Shown in pieces: positions 1 to 64,000 of a stretch of 64,000 nucleotides of DNA (its first letter is position 1; every line of letters starts with the position of its first letter). The DNA is from Haematobia irritans (Eukaryota; Arthropoda; Insecta; Diptera; Muscidae). Below the pieces are notes generated by a model that was not told the DNA's origin, did no database searches, and saw nothing but the letters and a program-made list of their open reading frames with translations. The position numbers were made by a program, and so were the translations under genes. Location of the stretch: the NCBI RefSeq assembly GCF_050003625.1, contig NC_134399.1, positions 37,154,671 through 37,218,670 of the forward strand, read 5' to 3'.

Positions 1-545
1 TCGTTTATTAGCCTAAATAGGCAATCGTTTCACAAATATAGATTTATGTCATATATGATATATTTCCGTACAAAATATATTTTTAATTTTATATTAATAT
101 ATGTGCCAAAAAAGTAGTATTTACTATAATACGTTCAATGTGATATATCTGTTTTATAGTATATAAACGATAGAATTTGTGTACAAAACTAAACCTTACT
201 AAAATTAAATAAAGACAAACTTGAATTTACTATAAACACGTAGTAATTGTTTTTGTTATACAGATAAAAGAATTTCTCTCGAGAAGTAGTCGCTCCACTT
301 TTTTCTAGCCCATATTGTGGAAAATCTATCTTTCACATAAAAATCTGAGTGTCCATAATTTCCATTCGGATACATTTCCATCGAGTAGCAGTGTCTCCAC
401 CTTTTTAGCACTAAAAAAACTATCTTTCACATATAAATCTGGAAACCTATTCGTTTACATTTGGCAACAGTCGACACATTCAGAAGATTTTTGGCAAACA
501 ATTTGTATACCACTCGCAAGCAATAGTTTCAATGTATTTTTGGTT
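1..545. other. AT-rich non-coding sequence, left edge
   Basis: I see no convincing gene here. The stretch is AT-rich, with short open frames of low complexity. If the HARBI1-like gene on the minus strand is real, this is part of its intron, and its next exon must lie beyond the left edge because no DDE-domain coding sequence is visible on the minus strand. Confidence 0.5.
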
Positions 546-548
546 AAA

Positions 549-836
549 GGTGAGTATTAAGTTCGAGTTTAGCCGCTAAAATTTTCATGAAAAATTGCGA
601 TTTTAGCGGCGAAAGGTGGTATTAAGTTCGAGTTTAGCCGCTAAAATCGTCATATTTTCACGATTACTTTTCTTTAATAGTCGATTTTTATGAATACATG
701 TTATAAAATATAAAAAGTTTCTTTGTGCAAATCCCCAAGAGTTTATAATAAAATTTGCAAGAAATAGGTATAGTTGTATGCCCTTTTTAGTATAAAAATG
801 CTGCTAAACTCGAACTTAAAACCCACCTTAAAATAT
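549..836. mobile_element. PIF/Harbinger-type MITE copies (AGGTGGGTATTAAG ends)
   Basis: Motifs of the form AAGGTGGTATTAAGTTCG followed by TTTAGCCGCTAAAAT occur at about 549-580 and 614-650, and their inverted form (CTAAACTCGAACTTAA then ACCCACCTT) at about 796-834. This is the same terminal sequence as the clean copy at 53764-54004, which has a 3-bp TTA target duplication typical of PIF/Harbinger. The left side looks like two partial copies or an internal duplication. It lies in the presumed intron of the Harbinger-like gene. Confidence 0.6.
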
Positions 837-911
837 TACTTTTCTATGTCTCCTATTCTTTTGGCCAATTTGTAGGGATTATATCGAACACAAATATTAA
901 AAGTTACTTAC

Positions 912-1304
912 ACGTATGTAATTCCTAAGCGATTTTATGATGGCAAGACATGTTTCTATTATAATTCCACTCAAGGTAGATGTTCCCATATAAACTTCAA
1001 ACTTCAAGTCCGAAAAAGTCTGTCCCGTTGCCAAAAACCGTAACGTAGCTATTAATCTTTCATTTGGAGTTTTCGCATCTCTCAAATGAGTGTCCTGTTT
1101 TTGGATGAGTGGACTTATCATATCCAGCAATTCCTCGAATACGTGGGTGTCCATTCTCAGATAATTCTTGTAGTCTTGCGGTGCAGTTAAACTCAATTCT
1201 CTTACGAGACGCACATTTGAAGGAGATCTCTTCTTCAACCATCCTTGTATCCATATTCTCTTAACGGGCTGCTCCTCTTTTTCTATTAGCTCCAATAAAA
1301 ACAA
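912..1304 (-). CDS. HARBI1/ALP1-like (PIF-Harbinger transposase-derived) protein, N-terminal exon, partial
   Basis: The minus-strand frame encodes about 130 residues with the N-terminal pattern of HARBI1-like nucleases: a basic W-rich start (IWIQGWLKKRS), then YLRMDTHVFEELLDMISPLI, then the ERLIATLRFLATGQTF segment, ending NYIR. There is no in-frame ATG at the beginning. The frame runs back to a possible acceptor near 1304-1312, so an upstream exon is expected. At the 3' side the codon for the last R is followed directly by GTAAGT (911-906), a strong donor, so the following stop at 897 is probably intronic. The DDE catalytic half is not in the window. It is either a host gene domesticated from Harbinger or a decayed transposase. 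The DRE cluster just upstream favours a host-type promoter, but this is inference. Confidence 0.6.
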
Positions 1305-1410
1305 AATTAAAGCTAATTTGATTTTTTTTTGTTTTTGTACATATTGTTATTAAAATTTCACAAAAATTAAGCGGCTTTATTTTCTAGTCAATGTTATTGT
1401 TTACAAAAAA

Positions 1411-1441
1411 TATCGATACCATATCGATTTCTGCTATCGAT
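1411..1441. promoter_or_regulatory. Cluster of three DRE-like sites
   Basis: One full TATCGATA (1411-1418) and two TATCGAT copies (1422-1428, 1435-1441) lie within 31 bp. TATCGATA is the DNA replication-related element bound by DREF in Drosophila and is common in housekeeping core promoters. The cluster sits about 100 bp upstream of the HARBI1-like coding frame on the minus strand and just outside the Gypsy remnant on the plus strand. Confidence 0.4.
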
Positions 1442-1633
1442 TTTTTCATTGGTCTGTCAAACAAAAATTGCAATGTGGTTAATGCGTACGATTTTAATCG
1501 AAAAGTTGGACGCGGACATTGTCGTCCGGAATAACTGATAGTCTGTAAAGCGCATAAGGCGTATTTACACGTCCCTGTCGACGAGTCTTCTAGTGAAATT
1601 CAAACCATATCAACCCATCGTGGGACATTTCGC

Positions 1634-3949
1634 ATGAATAGACTGTCTTTTGGTATTAAGACCGCCCCTGCTGAATTCAACAGGATAATTGATCAAATAC
1701 TGCGTGAAATACCAAAGACTGAGTCATATTTCGATGACATTGTGGTGCATGGAGAATCCATGGGTGAGTGCAAACGGAATTTAAAATCTTGTCTAGCACA
1801 ATTGAAGAAGTACGATCTTCACCTCAATATGGCAAAATGTACGTTTTTCAAAACGCAAATTGAATTTTTGGGCCACATTGTGGAATTTAACAAAGTTCGA
1901 AAATCCAGGTCAAAAGTAAAAGCAATTTTGGAAATGCCACAACCAAAATGCGTGGAAGATGTCCGTCGTTTCCTTGGAATGGTGACGTACTATTCCAGAT
2001 TTATACCCAATTCGTCTACCATAACTACACCATTACGCTTGCTGCTACGCAAAAATTCAAATTTTCAATGGTCTTCAAAATGTGAAAAAGCATTCAATAT
2101 TCTGAAAGAGGAAATTGCTAGCGATAGAGTTTTAATGCCATTTAATCCAGATTTAAAAGTGCAACTCGCATGCGATGCTAGCCCTACGGGCATAGCAGGT
2201 GTCTTGTCTCACATTGTAGATAGGGAGGAAAGGCCTATTGCGTTCGCATCGAGGTCTTTGACCTCCGCAGAACAGAATTATTCGCAGCTAGACCGCGAGG
2301 CATTAGCCATCGTTTTTTCTGTCCAACATTTTCATGAATATTTATTTGGCAGGCATTTTAAACTCATTACGGATAATAAGCCGTTATCTAGAATATTCCA
2401 CGAGAATTCTAAATTACCTTCAATGACTTCATCAAGGCTTCAGCGTTATGCAGCTTTCCTAACTGGCTATGACTACGAAGTGTCAACGAAAAAGAGCGAT
2501 GAAAACGTTAACGCTGATTGTTTATCGAGAGCCCCGTTAACAACAGATGTAAAATATATTAATTCTATTGATATGGAAGTACATGCTATATGCGAAACAA
2601 CATTGTTCCAAATTAATTCGTCAAATTTGAATTATTTTTCAATTCGGGATGCTACAATGAAAGATCCAGAACTTTCGAGAATTTTATATAGTCTTCGCAA
2701 TTCAGACAAAACGGACACAGAATACACAATTGATTCAAATATTTTATTTAAGGGCCAAAGAGTTGTAGTACCACTAGCCCTTCGGCAGGACGTTCTTTTC
2801 GAACTTCATCAAACTCATATTGGGATAACCAAAATGAAGCAGCTAGCTAGACGGTACGTGTACTGGCCTTCCATAGATAAAGATATTGAGAAGTTTGTAA
2901 GGTCGTGTTCTGCTTGCGCTTCTGTTCAAAACAATCCAGCAAAAGTAATTCTTCATCCTTGGGAGGAACCACAACATAATTGGCAGCGCATCCACATTGA
3001 CTATGCGGGACCGTATCAAGGTCATCAACTCCTTGTAGTCATCGACGCAAAATCAAAGTGGGCTGAGGTGGGCGTTTGTTCAGTTGCCCCCACATCAGCC
3101 TCCACCATCGAAATGCTTCAAAACATTTTTGCACGTAATGGATATCCTGATGTCATAGTATCCGATAATGCCACAATTTTTAAGAGTGGAGAATTCACCA
3201 TGTTTTGTCGTAAGTCGGGAATTTTTCAAAAATTTATCGCTCCAGGGCATCCCGCAACAAATGGATTGGCTGAGAGGAATGTCCAAACCCTAAAAAAGAG
3301 ACTTGGAGCAATGGCGGATGACCCATCGCCGATACATAAGAAGATTCGTAAAATTATATTCCGTTACAGGGCGACGCCACTCCAAAATGGCAAATCACCA
3401 TCTGAGCTATATCTGGGAAGGCAAATAAGAATCCAGCTCGATGCGTTAAAGCCCACCAAAGCGTTTGGGAAAACCGTTACAGACGTTCCTATTCGACAGT
3501 TGAACGTAGGAGATAGAGTTCAAGTCAGATATTACACCCAAAACAAACCGATCTGGAAGTTTGGAGAAGTTAGTAAAAAACTTGGACGTTTACATTATTT
3601 AATACACCTTGACAATGGATACGTTTTGAAACGCCACATAAACCAGCTGCGACTTACGGAGGTAACCACATCTGATGCAAATAATAGTCAACAATCTAGG
3701 AACGAAGTAGATAAGAACCAAAATGGTGACCATATTCTTCAACATTATCCGATTGTGGAACAATACCTTCTACCACAAACATATATCCGAGGGCTAAGAC
3801 CATATACTTCATCTGCACCAGAACAAGTATCGGAATCTGTGCCTTCAAATTCTTCTAGGAGTACCGAAGAGGCATCAACACCAAGTCGACGGACTTCATC
3901 TCGTCAACGAAGACCCCCTCGCTACTATAGCGACTATGTTCGTCATTAA
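1634..3949 (+). CDS. pol: Gypsy Pol polyprotein fragment (RT-RNase H-integrase)
   Basis: This is a 771-residue open frame. The first ATG is internal: the same frame continues upstream to about 1560 through RT residues (HRGTFR just before it). In order: the RT palm with the FDDI form of the YxDD box near residue 33, thumb and connection, RNase H with catalytic D in LACDAS near residue 180 and the TDNKPL motif, an HHCC zinc-binding integrase N-domain near 395-440, and an integrase core with D in HIDYAGP (about 453), D in VSDNAT (about 508) and E in GLAERN (about 543). The C-tail is rich in Ser, Arg and Pro. All catalytic positions I checked are present, but RT is decapitated. It encodes the polymerase and integration functions of a Ty3/Gypsy element. 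Confidence 0.9.
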   Translation: MNRLSFGIKTAPAEFNRIIDQILREIPKTESYFDDIVVHGESMGECKRNLKSCLAQLKKYDLHLNMAKCTFFKTQIEFLGHIVEFNKVRKSRSKVKAILEMPQPKCVEDVRRFLGMVTYYSRFIPNSSTITTPLRLLLRKNSNFQWSSKCEKAFNILKEEIASDRVLMPFNPDLKVQLACDASPTGIAGVLSHIVDREERPIAFASRSLTSAEQNYSQLDREALAIVFSVQHFHEYLFGRHFKLITDNKPLSRIFHENSKLPSMTSSRLQRYAAFLTGYDYEVSTKKSDENVNADCLSRAPLTTDVKYINSIDMEVHAICETTLFQINSSNLNYFSIRDATMKDPELSRILYSLRNSDKTDTEYTIDSNILFKGQRVVVPLALRQDVLFELHQTHIGITKMKQLARRYVYWPSIDKDIEKFVRSCSACASVQNNPAKVILHPWEEPQHNWQRIHIDYAGPYQGHQLLVVIDAKSKWAEVGVCSVAPTSASTIEMLQNIFARNGYPDVIVSDNATIFKSGEFTMFCRKSGIFQKFIAPGHPATNGLAERNVQTLKKRLGAMADDPSPIHKKIRKIIFRYRATPLQNGKSPSELYLGRQIRIQLDALKPTKAFGKTVTDVPIRQLNVGDRVQVRYYTQNKPIWKFGEVSKKLGRLHYLIHLDNGYVLKRHINQLRLTEVTTSDANNSQQSRNEVDKNQNGDHILQHYPIVEQYLLPQTYIRGLRPYTSSAPEQVSESVPSNSSRSTEEASTPSRRTSSRQRRPPRYYSDYVRH

Positions 3950-3980
3950 TTTGTTATGTCTTCTTCAAGTGGGGGAGAAT

Positions 3981-4283
3981 TGTTATAAACATTAATTACA
4001 ATGTACCCTCTTTGCATAGTAAATATTAATCCTTTTTATTTTCAAACATCTGGTTACATTGCATAAACATCTGGTTACAAGCATAATGTCAAAGTAAACC
4101 TACACTAACATCATTATAACTTTTGATCTTGCTTTTTGTTATTCATTCCCTTCGTAGACAGTTACCTACAACACCGGCTTTTGTAACTCCGTTTATAATT
4201 GGAAATAAATTAGAATTAAAATATCATTAGAGATACAGTCGTGCATTTTTATTCCAACTTGGCCTTCTGGTTAACAGGGATAT

Positions 4284-4287
<4 letters not shown>
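3981..4287 (+). repeat. 3' long terminal repeat of the Gypsy element
   Basis: The 307-bp segment begins TGTTATA and ends TATAACA, a perfect 7-bp terminal inversion with the expected TG...CA ends. It directly follows the polypurine tract after the pol stop. No matching 5' LTR is seen in the window. It is followed directly by an AT microsatellite, so a target duplication cannot be checked. Confidence 0.75.

Positions 4288-4340
<53 letters not shown>
4288..4340. repeat. (AT)n microsatellite
   Basis: Uninterrupted AT dinucleotides next to the LTR end. Confidence 0.95.
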
Positions 4341-4341
<1 letters not shown>

Positions 4342-4475
4342 TGGTCATATATATTCTACATATTCCAGGGGAACTAGAATCTGTTGGTATGCCCCTGGCT
4401 ACCTGCAAGCTCATGCTGCGTGAGAAGGCTGTTATGATGGCAAATGTTCGATGGGAGAATTGCAAGGGTTGTAAC

Positions 4476-6729
4476 CAGGGCTGTGGAGCCGGAGTCGGAG
4501 TCTGAAGATTTTGCTGGAGTCGGAGTCGTAAAAATTTTGCTCGACTCCGACTAAACCAAATTTTTTAAAACACTTCACACTTTTGTAACTAAGCAAGTTT
4601 TTACGCAAATTAGTTTCCATTGTGTTATTCATTCGATCAATGTACAGCATGATTGTAAATGAAAATCAACTTACAATTACGGCTATCTTTTTATGTTTCC
4701 TAGAATGTTAGACTAGCAGATGGGCTGGATCGATCCATTTTAATGCCCATATCAATTTATTTAAAATATTTCGAACAATCGAAATTATTTTTTTTAATTT
4801 TATTTTAAGGCCATATACATATGTGGAATATTGACAGAAAATTTTTTCAAAAGTTGTTTTTTATAGAAAATTTTGTCAAAATGTTATTTCTATAAAAAGT
4901 TTTGTCAAAATTTTATTTCTATAGCAAATTTTGTCAAAATTTTATTTCTATAGCAAATTTTGTCAACTTTTATTTCTATAAAAAATTTATTCAAAATTTT
5001 ATTACTATAGAAATATTTTTTTCTATAGAAAATTTAGTCAAAATTTTATTTCTATAGAAAATTGAGTCAAAATGTTTCTATAGAATATTTTGCAAAATTT
5101 TATTTCTATTTTATAATTTTATTTCTATAAAAATTTAAGTCAAAATTTTATTTCTATAGAAAAGTTTGCCAAAATTTTTGATAATTTTATTTCTATAAAA
5201 ATTTAAGTCAAAATTTTATTTCTATAGAAAAGTTTGCCAAAATTTTGTAGTAATAGATTTTTTTATTAGAAAATTTGGTCAACATTTTGCAGTAATAGAT
5301 TTTTTTAATAGAAAATTTGGTCAAAATTATATTTCTAAAAAAAAATTTGCCAAATTTTATTTCCATAGAAAATTTAGTAAATTTTTTTTTCTGTAGAATA
5401 TTTTGCAGAATTTTATTTACTACGCAAAAAAATGTTTAAAATTGTAGTTTTATTGATAATTTTTTCAAAATTTTATTTCTATAAGAAAAAATTGTCAAAT
5501 TTTAATTCTATAGCAAATTTTCTCAAAATTTTTTTCTTACTGATGTTCACTGATACTCACTGCTATAAAAAATGTATTCAAAATTTTATTACTATAGAAA
5601 TATTTTTTTCTATATAAAATTTAGTCAAAATTTTATTTCTATAGAAAATTTAGTCAAAATTTTGTTTCTATAGAATATTTTGCAAAATTTTATTTCTATA
5701 GAAAATTTTGCAAAATTTTGTTTGCTACACAATTTTTTTTTTTGTTGAATTGTATTTCTATTGATAATTTTTTCAAACTTTTATTTCTATAAAAAAAATT
5801 TGCCAAATTTTATTTCTTTAAACATTTTATACAAAATTTTATTTCTACCTATTTGCTCAAAATTTGATTTCTTTAGAAAATTTTGCCAAAATTTTATTTC
5901 TATAGGAAATTTAGTCAAAATTTTGTTTCTGTAGAAAATTTTGCAAAATTTTATTTCTATATAAAATTTTGCAATATTTTTCCAAAATTTTATGCTCACT
6001 GATACCCACTGCTAAGTCGAAAGCTTGTAAAAATGACTAAAATTTTCAAATTTTTCAATGAATGAATCATAACTGCATTTTTGCGAAATTGTCTAAACAA
6101 TTACAAATATTTCCCAAATATTGCCCGAGATTTTGTAAAAGTCTGATTTGAGATTTTATCAAAATGTCGATCTAAATACAAAGTTGTGCAGAGTATATTA
6201 TAATCGGCCCGCCCGACTTTAGACCTTCCTTGCATTTTTATTTTTTGTTAAAGTTGTGTTACGTCCCATAACGTTAGATTTAAATTTTAGATACATAGAT
6301 TTTGTAGAATTATATACAATTTTGTCTAAATCGATTCAGATTCAAATTCATGCATATGGGAATATAAACCTTTAGCTCGCAACAAATTTATCAATAATTT
6401 TGGTCCACAAATACATATACTGTTGGTATCTTCTCATATTATGATGGGTATTTATATCATTATTTTTTTTATTAAACATTGCCCTAAAATTGAAATATAG
6501 AGTTCAATTGGCATCTAATGTGAAATTAAGACCTTTTTTTTGCACACATAAATAAATACGATACTTTATATCGATCCACTTACGGTACCCCCACAATAGA
6601 ACTACAAATTATTGGTATTAAAAATGAGATTTAGTTATATTACCCGGAGTCGACTCCGGAGTCGGAGTCGAGCTGATGAAAAATGCTGGAGTCGGAGTCG
6701 AGCAAAATTGGCTCGACTCCACAGCCCTG
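4476..6729. mobile_element. Non-autonomous hAT transposon, CAGGGCTGTGG ends
   Basis: The ends are inverted: CAGGGCTGTGGAG at the left and CTCCACAGCCCTG at the right, followed inward by repeated GGAGTCGGAGTCGA motifs. It is flanked by a perfect 8-bp duplication GTTGTAAC (4468-4475 and 6730-6737) that interrupts a LINE reading frame. An 8-bp target site and CAGGG termini are hAT hallmarks. The 2.25-kb interior has no transposase frame. Much of it is the AT-rich 29-30-bp subrepeat described separately. Confidence 0.88.
4840..5998. repeat. Array of ~29-30-bp AT-rich subrepeats (TTTCTATAGAAAA type)
   Basis: Dozens of degenerate units follow the pattern AAAATTTTGTCAAAATTTTA then TTTCTATAG. The same unit occurs at 40490-40625, 41605-41900, 44540-44780, 50830-51110, 61790-62100 and 63520-63665. 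It has no coding potential; short open frames inside it are compositional. Confidence 0.9.
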
Positions 6730-6858
6730 GTTGTAACGACACCAAGCAAATATGGCCCCATTTAAACTTAAACCGCACACTAGATATGCTATCTATATCT
6801 GCTATAACGGGTTGCTGCCTGATAGGCGATTTTGCAAAAACTATTGGCGCGTAGTATA

Positions 6859-7458
6859 CACAGAAAAAAATTTCACGAAAATTTTTCCAATTAAAATTTT
6901 AATCGAGTTTTAAAAATATTAAATTAAATTGATTCAACAAATTTTTAATTGAAACAAAAATCAATCACAAAAATTAATAGTATCAATTAATTTTTTAATT
7001 GGATGAATTAACTTTTTAATTGACCATCATTTAATTTTGCAATTGATACTATCATTTTTGATGACTATTGAACATCTATTTTAAATGAATGAAAAACTAG
7101 TATGCTAAGCTAAGTTCGGCTTGGACCAAAAGAAGAATATAAAAAATCAGGCACCTTAACTATTTCGGGTTTTATTATTATTCACACAAAAAAAACTTTT
7201 TCTGATTCAATCACGAAATTAACTGATCCAATTTTTGAATTAAAATGTCTTCAATCACAGAAATGATAGTATAAATTAAAAAAATTAATTGAGAGTCAAT
7301 TGATTGATCCAATTAAAAAATTAATTGATACTATTAATTTTTGTGATTGATTTTTGTTTCAATTAAAAAATTTGTTGAATCAATTAAATTTTTAATTGAA
7401 TATTTTTTAAAACTCAAGACTTTATTTGGAAAAGTGTTCGTGAAATTTTTTTCTGTGT
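6859..7458. mobile_element. MITE with 22-bp terminal inverted repeats (ACACAGAAAAAAATTTCACG)
   Basis: The first and last 22 bp (ACACAG... and ...CTGTGT) are exact reverse complements, and TAT flanks both sides. Inside are AT-rich inverted segments built on TCAATTAATTTTTTAATTGA. Related or partial copies are at 9060-9258, 42835-45990, 47594-48999 and 52580-53146. It carries no transposase. It separates the LINE fragment from the RING-less paralogue at 7593. Confidence 0.8.
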
Positions 7459-7592
7459 TATGACACGATGTTCAAATTTTATTTCCGATCTTTGTCACGA
7501 AAACAAAATACTTCGATTTACCATCTAGAGAGAAATATTTTACATATTTAACAAATTATTAATAATTAAATTTGCTTAATCTTATTGTGTAG

Positions 7593-8574
7593 TTCGTCCA
7601 GCTATCCGCAATGTCGCGATTATAATCCTACATACCACAGAATTTATGTGAACTTCGACGAAGAAGATTCTGCAGAAAAGGAGAGTTTGTCAAAGCAATT
7701 AGAAGACATAAAACTGAAATATCAAGCACTTCGACGTATAGCGGAGAAAAGCCGAGAAGTGTACGTTAATAAAGAGAAAAGGATTTTGGCATTAAACGAA
7801 TGTTTGAAAAAAGAAAATACTTCTAAAGAGGAATCCATAAAAACTTTATCTGAAGAAAATTCAGAATTATTGAAAATAATAGATTCCTTGAAAAAGGCTA
7901 CACCAGAAAGTGCCGTGAAAGAGGAAAATAGGATAGTGGAACATAAATTGGAAATCATTACCTCCGAATTTAGAAAGGAAGTGTCTAAAAATATACAACT
8001 TACGGCTGATAACATGAAACTTCAAAACTATGTGGACCAAATGGAATCTATTAAGAAAGACAAGATAAACAATGCCAAGAAGAAAAACAAGAAGAATAAA
8101 AATTCGAACGGTATCAATGCCGAACTGGGTCTAGTTATAAAAAATTACCCTAATGAAAATATCATACAGCCGTTGGAAAATATTATCATACTCATAGCGT
8201 CGAAAATGGATATTTTCATATTGAAGGAAGATATTAAAAAGGTTATAAACAAAAATAAACAATTATACGTTGAATTTAAATCTCGTGAGACTAAGTTGCA
8301 ATTTATTGCCCAACAAGAAAAACTGAAAAACAATCCCACAACAGAATGTATTACTTTTGAAGAATATTTTGGTGGAAATATTCAGGCATTATTTTCCTAT
8401 GCGAACAAAAAATTACGTGGCAAAATATTTGATTATATTGCCATTAAAGGAAACTCTATAGTGGCTAAAAAGAAGTTGGAAGATGTGGATACAGTTCACA
8501 TAAGAAGCCATGCTCAAGTAAATGAAATGTTGCAGTCAGTGCAAGTACCAAAAATATATAATTTAATGTTATAA
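7593..8574 (+). pseudogene. RING/coiled-coil protein paralogue lacking the RING N-half (TRAIP/nopo-like)
   Basis: The frame opens at a splice acceptor (TTGTGTAG, AG at 7591-7592) in the same split-codon phase as exon 2 of the intact gene at 21114-22662. It has no ATG until deep inside, so it needs an upstream exon. That exon is not visible: the MITE 6859-7458 and older transposons lie there. The surviving RING end reads SSSYPQCR where the intact gene has STSCPQCR, so one zinc-binding Cys is Tyr. A lysine- and glutamate-rich coiled coil of about 150 residues follows, then a C-terminal domain (from about IKNYPNENI) matching that of the intact gene. About 326 codons remain open, ending TAA, with AATAAA near 8590. 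It is either a decaying copy or a RING-free gene with a remote first exon; the long open frame leaves the second possible. Confidence 0.65.
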
Positions 8575-8639
8575 ATATATCGTTGTATCAAATAAAAAGT
8601 ATTTGTACATCTACTTAAATATACCGTTACCAAACACAA

Positions 8640-9990
8640 AATGTTTTCAACTTTTTGGCACATTGCACGATTTTACACGAAACTTAGGTACACAGGTTCG
8701 AGCCGCTTGCAAGTATCAATAGTTGTTTGATTCTATAATGGGTCACTTTTCTCCATTTGCACATTCATATTAATTTGGGTGCGGCTTCAAAGCAGCCGAT
8801 TATAGTGGGAGCCTCCATCGCGTCCATTAAAAAAACAACTGGTATTCGGAAAATAATTTATCGAGTGTAATCGACATAAAAGCTATCCGTATCGAACCAA
8901 TGTTCGAGGTGGTATTACTGCAATTACGCTACTAATTGTGGCACACTTAAAAAAATGACACAACTATTTCTAAAGAAAAGATACGAATATCAATCAGGTA
9001 ACTCCGACAGGCTTTAGTTTTGACTGAAGAATTTTCAGCATTAAGTTCCTAACTGGTATATGAATATATGTCTTCAATCACTGAAATGATAGTATCAATT
9101 AGAAAATTAAATGAAAGTCAATTAAAAAATTAATTGATATTAATTTTTGTGATTTTTTTTTCATTTAAAAAATTTGTTAAAGCAATTAAATTTTTAATCG
9201 AAAATTTTTTAACTCCAGACTTTAATTTGAAAATTTTTCGTGAACATTTTTTCTGTTTAGGCAGGTTGGCAGGCATGCCCATAGTGCGGCTTAAAAAGCA
9301 TGAAAATAGGGGTTAAATGAATTTTAATTTATCGGATTTCAATGATTTTCTGTGAAATTTTGAATTTGGTTTTTTTTCTTCAAATTGGATCTAAATAAAA
9401 TCAACATGCAGTTAACCTCCATTTAATCGAAAATCAATCCTTGAAATTAACAAATCATGGAATAACCCTCCATAACTACCACCGACAATTTTCTTTGCAT
9501 ATTTTCAGGCGTCACAATTGTCCGCTTGGTAACGATATGTTTTGGGAAGGAAAAAGTGCTCAAAATTATAGTGTTCAAAAGGATCCTTGATCGAAATTTA
9601 CGAAAACTATTGGCCACAAAAAGATATTAATTACAAAGTGGCACAACATGGTAAAATGTTAGCATAAATATGCGAAATGTGTGGCATTTAACGGCACAAA
9701 AATGCTACAAAAGTGCCACCGTTAAAAAAGTGGCAAAATGTTGAAATTCTTCGAAGATAACATACCATTTCACCCGTACTAATTTTCCGAATGAGTGCAG
9801 GAATTCATATTTTTGGCGAATTCAAATACACGGTCGGGTCCTAATTACAAGCCTTATAACACAGCCAACGGATTATTAATATCTACAATATTTTTATTTA
9901 CATTTTCAATTACTTTGTGGATTAAGTATAAGTCTATCAAAAAAGTTCAAAAATAGCGAATATAAACTGGGTTTCCCCTTTCAACATGCT
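8640..9990. other. Intergenic sequence with a partial MITE
   Basis: No gene is recognised. At 9060-9258 there is a half copy of the ACACAG MITE (right half, ending near TTTTTCTGTTTA). The rest is AT-rich and unassigned, with a few short direct repeats such as GTGGCAC/GTGCCAC around 9640-9740. Confidence 0.5.
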
Positions 9991-10012
9991 TTATTTTAAT
10001 GAATTATTGCTA

Positions 10013-10324
10013 GGTTAGGTTAGGTGGCAGCCCGATGTATCGGGCTCACTTAGACTATTCAGTCCATTGTGATACCACATTGATGAACTTCTCTCTTATC
10101 ACTGAGTGCTAAGCTCAATGATAAGGGACCTCCTTTTTATAGCCGAGTCCGAACGGCGTTCCACATTGCAGTGAAACCACATAGAGAAGCTTTGAAACCC
10201 TCATTAGTGAGGTGGGATAATCCACCGCTGAAAAACTTTTTGGTGTTCGGTCGAAGCAGAAATCGAACCCACGACCTTGTGTATGCAAGGCGGGCATGCT
10301 AACCATTGCACCACGGTGGCTCCC
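10013..10324 (-). mobile_element. tRNA-derived SINE, full-length copy
   Basis: The tRNA-like head is at the right end on the minus strand, starting GGGAGCCACCGTGGTGCAAT. A B box of the form GGTTCGATTTC is followed by a unique body and a tail ending in TTAGG repeats (as read on the plus strand at 10013). Near-matching target duplications flank it: AATTATTGCTA (10002-10012) and AATTTTTGCTA (10325-10335). The tail matches the 3' end of the LINE at 11542-14578. Confidence 0.85.
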
Positions 10325-10499
10325 AATTTTTGCTAATGGCGGCACCATTCACACCAAAATTTAGTATCTTTATAAATCAAAAACGATGTAAACGAACAAG
10401 GTTTGCCTAAAAAAGGCTTAGTTTAGGTCCATTGAAACTTATAGCTATGAATTTCTTTCGCTGGTAATTGCCAATGGCGACTTAACAATTTATTTTTCA

Positions 10500-11529
10500 T
10501 ACAAATTTGTAATAATATACTAGCGTAACCCGGCCCGCTTCGCTGCGCCTTCCGAAGCGTATTTGTAGGAACATTTTGCGTTAACTTAGTCAACCATATC
10601 CTTCGTGCTGAAAACAAATTCGAAAAGATTTGAATTATTTCAAACAAATCGGACTACTTGCTTTTTCGTTTATAGGTTCGTCTTAAAAAATGTCGGGGAG
10701 AGGGTGTACCCTTTCCTCCAAATTGTTTAAATAATGTTCTGTATTCAAGTAGTTGGACAATCTTTTATATTTCTTGTGAATTTTAAGTGTAGTTTGTCAA
10801 GGAAAGGTATCTTTCTCCTCAACATATCTGAAAATTAAGCACTATATTATAATAACATACAAAGAATTACTGTTTTCCATCCAATAAATCGGAAAAAGCA
10901 AAAGTAGTAAAAAATTTTACTACATTAACATTTGTTAAAATGTGGGAAAATGATGCACTCTCTACGTTGGCTGCCAATTTCATGTAAATTTAAGTTCTTT
11001 ACTAAAAAGAAGTCTGGCAGAAGCCTGTGCAAAAATCATAAAATTATGTACCGAGTTCCCATTTACGGACAACCCTCTACTTTCAATTTAAGGCCGGTAT
11101 GCACCTCTAGCGAAATTTTCGGTAGCAAAAATTTATTTAAGTCTACAACAAAAAAAAACAGGGCTGTGTACACAAATTTTAAACCATCTAATCGCCCTTA
11201 AAAATTGTTAATATATGTTCCAAATATTCCTCAAATAAATTGTTTATTATTTACAGACCTTTTAAAACTTTTACGCACACAATGATTGTAATAAATTAAA
11301 TGTTTGTTGCCAAAAATATACTTTTGACAACCCTGTTATTTTCATTAGAGGTGCGTACCAGTTTACGAAATTGAACGCTACCGAAAATTTCGTTAGCATA
11401 AATAGCAATGCATTTCTTATGGGAATGAAATTTTTCGCTAGAGGTGCATACCGGCCTTTAAGAAAAAAAAAAACGGACAGAAGGGAACCCTCTCCCCACC
11501 TTCGCTCTACTCCGACCTGATATCGGACT
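10500..11529. repeat. Unclassified interspersed repeat with GGGAACCCTCTCCCC-type motifs
   Basis: Starts near CTAGCGTAACCCGGCCCG and contains blocks such as CCCTCTCCCC, CGACCTGATATCGGA and CATGTAAATTTAAGTTC. Similar blocks recur at 14591-14790, 15988-16430 and 16880-17160, so the LINE at 11542 and the element at 14791 inserted into one older copy or cluster. No coding capacity. The class is not recognised. Confidence 0.5.
11091..11457. mobile_element. PIF/Harbinger-type MITE (AGGCCGGTATGCACC ends)
   Basis: The 367-bp element has inverted ends AGGCCGGTATGCACCTCTAG / CTAGAGGTGCATACCGGCCT and an exact TTA duplication (11088-11090, 11458-11460). A TTA target and AGG...CCT ends fit PIF/Harbinger. 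It is a different family from the AGGTGGGTATTAAG MITEs. It is non-coding. Confidence 0.85.
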
Positions 11530-11541
11530 ATCACGTACCCT

Positions 11542-14500
11542 GTTAGGAAAGCTGACTGGAATAGGTATAGGGAATCGTTCAATATGATGATACCGGAAAT
11601 AACAGAGACAAATATGAGAAATGTGCAAGATATCGAACACGCAGTGGAGCGGATTACTAAGGCCTTCAACATCTCACTGAAAGCTGCATGCCCTAGAGGA
11701 AAGCCAAGGGGGAAACATCGACCACCATGGTGGTCTACGGAATTAAGTAATATGAGGAAATCCTGCAGGAAGCTCTTTAACAAGGCAAAGTCCACCAGAG
11801 CCCCTGAGGACTGGGACGCTTACAAGAAGAATCTGAGAGGATACAAGCGAGAACTGAGAAAGGCTCAGCATAACTCTTGGAATGCTTACTGCAGCAGTAT
11901 TGAGAATACGTCCGAGGCTTCCAGACTACGGAAGGTTCTAGCATCCACCAACTCCGCTCCAGGTTTCATTAAACCATCGGAGGGCAATTGGACAACGTCC
12001 AGTAAGGAGACGCTGGAGGTACTATTGGACACACATTTTCCTGGAAATCAGACGGTTGAACCATGTACTGGCGGTGCCACAGTTGCTCAGCGGTCGTTTC
12101 CTGTCGAGGAAATTGTATCGGAAACTAGAATAAGATGGGCGCTAAATAGCTTTGGACCATTCAAATCCCCTGGACCTGATGGAATTACTCCGGCGGAGTT
12201 ACAAGCTGTAACTGACAAAATTATCCCCTGGTTGTCGGTGATATATAAAGGATGTATCAACTTATCATATATCCCAGGAAAGTGGAGGGAAACAAAAGTC
12301 GTTTTCATACCTAAAGCGGGAAAAGCCTCTCACTCGAGGGCGAAGGATTTCCGACCAATCAGCTTATCCTCATTCCTACTTAAGACTCTGGAGAGGATGA
12401 TAGATATTTATCTTAGAACTAGCATCGATTCAAGTTTGTTCTCGAAACGACAGCATGCATACTCGAAGGGCAGGTCTACTGAGACCGCACTACATGAACT
12501 AGTCAGCTTTATTGAAAGCTCACTATCTGTCAAAGAATACACAATCGTGGCGTTTCTAGACATCGAAGGGGCGTTCAATAATGTCCATCCGAGCTCGATA
12601 TTAAATGGACTGACAACTCTGAATGTTGATCCATGTATACTCAGGCTGTTAGACGAACTGCTAATGAAGAGACGTATTTCAGCCACACTAGGACAAGCAA
12701 ACATACAAAGGTATGTGAACAGAGGCACTCCCCAAGGAGGAGTCCTATCACCTCTTCTTTGGAATGTTGCTATAAATAGCCTTCTGGTTACTCTAGAAAA
12801 AGAAAGGATAAAAGTGGTGGCATACGCAGATGATGTGGCTCTGGCAGTCAGGGGAAAATTCCCATCCACAATCAGAGATATTATTCAGAGGGCCCTCCGG
12901 ATGACTGAGAAATGGGCGAAAGACAATGGTCTTGGGGTAAATCCTGCAAAGACAGAATTAGTCATGTACTGCAACGATCGCAAAACTCCCACGGTTAGGC
13001 CTATTTCCTTAGGGGGTATTGAAATTCCCTTTGGTGAATGTGCAAAATACCTTGGCGTTATTTTGGACAGGAAGCTGAACTTTAAGCTTAATATTGAAGA
13101 AAGGGCGAGAAAGGCAACTGTAGCTTTGTACTCGTGCAAAAAGGCAATAGGAAAAAAGTGGGGACTGAAACCAAAAATTGTGCATTGGCTATACACGGCA
13201 GTGGTTAGACCTATAATGCTATATGGTGTTGTAGTCTGGTGGCCGGCACTTCAGAAACCGACTTGTTTAGATAAAGTTCAGCGTATGGCGTGTTTGTGTA
13301 TTTCAGGCGCATTCAGCAAGACAGGAACAAATTCCCTTAATGTCGTGCTGCATCTATTGCCTTTAGACATTTTGGCCAAACAGTCAGCTGCAACAACGGC
13401 TGTGCGGTTGCGCGAACTATCGCTGTGGTCGGAAAAAGGTTACGGTCACAGTTCTGTCCTCAAAACAATGCCAGATGTGCCTAACGTAGTGGATTACACT
13501 TTGGCGAGTCCACTTTTCGACAAAAAGTTTGAGACTCTAATCCCCAACAGTGAGGCGTGGTGCACACAGACCCCGGGGAATAAAGAATATATAGATTTCT
13601 ACACTGATGGCTCCAAATTGGATGGACAAGTGGGGTTCGGAGTATATTCTAATGATCTGGAACTTCGAATAGCGAAAAGATTACCTAATCACTGTAGTGT
13701 TTTTCAGGCTGAAATATTAGCAATAAGAGAGGTGGCGAATTGGCTGAGAAGTAATGTTCCAAAAAATGTGGGCATTAATATATACTCAGACAGTCAACCT
13801 GCAATAAAATCCTTGGACTCTGTGTTCCTCAACTCGAAAACGGCCATCGACTGCCGCAAATCTCTCAATGAGATGGCTGAGCAGTACAATATTCACCTAA
13901 TATGGGTGCCTGGCCATAGGAACATACCGGGGAACTGCGAAGCGGATGAGTTGGCAAGGCTAGGGACTACCTTACATATTCCAGGGAAACTAGAATTTGT
14001 TGGTATGCCCCTAGCTACCTGCAAGCTCATGCTGCGTGAGAAGGCTGTTATGATGGCAAATGTTCGATGGGAGAATTGCAAGGGTTGTAACGACACCAAG
14101 CAAATATGGCCCCATTTCAACTTAAACCGCACACTAGATATGCTAATGTTCTCGAGACGTCAGATATCACTCCTGATATCTGCTATAACGGGTCGCTGCC
14201 TGATAGGCGATTTTGCAAAAACTATTGGCGCGAAGTATAATGACTATTGTATGAGCTGTCATGATGCAGAGGAAAAAGAATCAATTAAACACCTCTTGTG
14301 TGAGTGTCCTGCATTTTGTGTAAAGCGCAAGCAACTTTTAGGAGCATATAGCTTCAGATTACTGGCGGATCTGGAAAACGTTAACTTAAGCAGTCTGCTA
14401 CTGTTTTTGGAACAATCTGGTTGGTTCAACAAAGAAAAATAATCAAGAAGGTTCAGCGGTTAAAACTAGAAGTGCCCATATGTAATAGGTACTTTTAGTT

Positions 14501-14578
14501 AATGTGGTATCACAATGGACTGAATAGTCTAAGTGAGCCTGAATCTTAATCGGGCTGCCACTTTAACCTAACCTAACC
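11542..14578 (+). mobile_element. Non-LTR retrotransposon (RNase H-bearing I/LOA/R1-group), 5'-truncated
   Basis: A perfect 12-bp target duplication ATCACGTACCCT at 11530-11541 and 14579-14590 fixes both ends. The copy begins just after the endonuclease domain and ends in a 3' UTR finishing CCTAACCTAACC. The 5' truncation with target duplication is classic target-primed reverse transcription. The intact reading frame suggests a young insertion. Confidence 0.95.
11584..14442 (+). CDS. LINE ORF2 fragment: reverse transcriptase, RNase H, C-terminal Cys/His motif
   Basis: This is a 952-residue uninterrupted frame. The start codon is internal to the original ORF2, since the relative at 31-33.5 kb continues upstream into an endonuclease. 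RT motifs: KVVFIPKAGK (about 238), FRPISLSSFLLK (about 258), AFLDIEGAFNN, GTPQGGVLSPLLWN, and the catalytic YADD near 414. RNase H: YTDGSK (about 672), E in AEIL, SDSQPA (about 735), WVPGHRNIPGNCEAD. The tail carries CMSCHDAEEKESIKHLLCEC, a Cys/His motif often seen at the end of such ORF2 proteins. No stop or frameshift is seen, but without endonuclease and ORF1 it is not autonomous. Confidence 0.95.
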   Translation: MMIPEITETNMRNVQDIEHAVERITKAFNISLKAACPRGKPRGKHRPPWWSTELSNMRKSCRKLFNKAKSTRAPEDWDAYKKNLRGYKRELRKAQHNSWNAYCSSIENTSEASRLRKVLASTNSAPGFIKPSEGNWTTSSKETLEVLLDTHFPGNQTVEPCTGGATVAQRSFPVEEIVSETRIRWALNSFGPFKSPGPDGITPAELQAVTDKIIPWLSVIYKGCINLSYIPGKWRETKVVFIPKAGKASHSRAKDFRPISLSSFLLKTLERMIDIYLRTSIDSSLFSKRQHAYSKGRSTETALHELVSFIESSLSVKEYTIVAFLDIEGAFNNVHPSSILNGLTTLNVDPCILRLLDELLMKRRISATLGQANIQRYVNRGTPQGGVLSPLLWNVAINSLLVTLEKERIKVVAYADDVALAVRGKFPSTIRDIIQRALRMTEKWAKDNGLGVNPAKTELVMYCNDRKTPTVRPISLGGIEIPFGECAKYLGVILDRKLNFKLNIEERARKATVALYSCKKAIGKKWGLKPKIVHWLYTAVVRPIMLYGVVVWWPALQKPTCLDKVQRMACLCISGAFSKTGTNSLNVVLHLLPLDILAKQSAATTAVRLRELSLWSEKGYGHSSVLKTMPDVPNVVDYTLASPLFDKKFETLIPNSEAWCTQTPGNKEYIDFYTDGSKLDGQVGFGVYSNDLELRIAKRLPNHCSVFQAEILAIREVANWLRSNVPKNVGINIYSDSQPAIKSLDSVFLNSKTAIDCRKSLNEMAEQYNIHLIWVPGHRNIPGNCEADELARLGTTLHIPGKLEFVGMPLATCKLMLREKAVMMANVRWENCKGCNDTKQIWPHFNLNRTLDMLMFSRRQISLLISAITGRCLIGDFAKTIGAKYNDYCMSCHDAEEKESIKHLLCECPAFCVKRKQLLGAYSFRLLADLENVNLSSLLLFLEQSGWFNKEK

Positions 14579-14790
14579 ATCACGTACCCTATATTAATTT
14601 CACAACTACTCAATGGTCCCTATAAATTCCATTGAAGTAAATCGACAAAGTTCATTTCAATTTTCCCCTTCCTCAACCAGATATCGAAAAATCATATACT
14701 AATTTAAAAACCATGTATAAATTTAATCACCTCCTCCCACGTTCCCGGTAAATTTCAAGTAGATCGGAGATGTTTAAATTTTGCTCTATT
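14579..14790. other. LINE target duplication and continuation of the older repeat
   Basis: After the right-hand copy of the LINE target duplication (14579-14590), the interrupted repeat resumes (CCTTCCTCAACCAGATATCG). No gene. Confidence 0.6.
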
Positions 14791-15987
14791 CACCCTTATT
14801 CCTGAAGTCGCCATCGCTCTCATCGTCGCTTTTTGTCGTCTGTCGCTTTTAAGTCGTCTCGTCATTCATTTGGTATTCCTGTGAAGTGTCGACGGCGAGA
14901 CGACGATTACTTTTTGTACCAATTACATTACTCGGTAATAAAATGCCGATATCACTAGAAAACAATCAGCTGATGTACAAAAAAATTAATTTTAATTTTT
15001 TCGGTTTAAAATATTTTTATTTCTGACGCAATTCTGTGTCGCCAAGTCAAGAAAAACTATTTAATTTGACGCGGGAAAATATGTGGATATATATTCAAGG
15101 ACAGTAAAAGCTTCAAAAAATAAAAATGGCGACGACGCTGAGATCAATGGCACAAGGATCATCGTGAAAGTAAACAATCAGCTGATGTGCAAAACTGAAT
15201 TTTAATTATTTGCTTTTAAAAATAATAAATGATAAATTTGACTCGGGAAATGATTTACATTATCTAAGTTTGGTGCTAAATAAAATACATTGGCCTTGAA
15301 GGGGTTTTCTATTAAAAATAAATAGAAAAATCAACAAGTTTACTTTAGTTGTGCAGTTTTTTTGTTCCAGAAATGCAGTTTTCTTTTCTATGATGTGAAT
15401 GCGATGACCATAACTACTATATATACAGATCAATTTGGTATAAACAGCGCATTTTTATATCAATAGATTTGTGATCGTGGTCAGCTCAGAACATGAGTTC
15501 CTCAAAGAGTGGAAGCTGGAATAAATACTTGAACAGTATAGATCTTTTTAATAATAGTTACACTTTTTCTACCATTTGTTACAATTTTTCTCTAAAGTTC
15601 AAAGGCATTAAACTACAAACCATTTGTTCCAACCGGTTTTAAATCGTTGGAGTCAGTCTAGCTCATCTAATGGCTGATCTCTAGTTCCTTTTATTCTCAT
15701 TTTTTTGTAATTGTTGAAGATTAGTCACTTTACCTCTTACCAATTTCCATTTATTAAATTTATTTTTGAATTATTCGATTAATAAAGTCTAAAAAACTTC
15801 TTCAAAAATTAATCACTAAACTCGTCGCTGGTAAACTTAACGGCGACAAAAAGCGACGATATTGGCGACACCAGGAATACCGATTTTCGTCGATAGCAGA
15901 ATATATCGACGAACGGAATACCAATTAGTGGCGACTGACGAAAAGCGACAAAACGCGACGGCGAGGGCGACTTCAGGAATAAGGGTG
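14791..15987. mobile_element. DNA transposon-like element with CACCCTTATTCC ends and GTCG-rich subterminal repeats
   Basis: Inverted ends CACCCTTATTCCTGAAGTCG / CGACTTCAGGAATAAGGGTG are exact over at least 20 bp. ATT occurs directly on both sides (14788-14790, 15988-15990), a candidate 3-bp target duplication. Just inside each end are clustered GTCGC/GCGAC and CGTCG motifs, reminiscent of the subterminal transposase-binding repeats of CACTA-like elements. The interior (about 14950-15800) is AT-rich with no transposase frame. CAATCAGCTGATGT occurs twice inside. Confidence 0.75.
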
Positions 15988-16429
15988 ATTATTTTAAAGG
16001 GACGTCACTTTCCCCGATACAATATCGACAAACACCGTAGTGTATAACATAGCACCCATTACATTCCCTGAAAATTCTTGAAACTTCATAAACTCATCCA
16101 TTTTTTTCGTAAAATTTCAGTCGGGGGAGTTTAGTTTTCACTGTACTTAAAAAAAAAAGTCGGGCAAAGGGGTGGTCCCCCTCCCCGACCAAATATCGAA
16201 AAATAATGTAGCGGATTTTTGTCTAGATGCCAACCCCAATATTCAATGAAAATTTCAAGCAAATCGCATAACTTTGTTCCAACTTTCAAAACGTTCGACA
16301 AAGGGGAGGTACCCCTCCGCGACCAGGTGTCAAAAAATAAGGGCACTATTTTCCCCACATGAACGCCCCATACGATCTCAGAAAGTTTTGGAGCCAACTC
16401 AGAACATACAAACAAACAAACATAGATTG

Positions 16430-16585
<156 letters not shown>

Positions 16586-16806
16586 TCTCACATAAGTTTA
16601 CATTCCCTTGAGGTTTTTACCTTATAACTAAACATGTTTCTTGTTGTTGTTTATAATCCAGACTAAAAACATCTTCTTGAAAATGGACAAATACTTTGTT
16701 TTTCAAATTAATTTACAAAATCTAAAGCATATATATGCATATTTTATTATATTTTAATAATTAAAGAAAATACAATTTCTTAAACCGTATGTAAACTTGT
16801 GTAAGA

Positions 16807-16810
<4 letters not shown>

Positions 16811-16876
<66 letters not shown>
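16811..16876. repeat. (AT)n microsatellite, about 66 bp
   Basis: Pure alternating AT flanked by TAAGACTGT and AGATTTGTATAAGAGG. Confidence 0.95.
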
Positions 16877-16879
<3 letters not shown>

Positions 16880-17259
16880 TTTGTATAAGAGGTACCACGC
16901 CCCTTTATACAATCCCACCCATATTTGCAGCATAACTTCGAAAATTCACACCAAAGCGACAAACAAAATTTTGTTCAAATACAGGCAATTGGAAGCGAAA
17001 TAATTGAGTTATTATTTGCGATTTGTATAGGAGGTACCACACCCCTTTGTCCGAGCAAATATTTTTTGAGCCATAAACCACCTCGGACGTCCTGAGAAGA
17101 CCCTACCAAAGTTTTATCATAATCTGATCTGTGGTTTAGTAGTGCATCGAGGACATACAAACACACATTCATTTTTATATACAATATATATGATATACAA
17201 GTATACATGAAACATTTTTTTAATATTTAATATAATTCTAATTAAATGCCTGCAAAAGC

Positions 17260-18120
17260 TCATTGGTTCAAGGACTTCAAAACATCAACTTGACTTTGCG
17301 ATTCTATTAGAATGGGTTCACAATTTGTAGATCGATTCTTTTTGACATATACACAGTTGTTCCTCCAGTAAACCGAATTATAGCCATGCGACTTCAATAC
17401 TTTGGCGTACTGATAGAGATTGTAAACATCCTCGCTGACAAAGTCTGTTATTTCAATTTCTTTGCAGGATTTGTGAGTTTTCAGCATCTCCTTGTGTTTA
17501 AGAAAATTTACTTTCATTTCTTGGTCTTTAAACTCCACAATCAAAATTAATGTATCGGGTTGCATATTAAGGCGTTCATAGAATTTACTTTCTTTTCTGG
17601 TAGCTTTGCTAATATCCATATCCGATAGGGGCAACTTCATATATTTTCCCAACTTTTCTATGCTCTTTTTAATGTCATCATGTATAAGTTTTTGGGGAAA
17701 ATTTTTTATCAATATGCTATTGGCATAATTCGTATCATTTTCCACTGTTGTTGCATTGTTCTTGTTATTTGATAGTTCTGCTTCACATGCTATCTTATCC
17801 CGAACTCCATTGGTTTTGTATATAGCCACCATATCTCTCTTGAATTTTTCCATTTCTTCGGTAAGTTTTTTATTTTCTAGGCGTAGTTTTTCGTTTTCTT
17901 TTGTAAGACATTGGATCTGAGCTTCATATTCAAATTTTTTTATGTTCATACCAAACATATCTTCTTGTACGTCCAGATATTTTGCATCAAGTTCCCTATA
18001 ATCAGTTTCAAGGGTTTCATATTTCTCTAACTTCTTCTCGATTTCAATAATATAATTTGTGACCTTTGGATTTTCATTGACAAAGGACTCTGATAAAATC
18101 GCGTCTCGTTCTGCACTCAT
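17260..18120 (-). CDS. Coiled-coil protein with FP25K/LINE-ORF1-like C-terminal domain, RING-less paralogue
   Basis: Intronless 286-codon frame from ATG (18120-18118) to TGA (17262-17260). The N-terminal half is coiled coil (YIIEIEKKLEKYETLETDYRE, then KENEKLRLENKKLTEEMEKF). The C-terminal half begins at SILIKNFPQKL and ends with CKEIEITDFVSEDVYNLYQY, AKVLKSHGYNSVYWRNNCVY and VKKNRS. That last pattern (short acidic start, YAKxLKxxGYxxVxxxxNxVxVKK) resembles the C-terminal domain shared by baculovirus FP25K-like proteins and ORF1 proteins of some insect retroelements. The C-domain is related to the genes at 7593 and 21114, but this copy has no RING at all. It could be a host gene or an ORF1-like remnant; no RT or other element part lies beside it. 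The molecular function is not known. Confidence 0.65.
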   Translation of the reverse strand: MSAERDAILSESFVNENPKVTNYIIEIEKKLEKYETLETDYRELDAKYLDVQEDMFGMNIKKFEYEAQIQCLTKENEKLRLENKKLTEEMEKFKRDMVAIYKTNGVRDKIACEAELSNNKNNATTVENDTNYANSILIKNFPQKLIHDDIKKSIEKLGKYMKLPLSDMDISKATRKESKFYERLNMQPDTLILIVEFKDQEMKVNFLKHKEMLKTHKSCKEIEITDFVSEDVYNLYQYAKVLKSHGYNSVYWRNNCVYVKKNRSTNCEPILIESQSQVDVLKSLNQ

Positions 18121-18721
18121 AATTTATTTATTTGGGCAGATATATTTTCAGATTGAACAAAAGAATTCCCCCAGCTACCAGATCTTCAAGAGTGTATGAA
18201 TAGTGTTGTCAAAGTGTTTTTTTTTTTAATATTGAAACCCCCAATTGTTGATATTCTTTTTGAAAAATGCGGAACAAATCAGTTTTGGCAAAAGTTTTAA
18301 AAACAAACAAAAAAAGGTATTTTAAAGCAAAAATTTAAAGTAAAAATTTTGTCGTAAAAGCTTAGTTTTCTAGATATCGACATCTGAAATTCGTGTTTAT
18401 AATCGAAAAGTCTACACGCTGGCCGAAAATTCGACCAATCGGACCACTTGTACTAAAGTAGATTTAAGCCAAAAATGCGTAAATGTTGCATGTTTTACAA
18501 GCGGGATAATAGTGACAATGACCAAAAATCTTGCACCCAATTGAATATATTTCACTTAAAATGTATGCCCATATTATTAATAAACATTTTACTTAAATGA
18601 CACAAAATTCCTACAAATATTTTTGTATTTGTCTATATAGTTTTCATTGGCATTGTGCTGACCTGTTTTTATAATTATACCATGGTATCCCCTATTTTCT
18701 CAAATTTCAGGTGGACAGTTG
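18121..18721. other. Upstream region of the 17260-18120 gene
   Basis: AT-rich, with no recognised repeat or gene. It should contain the promoter of the minus-strand coding unit. CAAATAAATAAATT precedes its ATG; no clear TATA box or initiator could be assigned. Confidence 0.4.
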
Positions 18722-20639
18722 CACCCAAAGAAATTTGTGTGTAGACATATCTGCTAAAACAGCAAACACTTTGCTAAAAGGAAAGCGCTCGTTGTTTGCT
18801 GAAATAATATAATTGTTTTAATTTGGCTGAAACAAAGAATGTAATCTAGAGGCTATCATAACGCAATAACAAATATATAGTAAGGATAGGTATTATTCCT
18901 GCCAAAGTTTCTTTGAATTTGCTTGCCCTTCTTAGAATGCTCACCACGACGTATAGTATATCCAAATTTCATCGAATAAGCGCCATCAGAAGTTGTACCA
19001 TGCCAAGTTCATAAATTAAAGGATTTTGAAACAATTTAGCGTTCCCCACAAGGAACATTTAAATGTTTAAAAACCGATTTCCGGTTTTGACTTCCCATTC
19101 AATCCGGTACAAATTTAGTTAGGTTAGGTTAGGCATAGTGGCAGCCCGATATTTCAGGCTCACTTAGACTATTCAGTCCATTGTGATACCAGTGATGAAC
19201 TTCTCTCTTATCACTGAGTGCTGCCCGATTCAATGTTTAGCTCAATGACAAGGGACCTGATTTCTATAGCCGAGTTCGAACGGCGCTCTACAATGCAGTG
19301 AAACCACTTAGAGAAGCTTTTGAAACACTCAGAAATGTCACCATCATTACTGAGGTGTGATAATCCACCGCTGAAAAACTTTTTGGTGTTTGGTCGAAAC
19401 TTGGTTCGAACCCACGATCCTGTGTATGCAAGGCGGGCATGCCAACCATTGCACCATGATCCTCTAACAACCATGCAAAATTGGTTATATCGGCTCATCA
19501 TTAATATACAGAGACCCTCTTGGAAAAGCAAATTTCATTCGTGTCGGTTGAAATTTGCTACGCGTTGTATGTTGTTTTTCATATCGGTCCATATAAAACG
19601 AATCTTAGATTTGACTTCCGTAGCCTCCGGAGCAAGTTTTATCCAATTCGCTTTAATTTTAGTACGTGACTTTATGTTATCCCCTCTAACAACCATGAAA
19701 ATAGTTCTTAGAGGGGATATATGTGATGTTGTTAGAGTTGTTAGAGGGGACATATGTGATGTTTTGTTTGAGTATTCACATTTATGACGTCCAAAAACGA
19801 ATGAAAGTCAATTGTTGGCTCCAAACTTAACCTAAATCCAAAGAAGCCAACAGCTCAGCGGTTAATTTTATGTTAAAATAATAATCAGAGACCATTCATT
19901 TACTGAAGACATGAATTGAGCTTGTTCTTCCTTTTTTTCGAACTTTCCATGAGAAGTTGCAACTTTTTTTCAGTTTCTCTTTTTCATTTTGCTTGCGCAA
20001 CAAAACTTAATTCACTAATTTCAACAATTTTTTTTTAATTTTTTAAAAAGCAAAAACACTTCGGACAATATTTTATTAATAATAATTTAGCGCAATCGAC
20101 ATAGAAAATTGTGAGAACTTTCAAGGAAATAGCCAAATTAAAAAATGTCGGCATCATGCGGTTTTCCTACACTCATAGAAAAAAGTCTTCTAAAAACAGC
20201 GGTCGATGTCTGCTGTTATATTTTTGTACTTCAGGACCCAATGAACAACAAATTATAAAATTTTTAGGTTATAAATTTTTTCTCAAAGCATATTTAAGAA
20301 CCAAAAGTAGTTTTTGGTATATTTTTGCACTGTAATATACTTACAAGCTCCCAACAAAATGTTTGCTGTTATGCCCCAATTCGATAAATATTCAGATTTT
20401 TGGTCAAATACTATAGATATTCATAAAATATAGTTTTAATTATATTAAAACAATATATGTCAGTTGACATTTTTATTTGTTTCAGCCAAAATAAAACATG
20501 TTTTGCTGTAATCGAGCTTAAAAAATAGCAGGAAATGTTTGCTATTTCAGCAAACAGTTACTGCTGTCCCTTTTTCAGCAGACTTTCTGCTGTTTTAGCA
20601 GACTTTTCTTCTGTCCCTACTAACAAATTTCTTTGGGTG
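18722..20639. mobile_element. Composite MITE-like element with CACCCAAAGAAATTTG ends
   Basis: The left end CACCCAAAGAAATTTGTGTG and right end CAAATTTCTTTGGGTG are inverted repeats. Subterminal CTGCTAAAACAGCAAAC / AGCAGACTTTTC motifs occur at both sides. A half copy starts at 46382 (CACCCAGAGAAATTTGTTAG). The interior holds a SINE (19119-19462), a GTTAGAGGGGACATATGTGATG duplication near 19690-19760 and unassigned AT-rich DNA. The flanking dinucleotides differ (TG, TA), so a target duplication is not proven. Confidence 0.6.
19119..19462 (-). mobile_element. tRNA-derived SINE, diverged copy
   Basis: Same architecture as 10013-10324: TTAGG-repeat tail at the left, body with CACTTAGACTATTCAGTCCA, tRNA-like head at the right. 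The B-box region reads GGTTCGAACC on the plus strand, and the head is diverged (CACCATGATCC instead of CACGGTGGCTCCC). Older than the other copies. Confidence 0.75.
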
Positions 20640-21113
20640 TACAAGTATGATACTAATCTTTGGTATATGATACAAACACAAGCACACTTCATTTCATATC
20701 TTCATCTTCGATGGTCTTTGATAATAATATTCAGTGCAAAATAAAACATATGTCCCTATGTTTACTTTTTAAAACAGCTGTTAAATCGCAAATGATTGAA
20801 TTTTCGTCATTTTGAAATTTTGAGGATTTGTAAAGAGATTTTGGCTCATATCGAGTTTCCATGCCAAGTGAGAACGTATTATTACGAAATTAATCGATTA
20901 AGAAAAATAAGACGGGTTTCGGCTAAAAAAAATGCTTAATTTAGCTGTAAAATTGCGATGATGGCCACACTGTAAACGATAAATAAGTCCAAAGTACCAT
21001 ACGATAGTAAATTTTGTACAAAATGAATCAACCCATCGTTAGAAAATGTGTAAATCCCCACTTTAAATTTGGAAGTGCTGTGTGTAGTAGATGATATTAG
21101 ATTTGTCCGCAAG
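20640..21113 (+). promoter_or_regulatory. Upstream region of the RING gene with a Motif 1-like site
   Basis: TGGCCACACTG at 20962-20972 differs by one base from Drosophila core-promoter Motif 1 (YGGTCACACTR), which is used by TATA-less housekeeping promoters. It lies about 140 bp upstream of the ATG at 21114. No TATA box is evident. The rest of the stretch is non-repetitive. Confidence 0.35.
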
Positions 21114-22662
21114 ATGCCTGGCTTAAAGTTAATGTGTCCAATTTGCACCGATGATCTTGAGGAAACAAACGAAATCTATGCGACCAGTTGTGGCCACATA
21201 TATCACCATTCCTGTATGCGACAATGGCAAAGCCGGTAAGTAACTATGATGTGGATGTTATAACTTTCTGTACTTTTGGTATTTTGAATTCAGATCGACA
21301 AGTTGTCCACAGTGCCGCCACCATAATCCAACATCCTACAAATTGTATCTTATTATAAACGATGCCCCCGATGAAAGTGTGATCAACCCAGATCAGGCTG
21401 CAGTTCAGCAAGATTTAAATACACGATTGGAGTCGAGCGTTGATAAAATAAATGAACTTACTGCACAAAACCAAGAGGCAGAACTAAATTTCTTTCATCT
21501 TCAAGAACAATACACCATTGAACAAGAGCTACGTAGGCGATTGGAGCAAAGAGCTGCCGAGTTCACTAATAATGAGGATAATTTCTTAAAATTACATGCT
21601 CAGTACACGGAACTGGAGCACCGAGTTAAACTTTTGGAAGAGGAGAATGAGCGTTTGACCTTAGAGAATGAGTTCAAAGCGGAGGAAATCACTTTGAACA
21701 GGAATGAGATTGCCGAGCTAAGTGCGAAAAACCTCAGAGTAAATAATGATCACTTGCTTCAATTACATGAAAATGTTTCCGAATATGAGGATAGGCTGAA
21801 AATGCTGCAACAGGAAAATAGAAATCTTATCCGAGAAAATGAATCCAAATCAAAAGAAATTCAGCTAAAATCAAGAGAAATTTTAGCATTGAAAAATCTT
21901 AGCAAAGAAAATTGCAAATCGGATGATGTTAAGCTAAAAGCTAAATTGAAGATATTGGAAGATAAGTTGGAGCAAGTAACACAGAAATTAGATAAGGAGA
22001 TATCAAATTCTATGCAGCTTTCCATAGATAGAATAAAACTGCAGAGTCAAATACAACGAATGCATCTGCAGAAAAATTGCGGAGAAGACAGGCCTAGGGT
22101 CAATACGGGAGAAGAAAACAAACGGATGAATATAACAAATTCTGAAAGTAAACCACAAAATATAAAGTCGAACAAAGTGGCCTCAAAGAGTGTGGTCTTT
22201 CAAAAGTTCCCATACAATGAAATTAAATATCCCCTGGAGGATGTAATCATACTTATTGCTTCCAAAATTGAAGTGAATATATCCAAAGAAGACATAGTGA
22301 AGGCAAACATTCTAGATCGCATTCCAAACAACAAACCTCCAAAGGATGTTTGTGTATATGTTGAGTTCAGAACTGATGATTTAAAAAACCTTATTCTATC
22401 TAAGGCACGATTGCTGAAGACCACCGATGTCTCTTTCAAATCTATAAATATAAAAGAGTACATTGACAGGAAAATACACAGTGTCTTTGGGTATGCCAAC
22501 AGGAAACTGCGAGAAGTAGGATTTTCATATATAACTTGCAAACACAATTGTGTGGTAGCCAAGAAAAATATAAATGATATGGGAGAATTTCAAATTAATA
22601 ACAAAAGAGAAGTCGATGAACTAGTGCTAAAGTATTCAGGGAATCCAACATCATTGCCTTAG
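21114..22662 (+). CDS. RING-H2 finger, coiled-coil E3 ubiquitin ligase-like protein (TRAIP/nopo-like)
   Basis: Two exons: 21114-21235 and 21294-22662. The 58-nt intron has donor GTAAGT at 21236 and acceptor TTCAG at 21293, and it splits an Arg codon (CG|A). About 496 residues. The RING spans residues 8-47: CPIC, CGHIYHHSC and CPQC, the order of a RING-H2 zinc site that recruits an E2 enzyme. The layout (N-terminal RING then a long coiled coil) is that of TRAIP/no poles ligases. The coiled coil runs over roughly residues 80-330. The last 165 residues (from VVFQKFPYNEIKYPL) form a domain shared with the units at 7593 and 17260 and resembling FP25K/ORF1-type C-domains. The start is chosen because the ATG immediately precedes the RING and no earlier in-frame ATG is needed. 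AATAAA lies at about 22799. A true TRAIP orthologue would have a different C-terminus, so this is probably a fly-specific TRAIP-like paralogue. Confidence 0.8.
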
Positions 22663-24190
22663 GAGCCAAACGAGTTAATTGATGAAGATTTTTATAAAAT
22701 TTCATCTAATCCCATGATATAAGACTTCATACTGTTAATGTTTTGTGAATGTGGTTATTGCATATGCATATAAGCTACTTATAGAATTTTACTTTTTGAA
22801 TAAATTTAATAAAATATTTCTTTTTTTTTGGAATTTTCAATACGTGCGGGAATGCGGTATTGTTTTCTCACATTTCTAGTATTTTGCTCAAAGAAAACTC
22901 TTTTTGGTATGATATGGATACTAGGTCATTTAAGAAATTGACAAGTCTGTACGGCCGAAAATTCAAACAGGCCAGGCCAGGATTCTTCTGCAAGCTCTAC
23001 CATGAATTGTTCTACTAAATACTACAGTCCACAACCGAATTACTTGGATTGTGGTAACAGTTGCAGATGGCAAGGTATCTTAAAAATTCTTGACATATCC
23101 TTCTAAATTGTAAGTTAGCACAAATGTGAGGGTGCGGGCTTAATATTAATAATTATGGACCGATATGGACAATTCTTGGCATCGTATAAAATCAAAGTCC
23201 TTCATAAATATATTAACCGGAATTAACAATTTCAAATTCAAACTCGACTTTAAGAAGAAATTATGCCATGTTTGTTTTTTACTAACGACAAGTTGACTTC
23301 AGTTCAACGGATTTTCATTTATGTAAAGATAACCATATTAAAGTTAAAAGAAAAAAAACGACTTCAATGAGAGTTTTATCGATTTTTACATACATATATC
23401 GGCCCATGGCCTCAAATTACAAAATCGAGCAATTAAAATAATTAAGTCTTTGTATATTAATGTCTTTCGACTGAAACTTTATGAATATTTCAATGCCTGA
23501 TGTTGAATTTATTTCACTTGACTGGACTATTTATTATCTGTTCTTTTGTTTTTTTGTCACTAACACGGGGTTATTTACTAGTAATTCATACATTTTTTTT
23601 CCTACTACTTGAATTATTTTCATGTATTAGATTTGGAAACCGGTTATGATGTGTATTTATTTAGTTGTAATCTTAATTTTTAAGTCTTTTTACTCTGAAG
23701 CCTATGGTAATGAATTGTTACTGTGTAATACACTATGTGGGCCACTAGGCCTTTGTATTATATTGAATAAATAAATAAATAAATATGAGAAATTCATCTT
23801 CTATGGTACCCAAATCTGGCATTTGTAAAGCAAATGCATAAAATCCTTTGGCTTAGGACATTATTTTGTTAGGGCACACTATCTATCCACCATTTACATT
23901 TGATCCAAGTAACGCCGTCTATATGTCAGGTGGTAGTCGACACATACACGTCTTAATTATATATTTAAAATTACATAGATGGCTCATCGGTGTCAAGGGC
24001 TTTGAGAACTAACATATAGATGACCCATCGGTGTCAAACGCAGTTTGGCAAAAAAAAATGAACGCATCAAATAGGGGGAATTGTAAATTATTTGATCAAA
24101 GTTCGATTTTATCCACATCGCTTCCAGAGGCTCTTAAATGTCGCAATTCAAAAGGGAATGAAATGATATTTTTTTTCAGATATTTCTCCA
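22663..24190. other. 3' flank of the RING gene and mixed repeats
   Basis: The polyadenylation signal of the RING gene is near 22799. At about 22950-23100 there is a fragment of the GGCCAGGCCGAA interspersed repeat (other copies at 61340-61470 and 61545-61710), and at 23780 a short ATAA microsatellite. No gene is recognised. Confidence 0.5.
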
Positions 24191-25181
24191 CACCCAAAAA
24201 AAAGTGAACCCACCATGAAAGAAAATGTAGGCTTATTTTAGAAAAATTTAACTAAAATAGTTTTTTTAATTGCAACATGTTACAAATAAATCAATCGTGC
24301 CTGTTCCGGTACACACATATATCACACTTAAGAGGTGTTCTGGACTACACCTTAAACCGTCACAGACCTGAAAAATGTACACGAACATATTTTTTGTGTG
24401 GGCCAAGTGTACAGCTATCGTATGCAAAGTTCAAAGATTATTAAAACAAATAAAAAACAAATTTTGAAATTTAAATGTGTTTTTTTTATATATTTTGCAC
24501 ATTTTATTGAGCAAAATCAGTTCAATATGCCATGAACTAAGATTTTATAAAACTATATAAAATTTGAACAAAAAATTCTTCTGATTCTGTTTTTTCTTGT
24601 TTTCCACATTCTGCTGTAATTTTCCTGCAAAATAGATTTATTTTATGGTTTCTGTCTGTAAATAAAATATATTGCTGAAAAATTAGCTGTTTACATTTTT
24701 TGATCAGAAATTCCAAAAAGTTTTCTCACGTGTGAGACAGAACAACTAACTTTTTGTGGGGTGTGAAGAATATGTGTTGTGTGGTGTACAGTGCGGTGAG
24801 ACTCAGAACAGGCATGAATGCTTTTTTATTTTTTAAATTGAAGAAAATTTATTAAAAATAATATTTATTTCTATTGTTTAAGAAAATTTCATATGTTGAA
24901 GGAAAGAATTGGATTTAAAAATAGTTAAAATGTCTTTAGCGCTGTACGAAGTTCAAAACAGGTACAATTTTAGTAAACTTTACTCATTTGAGAGACTATG
25001 TGAGCTCAATTTAAGCAAACTTCCCCCATTTTAGGAAAATATGAACTATTTGATTTTTTAGTAAAACTGTGCACTATACATTTGTATACAACTTTTTTTA
25101 TTTTTAGTTCACGCCAAACATTATTCAAATAAGGAACATTTGCTCACATTGGACAAAATTTAACTAAAATGATAAAATCGA

Positions 25182-25482
25182 GGGAGCCACCGTAGTGCAA
25201 TGGTTAGCATGTCCGCCTTGCATACACAAGGTCGTGGGTTCGATTCCTGCTTGACCGAACACCAAAAAGTTTTTCAGCGGTGGATTATCCCACCTCAGTA
25301 ATGCTGGTGACATTTCAGGGTTTCAAAGCTTCTATAAGTGGTTTCACTGCAATGTGGAACGCCGTTCGGACTTTGCTATAAAAAGGAAGTCCCTTGTCAT
25401 TGAGCTTAACATGGAATTGGGTAGTACTCAGTGATAAGAGAGAAGTTCACCAATGTGGTATCACAATGGACTGAATAGTCTA
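25182..25482 (+). mobile_element. tRNA-derived SINE, plus orientation
   Basis: Begins GGGAGCCACCGTAGTGCAAT with an A-box-like stretch and the B box GGGTTCGATTCC at about 25236. The body continues to CACAATGGACTGAATAGTC. The tail is rearranged: instead of continuing to CTAACC repeats it runs into a hairpin (25482-25549). Confidence 0.85.
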
Positions 25483-25549
25483 GATTAGATCATTTTAGTT
25501 AGTTTAGGTTAGGTGGCTTTAACCTAACCTAACTAAAATGATCTAATCT
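25482..25549. repeat. Snap-back inverted repeat at the SINE 3' end
   Basis: Arms 25482-25502 and 25529-25549 are exact 21-bp reverse complements, with TTAGGTTAGG / CCTAACCTAA sequence continuing the pairing inward. It could form by strand switching during SINE insertion. Confidence 0.85.
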
Positions 25550-25597
25550 TCATGAACTAAAATAAAGTTGGTATTAGAGCCCCCTTTTTTGAGTGCA

Positions 25598-26293
25598 AAC
25601 AACTGCCTCGATCAAGGACAAAAACACTGGCTGCCAGACACTGGTACATCAGCATCACTAGGAAAATGATAATAGCTGTGGTGGATTTTGTGGAGATAGT
25701 GATCTGTGGCATTTGAATTTTTTAAACATATTGAAAATAAATGTATAAATCTAGAAGAAATATTTTTAGGAAATTTTATATACATTATACGCTGAATTGT
25801 TTCAAAATAGACTTGGCGTAGCACAACTTCTCCATAAAAGTGTTGGAAGGGTCATAATAAAAATACAAAACCAAAGAAAAAAAAAAAGAAATATCGCTAA
25901 CAATTACATGTTTATTAAAAAAAAATAATAATAATAATTACATACAACAAAATAAATATAAAAAATACTTTCGTTTCATTCTTTAGCACTTTTGTGGAAT
26001 GTTTGTTATTTTTCTTTTTGTCTTTTATCTTTATGGAAAATATTCTAATAAATATTTAGAAGAGAGGATATTTTTTAGGAACTTAAACTATATAGCAAGT
26101 GAAAGTGCATGACTCGTGATATAATTATAGATATGAATTAACTTAGATATAGATAATAAATACAAGTTTCGTCTGCTTGCCTATGGCTACATTTTGTGTG
26201 TTGGTGTGGAATGTGTAGAGGGGTTGGAATTTGTGTGATTGGGCTTTCTTATATGTCGAAGATAGACATTGACTTAATCGATTAATTAAAGCA
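25598..26293 (-). other. Presumed 3' UTR and downstream flank of moody
   Basis: Follows the longer moody stop (26294) on the minus strand. AATAAA on the minus strand is present at about 25910-25915 and again in the surrounding AT-rich DNA, so poly(A) sites are plausible there. No repeat family is recognised between about 25850 and 26293. Confidence 0.5.
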
Positions 26294-26979
26294 TTAGGTG
26301 GAGTCTTTTAGATTAGTTGTTTTGGTAAGGAGTTGTTTGCTGGAGTTCTTATTATCTGGAGTGGCGTTTATGTTTTGACCATAGGATGGGTTTTTCTTCT
26401 GGTGCAATACACTGGCGTTCACGTACACTGGCACGGGTCGTGCTGGTGCTATTGTGGTTGGAGCTGCTGTTGATAGGTGGGGAAGTTGTGGGACGGTTGG
26501 ATTTGTGGACAATGGCTCCATATGATTCTCCATCTTCTGTGCTGGCACTGTATGCGTCGACTCCTCGTCCTCCTCCTCCTCTTCCAAAATGATATCTCCG
26601 CCCACCAGGGCTATGCGATTCATCTCTTTGACTGGTCGATGTTTTAGGGTGTTGTTGTTGTTGGTGGTCGGGTTGGGACTGGTGCTTAGCTTCTCTGGGC
26701 TCTGGTTTGGTGAAGATTGATCGCTCTTCGTTACCTCTGGTGTTTGTGGTATTTCGTCCACGCTTTGGATTGGGACCGATGCCTCCGTCAGCACTGACAC
26801 TGACTCCTTCATACTTGCTGTACTGTCGCTCGTAGGCGTACTTGTTTTGGCTGCTGTCAATTCCATAACTGACACTTGGGCGGAACTGCTGCAACTGGTA
26901 TTTGGCTGGTCCACTGTTGACATTTGCGACACAATAGTGCGACTGTGGTTGTGGCTCAATCCTGTATCTTTCCATTTCT
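26294..26979 (-). CDS. moody: moody last coding exon, frame A (first of two C-terminal tails)
   Basis: When the upstream exon (ending GCTGCAG at 27044) is joined to the first AG acceptor (26981-26980), the split codon becomes GAG. The frame then runs EKWKDTGLSHNHSRT to the stop at 26294, giving a 228-residue tail and a protein of about 619 residues. The tail is Ser/Thr/Pro-rich with a short acidic run (EEEEEDEE), predicted disordered and cytoplasmic. In Drosophila, moody makes two isoforms with different long tails. This frame overlaps the second tail (26352-26977) over nearly its whole length. Which one corresponds to fly isoform alpha or beta I cannot say. Confidence 0.85.
26352..26977 (-). 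CDS. moody: moody last coding exon, frame B (alternative C-terminal tail)
   Basis: Use of the second AG, two bases further on (26979-26978), makes the split codon GAA. The frame reads EMERYRIEPQPQSHYC to the stop at 26352, giving a 208-residue tail and a protein of about 599 residues. It is rich in Gln, Arg, Ser and Gly (RYHFGRGGGGRG) and unlike the frame A tail. The same 626 bases are therefore open in two frames. The ATG inside it is not needed as a start. The dual use matches the known two-tail organisation of Drosophila moody. Confidence 0.82.
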
Positions 26980-27045
26980 CTAAAACGAATGAGAGTGACT
27001 TAGATGTTTGCTCCTTTCTGTGGGAGGGAATACAATCACATACCT
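26976..27045 (-). promoter_or_regulatory. 64-nt intron with tandem AG-AG acceptors 2 nt apart
   Basis: Donor GTATGT at 27043. A pyrimidine-containing stretch leads to TTTTAG then AG before AAATGG. The intron is 64 nt to the first AG and 66 nt to the second. If it is retained, the frame stops at once (GGT ATG TGA), so splicing is required for either tail. Confidence 0.75.
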
Positions 27046-27831
27046 GCAGCACTACTACCACCGCCATTGGCACCATTTCCATGCTTCCCAAACGGTATTA
27101 AACGTGAAGGCTCACACATAATCACCGTCCTATAGGCCTTTCGATATTGTTTATTCATAATCACATAAATGATAGGGTTCAGACAAGCCGACATGTACAG
27201 CATTATATAGCTGAGAATATGTAAATTGGGATGATCCACATTCTGATCAGCGACCTTTGCTATTGTTATGGGCAAATAGCAGATGACAAAACTAAGGAAT
27301 ATGGCCAAAACCATTTTGGTGATACGCCACTCATTTCGTTTTGCTCGCACCTCACGTTGATCCTTAATGCGTGTGGTAGATTGCTTTTGTATAGACTCCT
27401 GTTTGACGTCTGTGGAAAAACTGCTACTCGATGACACTCTACTGTGGATATTCGCGGTTTCCACATTGCTGGTAGCCGAAGGTGGAGGTCTCAGATTATT
27501 CGGTATAGAGTTTTGCTTATTTGCATGGCGTTTCAGACGTTGCTCCGATTTGTGCACCACCCAAAAGATCTTTGTATAACAGGCTATAATTATGATGCAA
27601 GGTATCACAAAGGCTGTTATGAATAGTGTGGTTTTACTGCTATGGCCATGATCATCTTCTCGTATGGAACATGTGCCCAATTTTTCATCATAGGCAAATG
27701 TACCCCATGCACCAACCAGAGTAGGCAATTGCATACCGTACGAAAAGACCCAACAGAATACAATCATTGCTGCAATCCAATGACGTTTATATATTTTCCC
27801 ATAGGAGTTATGATGGGCTATCATAACATAT
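27044..27831 (-). CDS. moody: moody exon 4: TM4 to TM7 of the GPCR
   Basis: Moody is a rhodopsin-family orphan G-protein-coupled receptor. In Drosophila it acts in subperineurial glia to form the blood-brain barrier and affects drug sensitivity. This exon encodes residues 129-392 of the joined protein, starting with the Tyr of NRY (a DRY variant). It continues through TM4 (HWIAAMIVFCWVFSYGMQLP), extracellular loop 2 with Cys in GTCSI, TM5 (TTLFITAFVIPCIIIIACY), a long Ser-rich third loop, TM6 (MVLAIFLSFVICYLPITIAK), and TM7 with NPIIY at 347-351. The acceptor is TTTCAG (27834-27832), the donor GTATGT at 27043. The close match to fly Moody over IYKRHWIA, GHSSKTTLFITAFVIPC and KIFWVVHKSEQRLKRHA makes the assignment firm. 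Confidence 0.94.
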
Positions 27832-28068
27832 CTGAAATGATGGAGAATAATTATGTTGTTAGATTACCCATACACTTGCAATTGTTATAAATATGTAGTA
27901 GTGCAGATTAGGAGAAGAAAAACTAAGGTCAGTATCATTAAAGTTTTTAAATCAATGCCCACCGAGAAAGTTCTAGTTTTAATTAAGTTTTCACAATAGC
28001 GCTCCGAACGTCTATCGACAAAAAATTTAGGTTATGTTTAAAAGGGGATCTAGGTTTCCCTGTCTCAT
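27832..28068 (-). other. moody intron 3, exon-proximal unique part
   Basis: Non-repetitive AT-rich intron sequence before the first transposon (SINE at 28081). No gene. Confidence 0.5.
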
Positions 28069-28080
28069 GTCGGCGAGCAT

Positions 28081-28426
28081 GTTAGGTTAGGTTAGGTGGC
28101 AGCCCGATGTATCAGGATCACTTAGACTATTCAGTCCATTGTGATACCACATTGGTGAACTTCTCTCTTATCACTGAGTGCTGCCCGATTCCATGTTAAG
28201 CTCAATGACAAGAGACCTCCTTTTTATAGCCGAGTCCGAACGGCGTTCCACATTGCAGTGAAACCACTTAGAGAAGCTTTGAAACCCTCAGAAATGTCAC
28301 CAGCATTACTGAGGTGGGATAATCCACCGCTGAACAACTTTTTGGTGTTCGGTCGAAGCAGGAATCGAACCCACGACCTTGTGTATGCAAGGCGGGCATG
28401 CTAACCATTGCATCACGGTGGCTCCC
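28081..28426 (-). mobile_element. tRNA-derived SINE, full-length with perfect target duplication
   Basis: A 12-bp duplication GTCGGCGAGCAT flanks it at 28069-28080 and 28427-28438. At 346 bp it is the clearest copy: tRNA-like head on the right (minus strand, ends GTGGCTCCC), B box at about 28360-28372, conserved body, and a TTAGG-repeat tail at the left. It sits in the largest moody intron. Confidence 0.93.
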
Positions 28427-28642
28427 GTCGGCGAGCATCCAACTAAATAAGCCAACATTCGCGTCGTTTCTTATTTCCATCATATTGCTCCCTTATTGTA
28501 GGTTAGGTTAGGTTAGGTTAAAGTGGCAGCCCGATTAAATTTCAGGCTCACTTAGACTATTCAGTCCATTGTGATACCACATTTAACTAAAAGTACCTAT
28601 TACATATGGGCACTTCTAGTCTTAACCACTGAACCTTCTCTA

Positions 28643-29080
28643 TTATTTACTTTTGTGGAACCAACCAGATTGCTCCAAAAACATTAACAAACTGCTTAAG
28701 TTAACGTTTTCCAGGTCAGCCAGTAATCTAAAGCTATATGCTCTTAAAATTCGCTTACGCCTTACACAAAAAGCAGGACACTCACACAAGAGGTGTTTAA
28801 TTGATTCCTTTTCCTCCACGTCATGACAGCTTATACAATAGTCATTATACTTCGCACCTATAGTTTTTGCAAATTCGCCTATCAGGCAGCGACCCGTTAT
28901 AGCAGATATTAGGAGTGCTATCTGACGCCTTGAGAACACTAGCATATCTAGTGTGCGGTTTAAGTTTAAATGGGACCATATTTGCTTGGTGTCGTTACAA
29001 CCCTTGCAATTTTCCCATCGAATATTGGCCATCATAACAGCCTTCTCACGCAGTAAGAGCTTGCAGGTGGCCAGAGGCAT
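28643..29080 (-). pseudogene. LINE ORF2 C-terminus (Cys/His motif), separated by a deletion
   Basis: Corresponds to the last 145 residues of the intact frame at 11584-14442, including CISCHDVEEKESIKHLLCEC. Relative to that copy about 10 nt are missing near 29105, which throws the RNase H part out of frame with this tail. Confidence 0.85.
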
Positions 29081-31748
29081 ACCAACAGATTCTAGTTCCC
29101 CTGGAATCTGTTCCTAGCCTTGCTAACACATCTGCTTCACAGTTCCCCGGTATGTTCCTATGACCAGGCACCCATATTAGGTGAATATTGTACTGCTCAG
29201 CCATCTCGTTGAGAGATTTGCGGCAGTCTATGGCCGTTTTTGAGTTAAGGAACACAGAGTCCAAGGATTTTATTGCAGGTTGACTGTCTGAGTATATATT
29301 AATGCCAATATTTGTTGGAACATTACTTCGCAGCCAATTCACCACCTCTCTTATTGCCAATATTTCAGCCTGAAAAACACTACAGTGATTAGGTAATCTT
29401 TTCGCTATTCGAATTTCCAGATCTTTAGAATATACTCCGAACCCCACTTGTCCATTCAATTTGGAGCCATCAGTATAGAAATCTATATATCTTTTATTCC
29501 CCGGGGTCTGTGTACACCACGCCTCACTGTTGGGAATTAGAGTTTCAAACTTTTTGTCGAAAAGTGGTTTTGCCAGGGTGTAATCCACTACGTTAGGCAC
29601 ATCTGGCATTACTTTGAGGACCGAACTATGACCGTACATGTTTTCCGACCACAGCGATAGCTCGCGCAACCGCACAGCCGTTGTTGCAGCTGACTGTTTG
29701 GCCAAAATGTCTAAAGGCAATAGATGTAGCATGACATTAAGGGAGTCTGTTCCTGTCTTACTAAATGCGCCTGAGATACATAAGCTCGCCATACGCTGAA
29801 CTTTATCTAAACAAGTCGGTTTCAGAAGTGCCGGCCACCAGACTACAACACCATATAGCATTATAGGTCTAACCACTGCCGTGTATAGCCAATGCACAAT
29901 TTTTGGTCTTAGTCCCCACTTTTTCCCTATTGCCGTTTTGCACGAGTACAAAGCTACCGTGGCTTTTCTCGCCCTCTCTTCAATATTAAGCCTAAAATTC
30001 AGCTTCCTGTCCAAAATAACGCCAAGGTATTTTGCACACTCACCAAAGGGAATTTCAGTACCCCCTAAGGAAATGGGCCTAACCGTGGGAGTTTTGCGAT
30101 CTTTGCAGTACATGACTATTTCTGTCCTTGCTGGATTTACACCAAGACCATTATCTTTCGCCCATTTCTCAGTCATCCGGAGAGCTCTCTGTATAATATC
30201 TCTGATTGTGGATGGGAATTTTCCCCTGACTGCTAGCGCCACATCATCTGCGTATGCCACCACTTTTATCCTTTCTTTTTCTAGAGAAACCAGAAGGTTG
30301 TTTATAGCAACATTCCAAAGAAGAGGTGATAGAACTCCTCCTTGGGGAGTGCCTCTGTTCACATACCTTTGTATGTTTGCTTGCCCTAGTGTGGCTGAAA
30401 TACGTCTCTTTATTAGAAGTTCGTCTAACAGCCTAAGTATACCTGGATCAACATTCAGAGTTGTCAGTCCATTTAATATCGAGCTCGGATGGACATTATT
30501 GAACGCCCCTTCGATGTCTAGAAACGCCACGTTTGTGTATTCTTTGACAGATAGTGAGCTTTCAATAAAGCTGACCAGTTCATGCAATGCGGTCTCAGTA
30601 GACCTGCCCTTCGAGTATGCATGCTGTCGTTTCGAGAGCAAACTTGAATCCACGCTAGTTCTAAGATACATGTCTATCATCCTCTCCAGGGTCTTAAGTA
30701 GGAATGAGGATAAGCTGATTGGTCGGAAATCCTTCGCACTCGAGTGAGAGGCTTTTCCTGCTTTAGGTATGAAGACGACTTTTGTTTCCCTCCACTTTTC
30801 TGGAATATATGCTAAGTTTACACATTGTTTATATATCACCGTCAACCAGGGGATAATTCTTTCAGCCACTGCCTGTAACTCCGCCGGAGTAATTCCATCA
30901 GGTCCGGGGGATTTGAATGGTCCAAAGCTATTTAAAGCCCATTTTATTCTAGATTCCGACACAATTTCCTCGATAGGAAGTGATCGCCGAGCCTCTGTTA
31001 CACCGCCGGAACATGGTTCAACCGTCTGATTTCCAGGGAAGTGTGTGTCCAAAAGTACCTCCAACGTCTCCTCACTGGACGTTGTCCAATTTCCCTCCGA
31101 TGTTTTAATGAAACCTGGAGCGGTGTTAGTGGATGCTAGTACCTTCCGTAGTCTGGAAGCCTCTGACGTATTCTCAATAATGCTACAGTAATCATCCCAA
31201 GAGTTTTGTTGAGACCTTCTCAGTTCTCGTTTATATTCTCTCAGATTCATCTTGTAAGTGTCCCAATCCTCCGGAGCTCTTGTGGACTTTGCTTTGTTAA
31301 AGAGCTTCCTGCAGGATTTCCTCATATTACTTAACTCCGTAGTCCACCATGGCGGCCGATTTTTTCCCCTTGGCTTTCCTCTAGGGCAAGCAGCTTTCAG
31401 TGAAATGTTGAAGGCCTTCGTAATCCGCTCCACTGCGTGTTCGATATCTTGCACAGTGCTCATATTTGTCTCCGGCATTTCCGGTATCATCAAATTGAAC
31501 GATTCCCTATACCTATTCCAATCAGCTTTCCTAACATTTGGCGGAAATATGGTCTTTGAAGTACGAACAGCCAATCTGAAACTGATGTAGCGATGATCTG
31601 AGAAGCTATGTTCCCTCAAAACTTGCCACTCAGATATCTTATCATTCAGTTCCGGAGAGGTCAACGTTACGTCCAAAACCTCTTGTCTGTTCCTGGTGAC
31701 GAAGGTTGGTGCATCTCCCTTATTGCAAACTACCAGGTTAGTACGCAA
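29046..31748 (-). pseudogene. LINE ORF2: end of endonuclease, RT and RNase H
   Basis: This 900-codon frame covers the last part of the endonuclease (VLDVTLTSPELNDKISEW, SDHRYISFRL), all RT motifs including FRPISLSSFLLK, GTPQGGVLSPLLWN and YADD, and RNase H (YTDGSK, SDSQPA, WVPGHR). It ends in a shifted peptide because of the downstream deletion. Its first 425 or so codons are repeated in the next unit by the tandem duplication. The protein is otherwise very close to the 11584-14442 copy, so the insertion was young when damaged. Confidence 0.88.
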
Positions 31749-33115
31749 AATAAACTCTATTAGCGACTCTCCCCTTGCATTAGTATCATTACTTTTAATA
31801 TCGAGCTCGGATGGACATTATTGAACGCCCCTTCGATGTCTAGAAACGCCACGTTTGTGTATTCTTTGACAGATAGTGAGCTTTCAATAAAGCTGACCAG
31901 TTCATGCAATGCGGTCTCAGTAGACCTGCCCTTCGAGTATGCATGCTGTCGTTTCGAGAGCAAACTTGAATCCACGCTAGTTCTAAGATACATGTCTATC
32001 ATCCTCTCCAGGGTCTTAAGTAGGAATGAGGATAAGCTGATTGGTCGGAAATCCTTCGCACTCGAGTGAGAGGCTTTTCCTGCTTTAGGTATGAAGACGA
32101 CTTTTGTTTCCCTCCACTTTTCTGGAATATATGCTAAGTTTACACATTGTTTATATATCACCGTCAACCAGGGGATAATTCTTTCAGCCACTGCCTGTAA
32201 CTCCGCCGGAGTAATTCCATCAGGTCCGGGGGATTTGAATGGTCCAAAGCTATTTAAAGCCCATTTTATTCTAGATTCCGACACAATTTCCTCGATAGGA
32301 AGTGATCGCCGAGCCTCTGTTACACCGCCGGAACATGGTTCAACCGTCTGATTTCCAGGGAAGTGTGTGTCCAAAAGTACCTCCAACGTCTCCTCACTGG
32401 ACGTTGTCCAATTTCCCTCCGATGTTTTAATGAAACCTGGAGCGGTGTTAGTGGATGCTAGTACCTTCCGTAGTCTGGAAGCCTCTGACGTATTCTCAAT
32501 AATGCTACAGTAATCATCCCAAGAGTTTTGTTGAGACCTTCTCAGTTCTCGTTTATATTCTCTCAGATTCATCTTGTAAGTGTCCCAATCCTCCGGAGCT
32601 CTTGTGGACTTTGCTTTGTTAAAGAGCTTCCTGCAGGATTTCCTCATATTACTTAACTCCGTAGTCCACCATGGCGGCCGATTTTTTCCCCTTGGCTTTC
32701 CTCTAGGGCAAGCAGCTTTCAGTGAAATGTTGAAGGCCTTCGTAATCCGCTCCACTGCGTGTTCGATATCTTGCACAGTGCTCATATTTGTCTCCGGCAT
32801 TTCCGGTATCATCAAATTGAACGATTCCCTATACCTATTCCAATCAGCTTTCCTAACATTTGGCGGAAATATGGTCTTTGAAGTACGAACAGCCAATCTG
32901 AAACTGATGTAGCGATGATCTGAGAAGCTATGTTCCCTCAAAACTTGCCACTCAGATATCTTATCATTCAGTTCCGGAGAGGTCAACGTTACGTCCAAAA
33001 CCTCTTGTCTGTTCCTGGTGACGAAGGTTGGTGCATCTCCCTTATTGCAAACTACCAGGTTAGTACGCAAAATAAACTCTATTAGCGACTCTCCCCTTGC
33101 ATTAGTATCATTACT
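30472..33115. repeat. Direct tandem duplication inside the LINE, unit 1,322 bp
   Basis: Units 30472-31793 and 31794-33115 read the same wherever I compared them, including translated frames. The junction at about 31792-31800 joins CATTACTT to TTTAATATCG, with about 1 bp of overlap. 1,322 is not a multiple of three, so the duplication breaks ORF2. Confidence 0.92.
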
Positions 33116-33555
33116 TCCCCAAATACTATGATGTGCATTTGCATCGCATCCCATAATGAGTTTTGTCTTTGTTTTTAGTGACTCCTCAACTAAGGTCTTA
33201 ATGGCACAGGCATATCCCTATCATGTCCCATGTAGACCGAAGATACCCAATATTTGCATGTGGATATCTCTAGACTGGCTACGACAGTGTCTGCATTGCT
33301 CAATGAAGGAAGCAGAAACAAGTTTAGTTCGTTTTTAGCAATTATACATGCTCGATTTATATCGTTACCCGTATTATGCAAAAGTTTGAAACCCGGAGTG
33401 CTTAATTCACAGATCTTGTTCTTATATATGTATGGTTCTTGAATAAGAACTATATCTATGTCTCCTTTCATCAGGAGAACTTTTAAGGCAGCACAAGCGG
33501 CCTTACAATGGTGAAGATTTATCTGGAGGAACCGTAGAACCATCCAAATTTTCAA
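31760..33555 (-). pseudogene. LINE ORF2 N-terminal part: AP endonuclease and duplicated RT start
   Basis: 33190-33555 encodes the beginning of an apurinic-type endonuclease (FLQINLHHCKAA, IVLIQEPYIY, SSVYMG). 31760-33154 continues it in another frame (GCDANAHHSIWGS, then the C-terminal endonuclease and the RT start). A frameshift lies between them at about 33155-33190. The second part ends at the duplication junction. ORF2 starts inside the end of ORF1 (about 53 bp overlap). Confidence 0.85.
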
Positions 33556-34264
33556 CCACCGTCACATCAGCCGCTTCAACTGAGTCATCAAGGGCTTCCT
33601 CTTCACAGATCTCGGTGACTCTCGCAACAATCCGCGGTTCAGCTTTGGTGAGGCTTGAGCCTGTAGAAACTTCCCGCATATGATTTTCGCCATAGTATGC
33701 CGGTTTTATGTCTCCTTCGGCTTCGCTAGGAGATTTTTTCACTGCTGACTCTACCGGTGGCTTGTCCGTTTCGGTATCCTTTGGCTGATCGCTTTTGTAT
33801 ACCTTCATATGGATATCATGAAAGCCATAACTTACGCGTCCTTGGGTCTGGGCTAGATGTGGCAGCGACTCTATGTTTAATATAAACACCGCATGTCGTC
33901 TTGGTCCATCCACCTCATCCAAACGACCAACCTTCCAATCGGCGGTTGGAAGATCTGGGTTACATTCTTTTAGTCTCTCTAGTATTGACTCAGGATCAGG
34001 AGGGTTTGCCGGTATCCATGCATGTGCTCTAGGTTTAGCCGGTATGTCTTTTTTATCGACTAACTCCAAAGTGGCTCCTTCCCAAACTTCACCAATTAGC
34101 ATCAATGCAGCTTTAAAGCAATCCATAGACCTCTGGTCTGCAAAAGCTATTAACTTATATCGTCCTTGATACCATCCAGCATCTTGCTGTCGAGGACTTG
34201 GTCCGGGAAACTTTTTTCGCACCTCTGAGTAGACACCAGACATCGCGTTCTCAATTTCCCCCAT
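33503..34264 (-). pseudogene. LINE ORF1 (gag-like) C-terminal part
   Basis: This frame of about 253 codons contains YKLIAFADQRSMDCFKAAL, WEGATLELVDKKDIPAKPRA and HAVFILNIESLPHLAQTQG, resembling the ORF1 proteins of insect RNase H-bearing LINEs (DUF4780-like, from memory). Upstream coding in 34265-34346 is one base out of frame, so a 1-bp deletion is likely near 34258. The ATG at 34264 is internal to the original ORF1. Confidence 0.75.
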
Positions 34265-34346
34265 TTTTGCCTTGGAATCATACCGTCCAATGCTCCTTTA
34301 TTAATAATAGCCATCACAAGGCTGTCTTTTGCAACTGAGGCAAACG

Positions 34347-35319
34347 CACGGTTGAAAAAGACTGTTTTTCATATGTTTGGCTATAAACATTATATGTTTG
34401 GAACACAAATTTTTAAACACAATATTTTTGAGTGCAAGCATATAATGTTCATAAACTAGCATAACATGTTTGGGACATATATGTTAATATGTTAGAACAT
34501 ATTATGTTTGGGACATAAAATGTTTGTAAATATAATATGCTTGAATGCAAACATATATTAATTTAGAAATAGCCTATTAACATATATGTGTTTAGTAGCT
34601 TGGAGCGCTATTTAACAGGGAGCGATATTGAATTAAGTTGGCGGTTGTTGCTTGTTATTACAAAATTAACATTTTATTTTTCCTTGGGCAATTGATCAGC
34701 TACTTCTTCGATCCTTACAAACTGTGTGGTCCGCTGTTCGAGTCCCCGTCCGGCAAAAGGTAAAATTAAAATAAAAAAAAATCATAAAATTGATTAATTT
34801 CTTCTACAATGTTTGTATTACAGAAAAAGGTGCTAAGAACTAAAAAATCTCGTGGAAGTGAGAAAGATGTCGGGGAATATACAATTGGGCAGAAACAAAA
34901 TTTTGAGCATTCAGGTCGAAAACCTATGTTGTTAGCACCTATATTACCTGTTTATTTTCATAATTCATTATGATTGTAAATATATAAATAAATAAAATTT
35001 TGAGCACAATATTGTTTTGGAGAATTTTTTTAAGCATATAATATTTTTGGGTGCAAAATGCTTCCAAACATATTATATGGTCACATAATAACATATTGTT
35101 TTTTGGAAGACAACATTATTGAATTTGGATGCAAAAATACAAAATGTTTGGAACTTAGACTACCCAAACATATATTGTTTAGACCAATATGCTTTCAAAC
35201 ATATTATATATTGGAAGAGATCAAACATATAAATGTTTGGGCAATACCCAAAAATGTATATGCTTGAAGCAAAATATGTTTGGGAGTATATGTTACAGAA
35301 GCGATTTTTTGTGAGCGTG
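34347..35319 (+). mobile_element. ATGTTTGG-rich MITE inserted in LINE ORF1
   Basis: Ends CACGGTTGAAAAAGAC and TTTTGTGAGCGTG, with CG duplicated on both sides (34345-34346, 35320-35321). 973 bp. The interior is full of CATATGTTTGG / CCAAACATAT motifs and contains a tRNA-like stretch with B box GTTCGAGTCC at 34736-34745. Other copies: 36014-37744, 36502-37290, 40627-41601, 51162-52140 and 63670 to the right edge. Confidence 0.88.
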
Positions 35320-35643
35320 CGATCTTTGATCCCGTTTAGCCCATTTTAAGGAATCGCTTTGCTTAGCCGACAACGTGCTTGGGTCGACTGATCCTAGTTT
35401 CTTTAGGATAAACAAAGCATTTCTTCGTTCCTTGAATCTCTTTCGAGAGGGATTGCCTCCTTTTGATGTCGTCACCTTAGAAAAGGTTCGACTTACCAAA
35501 GTGTCACCGCCAGTCGACCCGTCTACAGGTCGACTAATTGGGCCTGACTCTTGGTCGCTGCCCAAATTTATAACTTCAGTCGTTACCCGTCCACTGGGCC
35601 CTGAAGTTAGCAACCCAGTGGATGACTTTGAATTTCGCTGCAT
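35293..35643 (-). pseudogene. LINE ORF1 N-terminal part, cut by the MITE
   Basis: The frame starts with ATG at 35643 and runs through a basic Ser-rich region (SRKRFKERRNALFILKKLG, KWAKRDQRS) before entering the MITE end at 35319. It is the start of the same ORF1 as 33503-34264. Confidence 0.75.
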
Positions 35644-35699
35644 GGTGGTTTATTATTTCCACCACACGTGAAATTCGTAATAAGTACTTATTACGATGA

Positions 35700-36011
35700 A
35701 ATACTCCGCTATTAGAAAACACGTCCGTTCAGTTCGACGGTTGAAAAAAAAAAAAAAAAACACTTTCTTGATTTGTATCAAAAATGCTCCATTCCCCCCA
35801 TTATCTACATATAACTTGTAAAAGTATGACAGTAGGACCTATGTCAGGTAGTGTTCCAAGGTATTTTCTTGGTCCTGCATTGAATAGGCAAAGAGAGCGT
35901 AAAATAACGATTTGCCACTTTACCTAACCTAACTTAATCTAAGTTATGTTTGAAATAGGAGTTGGACATTATACGTCTCATGTCGAATTTGACTTGTCTA
36001 GTTTGCGATCC
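35700..36011. other. LINE 5' flank
   Basis: A poly(A)-like tract (35748-35760) and unassigned DNA. CCACTTTACCTAACCTAAC at about 35918-35936 resembles the last 20 bases of the LINE in plus orientation. No gene. Confidence 0.4.
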
Positions 36012-36013
36012 CA

Positions 36014-37744
36014 CACGCTCACAAAAAATCGCTTCTGTAACATATACTCCCAAACATATTTTGCTTCAAGCATATACATTTTTGGCTATTGCCCAAACAT
36101 TTACATGTTTGATCTCTTCCAATATATAATATGTTTGAAAGCATATTGGTCTAAACAATATATGTTTGGGTAGTCAATTTCCAAACATTTTGTATTTTTG
36201 CATCCAAATTCAATAATGTTGTCTTCCAAAAAACAATATGTTATTATGTGAGCATATAATATGTTTGGAAGCATTTTGCACCCAAAAATATTATATGCTT
36301 AAAAAATTCTCCCAAACAATATTGTGCTCAAAATTTTATTTATTTATTTATATATTTACAATCATAATGAATTATGAAAATAAACAGGTAATATAGGTGT
36401 TAACAACATAGGTTTTCGACCTGAATGCTCAAAATGTTGTTTCTGCCCAATTGTATATTCCCCCACATCTTTCTCACTTCCACGAGATTTTTTAGTTCTT
36501 ACACTGTTAGAAAAATATGTTTTTCATATGTTCCGATATAAACAAAATGTGTTTCGGGCACAATTTTTAAACACAATATATTTAAGTGCAAACATGTAAT
36601 GTTCCTAAACTAACACAAAATGTTTGGGACACATATGTTAATATGTTAGAATATATTATGTTTGGGGCATGAATGTTTCATAAAAATAATATGTGTGAAT
36701 GTAAACATATATAAATTTACAAATTTCGAGTAAACATATATATGTTGTGATACTTTATTCAGAGAGCGACAGAGAGAGAGAGAGTTAGTATAGAGAAAGA
36801 AATAGATATGGAAACTGGGAGTGTTGAATAAAAAATATCAACATAACACAGCGAGAAAATGAAATGAGAGCAATTTCTGTGAATGTATGTTGTTTCGGAA
36901 AACGGTTTTAAAATAAGGCCAAAAATTTGGTATGCTTATGTCTAAATATTATTTAATTTGAATAGTAGAATGAGTATTCGGAATAAAGAGAATAGATATT
37001 CGGAACCAAGAGAATAGACATTTGAAAAAAACAGCATATTTGTATTACAGAAAAAGATGCGAAGAACTCAAAAATTTCGTGGAAGTGAAAATTATGCGAG
37101 GGAATGAACATAATCTTCTTTGGGGAATTCTTCCAAGCATATACTATTCTTGGACTCAAAATGCTTCCAAACATATAATATGGTCACATAAAACAAACAT
37201 ATTAATGTTTCGGCGGTATCCAATAATATATGTGCTTCCTGCAAAATATGTTTGGAACATATGTTAGAGAAGCGATTTTTTTTGAGGGTGTAGCACCTTT
37301 TTCTGTAATACAAACATTGTAGAAGAAATTATTCAATTGTATGATTTTTTTATTTTAATTTTACCTTTTGCCGGACAGGGATTCGAACAGCGGACCACAC
37401 AGTTTGTAAGGATCAAAGAAGTAGCTGATCAATTGCCCAAGGAAAAATAAAATGTTAATTTTGAAATAACAAGCAACAACCACCAACTTAATTCAATATC
37501 GCTCCCTGTTAAATAGCGCCCCAAGCTACTAAACACATATATGTTTATAGGCTATTTCTAAATTAATATATGTTTGCATCCAAGCATATTATATTATACA
37601 TAATATGTTCTAACATATTAACATATATGTCCCAAACATGTTATGATAGTTTATGAACATTATATGCTTGCACTCAAAAATATTGTGTTCCCAACATATA
37701 ATGTTTATAGCCAAACATATGAAAAACAGTCTTTTTCATCCGTG
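36014..37744 (-). mobile_element. ATGTTTGG MITE, minus orientation, interrupted by a relative
   Basis: Outer copy in two halves (36014-36501 and 37291-37744), CA duplicated on both sides (36012-36013, 37745-37746). It matches 40627-41601 base for base over long stretches. The break falls within TTCTTAGCACC, where the inner element sits with TA repeated. Confidence 0.85.
36502..37290 (+). mobile_element. Diverged ATGTTTGG MITE nested in its own family
   Basis: Starts CACTGTTAGAAAAATATG and ends TTTTTTGAGGGTG. TA flanks both sides (36500-36501, 37291-37292). The empty site is seen in the other copies, so the ends and the 2-bp duplication are certain. It contains a GAGAGAGAG tract near 36770. 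Confidence 0.9.
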
Positions 37745-37746
37745 CA

Positions 37747-38496
37747 GTCTCCTCAATGTTTTCCCAAAAGTTCCTTTCAATCCCTGTTGCTAAGTTGAGT
37801 CCAGACTAGGCAGAATAAGACCTCTTAATTTAAGAGATGCCCTGTGTGAGCATAACCGAGTAACTAAGGAATCGCCCCAATGTTTCGTCGTCCTCGCCTT
37901 ACGACTTATATATTCGTCTTACGACTTATATTCCGATACAAAAGTTCCCACAACTCTATGTGCTCCTTTAGAATTTTCATGACTGTAATTACACTGTTTC
38001 AGTAGTTCGAGGACTCTGATCTCGTTCGGGTTACTTCATAGTGATATTGGCTTCCGTCCGACAACATATCTGTCCATAGTGTTATATGTGCACCCATTCC
38101 CTTAACACAGCCCAGATAAACTCTATGGATCTTGTGTTTCTAAGGTTACTCTCTGTGTCGAAATGGGTTTCAATTCAGTTTTCTCATATTCTATGGAATT
38201 TCCCTTAATTTATTCTACAATAAATTGAAAAATTTCCTCAAACTTGTCATGAACACATTATTTGTGATTTACTATCGAATACCGAAACAATTAGGATTTC
38301 ACAGAATCTGGTTTTCGAGATATCAATATGGAATCGTTCATCTCGAGGCAAACGAAAATTCCACGAACAGGAAATTAATGTAGAATTTCACTTATTTTCG
38401 GCTTTCGTAACAGCTGATGACAGTGTTGCGCAATTTTTTTACATTTCAGGAACACTTCCATTCATATTTGTATGAAGGACATGAATAAAAACTTAC
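37747..38496. other. moody intron 3, unique part upstream of exon 4
   Basis: No repeat family or gene is recognised. A 17-bp direct repeat (CTTACGACTTATAT type) lies near 37897-37930. This is intron sequence between the nested MITEs and exon 3. Confidence 0.45.
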
Positions 38497-38667
38497 CTGT
38501 TAATGGTGATCATAGCAATGCATAGTAGAGAAACACCGATGTTGCCATACTGTATAAATGGAATCATCTTGCAAAGAGCTTCTCGAGGCTTCCAACTACC
38601 TTCAATAAAACGAAATGCACTAAATGGCAGGACAAAAGCACAGAATAATAAATCGGCGATGCACAAG
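38497..38667 (-). CDS. moody: moody exon 3: TM2 to TM3
   Basis: 171 bp, residues 72-129. The acceptor is TTTTCAG (38670-38668), the donor GTAAGT at 38496, both splitting codons in phase 2. It encodes TM2 with LCIADLLF (conserved Asp at 77), FRFIEGSWKPREALC with the conserved TM3 Cys, and IQYGNIGVSLLCIAMITINR, ending on the Arg of NRY. The ionic-lock motif is NRY, not DRY. Confidence 0.94.
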
Positions 38668-38889
38668 CTGAAAAGTAAAAGAAAAAAGTTTCTTAAATAT
38701 ATTTCCAAAAGTTTCATCCAAATTCTAGAATATTCCTACGGAAAATTCGTGTGAATTGCCAATGACGGACCTGTCATAGGACTCAATATTTAACATTTCA
38801 TTTTTATAAAATAAAATTAATATTAAACTCTTACTGGAACTGAACTACAATGTGTAGTGTTAGTTGTACGTTTTCGTACATGTAGTATC
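38668..38889. other. moody intron 2, exon-proximal part
   Basis: AT-rich intron sequence before the next LINE remnant. No gene. Confidence 0.4.
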
Positions 38890-40348
38890 GTTTTAGGCTT
38901 GAGTGGCAACCCTATTCAGTCCATTGTGATACTACATACCTATTACGTAAATACCTACTACGTATAGACACGTCTAGTTTTTTTTCGTTGAACCCACCCA
39001 ATTATTTTCTTCTGTTAATCATCCTGATTGAATATTAGCTGACTGTTTAATTTAACATTTTCCAGGTCCGCAAATAATCTAAAGCTATATGCCCCTACAA
39101 AATTCAGGACACTCGCACAAGAGGTGTTTAATTGATTCCCTTTCCTCGTCATCATGACAGCCCATGCAATAGTTATTATACTCCACACCATTAGTTTTTG
39201 CAAATATTATAGCTTATATCAAGTGTGATAACTGACGTCTTGAAAACACTACCATATCAAGTGTGCGGCTTAAGTTTAGATGGGGCCATCAAATATGGCC
39301 GATGTGGTTGCAATCCTTGCCATCCTCCATCGTATATTCGCCATCATAAAATCCTTTTCACGCTGTATGAGCTTACAGCAAGCCAGGGGCGAACCAACAG
39401 ATCTTAGTTCCCCTGAAATATGTGAGGTAGTCCCTAGCCTTGTTAACTCAACCCCTCCACAGTTCTCTGATATGCTCCTGTGACCAGGCACCCATATTAG
39501 GTAAATATTGTACTGCTAAACCATCTCATTGAGAGATTTGCGGCAGTCAATGACCGTTTTCGAGTTAAGGAACACAGAGTCCAAGGAGTTTATTGCAGGT
39601 TGACTGTCTGTGAATATATTAATGCCAACATTTGTTAGAACATTATTTCTCTGCCAATTCGCCACCTCTCTTATTGCTAATATTTTAGCCTGAAAAACAC
39701 TACCGTTTTTTGGTAATCTTTTCGCTATTCGAAGTTCCAGGTCTTTAGAATAATATACTCCGAAACCCACTTGTCCATCCAATTTGGTGTCATCAACGTA
39801 GAAATCTATATGAGGTTTATTCCTCGGGGTCTGCGAACACCACTGCTCATTATTGAGAATTACTGTGTCAAATTTCTTGCCAAAAATCGGTTTCGCCAAA
39901 GTGTAATTCAGTACGTTTGGGAAATCTGTCATTATTTTGAGGACCGAACTGTGAACGTGCCATTTTCGCTCACAGCAATAGCTTGCGCAAACAAACAGCC
40001 GTTGATGCAGCTGACTGTTTGGCCAATATATCTAAAAGCAATAGATGCAACATGACATTAAGGGAATGTGTCTGAGATATACCGGCACGTCATTTGCTGA
40101 AATTCATCTAAATTTGTTGACTACTGAAGTACCGCCTACCCGATCACAACACCACATAGCTTTATAGGTCTAAACACTACCGTGTACAATTTTTGGTTTT
40201 AGTCTCCACCTGTTCCCTACTGCCTTTTTGCACGAGTACAAGGCTATCGTGGATTTTCTCGGCCTTTCTTCAATTTGAAGCTTAAAGTTCAGCTTCTGTC
40301 CAATATATCTCGAAGGTATTTTGCACACTCACCAAAGGGGATTACAAT

Positions 40349-41975
40349 CACGGTATATTTTTTACTGTTTGGTAGATTGGTAGAATTCTTGATGTTTTGG
40401 TAGATTTTACAAAATATTCCACTCCAATTAATAGAAAAATATATACAATAGAAAAACATTGGCAAAATCTGTTTAAAAAATTATAATTAAAATTTTGTCA
40501 AAATTTTCTATAGAATAAAAATTTTGACAAAATTTTCTATAGAATTAAAAATTTGTGATTTTTTTTATAGAATTAAAATTTTGTCAACATTTTTTATAGA
40601 AATAAAGTTTTGACAAAATTTCTATACGCCCTCACAAAAAATCGCTTCTGTAACATATACTCCCAAACATATTTTGCTTCAAGCATATACATTTTTGGGT
40701 ATTGCCCAAACATTTATATGTTTGATCTCTACCAATATATAATATGTTTGAAAGCATATTGGTCTAAACAATATATATTTGGGTAGTCTAAGTTCCAAAC
40801 ATTTTGTATTTTTGTATCCAAATTCAATAATGTTGTCTTCCAAAAAACAATATGTTATTATGTGACCATATAATATGTTTGGAAGCATTTTGCACCCAAA
40901 AGTATTATATGCTTAAAAAAAATTCTCCCAAACAATATTGTGCTCAAAATTTTATTTATTTATTTGTATATTTACAATCATAATGAATTATGAAAATAAA
41001 CAGGTAATATAGGTGCTAACAACATAGGTTTCCGACCTGAATGCTCAAAATTTTGTTTCTGCCCAATTGTATATTCCCCGACATCTTTCTCGCTTCCACG
41101 AGATTTTTTAGTTCTTAGCACCTTTTTCTGTAATACAAACATTGTAGAAGAAATTATTTAATTTTATGATTTTTTTATTTTAATTTTACCTTTTGCCGGA
41201 CGGGGATTCGAACAGCGGACCACACAGTTTGTAAGGATCAAAGAAGTAGCTGATCAATTGCCCAAGGAAAATAAAATGTTAATTTTGTAATAACAAGCAA
41301 CAACCACTAACTTAATTCAATATCGCTCCCTGTTAAATAGCGCTCCAAGCTACTAAACACATATATGTTTATGGGCTATTTCTAAATTAATATATGTTTG
41401 CATCCAAGCATATTATATTTACAAACATTTTATGTCCCAAACATAATATGTTCTAACATATTAACACATATGTCCCAAACATGTTATGCTAGTTTATGAA
41501 CATTATATGCTTGCATTAAAAAATATTGTGTTTAAAAATTTGTGTTCCAAACATATAATGTTTATAGCCAAACATATGAAAAACAGTCTTTTTCATCCGT
41601 GTAGAAATAAAATTATGTCAAAATTTTCTATAGAATTAAAAATTTGTCAAAATTTTCTATAGAATTAAAATTTTGACAAAATCTTCTATAGAATTAAAAT
41701 TTCGACAAAATTTTTTATGGAATTAAAATTTTGACAAAATTTTCTATAGAATAAAAATTTTGACAAAATTTTTTATGAAATTAAAATTTTGTCAAAATTT
41801 TCTATAGAATTAAAATTTTGACAAAATTTTCTACAGAAATAAAATTTTGACAAATTTTTCTATAGAAATAAATTTTCTACAAAAATTTGGAGCAAAGCTT
41901 CAAATTAAGATTTTTTAAATTTGGTAGATTTTTGGTAATATTTTCTTCAAATGTTGGTAGTTTATGGCAACCGTG
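40349..41975. mobile_element. Non-autonomous hAT element (CACGGTTGCC-type ends) with 29-bp subrepeats
   Basis: An exact 8-bp duplication ATTACAAT at 40341-40348 and 41976-41983 interrupts the LINE. Ends CACGGTATATTTTT / TTATGGCAACCGTG, followed inward by TTGGTAGATT motifs and arrays of the 29-bp TCTATAGAA unit. It carries a complete ATGTTTGG MITE (40627-41601). No transposase. Confidence 0.85.
40627..41601 (-). mobile_element. ATGTTTGG MITE nested in the hAT element
   Basis: 975 bp, TA on both sides (40625-40626, 41602-41603). This copy is a good reference for the family. It has the tRNA-like segment at about 41195-41270. Confidence 0.9.
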
Positions 41976-42480
41976 ATTACAATACCACCTAATGAGATGG
42001 GTACGAATTTTACGATATGATTAATTCTGCCTTTGCCCGATTTACTCCTAGACCATTCTACTTCGCCTATTTCTCAGTCATCCGGAGGGCTCTCTGTAGA
42101 ATATCTCTAATTGTGGATGGGAATTTTCCCTTGACTGCTAAAGCCACTTCATCTGCTTAGGCCACCTCTCTTTTCTAAGGTAACCAGAAGGTATTTTATA
42201 GCAACATTTCAAAGAAGAGGTGACAGAAATTCTCCTTGGGGAATGGCTCCGTTCACATGCCTTTGAATGTTTGCTTACCGTAGATTAGCTGAAGTACCGC
42301 TCTTCGTTAGAAGTTCGTCTATCAGCTTCAGTATCTCTTGATCAGCATTCAGAGAAACCCAATTGTGTACGAGTATTCATTGACAGATTCTTTCTTTCAT
42401 TAAAGCTGACTAGTTCATGCAATGCGGTGTCACTAAGCATGCTGTAGTTTTTAACGAAAAAATCCAATTTAAATTGAGAG

Positions 42481-43018
42481 AGAAAAATTTAAAAGTCGGG
42501 AATCAAAGGTTGCCTTTTCAATAATCGCAATAGTCAAAAGATGTCCTTTTCAAAATATTAGAAATAAATTAGAAAAAAGAAAATATTTTTACAAATTTGA
42601 AAGACTATTTTTTTGAAAAATCAAGAAACAATTACTTTGAAAAATCGAAAAGTCAATTTTTTGGTTCTCATTACAATCCCTAAGATTTCTTTACTTGGCG
42701 ATTGATTTTCAAAAATCAGTAATGACCACTGTTCTTTGAGATACTCTTCCTTTTTGGGGCGAAGTAAATTACTTATCCAACCACCCTCATAGTATGCTTT
42801 AAAATTTCGATTGAGATAATTTTGAGCAAAACACTCAAAACTTTATCCAATTAATCAATTACGAAAATGATAGTATCAATAACAGTTTTAATAGGGCATA
42901 AAAAACTTGGTCAAAAATTTATTTATTTATAATATTTATAACCATAATAAATTAGGAATATAAATAATGACAGAAGGTAGGGTACTGACTACAAAGTTTT
43001 TCGACCCAAAAAATTTAA
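42481..43018. other. moody intron 2, AT-rich, partial MITE
   Basis: Part of an ACACAG-family MITE (TCAATTACGAAAATGATAGT at about 42855-42880), whose other half appears at 45748-45990. No gene. Confidence 0.45.
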
Positions 43019-45747
43019 TAGATGTTGATTGCAAAACTCAATCATTTTTATACCCTAAACCACATAGTGGTCAGGGTATAATAAGTTTGATCGGCCAAAA
43101 AATGTGCCTACCAGAAATATTGATTTTAGACCCCATAAAATATATACCGATCGACTCAGAATCACCTCCTGAGTCGATCTAGCGCTTGGTGTCCGTCCGT
43201 CCGTCCGTCTGTCCATGTATTTGTTGTTCACAGGATTTCGGTCGCAATTATTAACCGATTTTGATGAAATTTGGTACAGGGAGTTTTTTGGGCACAAGGA
43301 CGGACGCTATTGAATTTGGAAGAAATCGGATCAAATTTAGATATAGCTCCCATATATATGTATCGCTCGATTTCGACAAATGGGGTCACGTTGCGCTTTT
43401 TTTCAAACGGATCGTCACCAAATTTGGCAAAAGGTAATCTTTTCCATCGCCCTTCAAGTCTGCAAAAATTCATTCAAATCGGTTCAGATTTAGATATAGC
43501 TCTCTTATATATGTATCGCCCGATTTTCCCAAATTTGGCCACAAAACCTTTATTTATCAACCGATTTTACTCAAAGTTGGCTAAATATAATCTTCTATAG
43601 CACTAACTATATGTGCAAAAAATCATCGAAATCGGTTCAGATTTAGCTATAGCTCCCATATATATGTACCGCCCGATTTTTCTAAATTTGGCCATAAAAC
43701 CCTTATTTATCAACCGATCTTACTCAAATTTGGCTAAATGTAGTCTTCTAGAGCACTAACTATATGTGTTAAAAATCATCGAAATCGGTTCTGATTTAGA
43801 TATAGCTCCCATATATATGTATAGCCCGATTTTCCCAAATTTGGCCATAGAACCCTTATTTACTAACCGATCTTACTAAAAGTTGGCTAGATCCAGTCCT
43901 CTATAGTACTAACTATATGTGCAAAATTTCATCGATATCGGTACAGATGTAGATATAGCTCCCATATATGTATCACCCGATTTTGAAAAATTCGCCCCTA
44001 ATAACCTTATGTTTGCACAAGGTAACCTTTTGTGGTATTAATCAAACCCGCATAATATTATGCAAATTGTTTCAGATTTTGATATAGCTTCCATATATAT
44101 GCATCGCTCGATTTTCCCAAATTTGGCCATAGTACTCTTAATTATTAACCAATGTTACTCAAATTTCAAATTTTGATGTACTAGCCGATCGTACTTATAC
44201 GTACTTGTAGCTCTTACATAAGAATATTACTCGATTTTTACAAATTTGTATTTATTACCCACACTAATTTAACGATTTTCTCTTTTTTAATAATGGGCTC
44301 AATATTAGTGGCATACTATGTGCAATATCAACACAGCCAGTGTTGCTAGAAGTAGGGGAAATTCCCTATATGTAGGGTTTTTTTTAATATTTAGCGTCTT
44401 GTAGGTTCGTAGGGCCACAATGTAGGACATTTTCACTCAACACAATTTGTAATAATTTTTACATTTTGGTGGCTCTAGAGGAGGAAATTAGAAGCCGGCA
44501 AGGCTTGATCTTTAACAATGTGTGGTAAACTGTATTCCTGTAGAAAATTTTGTCAACATTTTATTTCCATAGAACATTTTGTCAAAATTGTATTTCTATA
44601 GAAATTTTTTCAAAATATTATTTATATAAAAAATGTTATCAAAATTTTATTTCTGTGGAATTTTTTCTCAAAATTTTATTTCTATAGAATTTATTGTCAA
44701 AATTTTATTTCTATAGAAAAATTTCTCACAAAAATTTGTTTATAGAATCTTTTCCAAAATTTTATTTTTATAGAGATTTAGTAAAAAAGATTACTAATTT
44801 GGCTAGAATTCTACCAACTATGGCAACCGTGGTGGTAATACAAATTTATATTCTAAGTTATATACGTTGCATATTCATGTTTTAAGATAATAAAGTACTT
44901 AGAACCATTTTTGTTTTGTAAAATTTTTTAAATTTAACGAAAAATATAGTAGGGAAAATTGTTTGGGAATGTATGGGAAAGTACACTGAAAAAACAGTGA
45001 ACCCACCAGGAAGAAAACTTTTGATTAATTTTAGAAAATTTTGAATATTTGTAGAAATTTTTAACTAAACAGTATTACAAGCGCTGGCATCGCGCCGATA
45101 TCACAAAAATAAGTAAATATTTTTCGACCTATTCAAGAAAATTTATTAGACATAAATAATTTTTTTCACTTTTTAAAGAAAATTTTGTAGTTTGAAGGAA
45201 AAAATTGGAGTTCAAAATTGCAAGAATGTCTTTAGTGACATACGAAGTTCATGATGGACGCTTTTGTAGTAAAATTTACAAATTTGAAGAAATAATGAAC
45301 TATTTTATGACAAATACGAATTTAGTAAATTTCTATCCTTAATTTGTGTATAATTATTTTCCGTCTTTTAGTTCATTTAACTAACGTACGCAAAAAATTA
45401 TTAGAGTAAATGAAAATTTCTCCAAATATAATTAGTTCATGAACTAAAATATAGTTAAATTGGCTTTAGTGAAATAGTGAGTTCACTTTTTTTTGAGTGT
45501 AGGGAACTTTTTTTGTCCTTGTAGGGTAAACCGAACATTTTCCCTGGCAACATTGACTAAGAGCTATAGTCAGATTGACACAAAGCACCCATAGACATGT
45601 ACCCTCTAATTTTCTTAAATATGCAACTGCGGTTTATCTCCCAGACCTATATGTTACCCCACAAATGCTTATGATTACTAATTCTGAAATGGTGGTTTAG
45701 GGTATGATATAGTCGGCTCCGCCCGACTTTCTACTTTACTTACTTGT
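43019..45747 (+). repeat. Interspersed non-coding element with ~115-130-bp internal subrepeats
   Basis: Starts TTGCAAAACTCAATCATTTT, with ATACCCTAAACCACATAGTG, and ends AGTCGGCTCCGCCCGACTTT. Inside, units around AAATCGGTTCAGATTTAG / ATATAGCTCCCATATATATG repeat about ten times, with a GTCCGTCCGTCCGTC tract near 43190. The element at 47773-48965 belongs to the same family. It is interrupted by 29-bp arrays (44540-44830) and a MITE (44984-45499). Short open frames are by-products of the repeats. The transposon class is unknown to me. Confidence 0.75.
44984..45499. mobile_element. MITE, CACTGAAAAAACAGTGAACC ends, uninterrupted copy
   Basis: Ends CACTGAAAAAACAGTGAACC and GTTCACTTTTTTTTGAGTG with TA on both sides (44982-44983, 45500-45501). 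516 bp, non-coding. Relatives at 24191-25595, about 55580-56024 and 59137-59534. Confidence 0.85.
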
Positions 45748-45992
45748 TTTAATTAAAAACGTAACTATTTTCAATTAATTTCTTATCTGACTTAGTGTTA
45801 GCCGTTTGATTAAAAAATCAATTGTTTGAAATAAATTTGTAAATAAAAATTTAAAAATTCCATCAATTTTCTTTAACTTACTTTTCCGAGTTTGATCGAA
45901 AAGTTAATTGTGTCAATGAGTTTACTAATTGAACAAATTGTCAACATTTTAATTGGAAATATTTTGGCGATATTGTTTTCTGTGAAGCTTAC

Positions 45993-46133
45993 CTCATAAT
46001 AAATGCAGCTGCAACATTTCGAACTTTGGGGCATTTTATCAAAGCTGCCACTGTCAAAAAATTACCAAATATGCCGACTATCATTATGAGCAGGGTCATG
46101 ATGGCAGCAAATGTTAGCATAGATGGTGAAAAT
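45993..46133 (-). CDS. moody: moody exon 2: TM1
   Basis: 141 bp, residues 25-72. The acceptor is ATTACAG (46136-46134), the donor GTAAGC at 45992, phase 2 on both sides. Encodes FSPSMLTFAAIMTLLIM and VGIFGNFLTVAALIKC (TM1 with the conserved Asn in GN at residue 49), then PKVRNVAAAFIM entering TM2. Nearly the same as fly Moody in this segment, from memory. Confidence 0.94.
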
Positions 46134-47591
46134 CTGTAATGAAAAAAAAAAATAAAATAAATAAAAATTTTTTATTAATATTAATATTGACAGTGATAGA
46201 ATAACGAAAAAGGAGTTTGGAATTGTATTTGAAATTTTTATAATGTCTGCCTAATGAAATAATCCCACCTTGCATTTAAAATCTTAAACTAAAAAGGACA
46301 CAGATTTTTCTAGAAATATAATATCACAATGGACTGAATAGTCTAAGTGAGCCTGAATCTTAATCGGGCTGCCACTTTAATACACCCAGAGAAATTTGTT
46401 AGTAGACACAGCGGAAAAATGTGCTAAAACAGTAAAAAGTCTGCTGAAAAAAGGAAATATTTTTTCCAGTATAAAAAATATTTTCTCAAAATCTGAATTT
46501 TTCTGAAATCAATGCACAACACGAAACATAATGTTTGCCGATCGCGGGCAACATTTATGCACATTGAGGGCTAAAATTTCATAACCTAAGCATTTTTCGC
46601 ATTGTGTGAACATGAATTACGAAAATATAACAGCACATAACAACTGCTGTTATTTGCCGACTTTTTTCTACTCAACACTGAAAAAAATCATGCTTGGTTA
46701 CAAAGAATTTGTCTTTGGAGCCAGGCACGATAATTCTGATATTGATTCCGTGCCAAAGAAGCGGAGAATTGAAGTAAGAACACATTTAAGACAAAGTGCT
46801 CTTTTAAATTCTAAGAAACAAAAATTCTCTTTTAAATTTTATTAGATTTTTTTCAGGTACTCTCAAAGTCCTTTAAAAACGTATTAAATGTATGAGTGTT
46901 TGCTAACCCATCTACCACAATCTACAATATGTTGGGACTTTAATGGAAATTACTTTACTGGAAATTCAAGCAGTAAATGGCAGAGTTGTTCTGTGGTTGT
47001 CGGGGATTTCCCCATGGTGGAGGGGGATTTCCCCATTAAGTGGAGGGAGGCAAAATTTGTCTTCATCTCTAAATTAGCCATGCCTTGGGAAGAATATTAA
47101 AACTAGGGTTTCCATATGGATAATTTTCAAAAGAGAACTTTCGCTTTAAAAAAAGAGGACATTTTAACTAAAAAAGAGTTTACAATAAAAAAAATTCTTT
47201 ATTAAATAATTAATAATTTTATTGATGTTAAAATTAAAATAATAATAGTTTCTAATGATCGCAATTGTGTTCCGGCCTTTAATTTGTCAACAGATTTAAC
47301 CCAGTAAACAATTAGTGGCGAACAATTGTGGCGAATTCCTACTAAATAAATAGAATTCCATCAATCTAGGATTTTTTTGAAATAGAGTACATAAAGAGCA
47401 CTGTTGGACATAAACATACGGCACCAAAAAAAGAGAGTGAACAAAAAGATACGAACACCAAAAGAGAACATGTTCTCTTTAAAAGAGATGTAATGGACAG
47501 CCTAATTAAAACACTTCTTGCAGTGGAAGAAAGGGAAAAGCTTTTTAGTTCCTCCTACCATCAAACACAATTTTTGCATCAATGGTGACGA
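46134..47591. other. moody intron 1 with small repeat fragments
   Basis: 46321-46379 is a 59-bp fragment of the LINE 3' tail in plus orientation. 46382 starts a half copy of the CACCCAAAGAAATTTG element. About 46990-47075 resembles a scrap of LINE RT (KWREAKFVFIS). The rest is AT-rich. No gene; the short frames at 46606 and 46888 have no recognisable product. Confidence 0.5.
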
Positions 47592-47593
47592 TA

Positions 47594-48999
47594 CACAAAA
47601 AAATTCTGATCACGAAATTAATTGATCCAATTAATTTTTTAATTGGAATATCTTCAATCACGAAAATGACAGTATCAATCACAGTTTTAATTGGGCATAA
47701 AAATACTTGATTAAAAAAATTAGTTGATTTCATTATCAAATTTAAATTAATTGTTTTAATTAAAAATTTAATTTATGTTGATTGCAAAACTCAATAATGT
47801 TTATACCCTTCACCACTACTGTGGTACAGTGTACAATAAGTTTGTGCATTTGTATGTAACGCCAAGAAGGAGTAATCATAGACCAACCTTTTATTATACG
47901 GATCGGCTTAGAATTAAATTCTGAGTCGATTTAGCGATGTCCGTCTGTCTGTCTTTTGATGTATTTTTGTGTGCAAAGTACAGCTCGCAGTTTTAGTCCG
48001 ATTGTCCTAAAATTTGGTATAGGGCCCTGTTTCGGCTCAAAGACGATCCCTATTGATTTTGGAAAAAATCGGTTCAGATTTATATATAGCTGCCATATAT
48101 ATTTTTCACCGATCTGGTCATAATTGGCGTGTATATCAACCGATCATCCTCAAATTCCGTACATCCGAATAACTTGCAAAATATCAGCCAAATCGGTTCA
48201 GATTTAGATATAGCTCCCATATATAGCTTTCGCCCGTTACACTCATGTGACCACAGTGGCCAATCTTTTACTCCGATTTAATTGAAATTTTGCAGAGGGA
48301 GTAGAATTAGCATTATAGCTATGCGTGCAAAATTTGGTGGAAATCGGTTCAGATTTAGATAGAGCTCCCATATATAGCTTTCGCCCGATTTACACTCATA
48401 TGACCACACTGGCCAATTTTTTGCTCCGATTTAGTTGAAATTTTGCACAGGGAGTAGAATTAGCATTGTAGCTATGCGTGCCAAATTTGGTTGAAATCGG
48501 TTCAGATTTAGATATAGCTCCCATATGTTTTTCTGATTTCGACAAAAATGGTCAAAATACCAACATTTTTCTTGTAAAATTACCACTGCTTAGTCGAAAA
48601 GTTGTAAAAATGACTCTAATTTTCCTAAACTTCTAATACATATATATCGAGCGATAAATCATAAATAAACTTTTGCGAAGTTTCCTTAAAATTGCTTCAG
48701 ATTTAAATGTTTCCCATATTTTTTACTAAAATTGTGTTCCACCCTAGTGCATTAGCCAACTTAAATTTTGAGTCTATAGATTTTGTAAAAGTTTATCAAA
48801 TTCTGTCCAAATCGAGTGATATTTAAATGTATGTATTTGGGACAATCCTTTATATATAGATAGCACCCAACACATTTGACGGATGTGATATGGTATCGAA
48901 AATTTAGATCTACAAAGTGGTGCAGGGTATAATATAGTCGGCCCCGCCCGACTTTAGACTTTCCTTACTGGTTTATTGGTGATATTTTGTTTTTCTGTG
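47594..48999. mobile_element. ACACAG-family MITE carrying an inserted subrepeat element
   Basis: Ends CACAAAAAAATTCTGATCAC and TTTTTCTGTG, TA on both sides (47592-47593, 49000-49001). The subrepeat element 47773-48965 interrupts it (starts TTGCAAAACTCAATAATGTT, ends GCCCCGCCCGACTTTAGACT). Confidence 0.7.
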
Positions 49000-49001
49000 T
49001 A

Positions 49002-49700
49002 TGCCACTCTTTCATAGAGGAAGTTATAAGCTTCTTGTATGATGTAGAGTAGCAATGATATGGTTCAATGGAAGATAATCCTCATTGGTGATTGTGTAAG
49101 AATTGGTATCAAAGAACTGCATTCAATCCCACAAATTTCACTGAGATCCGCTGAAGAAATCTTATAGCTGTTATCACATTATAAGATTAGGTTATTCATG
49201 TCATACATTGTAATGGGTGATATAAAATGAGTTGCAAAAAAAAAAAAAAAATACGAGGCACTGAAAAAAATATTGCCATAGAATTTCATGCCTCTACGGA
49301 CGAAAAAGTGTATTCGCATATGTTTCAGTGTTAAGATATGAGTTTGGGGTCTCAATATTTTAACACAATCCTTTATAACATAATTCATAAACTAACATAA
49401 AATGTTTGGGACGTACACGCAAAAAAAAATTCTTTCCTCCCAAACGAAATTTTAGACAAACAAAGATCGTTTCTCATTTGCTTTTCACTGTAAGGAAGTT
49501 CATTTGAAAAAAAAATATATTTTTTGTGATAAATGTAAAAAGATTTTCATAAAGACTAACTCAAAAAAAAACACTCTTTTATGGCTAATTGCATATTCCC
49601 TCACATCTTTCTCACTTCCACGAGGTTTTATTAGTTCTCTTCTGAAATACAAACAATGTTGAAGAAATTATTCGATTTTATAATTTTTTTAATTTTACTT
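49002..49700. other. moody intron 1, AT-rich with a degenerate ATGTTTGG MITE fragment
   Basis: Contains scraps such as CATAAACTAACATAAAATGTTTGGGACG near 49385 and CATCTTTCTCACTTCCACG near 49604 that match the ATGTTTGG MITE family. No gene. Confidence 0.45.
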
Positions 49701-49701
49701 T

Positions 49702-49777
49702 CGCCTGGACGGAGAATCGAACCGCGGACCATACAATTTGTAAGCCAACACACTATCCACTGGGCTACGTAGCTGTT
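49702..49777 (-). repeat. tRNA-like (SINE head) sequence
   Basis: On the minus strand there is an A box TAGCCCAGTGG at about 49758-49768, an anticodon-arm-like stretch, and a B box GGTTCGATTCTCC at 49711-49723. It matches the degenerate tRNA-like block inside the ATGTTTGG MITEs. Flanking sequence is not a clean tRNA acceptor stem, so it is a SINE relic and not a tRNA gene. Confidence 0.65.
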
Positions 49778-49887
49778 GTAGTCACCAGTAGACAATTATC
49801 GTTATAAGTTACATTTATATAGCATAGTTTGCAGCGCCCACGAGCCGTTGCAAACAAAACATTATACAACAGAAACATACATTTGTT

Positions 49888-49976
49888 GGTCACGTGGAGC
49901 AATGGTTAGCATGTCTGCCTTGCATGCAAAGGGTACTGGGTCCAATCCCTGCTCCGACCGAACACCAAAATTTTTT
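49888..49976 (+). repeat. tRNA-like head of a second SINE type
   Basis: TCACGTGGAGCAATGGTTAG then CATGTCTGCCTTGCATGC, a B-box-like GGGTCCAATCCC, and CGACCGAACACCAAAA. The head is shared with the 340-bp SINE but a T-rich tract follows at once instead of the usual body. Confidence 0.65.
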
Positions 49977-50039
49977 TTTTAAATTTATATATTTATATTT
50001 GAATTTAATTTTTACAATCAAACTACGAAATGTGTGTTA

Positions 50040-51161
50040 TTATACCTCCGCCATAGGATGGGGGTATATTATCTTTGCCATTCCGTTTGTAACACATCGA
50101 AATATTGCTCTAAGACCCCATAAAGTATATATATTCTGGGTCGCGGTGAAATTCTGAGTCGATCTGTCCGTCCGTCTGTTGAAATCACGCTAACTTCCGA
50201 ACGAAACAAGCTATCGACTTGAAACTTGGCACAAGTAGTTGTTATTGATGTAGGTCGGATGGTATTGCTATGATATGGTCCATATCGGTCCACTTTTACG
50301 TATAGCCCCCATATAAACGGACCCCCAAATTTGGCTTGCGATTGATCTAAGAGAAGCAAATTTCATCCGATCCGGCTGAAATTTGGTACATGGTGTTAGT
50401 ATATGGTCTCTAATAACCATGCAAAAATTGGTCGACATCGGTCCATAATTATATATAGCCCCCATATAAACCGATCCCCCGATTTGGCTTGCGGAGCCTC
50501 TAAGAGAAGCAAATTTCATCCGATCAGGCTGAAATTTGGTACATGGTGTTGGTATATGTTCTCTAATAACCATGCAAAAATTTGTCCACATCGACCCATA
50601 ATTATATATAGCCCCCATATAAGCCGATCCCCAGATTTGATCTCCGGAGCCTCTTGGAGGAGCAAAATTCATCCGATCCGGTCGAAATTTGCAACGTAGT
50701 GTTAGTATAAGGCCGCTAATAACCATGCCAAAATATCGGTCTATAGTTATATATAGCCGATCCCCAATCACACAAAAATTGGTCCATATCGGTTCATAAT
50801 CATGGTTGCCACTCGAGGCAAAAATAATCTACCAAAATTGTATTTTTATGAAAACATTGTCAAAATGTTATTTCTATAGAAAATTTTGTCAAAATGTTAT
50901 TTCTATAGAAAATTTTGTCAAAATGTTATTTCTATAGAAAATTTTGACAAAATTTTATTTCTATAGAAAATGTTGTCAAAATTTTATTTCTATAGAAATT
51001 TTTTCCAAATTTTATTTCTATAGAAAATTTTGTCAAAATTTTACTTCTTTAGAAAATTTTGCCAAAATTTTATTTTGTCAAAATTTTATTTCTATAGAAA
51101 CTTTAAACTTAATTATATGCGTATTTAATCAGCCCTGTTTTAGTTTCATATATACCATGTA
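50040..51161 (+). repeat. Interspersed subrepeat element with hAT-like 29-bp array at its right
   Basis: Starts ATACCTCCGCCATAGGATGG, with CATTCCGTTTGTAACACATC. It contains units around ATAATTATATATAGCCCCCA / GGTACATGGTGTTGGTATAT every 120-130 bp. At 50795 it is interrupted by CATGGTTGCCACTCGAGGC, then 29-bp units to about 51110. The same composite occurs inverted at 61750-63490. Confidence 0.7.
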
Positions 51162-52140
51162 CACGGATGAAAAAGACTATTTTTCATATGTTTGGCTATA
51201 AACATTATATGTTTGGAACACAAATTTTTAAACACAATATTTTTGAGTGCAAGCATATAATGTTCATAAACTAGCATAACATGTTTGGGACATATATGTT
51301 AATATGTTAGAACATATTATGTTTGGGACATAAAATGTTTGTAAATATAATATGCTTGGATGCAAACATATATTAATTTAGATATAGCCTATAAACATAT
51401 ATGTGTTTAGTAGCTTGGAGCGCTATTTAACAGGGAGCGATATTGAATTAAGTTAGTGGTTGTTGCTTGTTATTACAACATTTACATTTTATTTTTCCTT
51501 GGGCAATTGATCAGCTACTTCTTTGAACCTTACAAACTGTGTGGTCCGCTGTTCCAATCCCCGTCCGGCAAAAGGTAAAATTAAAATAAAAAAAAATCAT
51601 ACAATTGAATAATTTCTTCTGCAATGTTTGTATTACAGAAAAAGGTGCTAAGAACTAAAAAATCTCGTGGAAGTGAGAAAGATGTGGGGGAATATACAAT
51701 TGGGCAGAAACAAAATTTTGAGCATTCAGGTCGAAAACCTATGTTGTTAGCACCTATATTACCTGTTTATTTTCATAATTCATTATGAGTGTAAATATAT
51801 AAATAAATAAATAAAATTTTGAGCACAATATTGTTTGGGAGAATTTTTTTTAAGCATATAATATTTTTGGGTGCAAAATGCTTCCAAACATATTATATGT
51901 TCACATAATAACATATTGTTTTTTGGAAGACAACATTATTGAATTTGGATGCAAAAATACAAAATGTTTGGAACTTAGACTACCCAAACATATATTGTTT
52001 AGACCAATATGCTTTCAAACATATTATATATTGGAAGAGATCGAGCATATAAATGTTTGGGCAATACCCAAAAATGTATATGCTTGAAGCAAAATATGTT
52101 TGGGAGTATATGTTACAGAAGCGATTTTTTTGTGAGGGTG
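51162..52140 (+). mobile_element. ATGTTTGG MITE, complete
   Basis: 979 bp, ends CACGGATGAAAAAGACT and TTTTTTTGTGAGGGTG, TA on both sides (51160-51161, 52141-52142). Confidence 0.9.
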
Positions 52141-52456
52141 TACTTGTTAAATATTTACAGTCAGAAAAGAACAGTGCCTGATATAAACGAAATGGACTGA
52201 GCTTTTGGATGCAATATTATTTTTTTTTTAAATGTTTTAGCATATAACTCTTGTTTTACACGTTATTCGTTATAATAATGGTAAAGGTTGAATTACATAG
52301 CATGCGTTAATGGAAGGGTTGATTTTCTCAGTTTGAAGCACTCTAACCAAATTGTTGCTTTCGAAGAGAAAATTCAACTCTTCAATCAACGGACGCATTA
52401 ACGGATGGCATGTAACTCAACCTTAAGTCTTAAATATAATAATTTAGTAAACTTAC
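52141..52456. other. moody intron 1, exon-proximal part
   Basis: Unique AT-rich intron sequence between the MITE and exon 1. No gene. Confidence 0.45.
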
Positions 52457-52530
52457 GTTTCTACAACCTCCGCGGCCATATTTTCATCGGTTGTGGCAGC
52501 GATACTATCATAGACTGCGTCAGTGCTCAT
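52457..52530 (-). CDS. moody: moody first coding exon (start codon)
   Basis: The ATG at 52530-52528 begins MSTDAVYDSIAATTDENMAA and EVVE, an acidic extracellular N-terminus. The donor GTAAGT at 52456 splits a Thr codon (AC|A) completed by exon 2, in frame. A TTTTTTCAG acceptor ends at 52532, two bases before the ATG region, so at least one non-coding 5' exon should exist further right. The N-terminus is short, has no signal peptide and is less conserved than the rest. Confidence 0.85.
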
Positions 52531-52579
52531 GCTGAAAAAATAAAATAAAAATATATAAGTTATCGCTCAAACTTAACTA

Positions 52580-53146
52580 CACAGAAAAAAAATCACGAAA
52601 AATTTTCCAATTAAAGTCTTAGGTTAGGTTAGGTTAGGTGGCAGCCCGATGTATAAGGCTCACTTAGACTATTCTACATTGGTGAACTTCTCTCTTATCA
52701 CTGAGTGCTGCCCGATTCCATGTTAAGCTCAATGACAAGGGACCTCCTTTTTATAGCCGAGTCCGAACGGCGTTCCACATTGCAGTGAAACCACTTAGAG
52801 AAGCTTTGAAACCCTTAGAAATGTCACCAGCATTTGCTGAGGTGGGATAATCCACCACTGAAAAACGTTTTGGTGTTCGGTCGAAGCAGGAATCGAACCC
52901 ACGACCTTGTGTATGCAAGGCGGGCATGCTAACCATTGCACCACGGCGGCTCCCAATTAAAGTCTTAATTGAGTTTTAAAAACTATTCAATTAAAAATTT
53001 TATTGATTCAACAAATTTTTTAATTGAAACAAAAATCAATCACAAAAATTAATAGTATCAATTAATTTTTTAATTTACATTCGATTTATTTTTTAATTGA
53101 CTTTCGATTAATTTTTTAATTGATACTATCATTTCTGTGATTGAAG
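52580..53146. mobile_element. ACACAG-family MITE, truncated, carrying a SINE
   Basis: Begins CACAGAAAAAAAATCACG after a TA. The SINE 52621-52954 interrupts it with a 13-bp duplication. The right end is lost. Confidence 0.75.
52621..52954 (-). mobile_element. tRNA-derived SINE with 13-bp target duplication
   Basis: AATTAAAGTCTTA duplicated at 52609-52621 and 52955-52967. A small internal deletion after CACTTAGACTATTC removes part of the conserved tail region. Head at the right, TTAGG tail at the left. Confidence 0.92.
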
Positions 53147-53763
53147 ACATTCGAGATTTTAACCGAAATCTAATTTGAGGAGATTTCGCCCTCAAAATAT
53201 AAGAACAAATTACAACCACAAATTTCTCTGAAATATTTGTGGATGCGATCGAGTATGAACACTTTAGGAATAAACCGCCCGAAAAACCGCAACTACGCAA
53301 TGGAAAATCACATTTTGTATCCGGAAATGGTACATAACTGGCTCAGAAGCAATGACTTTTACGGAGCTTGCGTTAGGGCGGAAGACATACTTTAAAGCAT
53401 CTCCTACATTGATTTCCCATTAGTTCTTCAGATGTAGTGCTATTCCGGATTTCACTTAAATAAAATAAAGAAAAACGTAAAAAATAAATTTTTTTCTCAA
53501 CTTTTCCGACTTTTATCTCTGCGTAAAGAAGTTCTGTATAATTCTAGAAAATATTTTCTAGAATTTTGAAATGCAGATCTGTAGAGAAACGGATCGATAT
53601 ACTTTTCAAATATTTTTTGAAAATTTTCATGATTTTCTTTAACCTTCATACACATTTAAATTTACTGAGAAAATTGCGTAAACAAAGGATTTTTATATGT
53701 CATCTCAGTAGGATTTCTTGTGAAGTGAAAATTAAGACGATCTTCATTAAAAGTAATGACTTA
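53147..53763. other. AT-rich non-coding DNA upstream of moody
   Basis: No gene or assigned repeat. It ends in the TTA (53761-53763) duplicated by the next MITE. Confidence 0.4.
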
Positions 53764-54004
53764 AGGTGGGTATTAAGTTCGAGTTTAGCCGCTAAAATCG
53801 TAATTTTTTCACTAAAGTGAAAACTAAATCAGTAAAAAAGGCATAAAATTATACGCATTTGTTGCAGATTTTTTTTATAACTTGATGGGGAATAGCCCAA
53901 AGCAAATTTTCACAAAGTTTGTATTCCTTAAAATGGATTATTAAAGAAAAGTAATAGTGAAAAATTACGATTTTGACGGCTAAACTGGAACTTAATACCC
54001 ACCT
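53764..54004. mobile_element. PIF/Harbinger-type MITE, clean copy
   Basis: 241 bp, ends AGGTGGGTATTAAGTTCG and CTTAATACCCACCT, with TTA on both sides (53761-53763, 54005-54007). A 3-bp TTA duplication and these termini fit PIF/Harbinger. The same ends occur beside the Harbinger-like gene at the left edge. Confidence 0.9.
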
Positions 54005-54019
54005 TTAGGGAGTACTTCC

Positions 54020-55512
54020 TATTTTTATACCCACCACCATAGAATGGTGACGGGGGTATAATAAGTTTGTCATTCCGTTTGTAACACATCGAAATATTGA
54101 TTTCCGACTATATAAAGTATATATATATATATATATTCTTGACCAGGGAGAAATTCTAAGACGATATAACGATGTCCGTCTGTCTGTCTGTCTATCTGTT
54201 GTAATCACGCTACAGTCTTCAATAATGAAGCAATCGTGCTGAAATTTTGTCTGCAGGCAGGTCAAGTTCGAAGATGGACTATATCGGTCCAGGTTTTGAT
54301 ATAGTCCCCATATAAACCGACCTCCCGATTTGGGGTCTTATAGAAATCGTAGTTTTTATCCAATTTGCCTGAAATTTTAAATCTAGAGGTATTTTATGAC
54401 CATAAAGAGGTGTGCCAAAAATGGTGAGTATCGGTCCATGTTTTGGTATAGCCACCATATAGACCGATCTCCCGATTTTACTTCTTGGGCTTATGAAACC
54501 GCAGTTTTTATTCAATTTACCTGAAATTGGAAATCTAGAGATATTGTAGGACCACAAATACGTGTGCCAAAAATTGTGAGTATCGGTCCATATTTTGGTA
54601 TAGCCCCCATATAGACCGATCTCCCAATTTTATTTCATGGGCTTATAGAAACCGCAGTTTTTATTCAATTTACCTGAAATTGGAAATCTAGAGATATTGT
54701 AGGACCACAAATACGTGTGCCAAAAATTGAAATTGTGAGTATCGGTCCATGTTTTGGTATGGTCCCCATATAAAACGACCTCCAGATGTGGGGTCTTGGG
54801 CTTATAGAAACCATAGATTTTATCCAATTTGTGTGAAATTGGAAATCTAGAGGTATTTTAGGACCATAAAGAGGTGTGCCGAAAATGGTGAGTATCGGGC
54901 TTCTAGAATCCGAAGTTTTTATCCTATTTGCTTGAAATTGGAAATCTAGAGGTATTTTCGGGTCATAAAGAGGTGTGCCGAAAACGGTGAGTATGGGTCC
55001 ATATTTTAGTATAGCCCCCATAAGAACGATCTCCCGATTTAATTCCTTGGGTTTTTAGAAACCGTAGTTTTTATCTGATTTGCCTGAAATTGTAAATATT
55101 GTGGTATTTTAGGCTCACAAAAACGTGTATCGGATTAAGTTTTTATCGGTCCATTTGGTAATGCCTCCATATAGGCCGACTTCACTTCTTGAGGGTGTAG
55201 TAGAATTGCTTGAAATTCAATGTAAAATTTCCAGATTTTACTTCTACAGATTTAAGATTTCAAATCAAGACGTTATTTCATAATTTTCTTGCACACTTAC
55301 AAGAGATGTTAATGATTCCTCTAAAACTCAAACAAAAATGGTTCTTATAAATCCAGAATCTGATATAGTCCTCATAGGTGAAATCTTTAAATTTATCTTC
55401 GGGAAGTGTCCGCAAGTTCTCAAGCCCTCCTGAAATTTCAAAGGAAACCCTAATATTTGGTTCATGGTGGTGGGTATTTAAGATTCGGCCCGGCCGAACT
55501 TAGCTGCGTTGA
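54020..55512 (+). repeat. Interspersed subrepeat element, ~150-bp units
   Basis: Starts ATACCCACCACCATAGAATG and ends GGCCCGGCCGAACTTAGCTG. Units around GAGTATCGGTCCATATTTTG / TATAGCCCCCATATAGACCG repeat about six times. GTCTGTCTGTCTATCTG near 54178. Non-coding. It matches the starts of 50040 and 58370, so it is the same broad family. Confidence 0.7.
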
Positions 55513-55579
55513 TTATTTGTCGACCACCCAAAACAATTAAATTCTTATTTGGTGTCACCCCCAGAAAAAAGACAACGAC

Positions 55580-56024
55580 AGTTTTTTAAAGCCGATTTAA
55601 CTTTATTTTAGTTCATGTAAAGTAATTGATTTTAGTTCAATTTTGACATATCTGAGAAAATGTTTCTTATTTTAATATTTTTTGCTAACTTTAATGGTGT
55701 GAACTAAAAATGAGAAAAAAAATTTTATACAAATAAAGTACATAATTTTACTAAATATGAAACTAGTTCATATTTTCCTAAAATTGTGTCTGTCTAGAAC
55801 CACACACAGCGCTAAAAAACAATTTAATAATTTTGAATTTTTTTTTCTTCAAAATATGAAATTTTATTAAAGAACAAGAAAATATTTATTATTTTTAATA
55901 AATATTCGTCAATTTGACAAAAATTATTAACTTATTTGTATAATGTTGCAATTATTATTTTAGTTAAAATTTTCTAATATAAACCTATATTTTCTTTCAT
56001 GGTGGGTTCACCGTTTTTTCAGTG
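55580..56024 (-). mobile_element. GTGAACCCACCA MITE, minus orientation
   Basis: The right end GGTGGGTTCACCGTTTTTTC then AGTG is followed by TA. The interior matches 44984-45499 in reverse. The left end is not sharp. Confidence 0.65.
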
Positions 56025-56027
56025 TAC

Positions 56028-56577
56028 AAAAAGATTTTTCATTTACACCTTCGCATCGGTAGATTCTATTAAATGGAAATGTTTAAAATTTTTAGAAAAA
56101 CTAAAAAGTCAACCATTTAATTTTTATTACAATTTTATTATTGGCAAATTTATTATCTGGTGGAATTGTTTGTTCCACAGTTATTCAGCACCGATTAACT
56201 AAATTTCTCAGTCCCCAAATATTTTTGAAGAGACAGGTGAAAGCTCGTTTGGCTAAATTGTAGGGTGAATAGTAGTAATTAGCAGGTTAAAGCCTCTAGC
56301 ATTCCTAAAATAAATAATTGTTAGTTAGTTCATAGAAACCTATCCATTTAGTTCAAGAACATAGTAGCCAACGATTATGTGATACAACAATGGAAATTTG
56401 AGTTAAGGCTAAAGTTGAACTATTCGTTAGATACATAACTTAGTAGATATAAAAATTCGCGATACACCAGAATATCATCCGATACAAATCGTATTTGGCA
56501 TATCACTCTTAGGATCTAAAATATTTGTAGATTTCAAATTTCATTTAAATCAGATAAAAATTGCGGTTTTTATGGTA
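56028..56577. other. Non-coding DNA
   Basis: AT-rich. No recognised gene or repeat. Confidence 0.4.
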
Positions 56578-57837
56578 TAAAGGGTGATACGGTCAAAATT
56601 TGGTCAATATAAACTTGACGTATTTCTTTCAATTTTGCATTTAAAAAACCTGAAAACCCCTCATTTTGAAGGTGTGTGTGTAGAATGTTGCTCCTATTTT
56701 GATTTTGGAATTCACTCTTCAGTTGTCAAAATGCCGTCCAAGCAAAAAGAGCAGCGTATCAAAATTTTGCTCGCGCATCGCGAAAATCCGAGCTACTCGC
56801 ACGCAAAGCTGGCAAAATCGCTAAAAGTTGCCAAATCAACCGTTACAAATGTAATTAAAGTGTTTGGGGAACGTTTGTTGACAGCCGGGAAGTCTGGATC
56901 GGGGGGAAATCGAAAACCGGAAGCCGCTGAGATGACAAAGAGAGTTGCCGGTAGTTTCAAGCGAAATCCTAACCTCTCTCTCCGAGATGCCGCAAATAAG
57001 CTGGGTGTATCGTCTACAACCGTGCATCGAGCCAAAAAACGAGCCGGACTATCGACTTACAAGAAGGTAGTGACTCCAAATCGCGATGATAAACAAAATA
57101 TGACGGCCAAAGCGTGATCCCGGAGGCTGTACACGACAATGCTGTCGAAGTTTGACTGCGTGGTAATGGACGACGAAACCTACGTCAAAGCCGACTACAA
57201 GCAGCTTCCGGGACAGGAGTTTTATACGGCAAAAGGAAGGGGAAAGGTAGCAGATATTTTCAAGCACATAAAACTGTCAAAGTTCGCAAAGAAATATCTG
57301 GTTTGGCAAGCCATCTGTACCTGTGGCTTGAAAAGCAGCATTTTCATAGCTTCCGGGACTGTCAACCAAGAAATTTACGTGAAAGAGTGTTTGAATAAAC
57401 GTCTGCTGCCTTTCCTGAAGAAACGCGGTTGTTCCGTACTGTTTTGGCCGGATTTGGCATCTTACCATTACGGTAAAAAGGCCATGGAGTGGTATGCCGC
57501 CAACAACGTGCAGGTGGTTCCCAAGGACAAGAACCCTCCCAACACGCCAGAGCTCCGCCTAATTGAGAAATACTGGGCTATTGTCAAGCGGAACCTAAAG
57601 AAGACCAAAAAACTGGCTTTCTGCGGCGAAGAAGGTGGACAAGGTGGCTGTACAAAATCTGATGGCAGGTGTCAAGCGTGAGGCCCGGAAATTCGGATTT
57701 GGAAAAGCGAAAGCCTAACTGAATATTTTTCCTGAATTTTATACTAATTGAACTTGAAAAAGAAATTTAATTTGATTTTTTAAATAAACGATTTCACCTA
57801 TTTACACGCGACCAAATTTTGACCGTATCACCCTTTA
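56578..57837 (+). mobile_element. Tc1/mariner-superfamily (DD37E, ITm-type) transposon
   Basis: Inverted ends AAAGGGTGATACGGTCAAAA / TTTTGACCGTATCACCCTTT lie in a TATA context consistent with a TA target. 1,260 bp, the normal size. It encodes one transposase broken by an in-frame stop and a frameshift. The high coding quality elsewhere suggests a fairly recent insertion. Confidence 0.92.
56731..57718 (+). pseudogene. DD37E transposase, inactivated
   Basis: Starts MPSKQKEQRIKILLAHRE, with paired helix-turn-helix regions (HAKLAKSLKVAKSTVTNV; LSLRDAANKLGVSSTTVHRA) that bind the inverted ends. The catalytic core has D in VVMDDETY, D in FWPDLASYH and E in LRLIEKYW, with 37 residues between the second D and the E, as in the ITmD37E group. 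Lesions: a TGA at 57115-57117 in an otherwise continuous frame, and a one-base shift near 57630, after which the C-terminus (VQNLMAGVKREARKF) is read in another frame to TAA at 57718. A long leader frame before 56731 has no ATG and is terminal-repeat sequence. Confidence 0.92.
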
Positions 57838-57839
57838 TA

Positions 57840-58460
57840 ATCAAAAAAGCAAATCTGTAGATCGAGCCTTGTGGGGACTAAATAAGAATTTCACACGCCT
57901 ATTTGTGAGATGAAAACAACATTGTGTTTAAAATTTAAGAAAATTGCTTGGAAGAAAATTTTTTAAAAGTCTATGACCCCAAGTAGTCAAGTCAAATGGG
58001 CTTGCACTGATACACACCATATTCCTCAACATTTCTAATTTTAGGAATATCGAATAATAATTGCTGTTTTTAGAAGTCCATGAAATCACATCAACCTATA
58101 TGGGGGCAATACCCACTGTCGGAAACAATTGAATCACATATATAAGACATGCACTTTGATGTCAAGAATACGGGAACTGACAAGGCCTTCAGATTTATAC
58201 GGGAAGTGGGCCTCAACATCGCCCACTTTTTCCAAAAGTTGAGTCTATGTATGAGATCCTTTCATACCAAATGTCTAGGTTTAATGTTTCAAAAGATATT
58301 GCGTCCCTTTGGCAAAGAAATACGATCATTTTGTTTAGTACACACAAAAAAAAAATTAAATTAATTTTTTAATTAATAAGTTTGTCATTCCGTTTGTAAT
58401 ACATCGAAATATCGATTTCCGACTATATAAAGTATATACATATATTCTTGATCAGGGAGA
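57840..58460. other. Non-coding DNA with a subrepeat-element fragment
   Basis: 58370-58460 matches the beginning of the 54020 element (CATTCCGTTTGTAATACATC), into which the next SINE inserted. The remainder is unassigned. Confidence 0.5.
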
Positions 58461-58798
58461 AGGTTAGGTTAGGTTAGGTGGCAGCCCAATGTATCAGACT
58501 CACTTAGACTATTCAGTCCATTGTGATACCACATTGGTGAACTTCTCTCTTATCACTGAGTGCTGCCCGATTCCATGTTAAGCTCAATGAAAAGGACCTC
58601 CTTTTTATAGCCGAGTCCGAACGGCGTTCCACATTGCAGTGAAACCACTTATAGAAGCTAAGAAAATGTCACCAGCATTACTGAGGTGGGATAATCCACC
58701 GCTGAAAAACTTTTTGGTGTTCGGTCGAAGCAGGAATCGAACCCACTACCTTGTGTATGCAAGGCGGGCATGCTAACCATTGCACCACGGTGGCTCCC
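58461..58798 (-). mobile_element. tRNA-derived SINE
   Basis: Full architecture with TTAGG tail at the left and GTGGCTCCC head at the right. A short deletion lies in the body near 58660. No clear target duplication. Confidence 0.88.
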
Positions 58799-59136
58799 CT
58801 TTATTTTATTAATTTTTATTTTATTAATTATTTATATGTCAAAATATCACAAAATTCCTTAATTCACATCCAAAACACTGAATTCGCATCACACCCATGA
58901 TGCAAATTCAGTCCAACGGCTGTTGAAATTGTGAACATCCGTCCTATGACAAGCCCATGTTAAATTCATCGCTTCTGCGTCAATTTGGCACCACTTCCTG
59001 ATCCAAAAAGAAAATTTTCACTACTTTTTGGAAACGCCTTTTTTGCTGGGTTATTAAAGAAAATTTCGTAGTTTTTGAGGAAAATATTGCAAAAATGTCT
59101 TCAATGCCATACGAAGTACAAGATGGGCGCATTATT

Positions 59137-59534
59137 CACTGAAAAGACAGTGAACCTACCAGGAACCAAAATTTTGGTTAATTTTAGAAAATTTAAATTA
59201 TTTTTAGAACATTTTAATTAAACAGCTTAACAAACGTTGACATCAAGCCAATATCACAAAAACAAGTAAATAATTTTCGACAAATTCAAGAAAATTTATC
59301 AGACATAATTAATAATTTTCGACAAATTCAACAAAATTTTTTAGACATAATTATTTTTTTCACTTTTTAAAGAAAATTTTGTATAATTATTTCCCGTTTT
59401 TTAGTTCATTTAACTAACGTACGCCAAAAATTATTAGAGTTAAGAAATTTTTCACCAAACATAATAATTCCATGAACTAAAATAAAGTTAAATTGGCTTT
59501 AGTGAAGTAGAGGGTTCACTTTTTTTTCGAGTAT
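59137..59534. mobile_element. GTGAACCCACCA-family MITE, diverged copy
   Basis: Starts CACTGAAAAGACAGTGAACC, ends GGTTCACTTTTTTTTCGAGT. A second fragment of the same right end is near 59640-59745. Non-coding. Confidence 0.7.
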
Positions 59535-59749
59535 TTGATTGTATATGATTTACAAATTTTAAGAAATTTTGAACTATTTTGTGGGAGACACGACTTTAAT
59601 AAATCTTTATGTTCATATTTATTTTAGTAAACTAATGTACGCAAAAAATTAGTCACTTTCTCAAATCATAATAAATCCATGAACTAAAATTGAATTAAAT
59701 TGGCTTTATTGTTATATGGTGTTCACTTTTGTTTTGAGTGTATTTATTA

Positions 59750-60890
59750 TTTATTTGATTTCAATTGCTGTAATTTATATTAATTTTTTTATTTTTGCTA
59801 TTCAACTTAGATATTTATCATATCATAGTATTATTATTGGGCTCCTCAATATTTTTCAATTTGATTTTTTCTTAAATTGTATTTATTGATAAACTAAGAG
59901 TAGGTCCAAGGAAAAAAATCAATATTTTTGCCTGTTAATTACCAAGGTATTTAAATCGATTTTTTTGCTTTTTTCTGTTTTAATTTTATTCATTAATTGC
60001 CATGCACTTGCACTTGGTCTTGATTAAAATTCTTGTTTACAATTTAACCATCTATTGACTGTCTTCCGGATAACCGACCGAACGTATTAAAGTGAGTCTT
60101 CCTACTACTCGAAATACAACCGAGTGTAAATCGAAAAGAACAAATTCTAAGGAGAAATCGAAAGTGAGATGAGAACAATCATGCACTCAAACAATATCGA
60201 AAATGATCTTACCAGAAAAAAAAAAAAAAAACGAAAAACAAACTTTTATGGATTTTTTACATAGAAGAATTGGTGAATGAATGTATGGGATATTAATGAA
60301 TGACTGAATGAATAAATGTTAAATAATTATGTGTGTTTGTAACAATTATTGTATTCAGTTTGTACACATATGTGGAGAGTTTGTTCCATGAGTAGAGACA
60401 CTCCTATGTCATGATGTACATGCATATGATGGTTGGTGGACTAGCATCGTACACCCATCTGTCAGACAGACGGATTGGGTTAAATTGGTGCTAACATTCG
60501 GGTTACGTTACTCTTATTTTTAAATTAGTGTCAATTAAATAATTTAAGAGGGTCAGTTTCATTGCGCCTTATTCGTACGCGTTCTGTTTAGTTTTTGTAT
60601 TCACTATTCTTACAGAAACTTATCATCATCATCACTATCATATACTATGTCTACGGGCAAACTGTTCTTATTAGAAGAGTTTAACGATTTCTACGTAGAC
60701 AGCATGATGAGAATGGTTAATTAAGAAAACCGTAAGCACACTGAGAAAAATATCTTATCACAATTGGAGTTATGGGCCTTTGCAGTTACCATTTAACACT
60801 TGAGCCTTTTGAAAATTTTGGCAATAATCAGCATTATTCCTGAAGTAGCTATCGCCTATTCTGCCAGCATTTCAAAGTATGATTTTATCC
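59750..60890. other. Repeat-poor island, possible moody 5' region
   Basis: No recognised transposon family. It contains GC-richer patches (ATAACCGACCGAACGTATTA near 60070; CGCCTTATTCGTACGCGTTC near 60568) and a CATCATCATCA run near 60622. Because moody needs a non-coding exon further right than 52531, this is the best candidate stretch in the window. No promoter motif or splice donor could be assigned with confidence. Confidence 0.3.
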
Positions 60891-60892
60891 CA

Positions 60893-60985
60893 CCTCAGTA
60901 ATGCTGGTGACATTTCTGAGGGTTTCACAGCTTCCCTAAGTGGTTTCATTGCAATGTGGAACGCCGTTCGGACTATAAAAAGGAG
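60893..60985 (+). repeat. SINE body fragment
   Basis: TTATCCCACCTCAGTAATGC through GTGGAACGCCGTTCGGACTA, both head and tail missing. Confidence 0.8.
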
Positions 60986-61334
60986 ATATCAGTTGTGGAT
61001 TTTGCAGCGATAGGGATTGCAACAATCGTCATCTGTTCCATATGAACTTTTTGAAACAAATTGGGGATTAATAAATGTACAAATTTAAAAGAAATATTTC
61101 TTGGAAATCTTATACATATTTATACATTTGAAATGTACTTATTGAGTAGGTTAGTTGTTTCAGAATGGACGTGGTTTAACTTCTCAATAGTGACGGCAAA
61201 TTAAAAGAATGTTGGCAGGGAGATTGGTAATTGTTTGTCTATTCCTGGTGGCGTTTTTCATCGTCAACGTCTTCGAGTTTAGTGATACAGTTTTCAAGAT
61301 TTTTTTTAACTTTAGTGATCGAAAAATTAACAAG

Positions 61335-61712
61335 TAACTACGGCCGTAAGTTCGGCCAGGCCGAACCTTATGTACCCTCCACCATGGTTTGCGTAGAAAC
61401 TTCTACTAAAGACTGTCATCCACAATCGAATTACTTGGGCTGCGGTAAAACTTGCCGATGACAAGGTATCTTAAAACTTCTTAACATCGTCTTCTAAATT
61501 GTAAGTTAGTCCATGCGGTGTATATGTTAAACAAAACAAGTATATACGGCCGTAAGTTCGGCCAGGCCGAAGCTTATGTACCCTCCATCATGGATTGCGT
61601 AGAAACTTCATCTAAACACTGCCATCCACAATCGAATTACTTAAGTTGCGGTAACGCTTGCCGATGGCAAGGTATCTTAAAACCTCCTAACACCATCTTC
61701 TAAATTGTATGT
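61335..61712 (+). repeat. Two tandem copies of the GGCCAGGCCGAA repeat
   Basis: 61335-61510 and 61543-61712 both run ACGGCCGTAAGTTCGGCCAG, then TATGTACCCTCCA, then CATCCACAATCGAATTACTT, then GGCAAGGTATCTTAAAAC. Related to 22950-23100. Small open frames here are repeat sequence. Confidence 0.75.
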
Positions 61713-61749
61713 AAGTCCATACGTGGTATATATTAAATCAAAAAAGATC

Positions 61750-63490
61750 GATCGAATACGTATATAATTCAGTTTGACAAAGTAGACATAAAATTTTGAC
61801 AAAATTTTCTACAGAAATAAAATTTTAACAAAATTTTCTATAGAAATAAAATTTTCACAAAATTTTCTATAGAAATGAAAATGTTGACAAAATTTTCTAT
61901 AGAAAGAAAATTTTGACAAAAATTTCTACAGAAATAAAATTTTAACAAAATTTTCTATAGAAATAAACTTTTGATAAAATTTTCTATAGAAATAAAATTT
62001 TGACAATGTTGAAAATTTTATTTTATTTTCTAGAAATAAAATTTTGAAAAAATTTTCTATAGAAATAAAATTTTGACAAAATTTTCTATAGAAATAAAAT
62101 TTTGGTAGATTATTTTTGGCTCTAGTGGCAACCATGATTATGAACCGATATGGACCAATTTTTGTGTGATTGGACCAATTTTGGTATGGTTGTTAGCGAC
62201 CATATACTAACACCACGTGCCTAATTTGAATCGGATCGGATGAATTTTGCTCCTCCAAGAGGCTCCGGAGGTCAAATCTGGAGAATATTTTATATGGGGG
62301 CTATATATAATTATGGACCGATATGGACCAATTCTGGCACGGTTGTTAAAGATCATATACTAACATCATGTTTCAAATTACAACCGGATTGGATGAAATT
62401 TGCTTCTCTGGAGACTTCGCAAGCCAAATCTGGGGATCGGTTTATATGGGGGCTATATATAATTATGAACCGATGTGGACCAATTTTTGCATGGTTGTTA
62501 GAGACCATATACGAATATCATGTACCAAATTTCAGGCGGATCGGATGAAATTTGCTTCTCTTTGAGGCTCCGCAACCCAAATATGGGGATCGGTTTATAT
62601 GGGCGCCATATATAATTATGGACCGATGCGGACCAATTTTTGCACGGTTATTAGAGACCATATACCAATACCATGTACCAAATTTAAGCCGGATCGGATG
62701 CAATTTGCTCCTCTTTGAGGCTTCGCAAGCCAAATCTGGAGATCGGTTTATATGGGGTCTATATATAATTATGGACCGATGTGGACCAATTTTTTCATGG
62801 TTGTTAGAGACCATATACCAACATCATGTACCAAATTTCAGCCGGATCGGATGAAATTTGCTTCTCTTTGAGGCTCCGCAAGCCAAATCTGGGGATCGGT
62901 TTATATGGGGGCTATATATAATTATGGACCGATGTGGACCAATTTTTGCATGATTGTTAGATGCCATATACCAACACCATGTACCAAATTTCAGCCGATT
63001 CGATTAAAATTAGTTCTCTTTTAGGCTCCGCAAGCCAAATCTGGAGATCGGTCTATATGGAGCTATATATAATTATGGGTCGATGTGGACCAATTTTTGC
63101 ATGGTTGTTAGAGACCATATACCAACACCATATACCAAATTTCAGCCGGATCGGATAAAATATGCTTCTGTTAGAGGCTCCACAAGCCAAATCTGGGTCC
63201 CTTTATATGGGGGCTATACGTAAAAGTGGACCGATATGGCCCATTTTCAATACCATCCGACCTACATCGATAACAACTACTTGTGCCAAGTTTCAAGTCG
63301 ATAGCTTGTTTCGTTCGGAAGTTAGCGTGATTTCAACAGACGGACGGACGGACGGACATGCTTAGATCGACTCAGAATTTCACCACGACCCAGAATATAT
63401 ATACTTTATGGGGTCTTAGAGCAATATTTCGATGTGTTACAAACGGAATGACAAAGTTAATATACCCCTATCCTATGATGGAGGGTATAA
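61750..63490 (-). repeat. Composite subrepeat element, inverted relative of 50040-51161
   Basis: 29-bp arrays (61790-62100) end at GGCAACCATGATTATGAACC. Then five to six 155-bp units follow around GGTTTATATGGGGGCTATAT and ACCATATACCAACACCATGT. The end holds GACGGACGGACGGACATG, CTTTATGGGGTCTTAGAGCA and CCTATCCTATGATGGAGGGT. Non-coding. Confidence 0.75.
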
Positions 63491-63669
63491 AAAGCCGATT
63501 AAATAGTATATAATTCTGTTTGACAAAATAAAATCTTGACAAAATTTTCTATAGAAATAAAATTTTGATACAATTTACTATAGAAATAAAATTTTAATAA
63601 AATTTCCTATAGAAATAAAATGTTGACAAAATTTTCTATAGAAATAAAATTTTGACAAAATTTCATATA
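63491..63669. repeat. 29-bp AT-rich subrepeat array
   Basis: Units of AAATTTTCTATAGAAATAAA preceded by TATATAATTCTGTTTGACAA, as at 61762. Confidence 0.8.
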
Positions 63670-64000
63670 CACCCTCACAAAAAATCGCTTCTATAACATA
63701 TACTCCCAAACATATTTTGCTTCAAGCATATACATTTTTGGGTATTGCCCAAACATTTATATGTTTGATCTCTACCAATATATAATATGTTTGAAAGCAT
63801 ATTGGTCTAAACAATATATGTTTGGGTAGTCTAAGTTCCAAACATTTTGTATTTTTGCATCCAAATTCAATAATGTTGTCTTCCAAAAAACAATATGTTA
63901 TTATGTGACCATATAATATGTTTGGAAGCATTTTGCACCCAAAAATATTATATGCTTAAAAAAAATTCTCCCAAACAATATTGTGCTCAAAATTTTATTT
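63670..64000 (-). mobile_element. ATGTTTGG MITE, cut by the window edge
   Basis: Starts CACCCTCACAAAAAATCGC after TA (63668-63669) and matches 40627-40960 closely. Confidence 0.88.

Follow-up and report, generated by a model that had tools for sequence, protein, structure and literature searches.

The moody-alpha and moody-beta isoforms of Drosophila melanogaster are said to have been described originally by Bainton et al. in 2005. They are reported to arise by "differential splicing (by 2 nucleotides)" (PMC3554526), and moody of both D. melanogaster and D. virilis uses alternative frames of one exon (PMC9624432). Multiphasic exons are mostly short; in D. melanogaster 83 genes have one longer than 63 nt, and the 704-nt overlap of moody is the longest annotated in the FlyBase set (PMC4528330). 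In Drosophila, either moody isoform alone rescues the barrier while drug response and courtship need both, isoform abundance differs between the sexes, and the ratio is said to be under TraF control (PMC3554526). Two further kinds of system share with the horn fly locus described here the production of two proteins from one DNA in a frame set by splicing: the multiphasic or dual-coding exons of the FlyBase multiphase exon genes (PMC4528330) and the non-triplet dual coding of Caenorhabditis elegans (PMC13247117). NAGNAG tandem acceptors resemble it in that two near AGs compete for one intron, but there the AGs are 3 nt apart and the frame is kept, whereas in horn fly moody they are 2 nt apart and the frame changes to a second conserved one.

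The window, a stretch of 64,000 nt from the horn fly Haematobia irritans, carries moody on its minus strand in five coding exons (Table 1). The NCBI-annotated H. irritans G-protein coupled receptor moody isoform X2 (P0001), which is the frame A protein, is 100% identical across the 491 aa queried, and all of its exons fall inside the window by tblastn. A 7tm_1 domain (PF00001, E 1.4e-49) and a closest match to named moody proteins identify the gene, by homology, as a predicted moody orthologue, a class A GPCR with a rhodopsin-type 7TM.

Table 1. Features of the moody locus, in window coordinates.
Feature	Position	Strand	Basis
moody coding exon 1, residues 1-25	52456..52530	-	bounds from tblastn of P0001, 100%
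moody coding exon 2, residues 26-71, start of 7TM core	45995..46132	-	bounds from tblastn, 100%
moody coding exon 3, residues about 72-129, acceptor TTTTCAG, donor GTAAGT	38497..38667	-	tblastn and sequence
moody coding exon 4, common receptor body, end GCTGCAG in phase 1	27044..27831	-	sequence, tblastn
last moody intron, 64 nt to AG1, 66 nt to AG2	26980..27043	-	sequence
AG1 (TTTTAG), frame A acceptor	26980..26981	-	sequence
AG2 (AGAG), frame B acceptor	26978..26979	-	sequence
frame A tail, 228 aa (first residue split across junction) and stop	26294..26979	-	annotated X2
frame B tail, 208 aa (first residue split across junction) and stop	26352..26977	-	sequence, homology

A large moody intron holds a non-LTR retrotransposon (29049-31817, minus strand, the strand of moody) with reverse transcriptase, endonuclease and RNase H domains and a related open frame extending to 33217. 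A direct repeat in this element (30464-30763 and 31786-32085, 99%, spacing 1,322 nt) reflects either duplication within the element or faulty assembly. Two pairs of nested inverted repeats in the same intron (34834-34996/36339-36501 and 35158-35319/36014-36175; 162-163 nt, 98-99%) are possibly a mobile element or its remnant.

The preliminary description of this locus proposed a dual-coding tail exon whose frame is chosen by AG-AG acceptors 2 nt apart, and its coordinates and both open frames hold to the base. The exon body ends in GCTGCAG at 27044, the donor GTATGT starts at 27043, and the last intron reads GTATGTGATT...TTCGTTTTAG, followed by AG-AAATGG, with one occurrence of CTAA (27003-27000) as candidate branch point. 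There is thus one donor and, at one exon boundary, two AG acceptors 2 nt apart, as in Drosophila moody. The final base of exon 4 is a G in phase 1, so AG1 gives GAG-AAA-TGG (E K W) and AG2 gives GAA-ATG-GAA (E M E). The AG1 join yields SSAA/EKWKDTG..., open as far as the stop at 26296-26294, and the AG2 join yields SSAA/EMERYR..., open as far as the TAA at 26354-26352, with a second TAA directly after; the overlap open in both frames, 26977-26352, comes to 626 nt. The proposal that the choice between these acceptors sets the frame, AG1 leading to frame A and AG2 to frame B, is thereby well supported at the level of sequence. The intron opens with GTATGTGA, which contains an overlapping GT donor at +4 and, on retention, a TGA stop; as the preliminary description had predicted, a retained intron would end the protein at once, in SSAAGM-stop. 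That account left out the +4 donor, which would be a competing way into frame B. The GTATGT at 27043-27038 has a second GT 4 nt downstream and so conforms to the GYNNGY tandem donor motif; joined to AG1, the +4 donor would likewise lead into frame B, with GI inserted (SSAAGIEMERYR), and joined to AG2 it would give a short third-frame end.

The two tails are unlike in composition: frame A is Ser/Thr/Pro-rich with an acidic run, EEEEEDEE, and frame B is basic and rich in Gln/Arg/Gly (EMERYRIEPQPQ...EEKPILWSKHKRHSR-TAA-TAA). The frame B tail has homologues among the B isoforms of D. melanogaster type and of tephritids; it has no Pfam match and is probably disordered. With a simple phospho-code pattern of our own choice, we count 7+7 occurrences in the A tail and 3+4 in the B tail, in line with the report that moody PC is without conserved arrestin-type sites and that such sites number two to four in the other long-tailed receptors and isoform (PMC9624432).

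The preliminary description had also implied a contrast with Drosophila, in suggesting for this fly a 2-nt tandem acceptor in place of a separate exon. This was mistaken, since D. melanogaster alpha and beta themselves differ by a 2-nt splice shift (PMC3554526). The same gene, the same 2-nt splice difference and a last exon read in two frames are found in both, with an overlap of 704 nt in D. melanogaster versus 626 nt in the horn fly and tails homologous in both frames. The horn fly differs in belonging to another fly family; its tails have only a few blocks in common with those of Drosophila, the ends of frame B differ, and the acceptor is TTTTAG-AG where that of Drosophila, inferred from a Drosophila-like retained intron (P0063), is TTYCAG-AG.

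The long openness of frame B is not due to chance. When the frame A protein was held fixed, synonymous codons redrawn and stops counted over the 208 codons of frame B, none of 20,000 recodings was open with uniform codons (mean 11.3 stops) and none of 20,000 with codons weighted as in the moody body exon (mean 14.8 stops). When the synonymous codons already present in the tail exon were permuted, frame B was open in 2 of 20,000 trials (mean 6.8 stops). In the third sense frame this stretch contains 12 stops, and among 3,000 dinucleotide shuffles any frame was open in 3 and two frames in none. Over 626 nt the exon is open in both frames beyond chance, a feature expected of the Drosophila moody type. 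With the frame B protein held fixed, frame A was open in 1.1% of recodings (uniform) and 0.25% (body-exon usage), so that openness alone is weaker evidence for A.

If both tails are read from one exon, a single DNA sequence should be able to encode them at the known register, and for conspecific A/B pairs it can: over 161 of 161 codons in Zeugodacus, 158 of 158 in Bactrocera oleae (with one mismatch between the two bodies), 211 of 211 in Scaptodrosophila and 101 of 101 in Teleopsis, where A ends. Mismatched species pairs failed in 20 of 20 cases, after 4-28 codons. The D. melanogaster fit breaks at codon 71 and extends over 233 codons if one single-residue skip is allowed, in agreement with the 704-nt overlap given in PMC4528330; in 6,942 trials, no out-of-register placement went past 5 codons. 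Because conspecific pairs fit one DNA, we reject a separate tail exon as the source of frame B. Across species, the B tail of Anopheles moucheti (47 residues and stop) is compatible with five other Anopheles A tails over 48 of 48 codons; for the other two Anopheles B tails, compatibility with these five extends over no more than 27 codons. The B tail of the sand fly and an A tail of Lutzomyia are compatible over 24 codons, at which point A ends. From these cross-species fits, two-frame coding very probably predates the split of mosquitoes and higher flies.

Frame B proteins came from two moody searches in which the common receptor body was part of the query (best 120 of 342 and best 120 of 388 matches; 132 distinct proteins), and relatives surfaced only in this way; with the frame B tail alone as query, none of 592 candidates reached E 1e-3 or better. 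At least 13 dipteran or dipteran-like proteins with a frame B start are among the matches listed: a D. melanogaster-type protein (P0055) whose 399-aa body matches that of the D. melanogaster reference P0017 at every residue, D. nasuta (P0057, flagged as being of low quality), Scaptodrosophila isoform X2 (P0061), B. oleae isoform X2 (P0050), Zeugodacus (P0054), Ceratitis (P0060), a tephritid-like protein (P0052), Teleopsis (P0067), three Anopheles (P0087, P0090 and P0096), a dipteran-like protein (P0085) and the sand fly Phlebotomus argentipes (P0089). Among them are several predicted models. P0055 and P0052 each have a coding sequence that runs without a break on a contig no longer than 3,795 and 2,839 nt, respectively, and we infer from this that they come from spliced RNA. 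Among these listed matches, 12 of the 13 start with EMER (EMEG in the sand fly), and Q-rich sequence comes next; 11 of the 13, P0057 included, have the plain AG2-type junction. Scaptodrosophila X2 carries at the junction the GI insert expected of the +4, GYNNGY-type donor (1 of the 13 among the matches listed), and B. oleae X2 a VRFR insert, as from an upstream acceptor. P0057 begins in frame B, goes back to frame A and ends there; it looks frameshifted and was set aside, yet is counted in the 13. P0014 (Bactrocera latifrons), with a frame A start and a frame B end, looks like a frameshifted sequence or model and was set aside outside the 13.

Both horn fly tails are homologous to isoform tails of relatives, and the frame B protein is more conserved than the constraint from frame A accounts for; this is firm for Zeugodacus and Scaptodrosophila and less so for B. 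oleae and Teleopsis. We scored B similarity to the Haematobia B tail against 500 recodings that keep each species' A protein, plain and open-constrained; the open-constrained sampler can return incomplete sequences on failure, so that its nulls are approximate, and both nulls ignore codons shared by descent. The observed similarity was reached by 0 and 0 of 500 recodings (plain and open-constrained) in Zeugodacus and 0 and 0 in Scaptodrosophila, by 1 and 2 in B. oleae, and by 1 and 8 in Teleopsis. That frame B conservation is an echo of A is accordingly rejected for Zeugodacus and Scaptodrosophila; for B. oleae it is nearly rejected, and for Teleopsis the rejection is less firm. Frame A similarity to relatives exceeded all 500 recodings under both nulls in 4 of 4 species tested. 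The signal is clearest in the C-terminal block of frame B, tested in Zeugodacus and B. oleae; this block is EEKPILWSKHKRHSR-stop in Haematobia versus EESPILWSKHKCHSR-stop in Zeugodacus, identical at 14 of 16 positions including the stop (reached by 2 of 100,000 recodings), and B. oleae is identical to Haematobia at 13 of 16 (5 of 100,000). Haematobia and the tephritids have the end EEKPILWSKHK.HSR-stop in common, and Anopheles B tails likewise end RHSR-stop; the HSR end is not universal, D. melanogaster having EEKPILHGS, Scaptodrosophila EEKPIL, Teleopsis EEKPIISSKYKINIRKNMQ and the sand fly VLQWKYSK.

Between Zeugodacus and Bactrocera, identity is 117/158 (74%) in the A tail and 113/156 (72%) in the B tail. 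Nucleotide differences number 18, 22 and 31 at A codon positions 1, 2 and 3, in DNA deduced from the proteins and with no single-frame control; were only one frame coding, differences would be expected to cluster more strongly at the third position of that frame (A3 or A2). A both-frame synonymous rate for this pair was discarded as an artefact, those very sites being ambiguous in protein-deduced DNA, as was the absence of stop-making changes, which follows from the method.

We consider it very probable that the tail exon of H. irritans moody is a terminal, splice-switched dual-coding exon, orthologous to that of Drosophila moody-alpha/beta and governed by one donor and two AGs; the observed two-frame exon is real and correctly placed, and it is highly probable that it is functional. 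On the proposed mechanism, U1 would pick GTATGT, branching would probably occur at the CTAA at 27003-27000, and the spliceosome would take AG1 (TAG) most often and AG2 (GAG) sometimes. A TAG acceptor is expected to be the stronger, and a GAG acceptor is normally weak. Use of AG1 would give the acidic Ser/Thr/Pro tail, whose homologue is found in the D. melanogaster reference isoform P0017, and use of AG2 the basic Gln/Arg/Gly tail, whose homologue is found in P0055. Since the 7TM receptor is identical in both isoforms, the splice choice would alter the cytoplasmic tail alone, and since both stops lie in the last exon, neither mRNA should be a target of NMD. Both AGs would be used in Haematobia, with AG1 dominant, and the tails may have different partners and Drosophila-like roles.

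Instead of AG2, the main route to frame B could be the downstream donor (GTAT/GT, a GYNNGY motif) joined to AG1, with SSAAGIEMERYR... as the outcome. Haematobia has this motif, and the join leads into frame B; Scaptodrosophila X2 (P0061) has exactly the GI junction, and a shift of +/-4 nt is the commonest among human minor tandem donors (PMC8055015). However, 12 of the 13 dipteran B-type proteins among the matches listed are without the GI insert, including P0055 and P0052, which we take to be transcript-derived. The +4 site, GTGATT, is moreover a poorer match to the donor consensus than GTATGT, and we regard this donor as unlikely to be the main route. A different objection to the AG2 isoform is that only frame A might be functional, frame B being open by composition or descent and AG2 products being splicing noise. 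Frame A alone was found as a Haematobia protein in the protein searches, AG2 looks weak as an acceptor, and the exon's codon set favours openness, with a permutation mean of only 6.8 stops; yet even that permutation left frame B open in just 2 of 20,000 trials and the two codon models in none of 20,000 each, frame B proteins occur in many flies, the B protein is conserved beyond the constraint from A with the species-by-species firmness given above and with its C-terminal block matched in the two species tested, and Drosophila needs both isoforms for drug response and courtship (PMC3554526). Taken together these make a purely frame A exon very unlikely. The converse, with frame B as the main product and frame A carried along, draws on the fraction of B-fixed recodings in which A is open (0.25-1.1%), but frame A is the annotated product, its similarity to relatives surpasses every recoding under both nulls in all four species tested, and the homologous tail is that of the D. 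melanogaster reference isoform P0017; this we find barely credible.

The mechanism, a 2-nt splice switch into a two-frame exon, is already known from Drosophila. What is new is the horn fly case, the frame B isoforms in Tephritidae, Diopsidae, mosquitoes and the sand fly, the frame B-like starts in moths and butterflies, and a possible second route through the overlapping GTATGT donor at +4 nt; among the matches listed in openly licensed papers there was no report of a two-frame moody exon outside Drosophila. At least seven moth or butterfly moody proteins (P0121, P0123, P0124, P0127, P0128, P0130 and P0131) have the frame B start EMERASR[VI]QLQQ, and a further lepidopteran protein, P0129 (QMERASR), falls outside the pattern. 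Lepidopteran B sequences leave room in frame A for the TMV.SQVS-like motif of insect A tails (five of the seven checked, by eye and with permissive sets). The resemblance of the lepidopteran EMERASR starts to dipteran frame B suggests that frame B predates Diptera. We see as an evenly balanced possibility that the two-frame tail has been kept since before Diptera radiated, possibly since the ancestor of Diptera and Lepidoptera: the AG-AG and the frame B start would have been held, the middle would have grown from about 48 codons in mosquitoes to more than 200 in some higher flies, the HSR-stop end would have been held outside Drosophilidae, Diopsidae and the sand fly, and an older frame A (SKTMVSQVSIAM-like in crickets and locusts, a termite and others) would have gained its second frame once and then retained it.

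Other moody ends were observed alongside these. Proteins ending in SAAGM occur in Musca vetustissima (P0005) and B. latifrons (P0051) and also as P0008, P0065, P0068 and P0069; because a retained intron (27043-27036) would give SSAAGM in the horn fly, a third, tail-less moody product may be widespread. The D. melanogaster UniRef Isoform B, P0056 (407 aa), ends in SSAAERNGKIPG, the third reading frame of the tail exon, an end not derivable from a canonical AG at the Drosophila-inferred TTYCAG-AG boundary. Six Anopheles-type proteins (P0091, P0092, P0093, P0095, P0097 and P0099) show a direct join to an acceptor inside the tail exon (SSVGDSPHPQHLVAIQDS), and this isoform drops most of the two-frame stretch.

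For horn fly genomics, the locus flags a blood-brain-barrier receptor isoform that was not found in the protein set searched (592 candidates). Long dual-coding exons are usually thought to be short-lived, since any single change may affect two proteins. A receptor with two tails on one exon across flies, short in mosquitoes and long in higher flies, is a rare natural series in which to measure the mutual constraint of two frames, and it offers a clean test of how the spliceosome chooses between AGs 2 nt apart.
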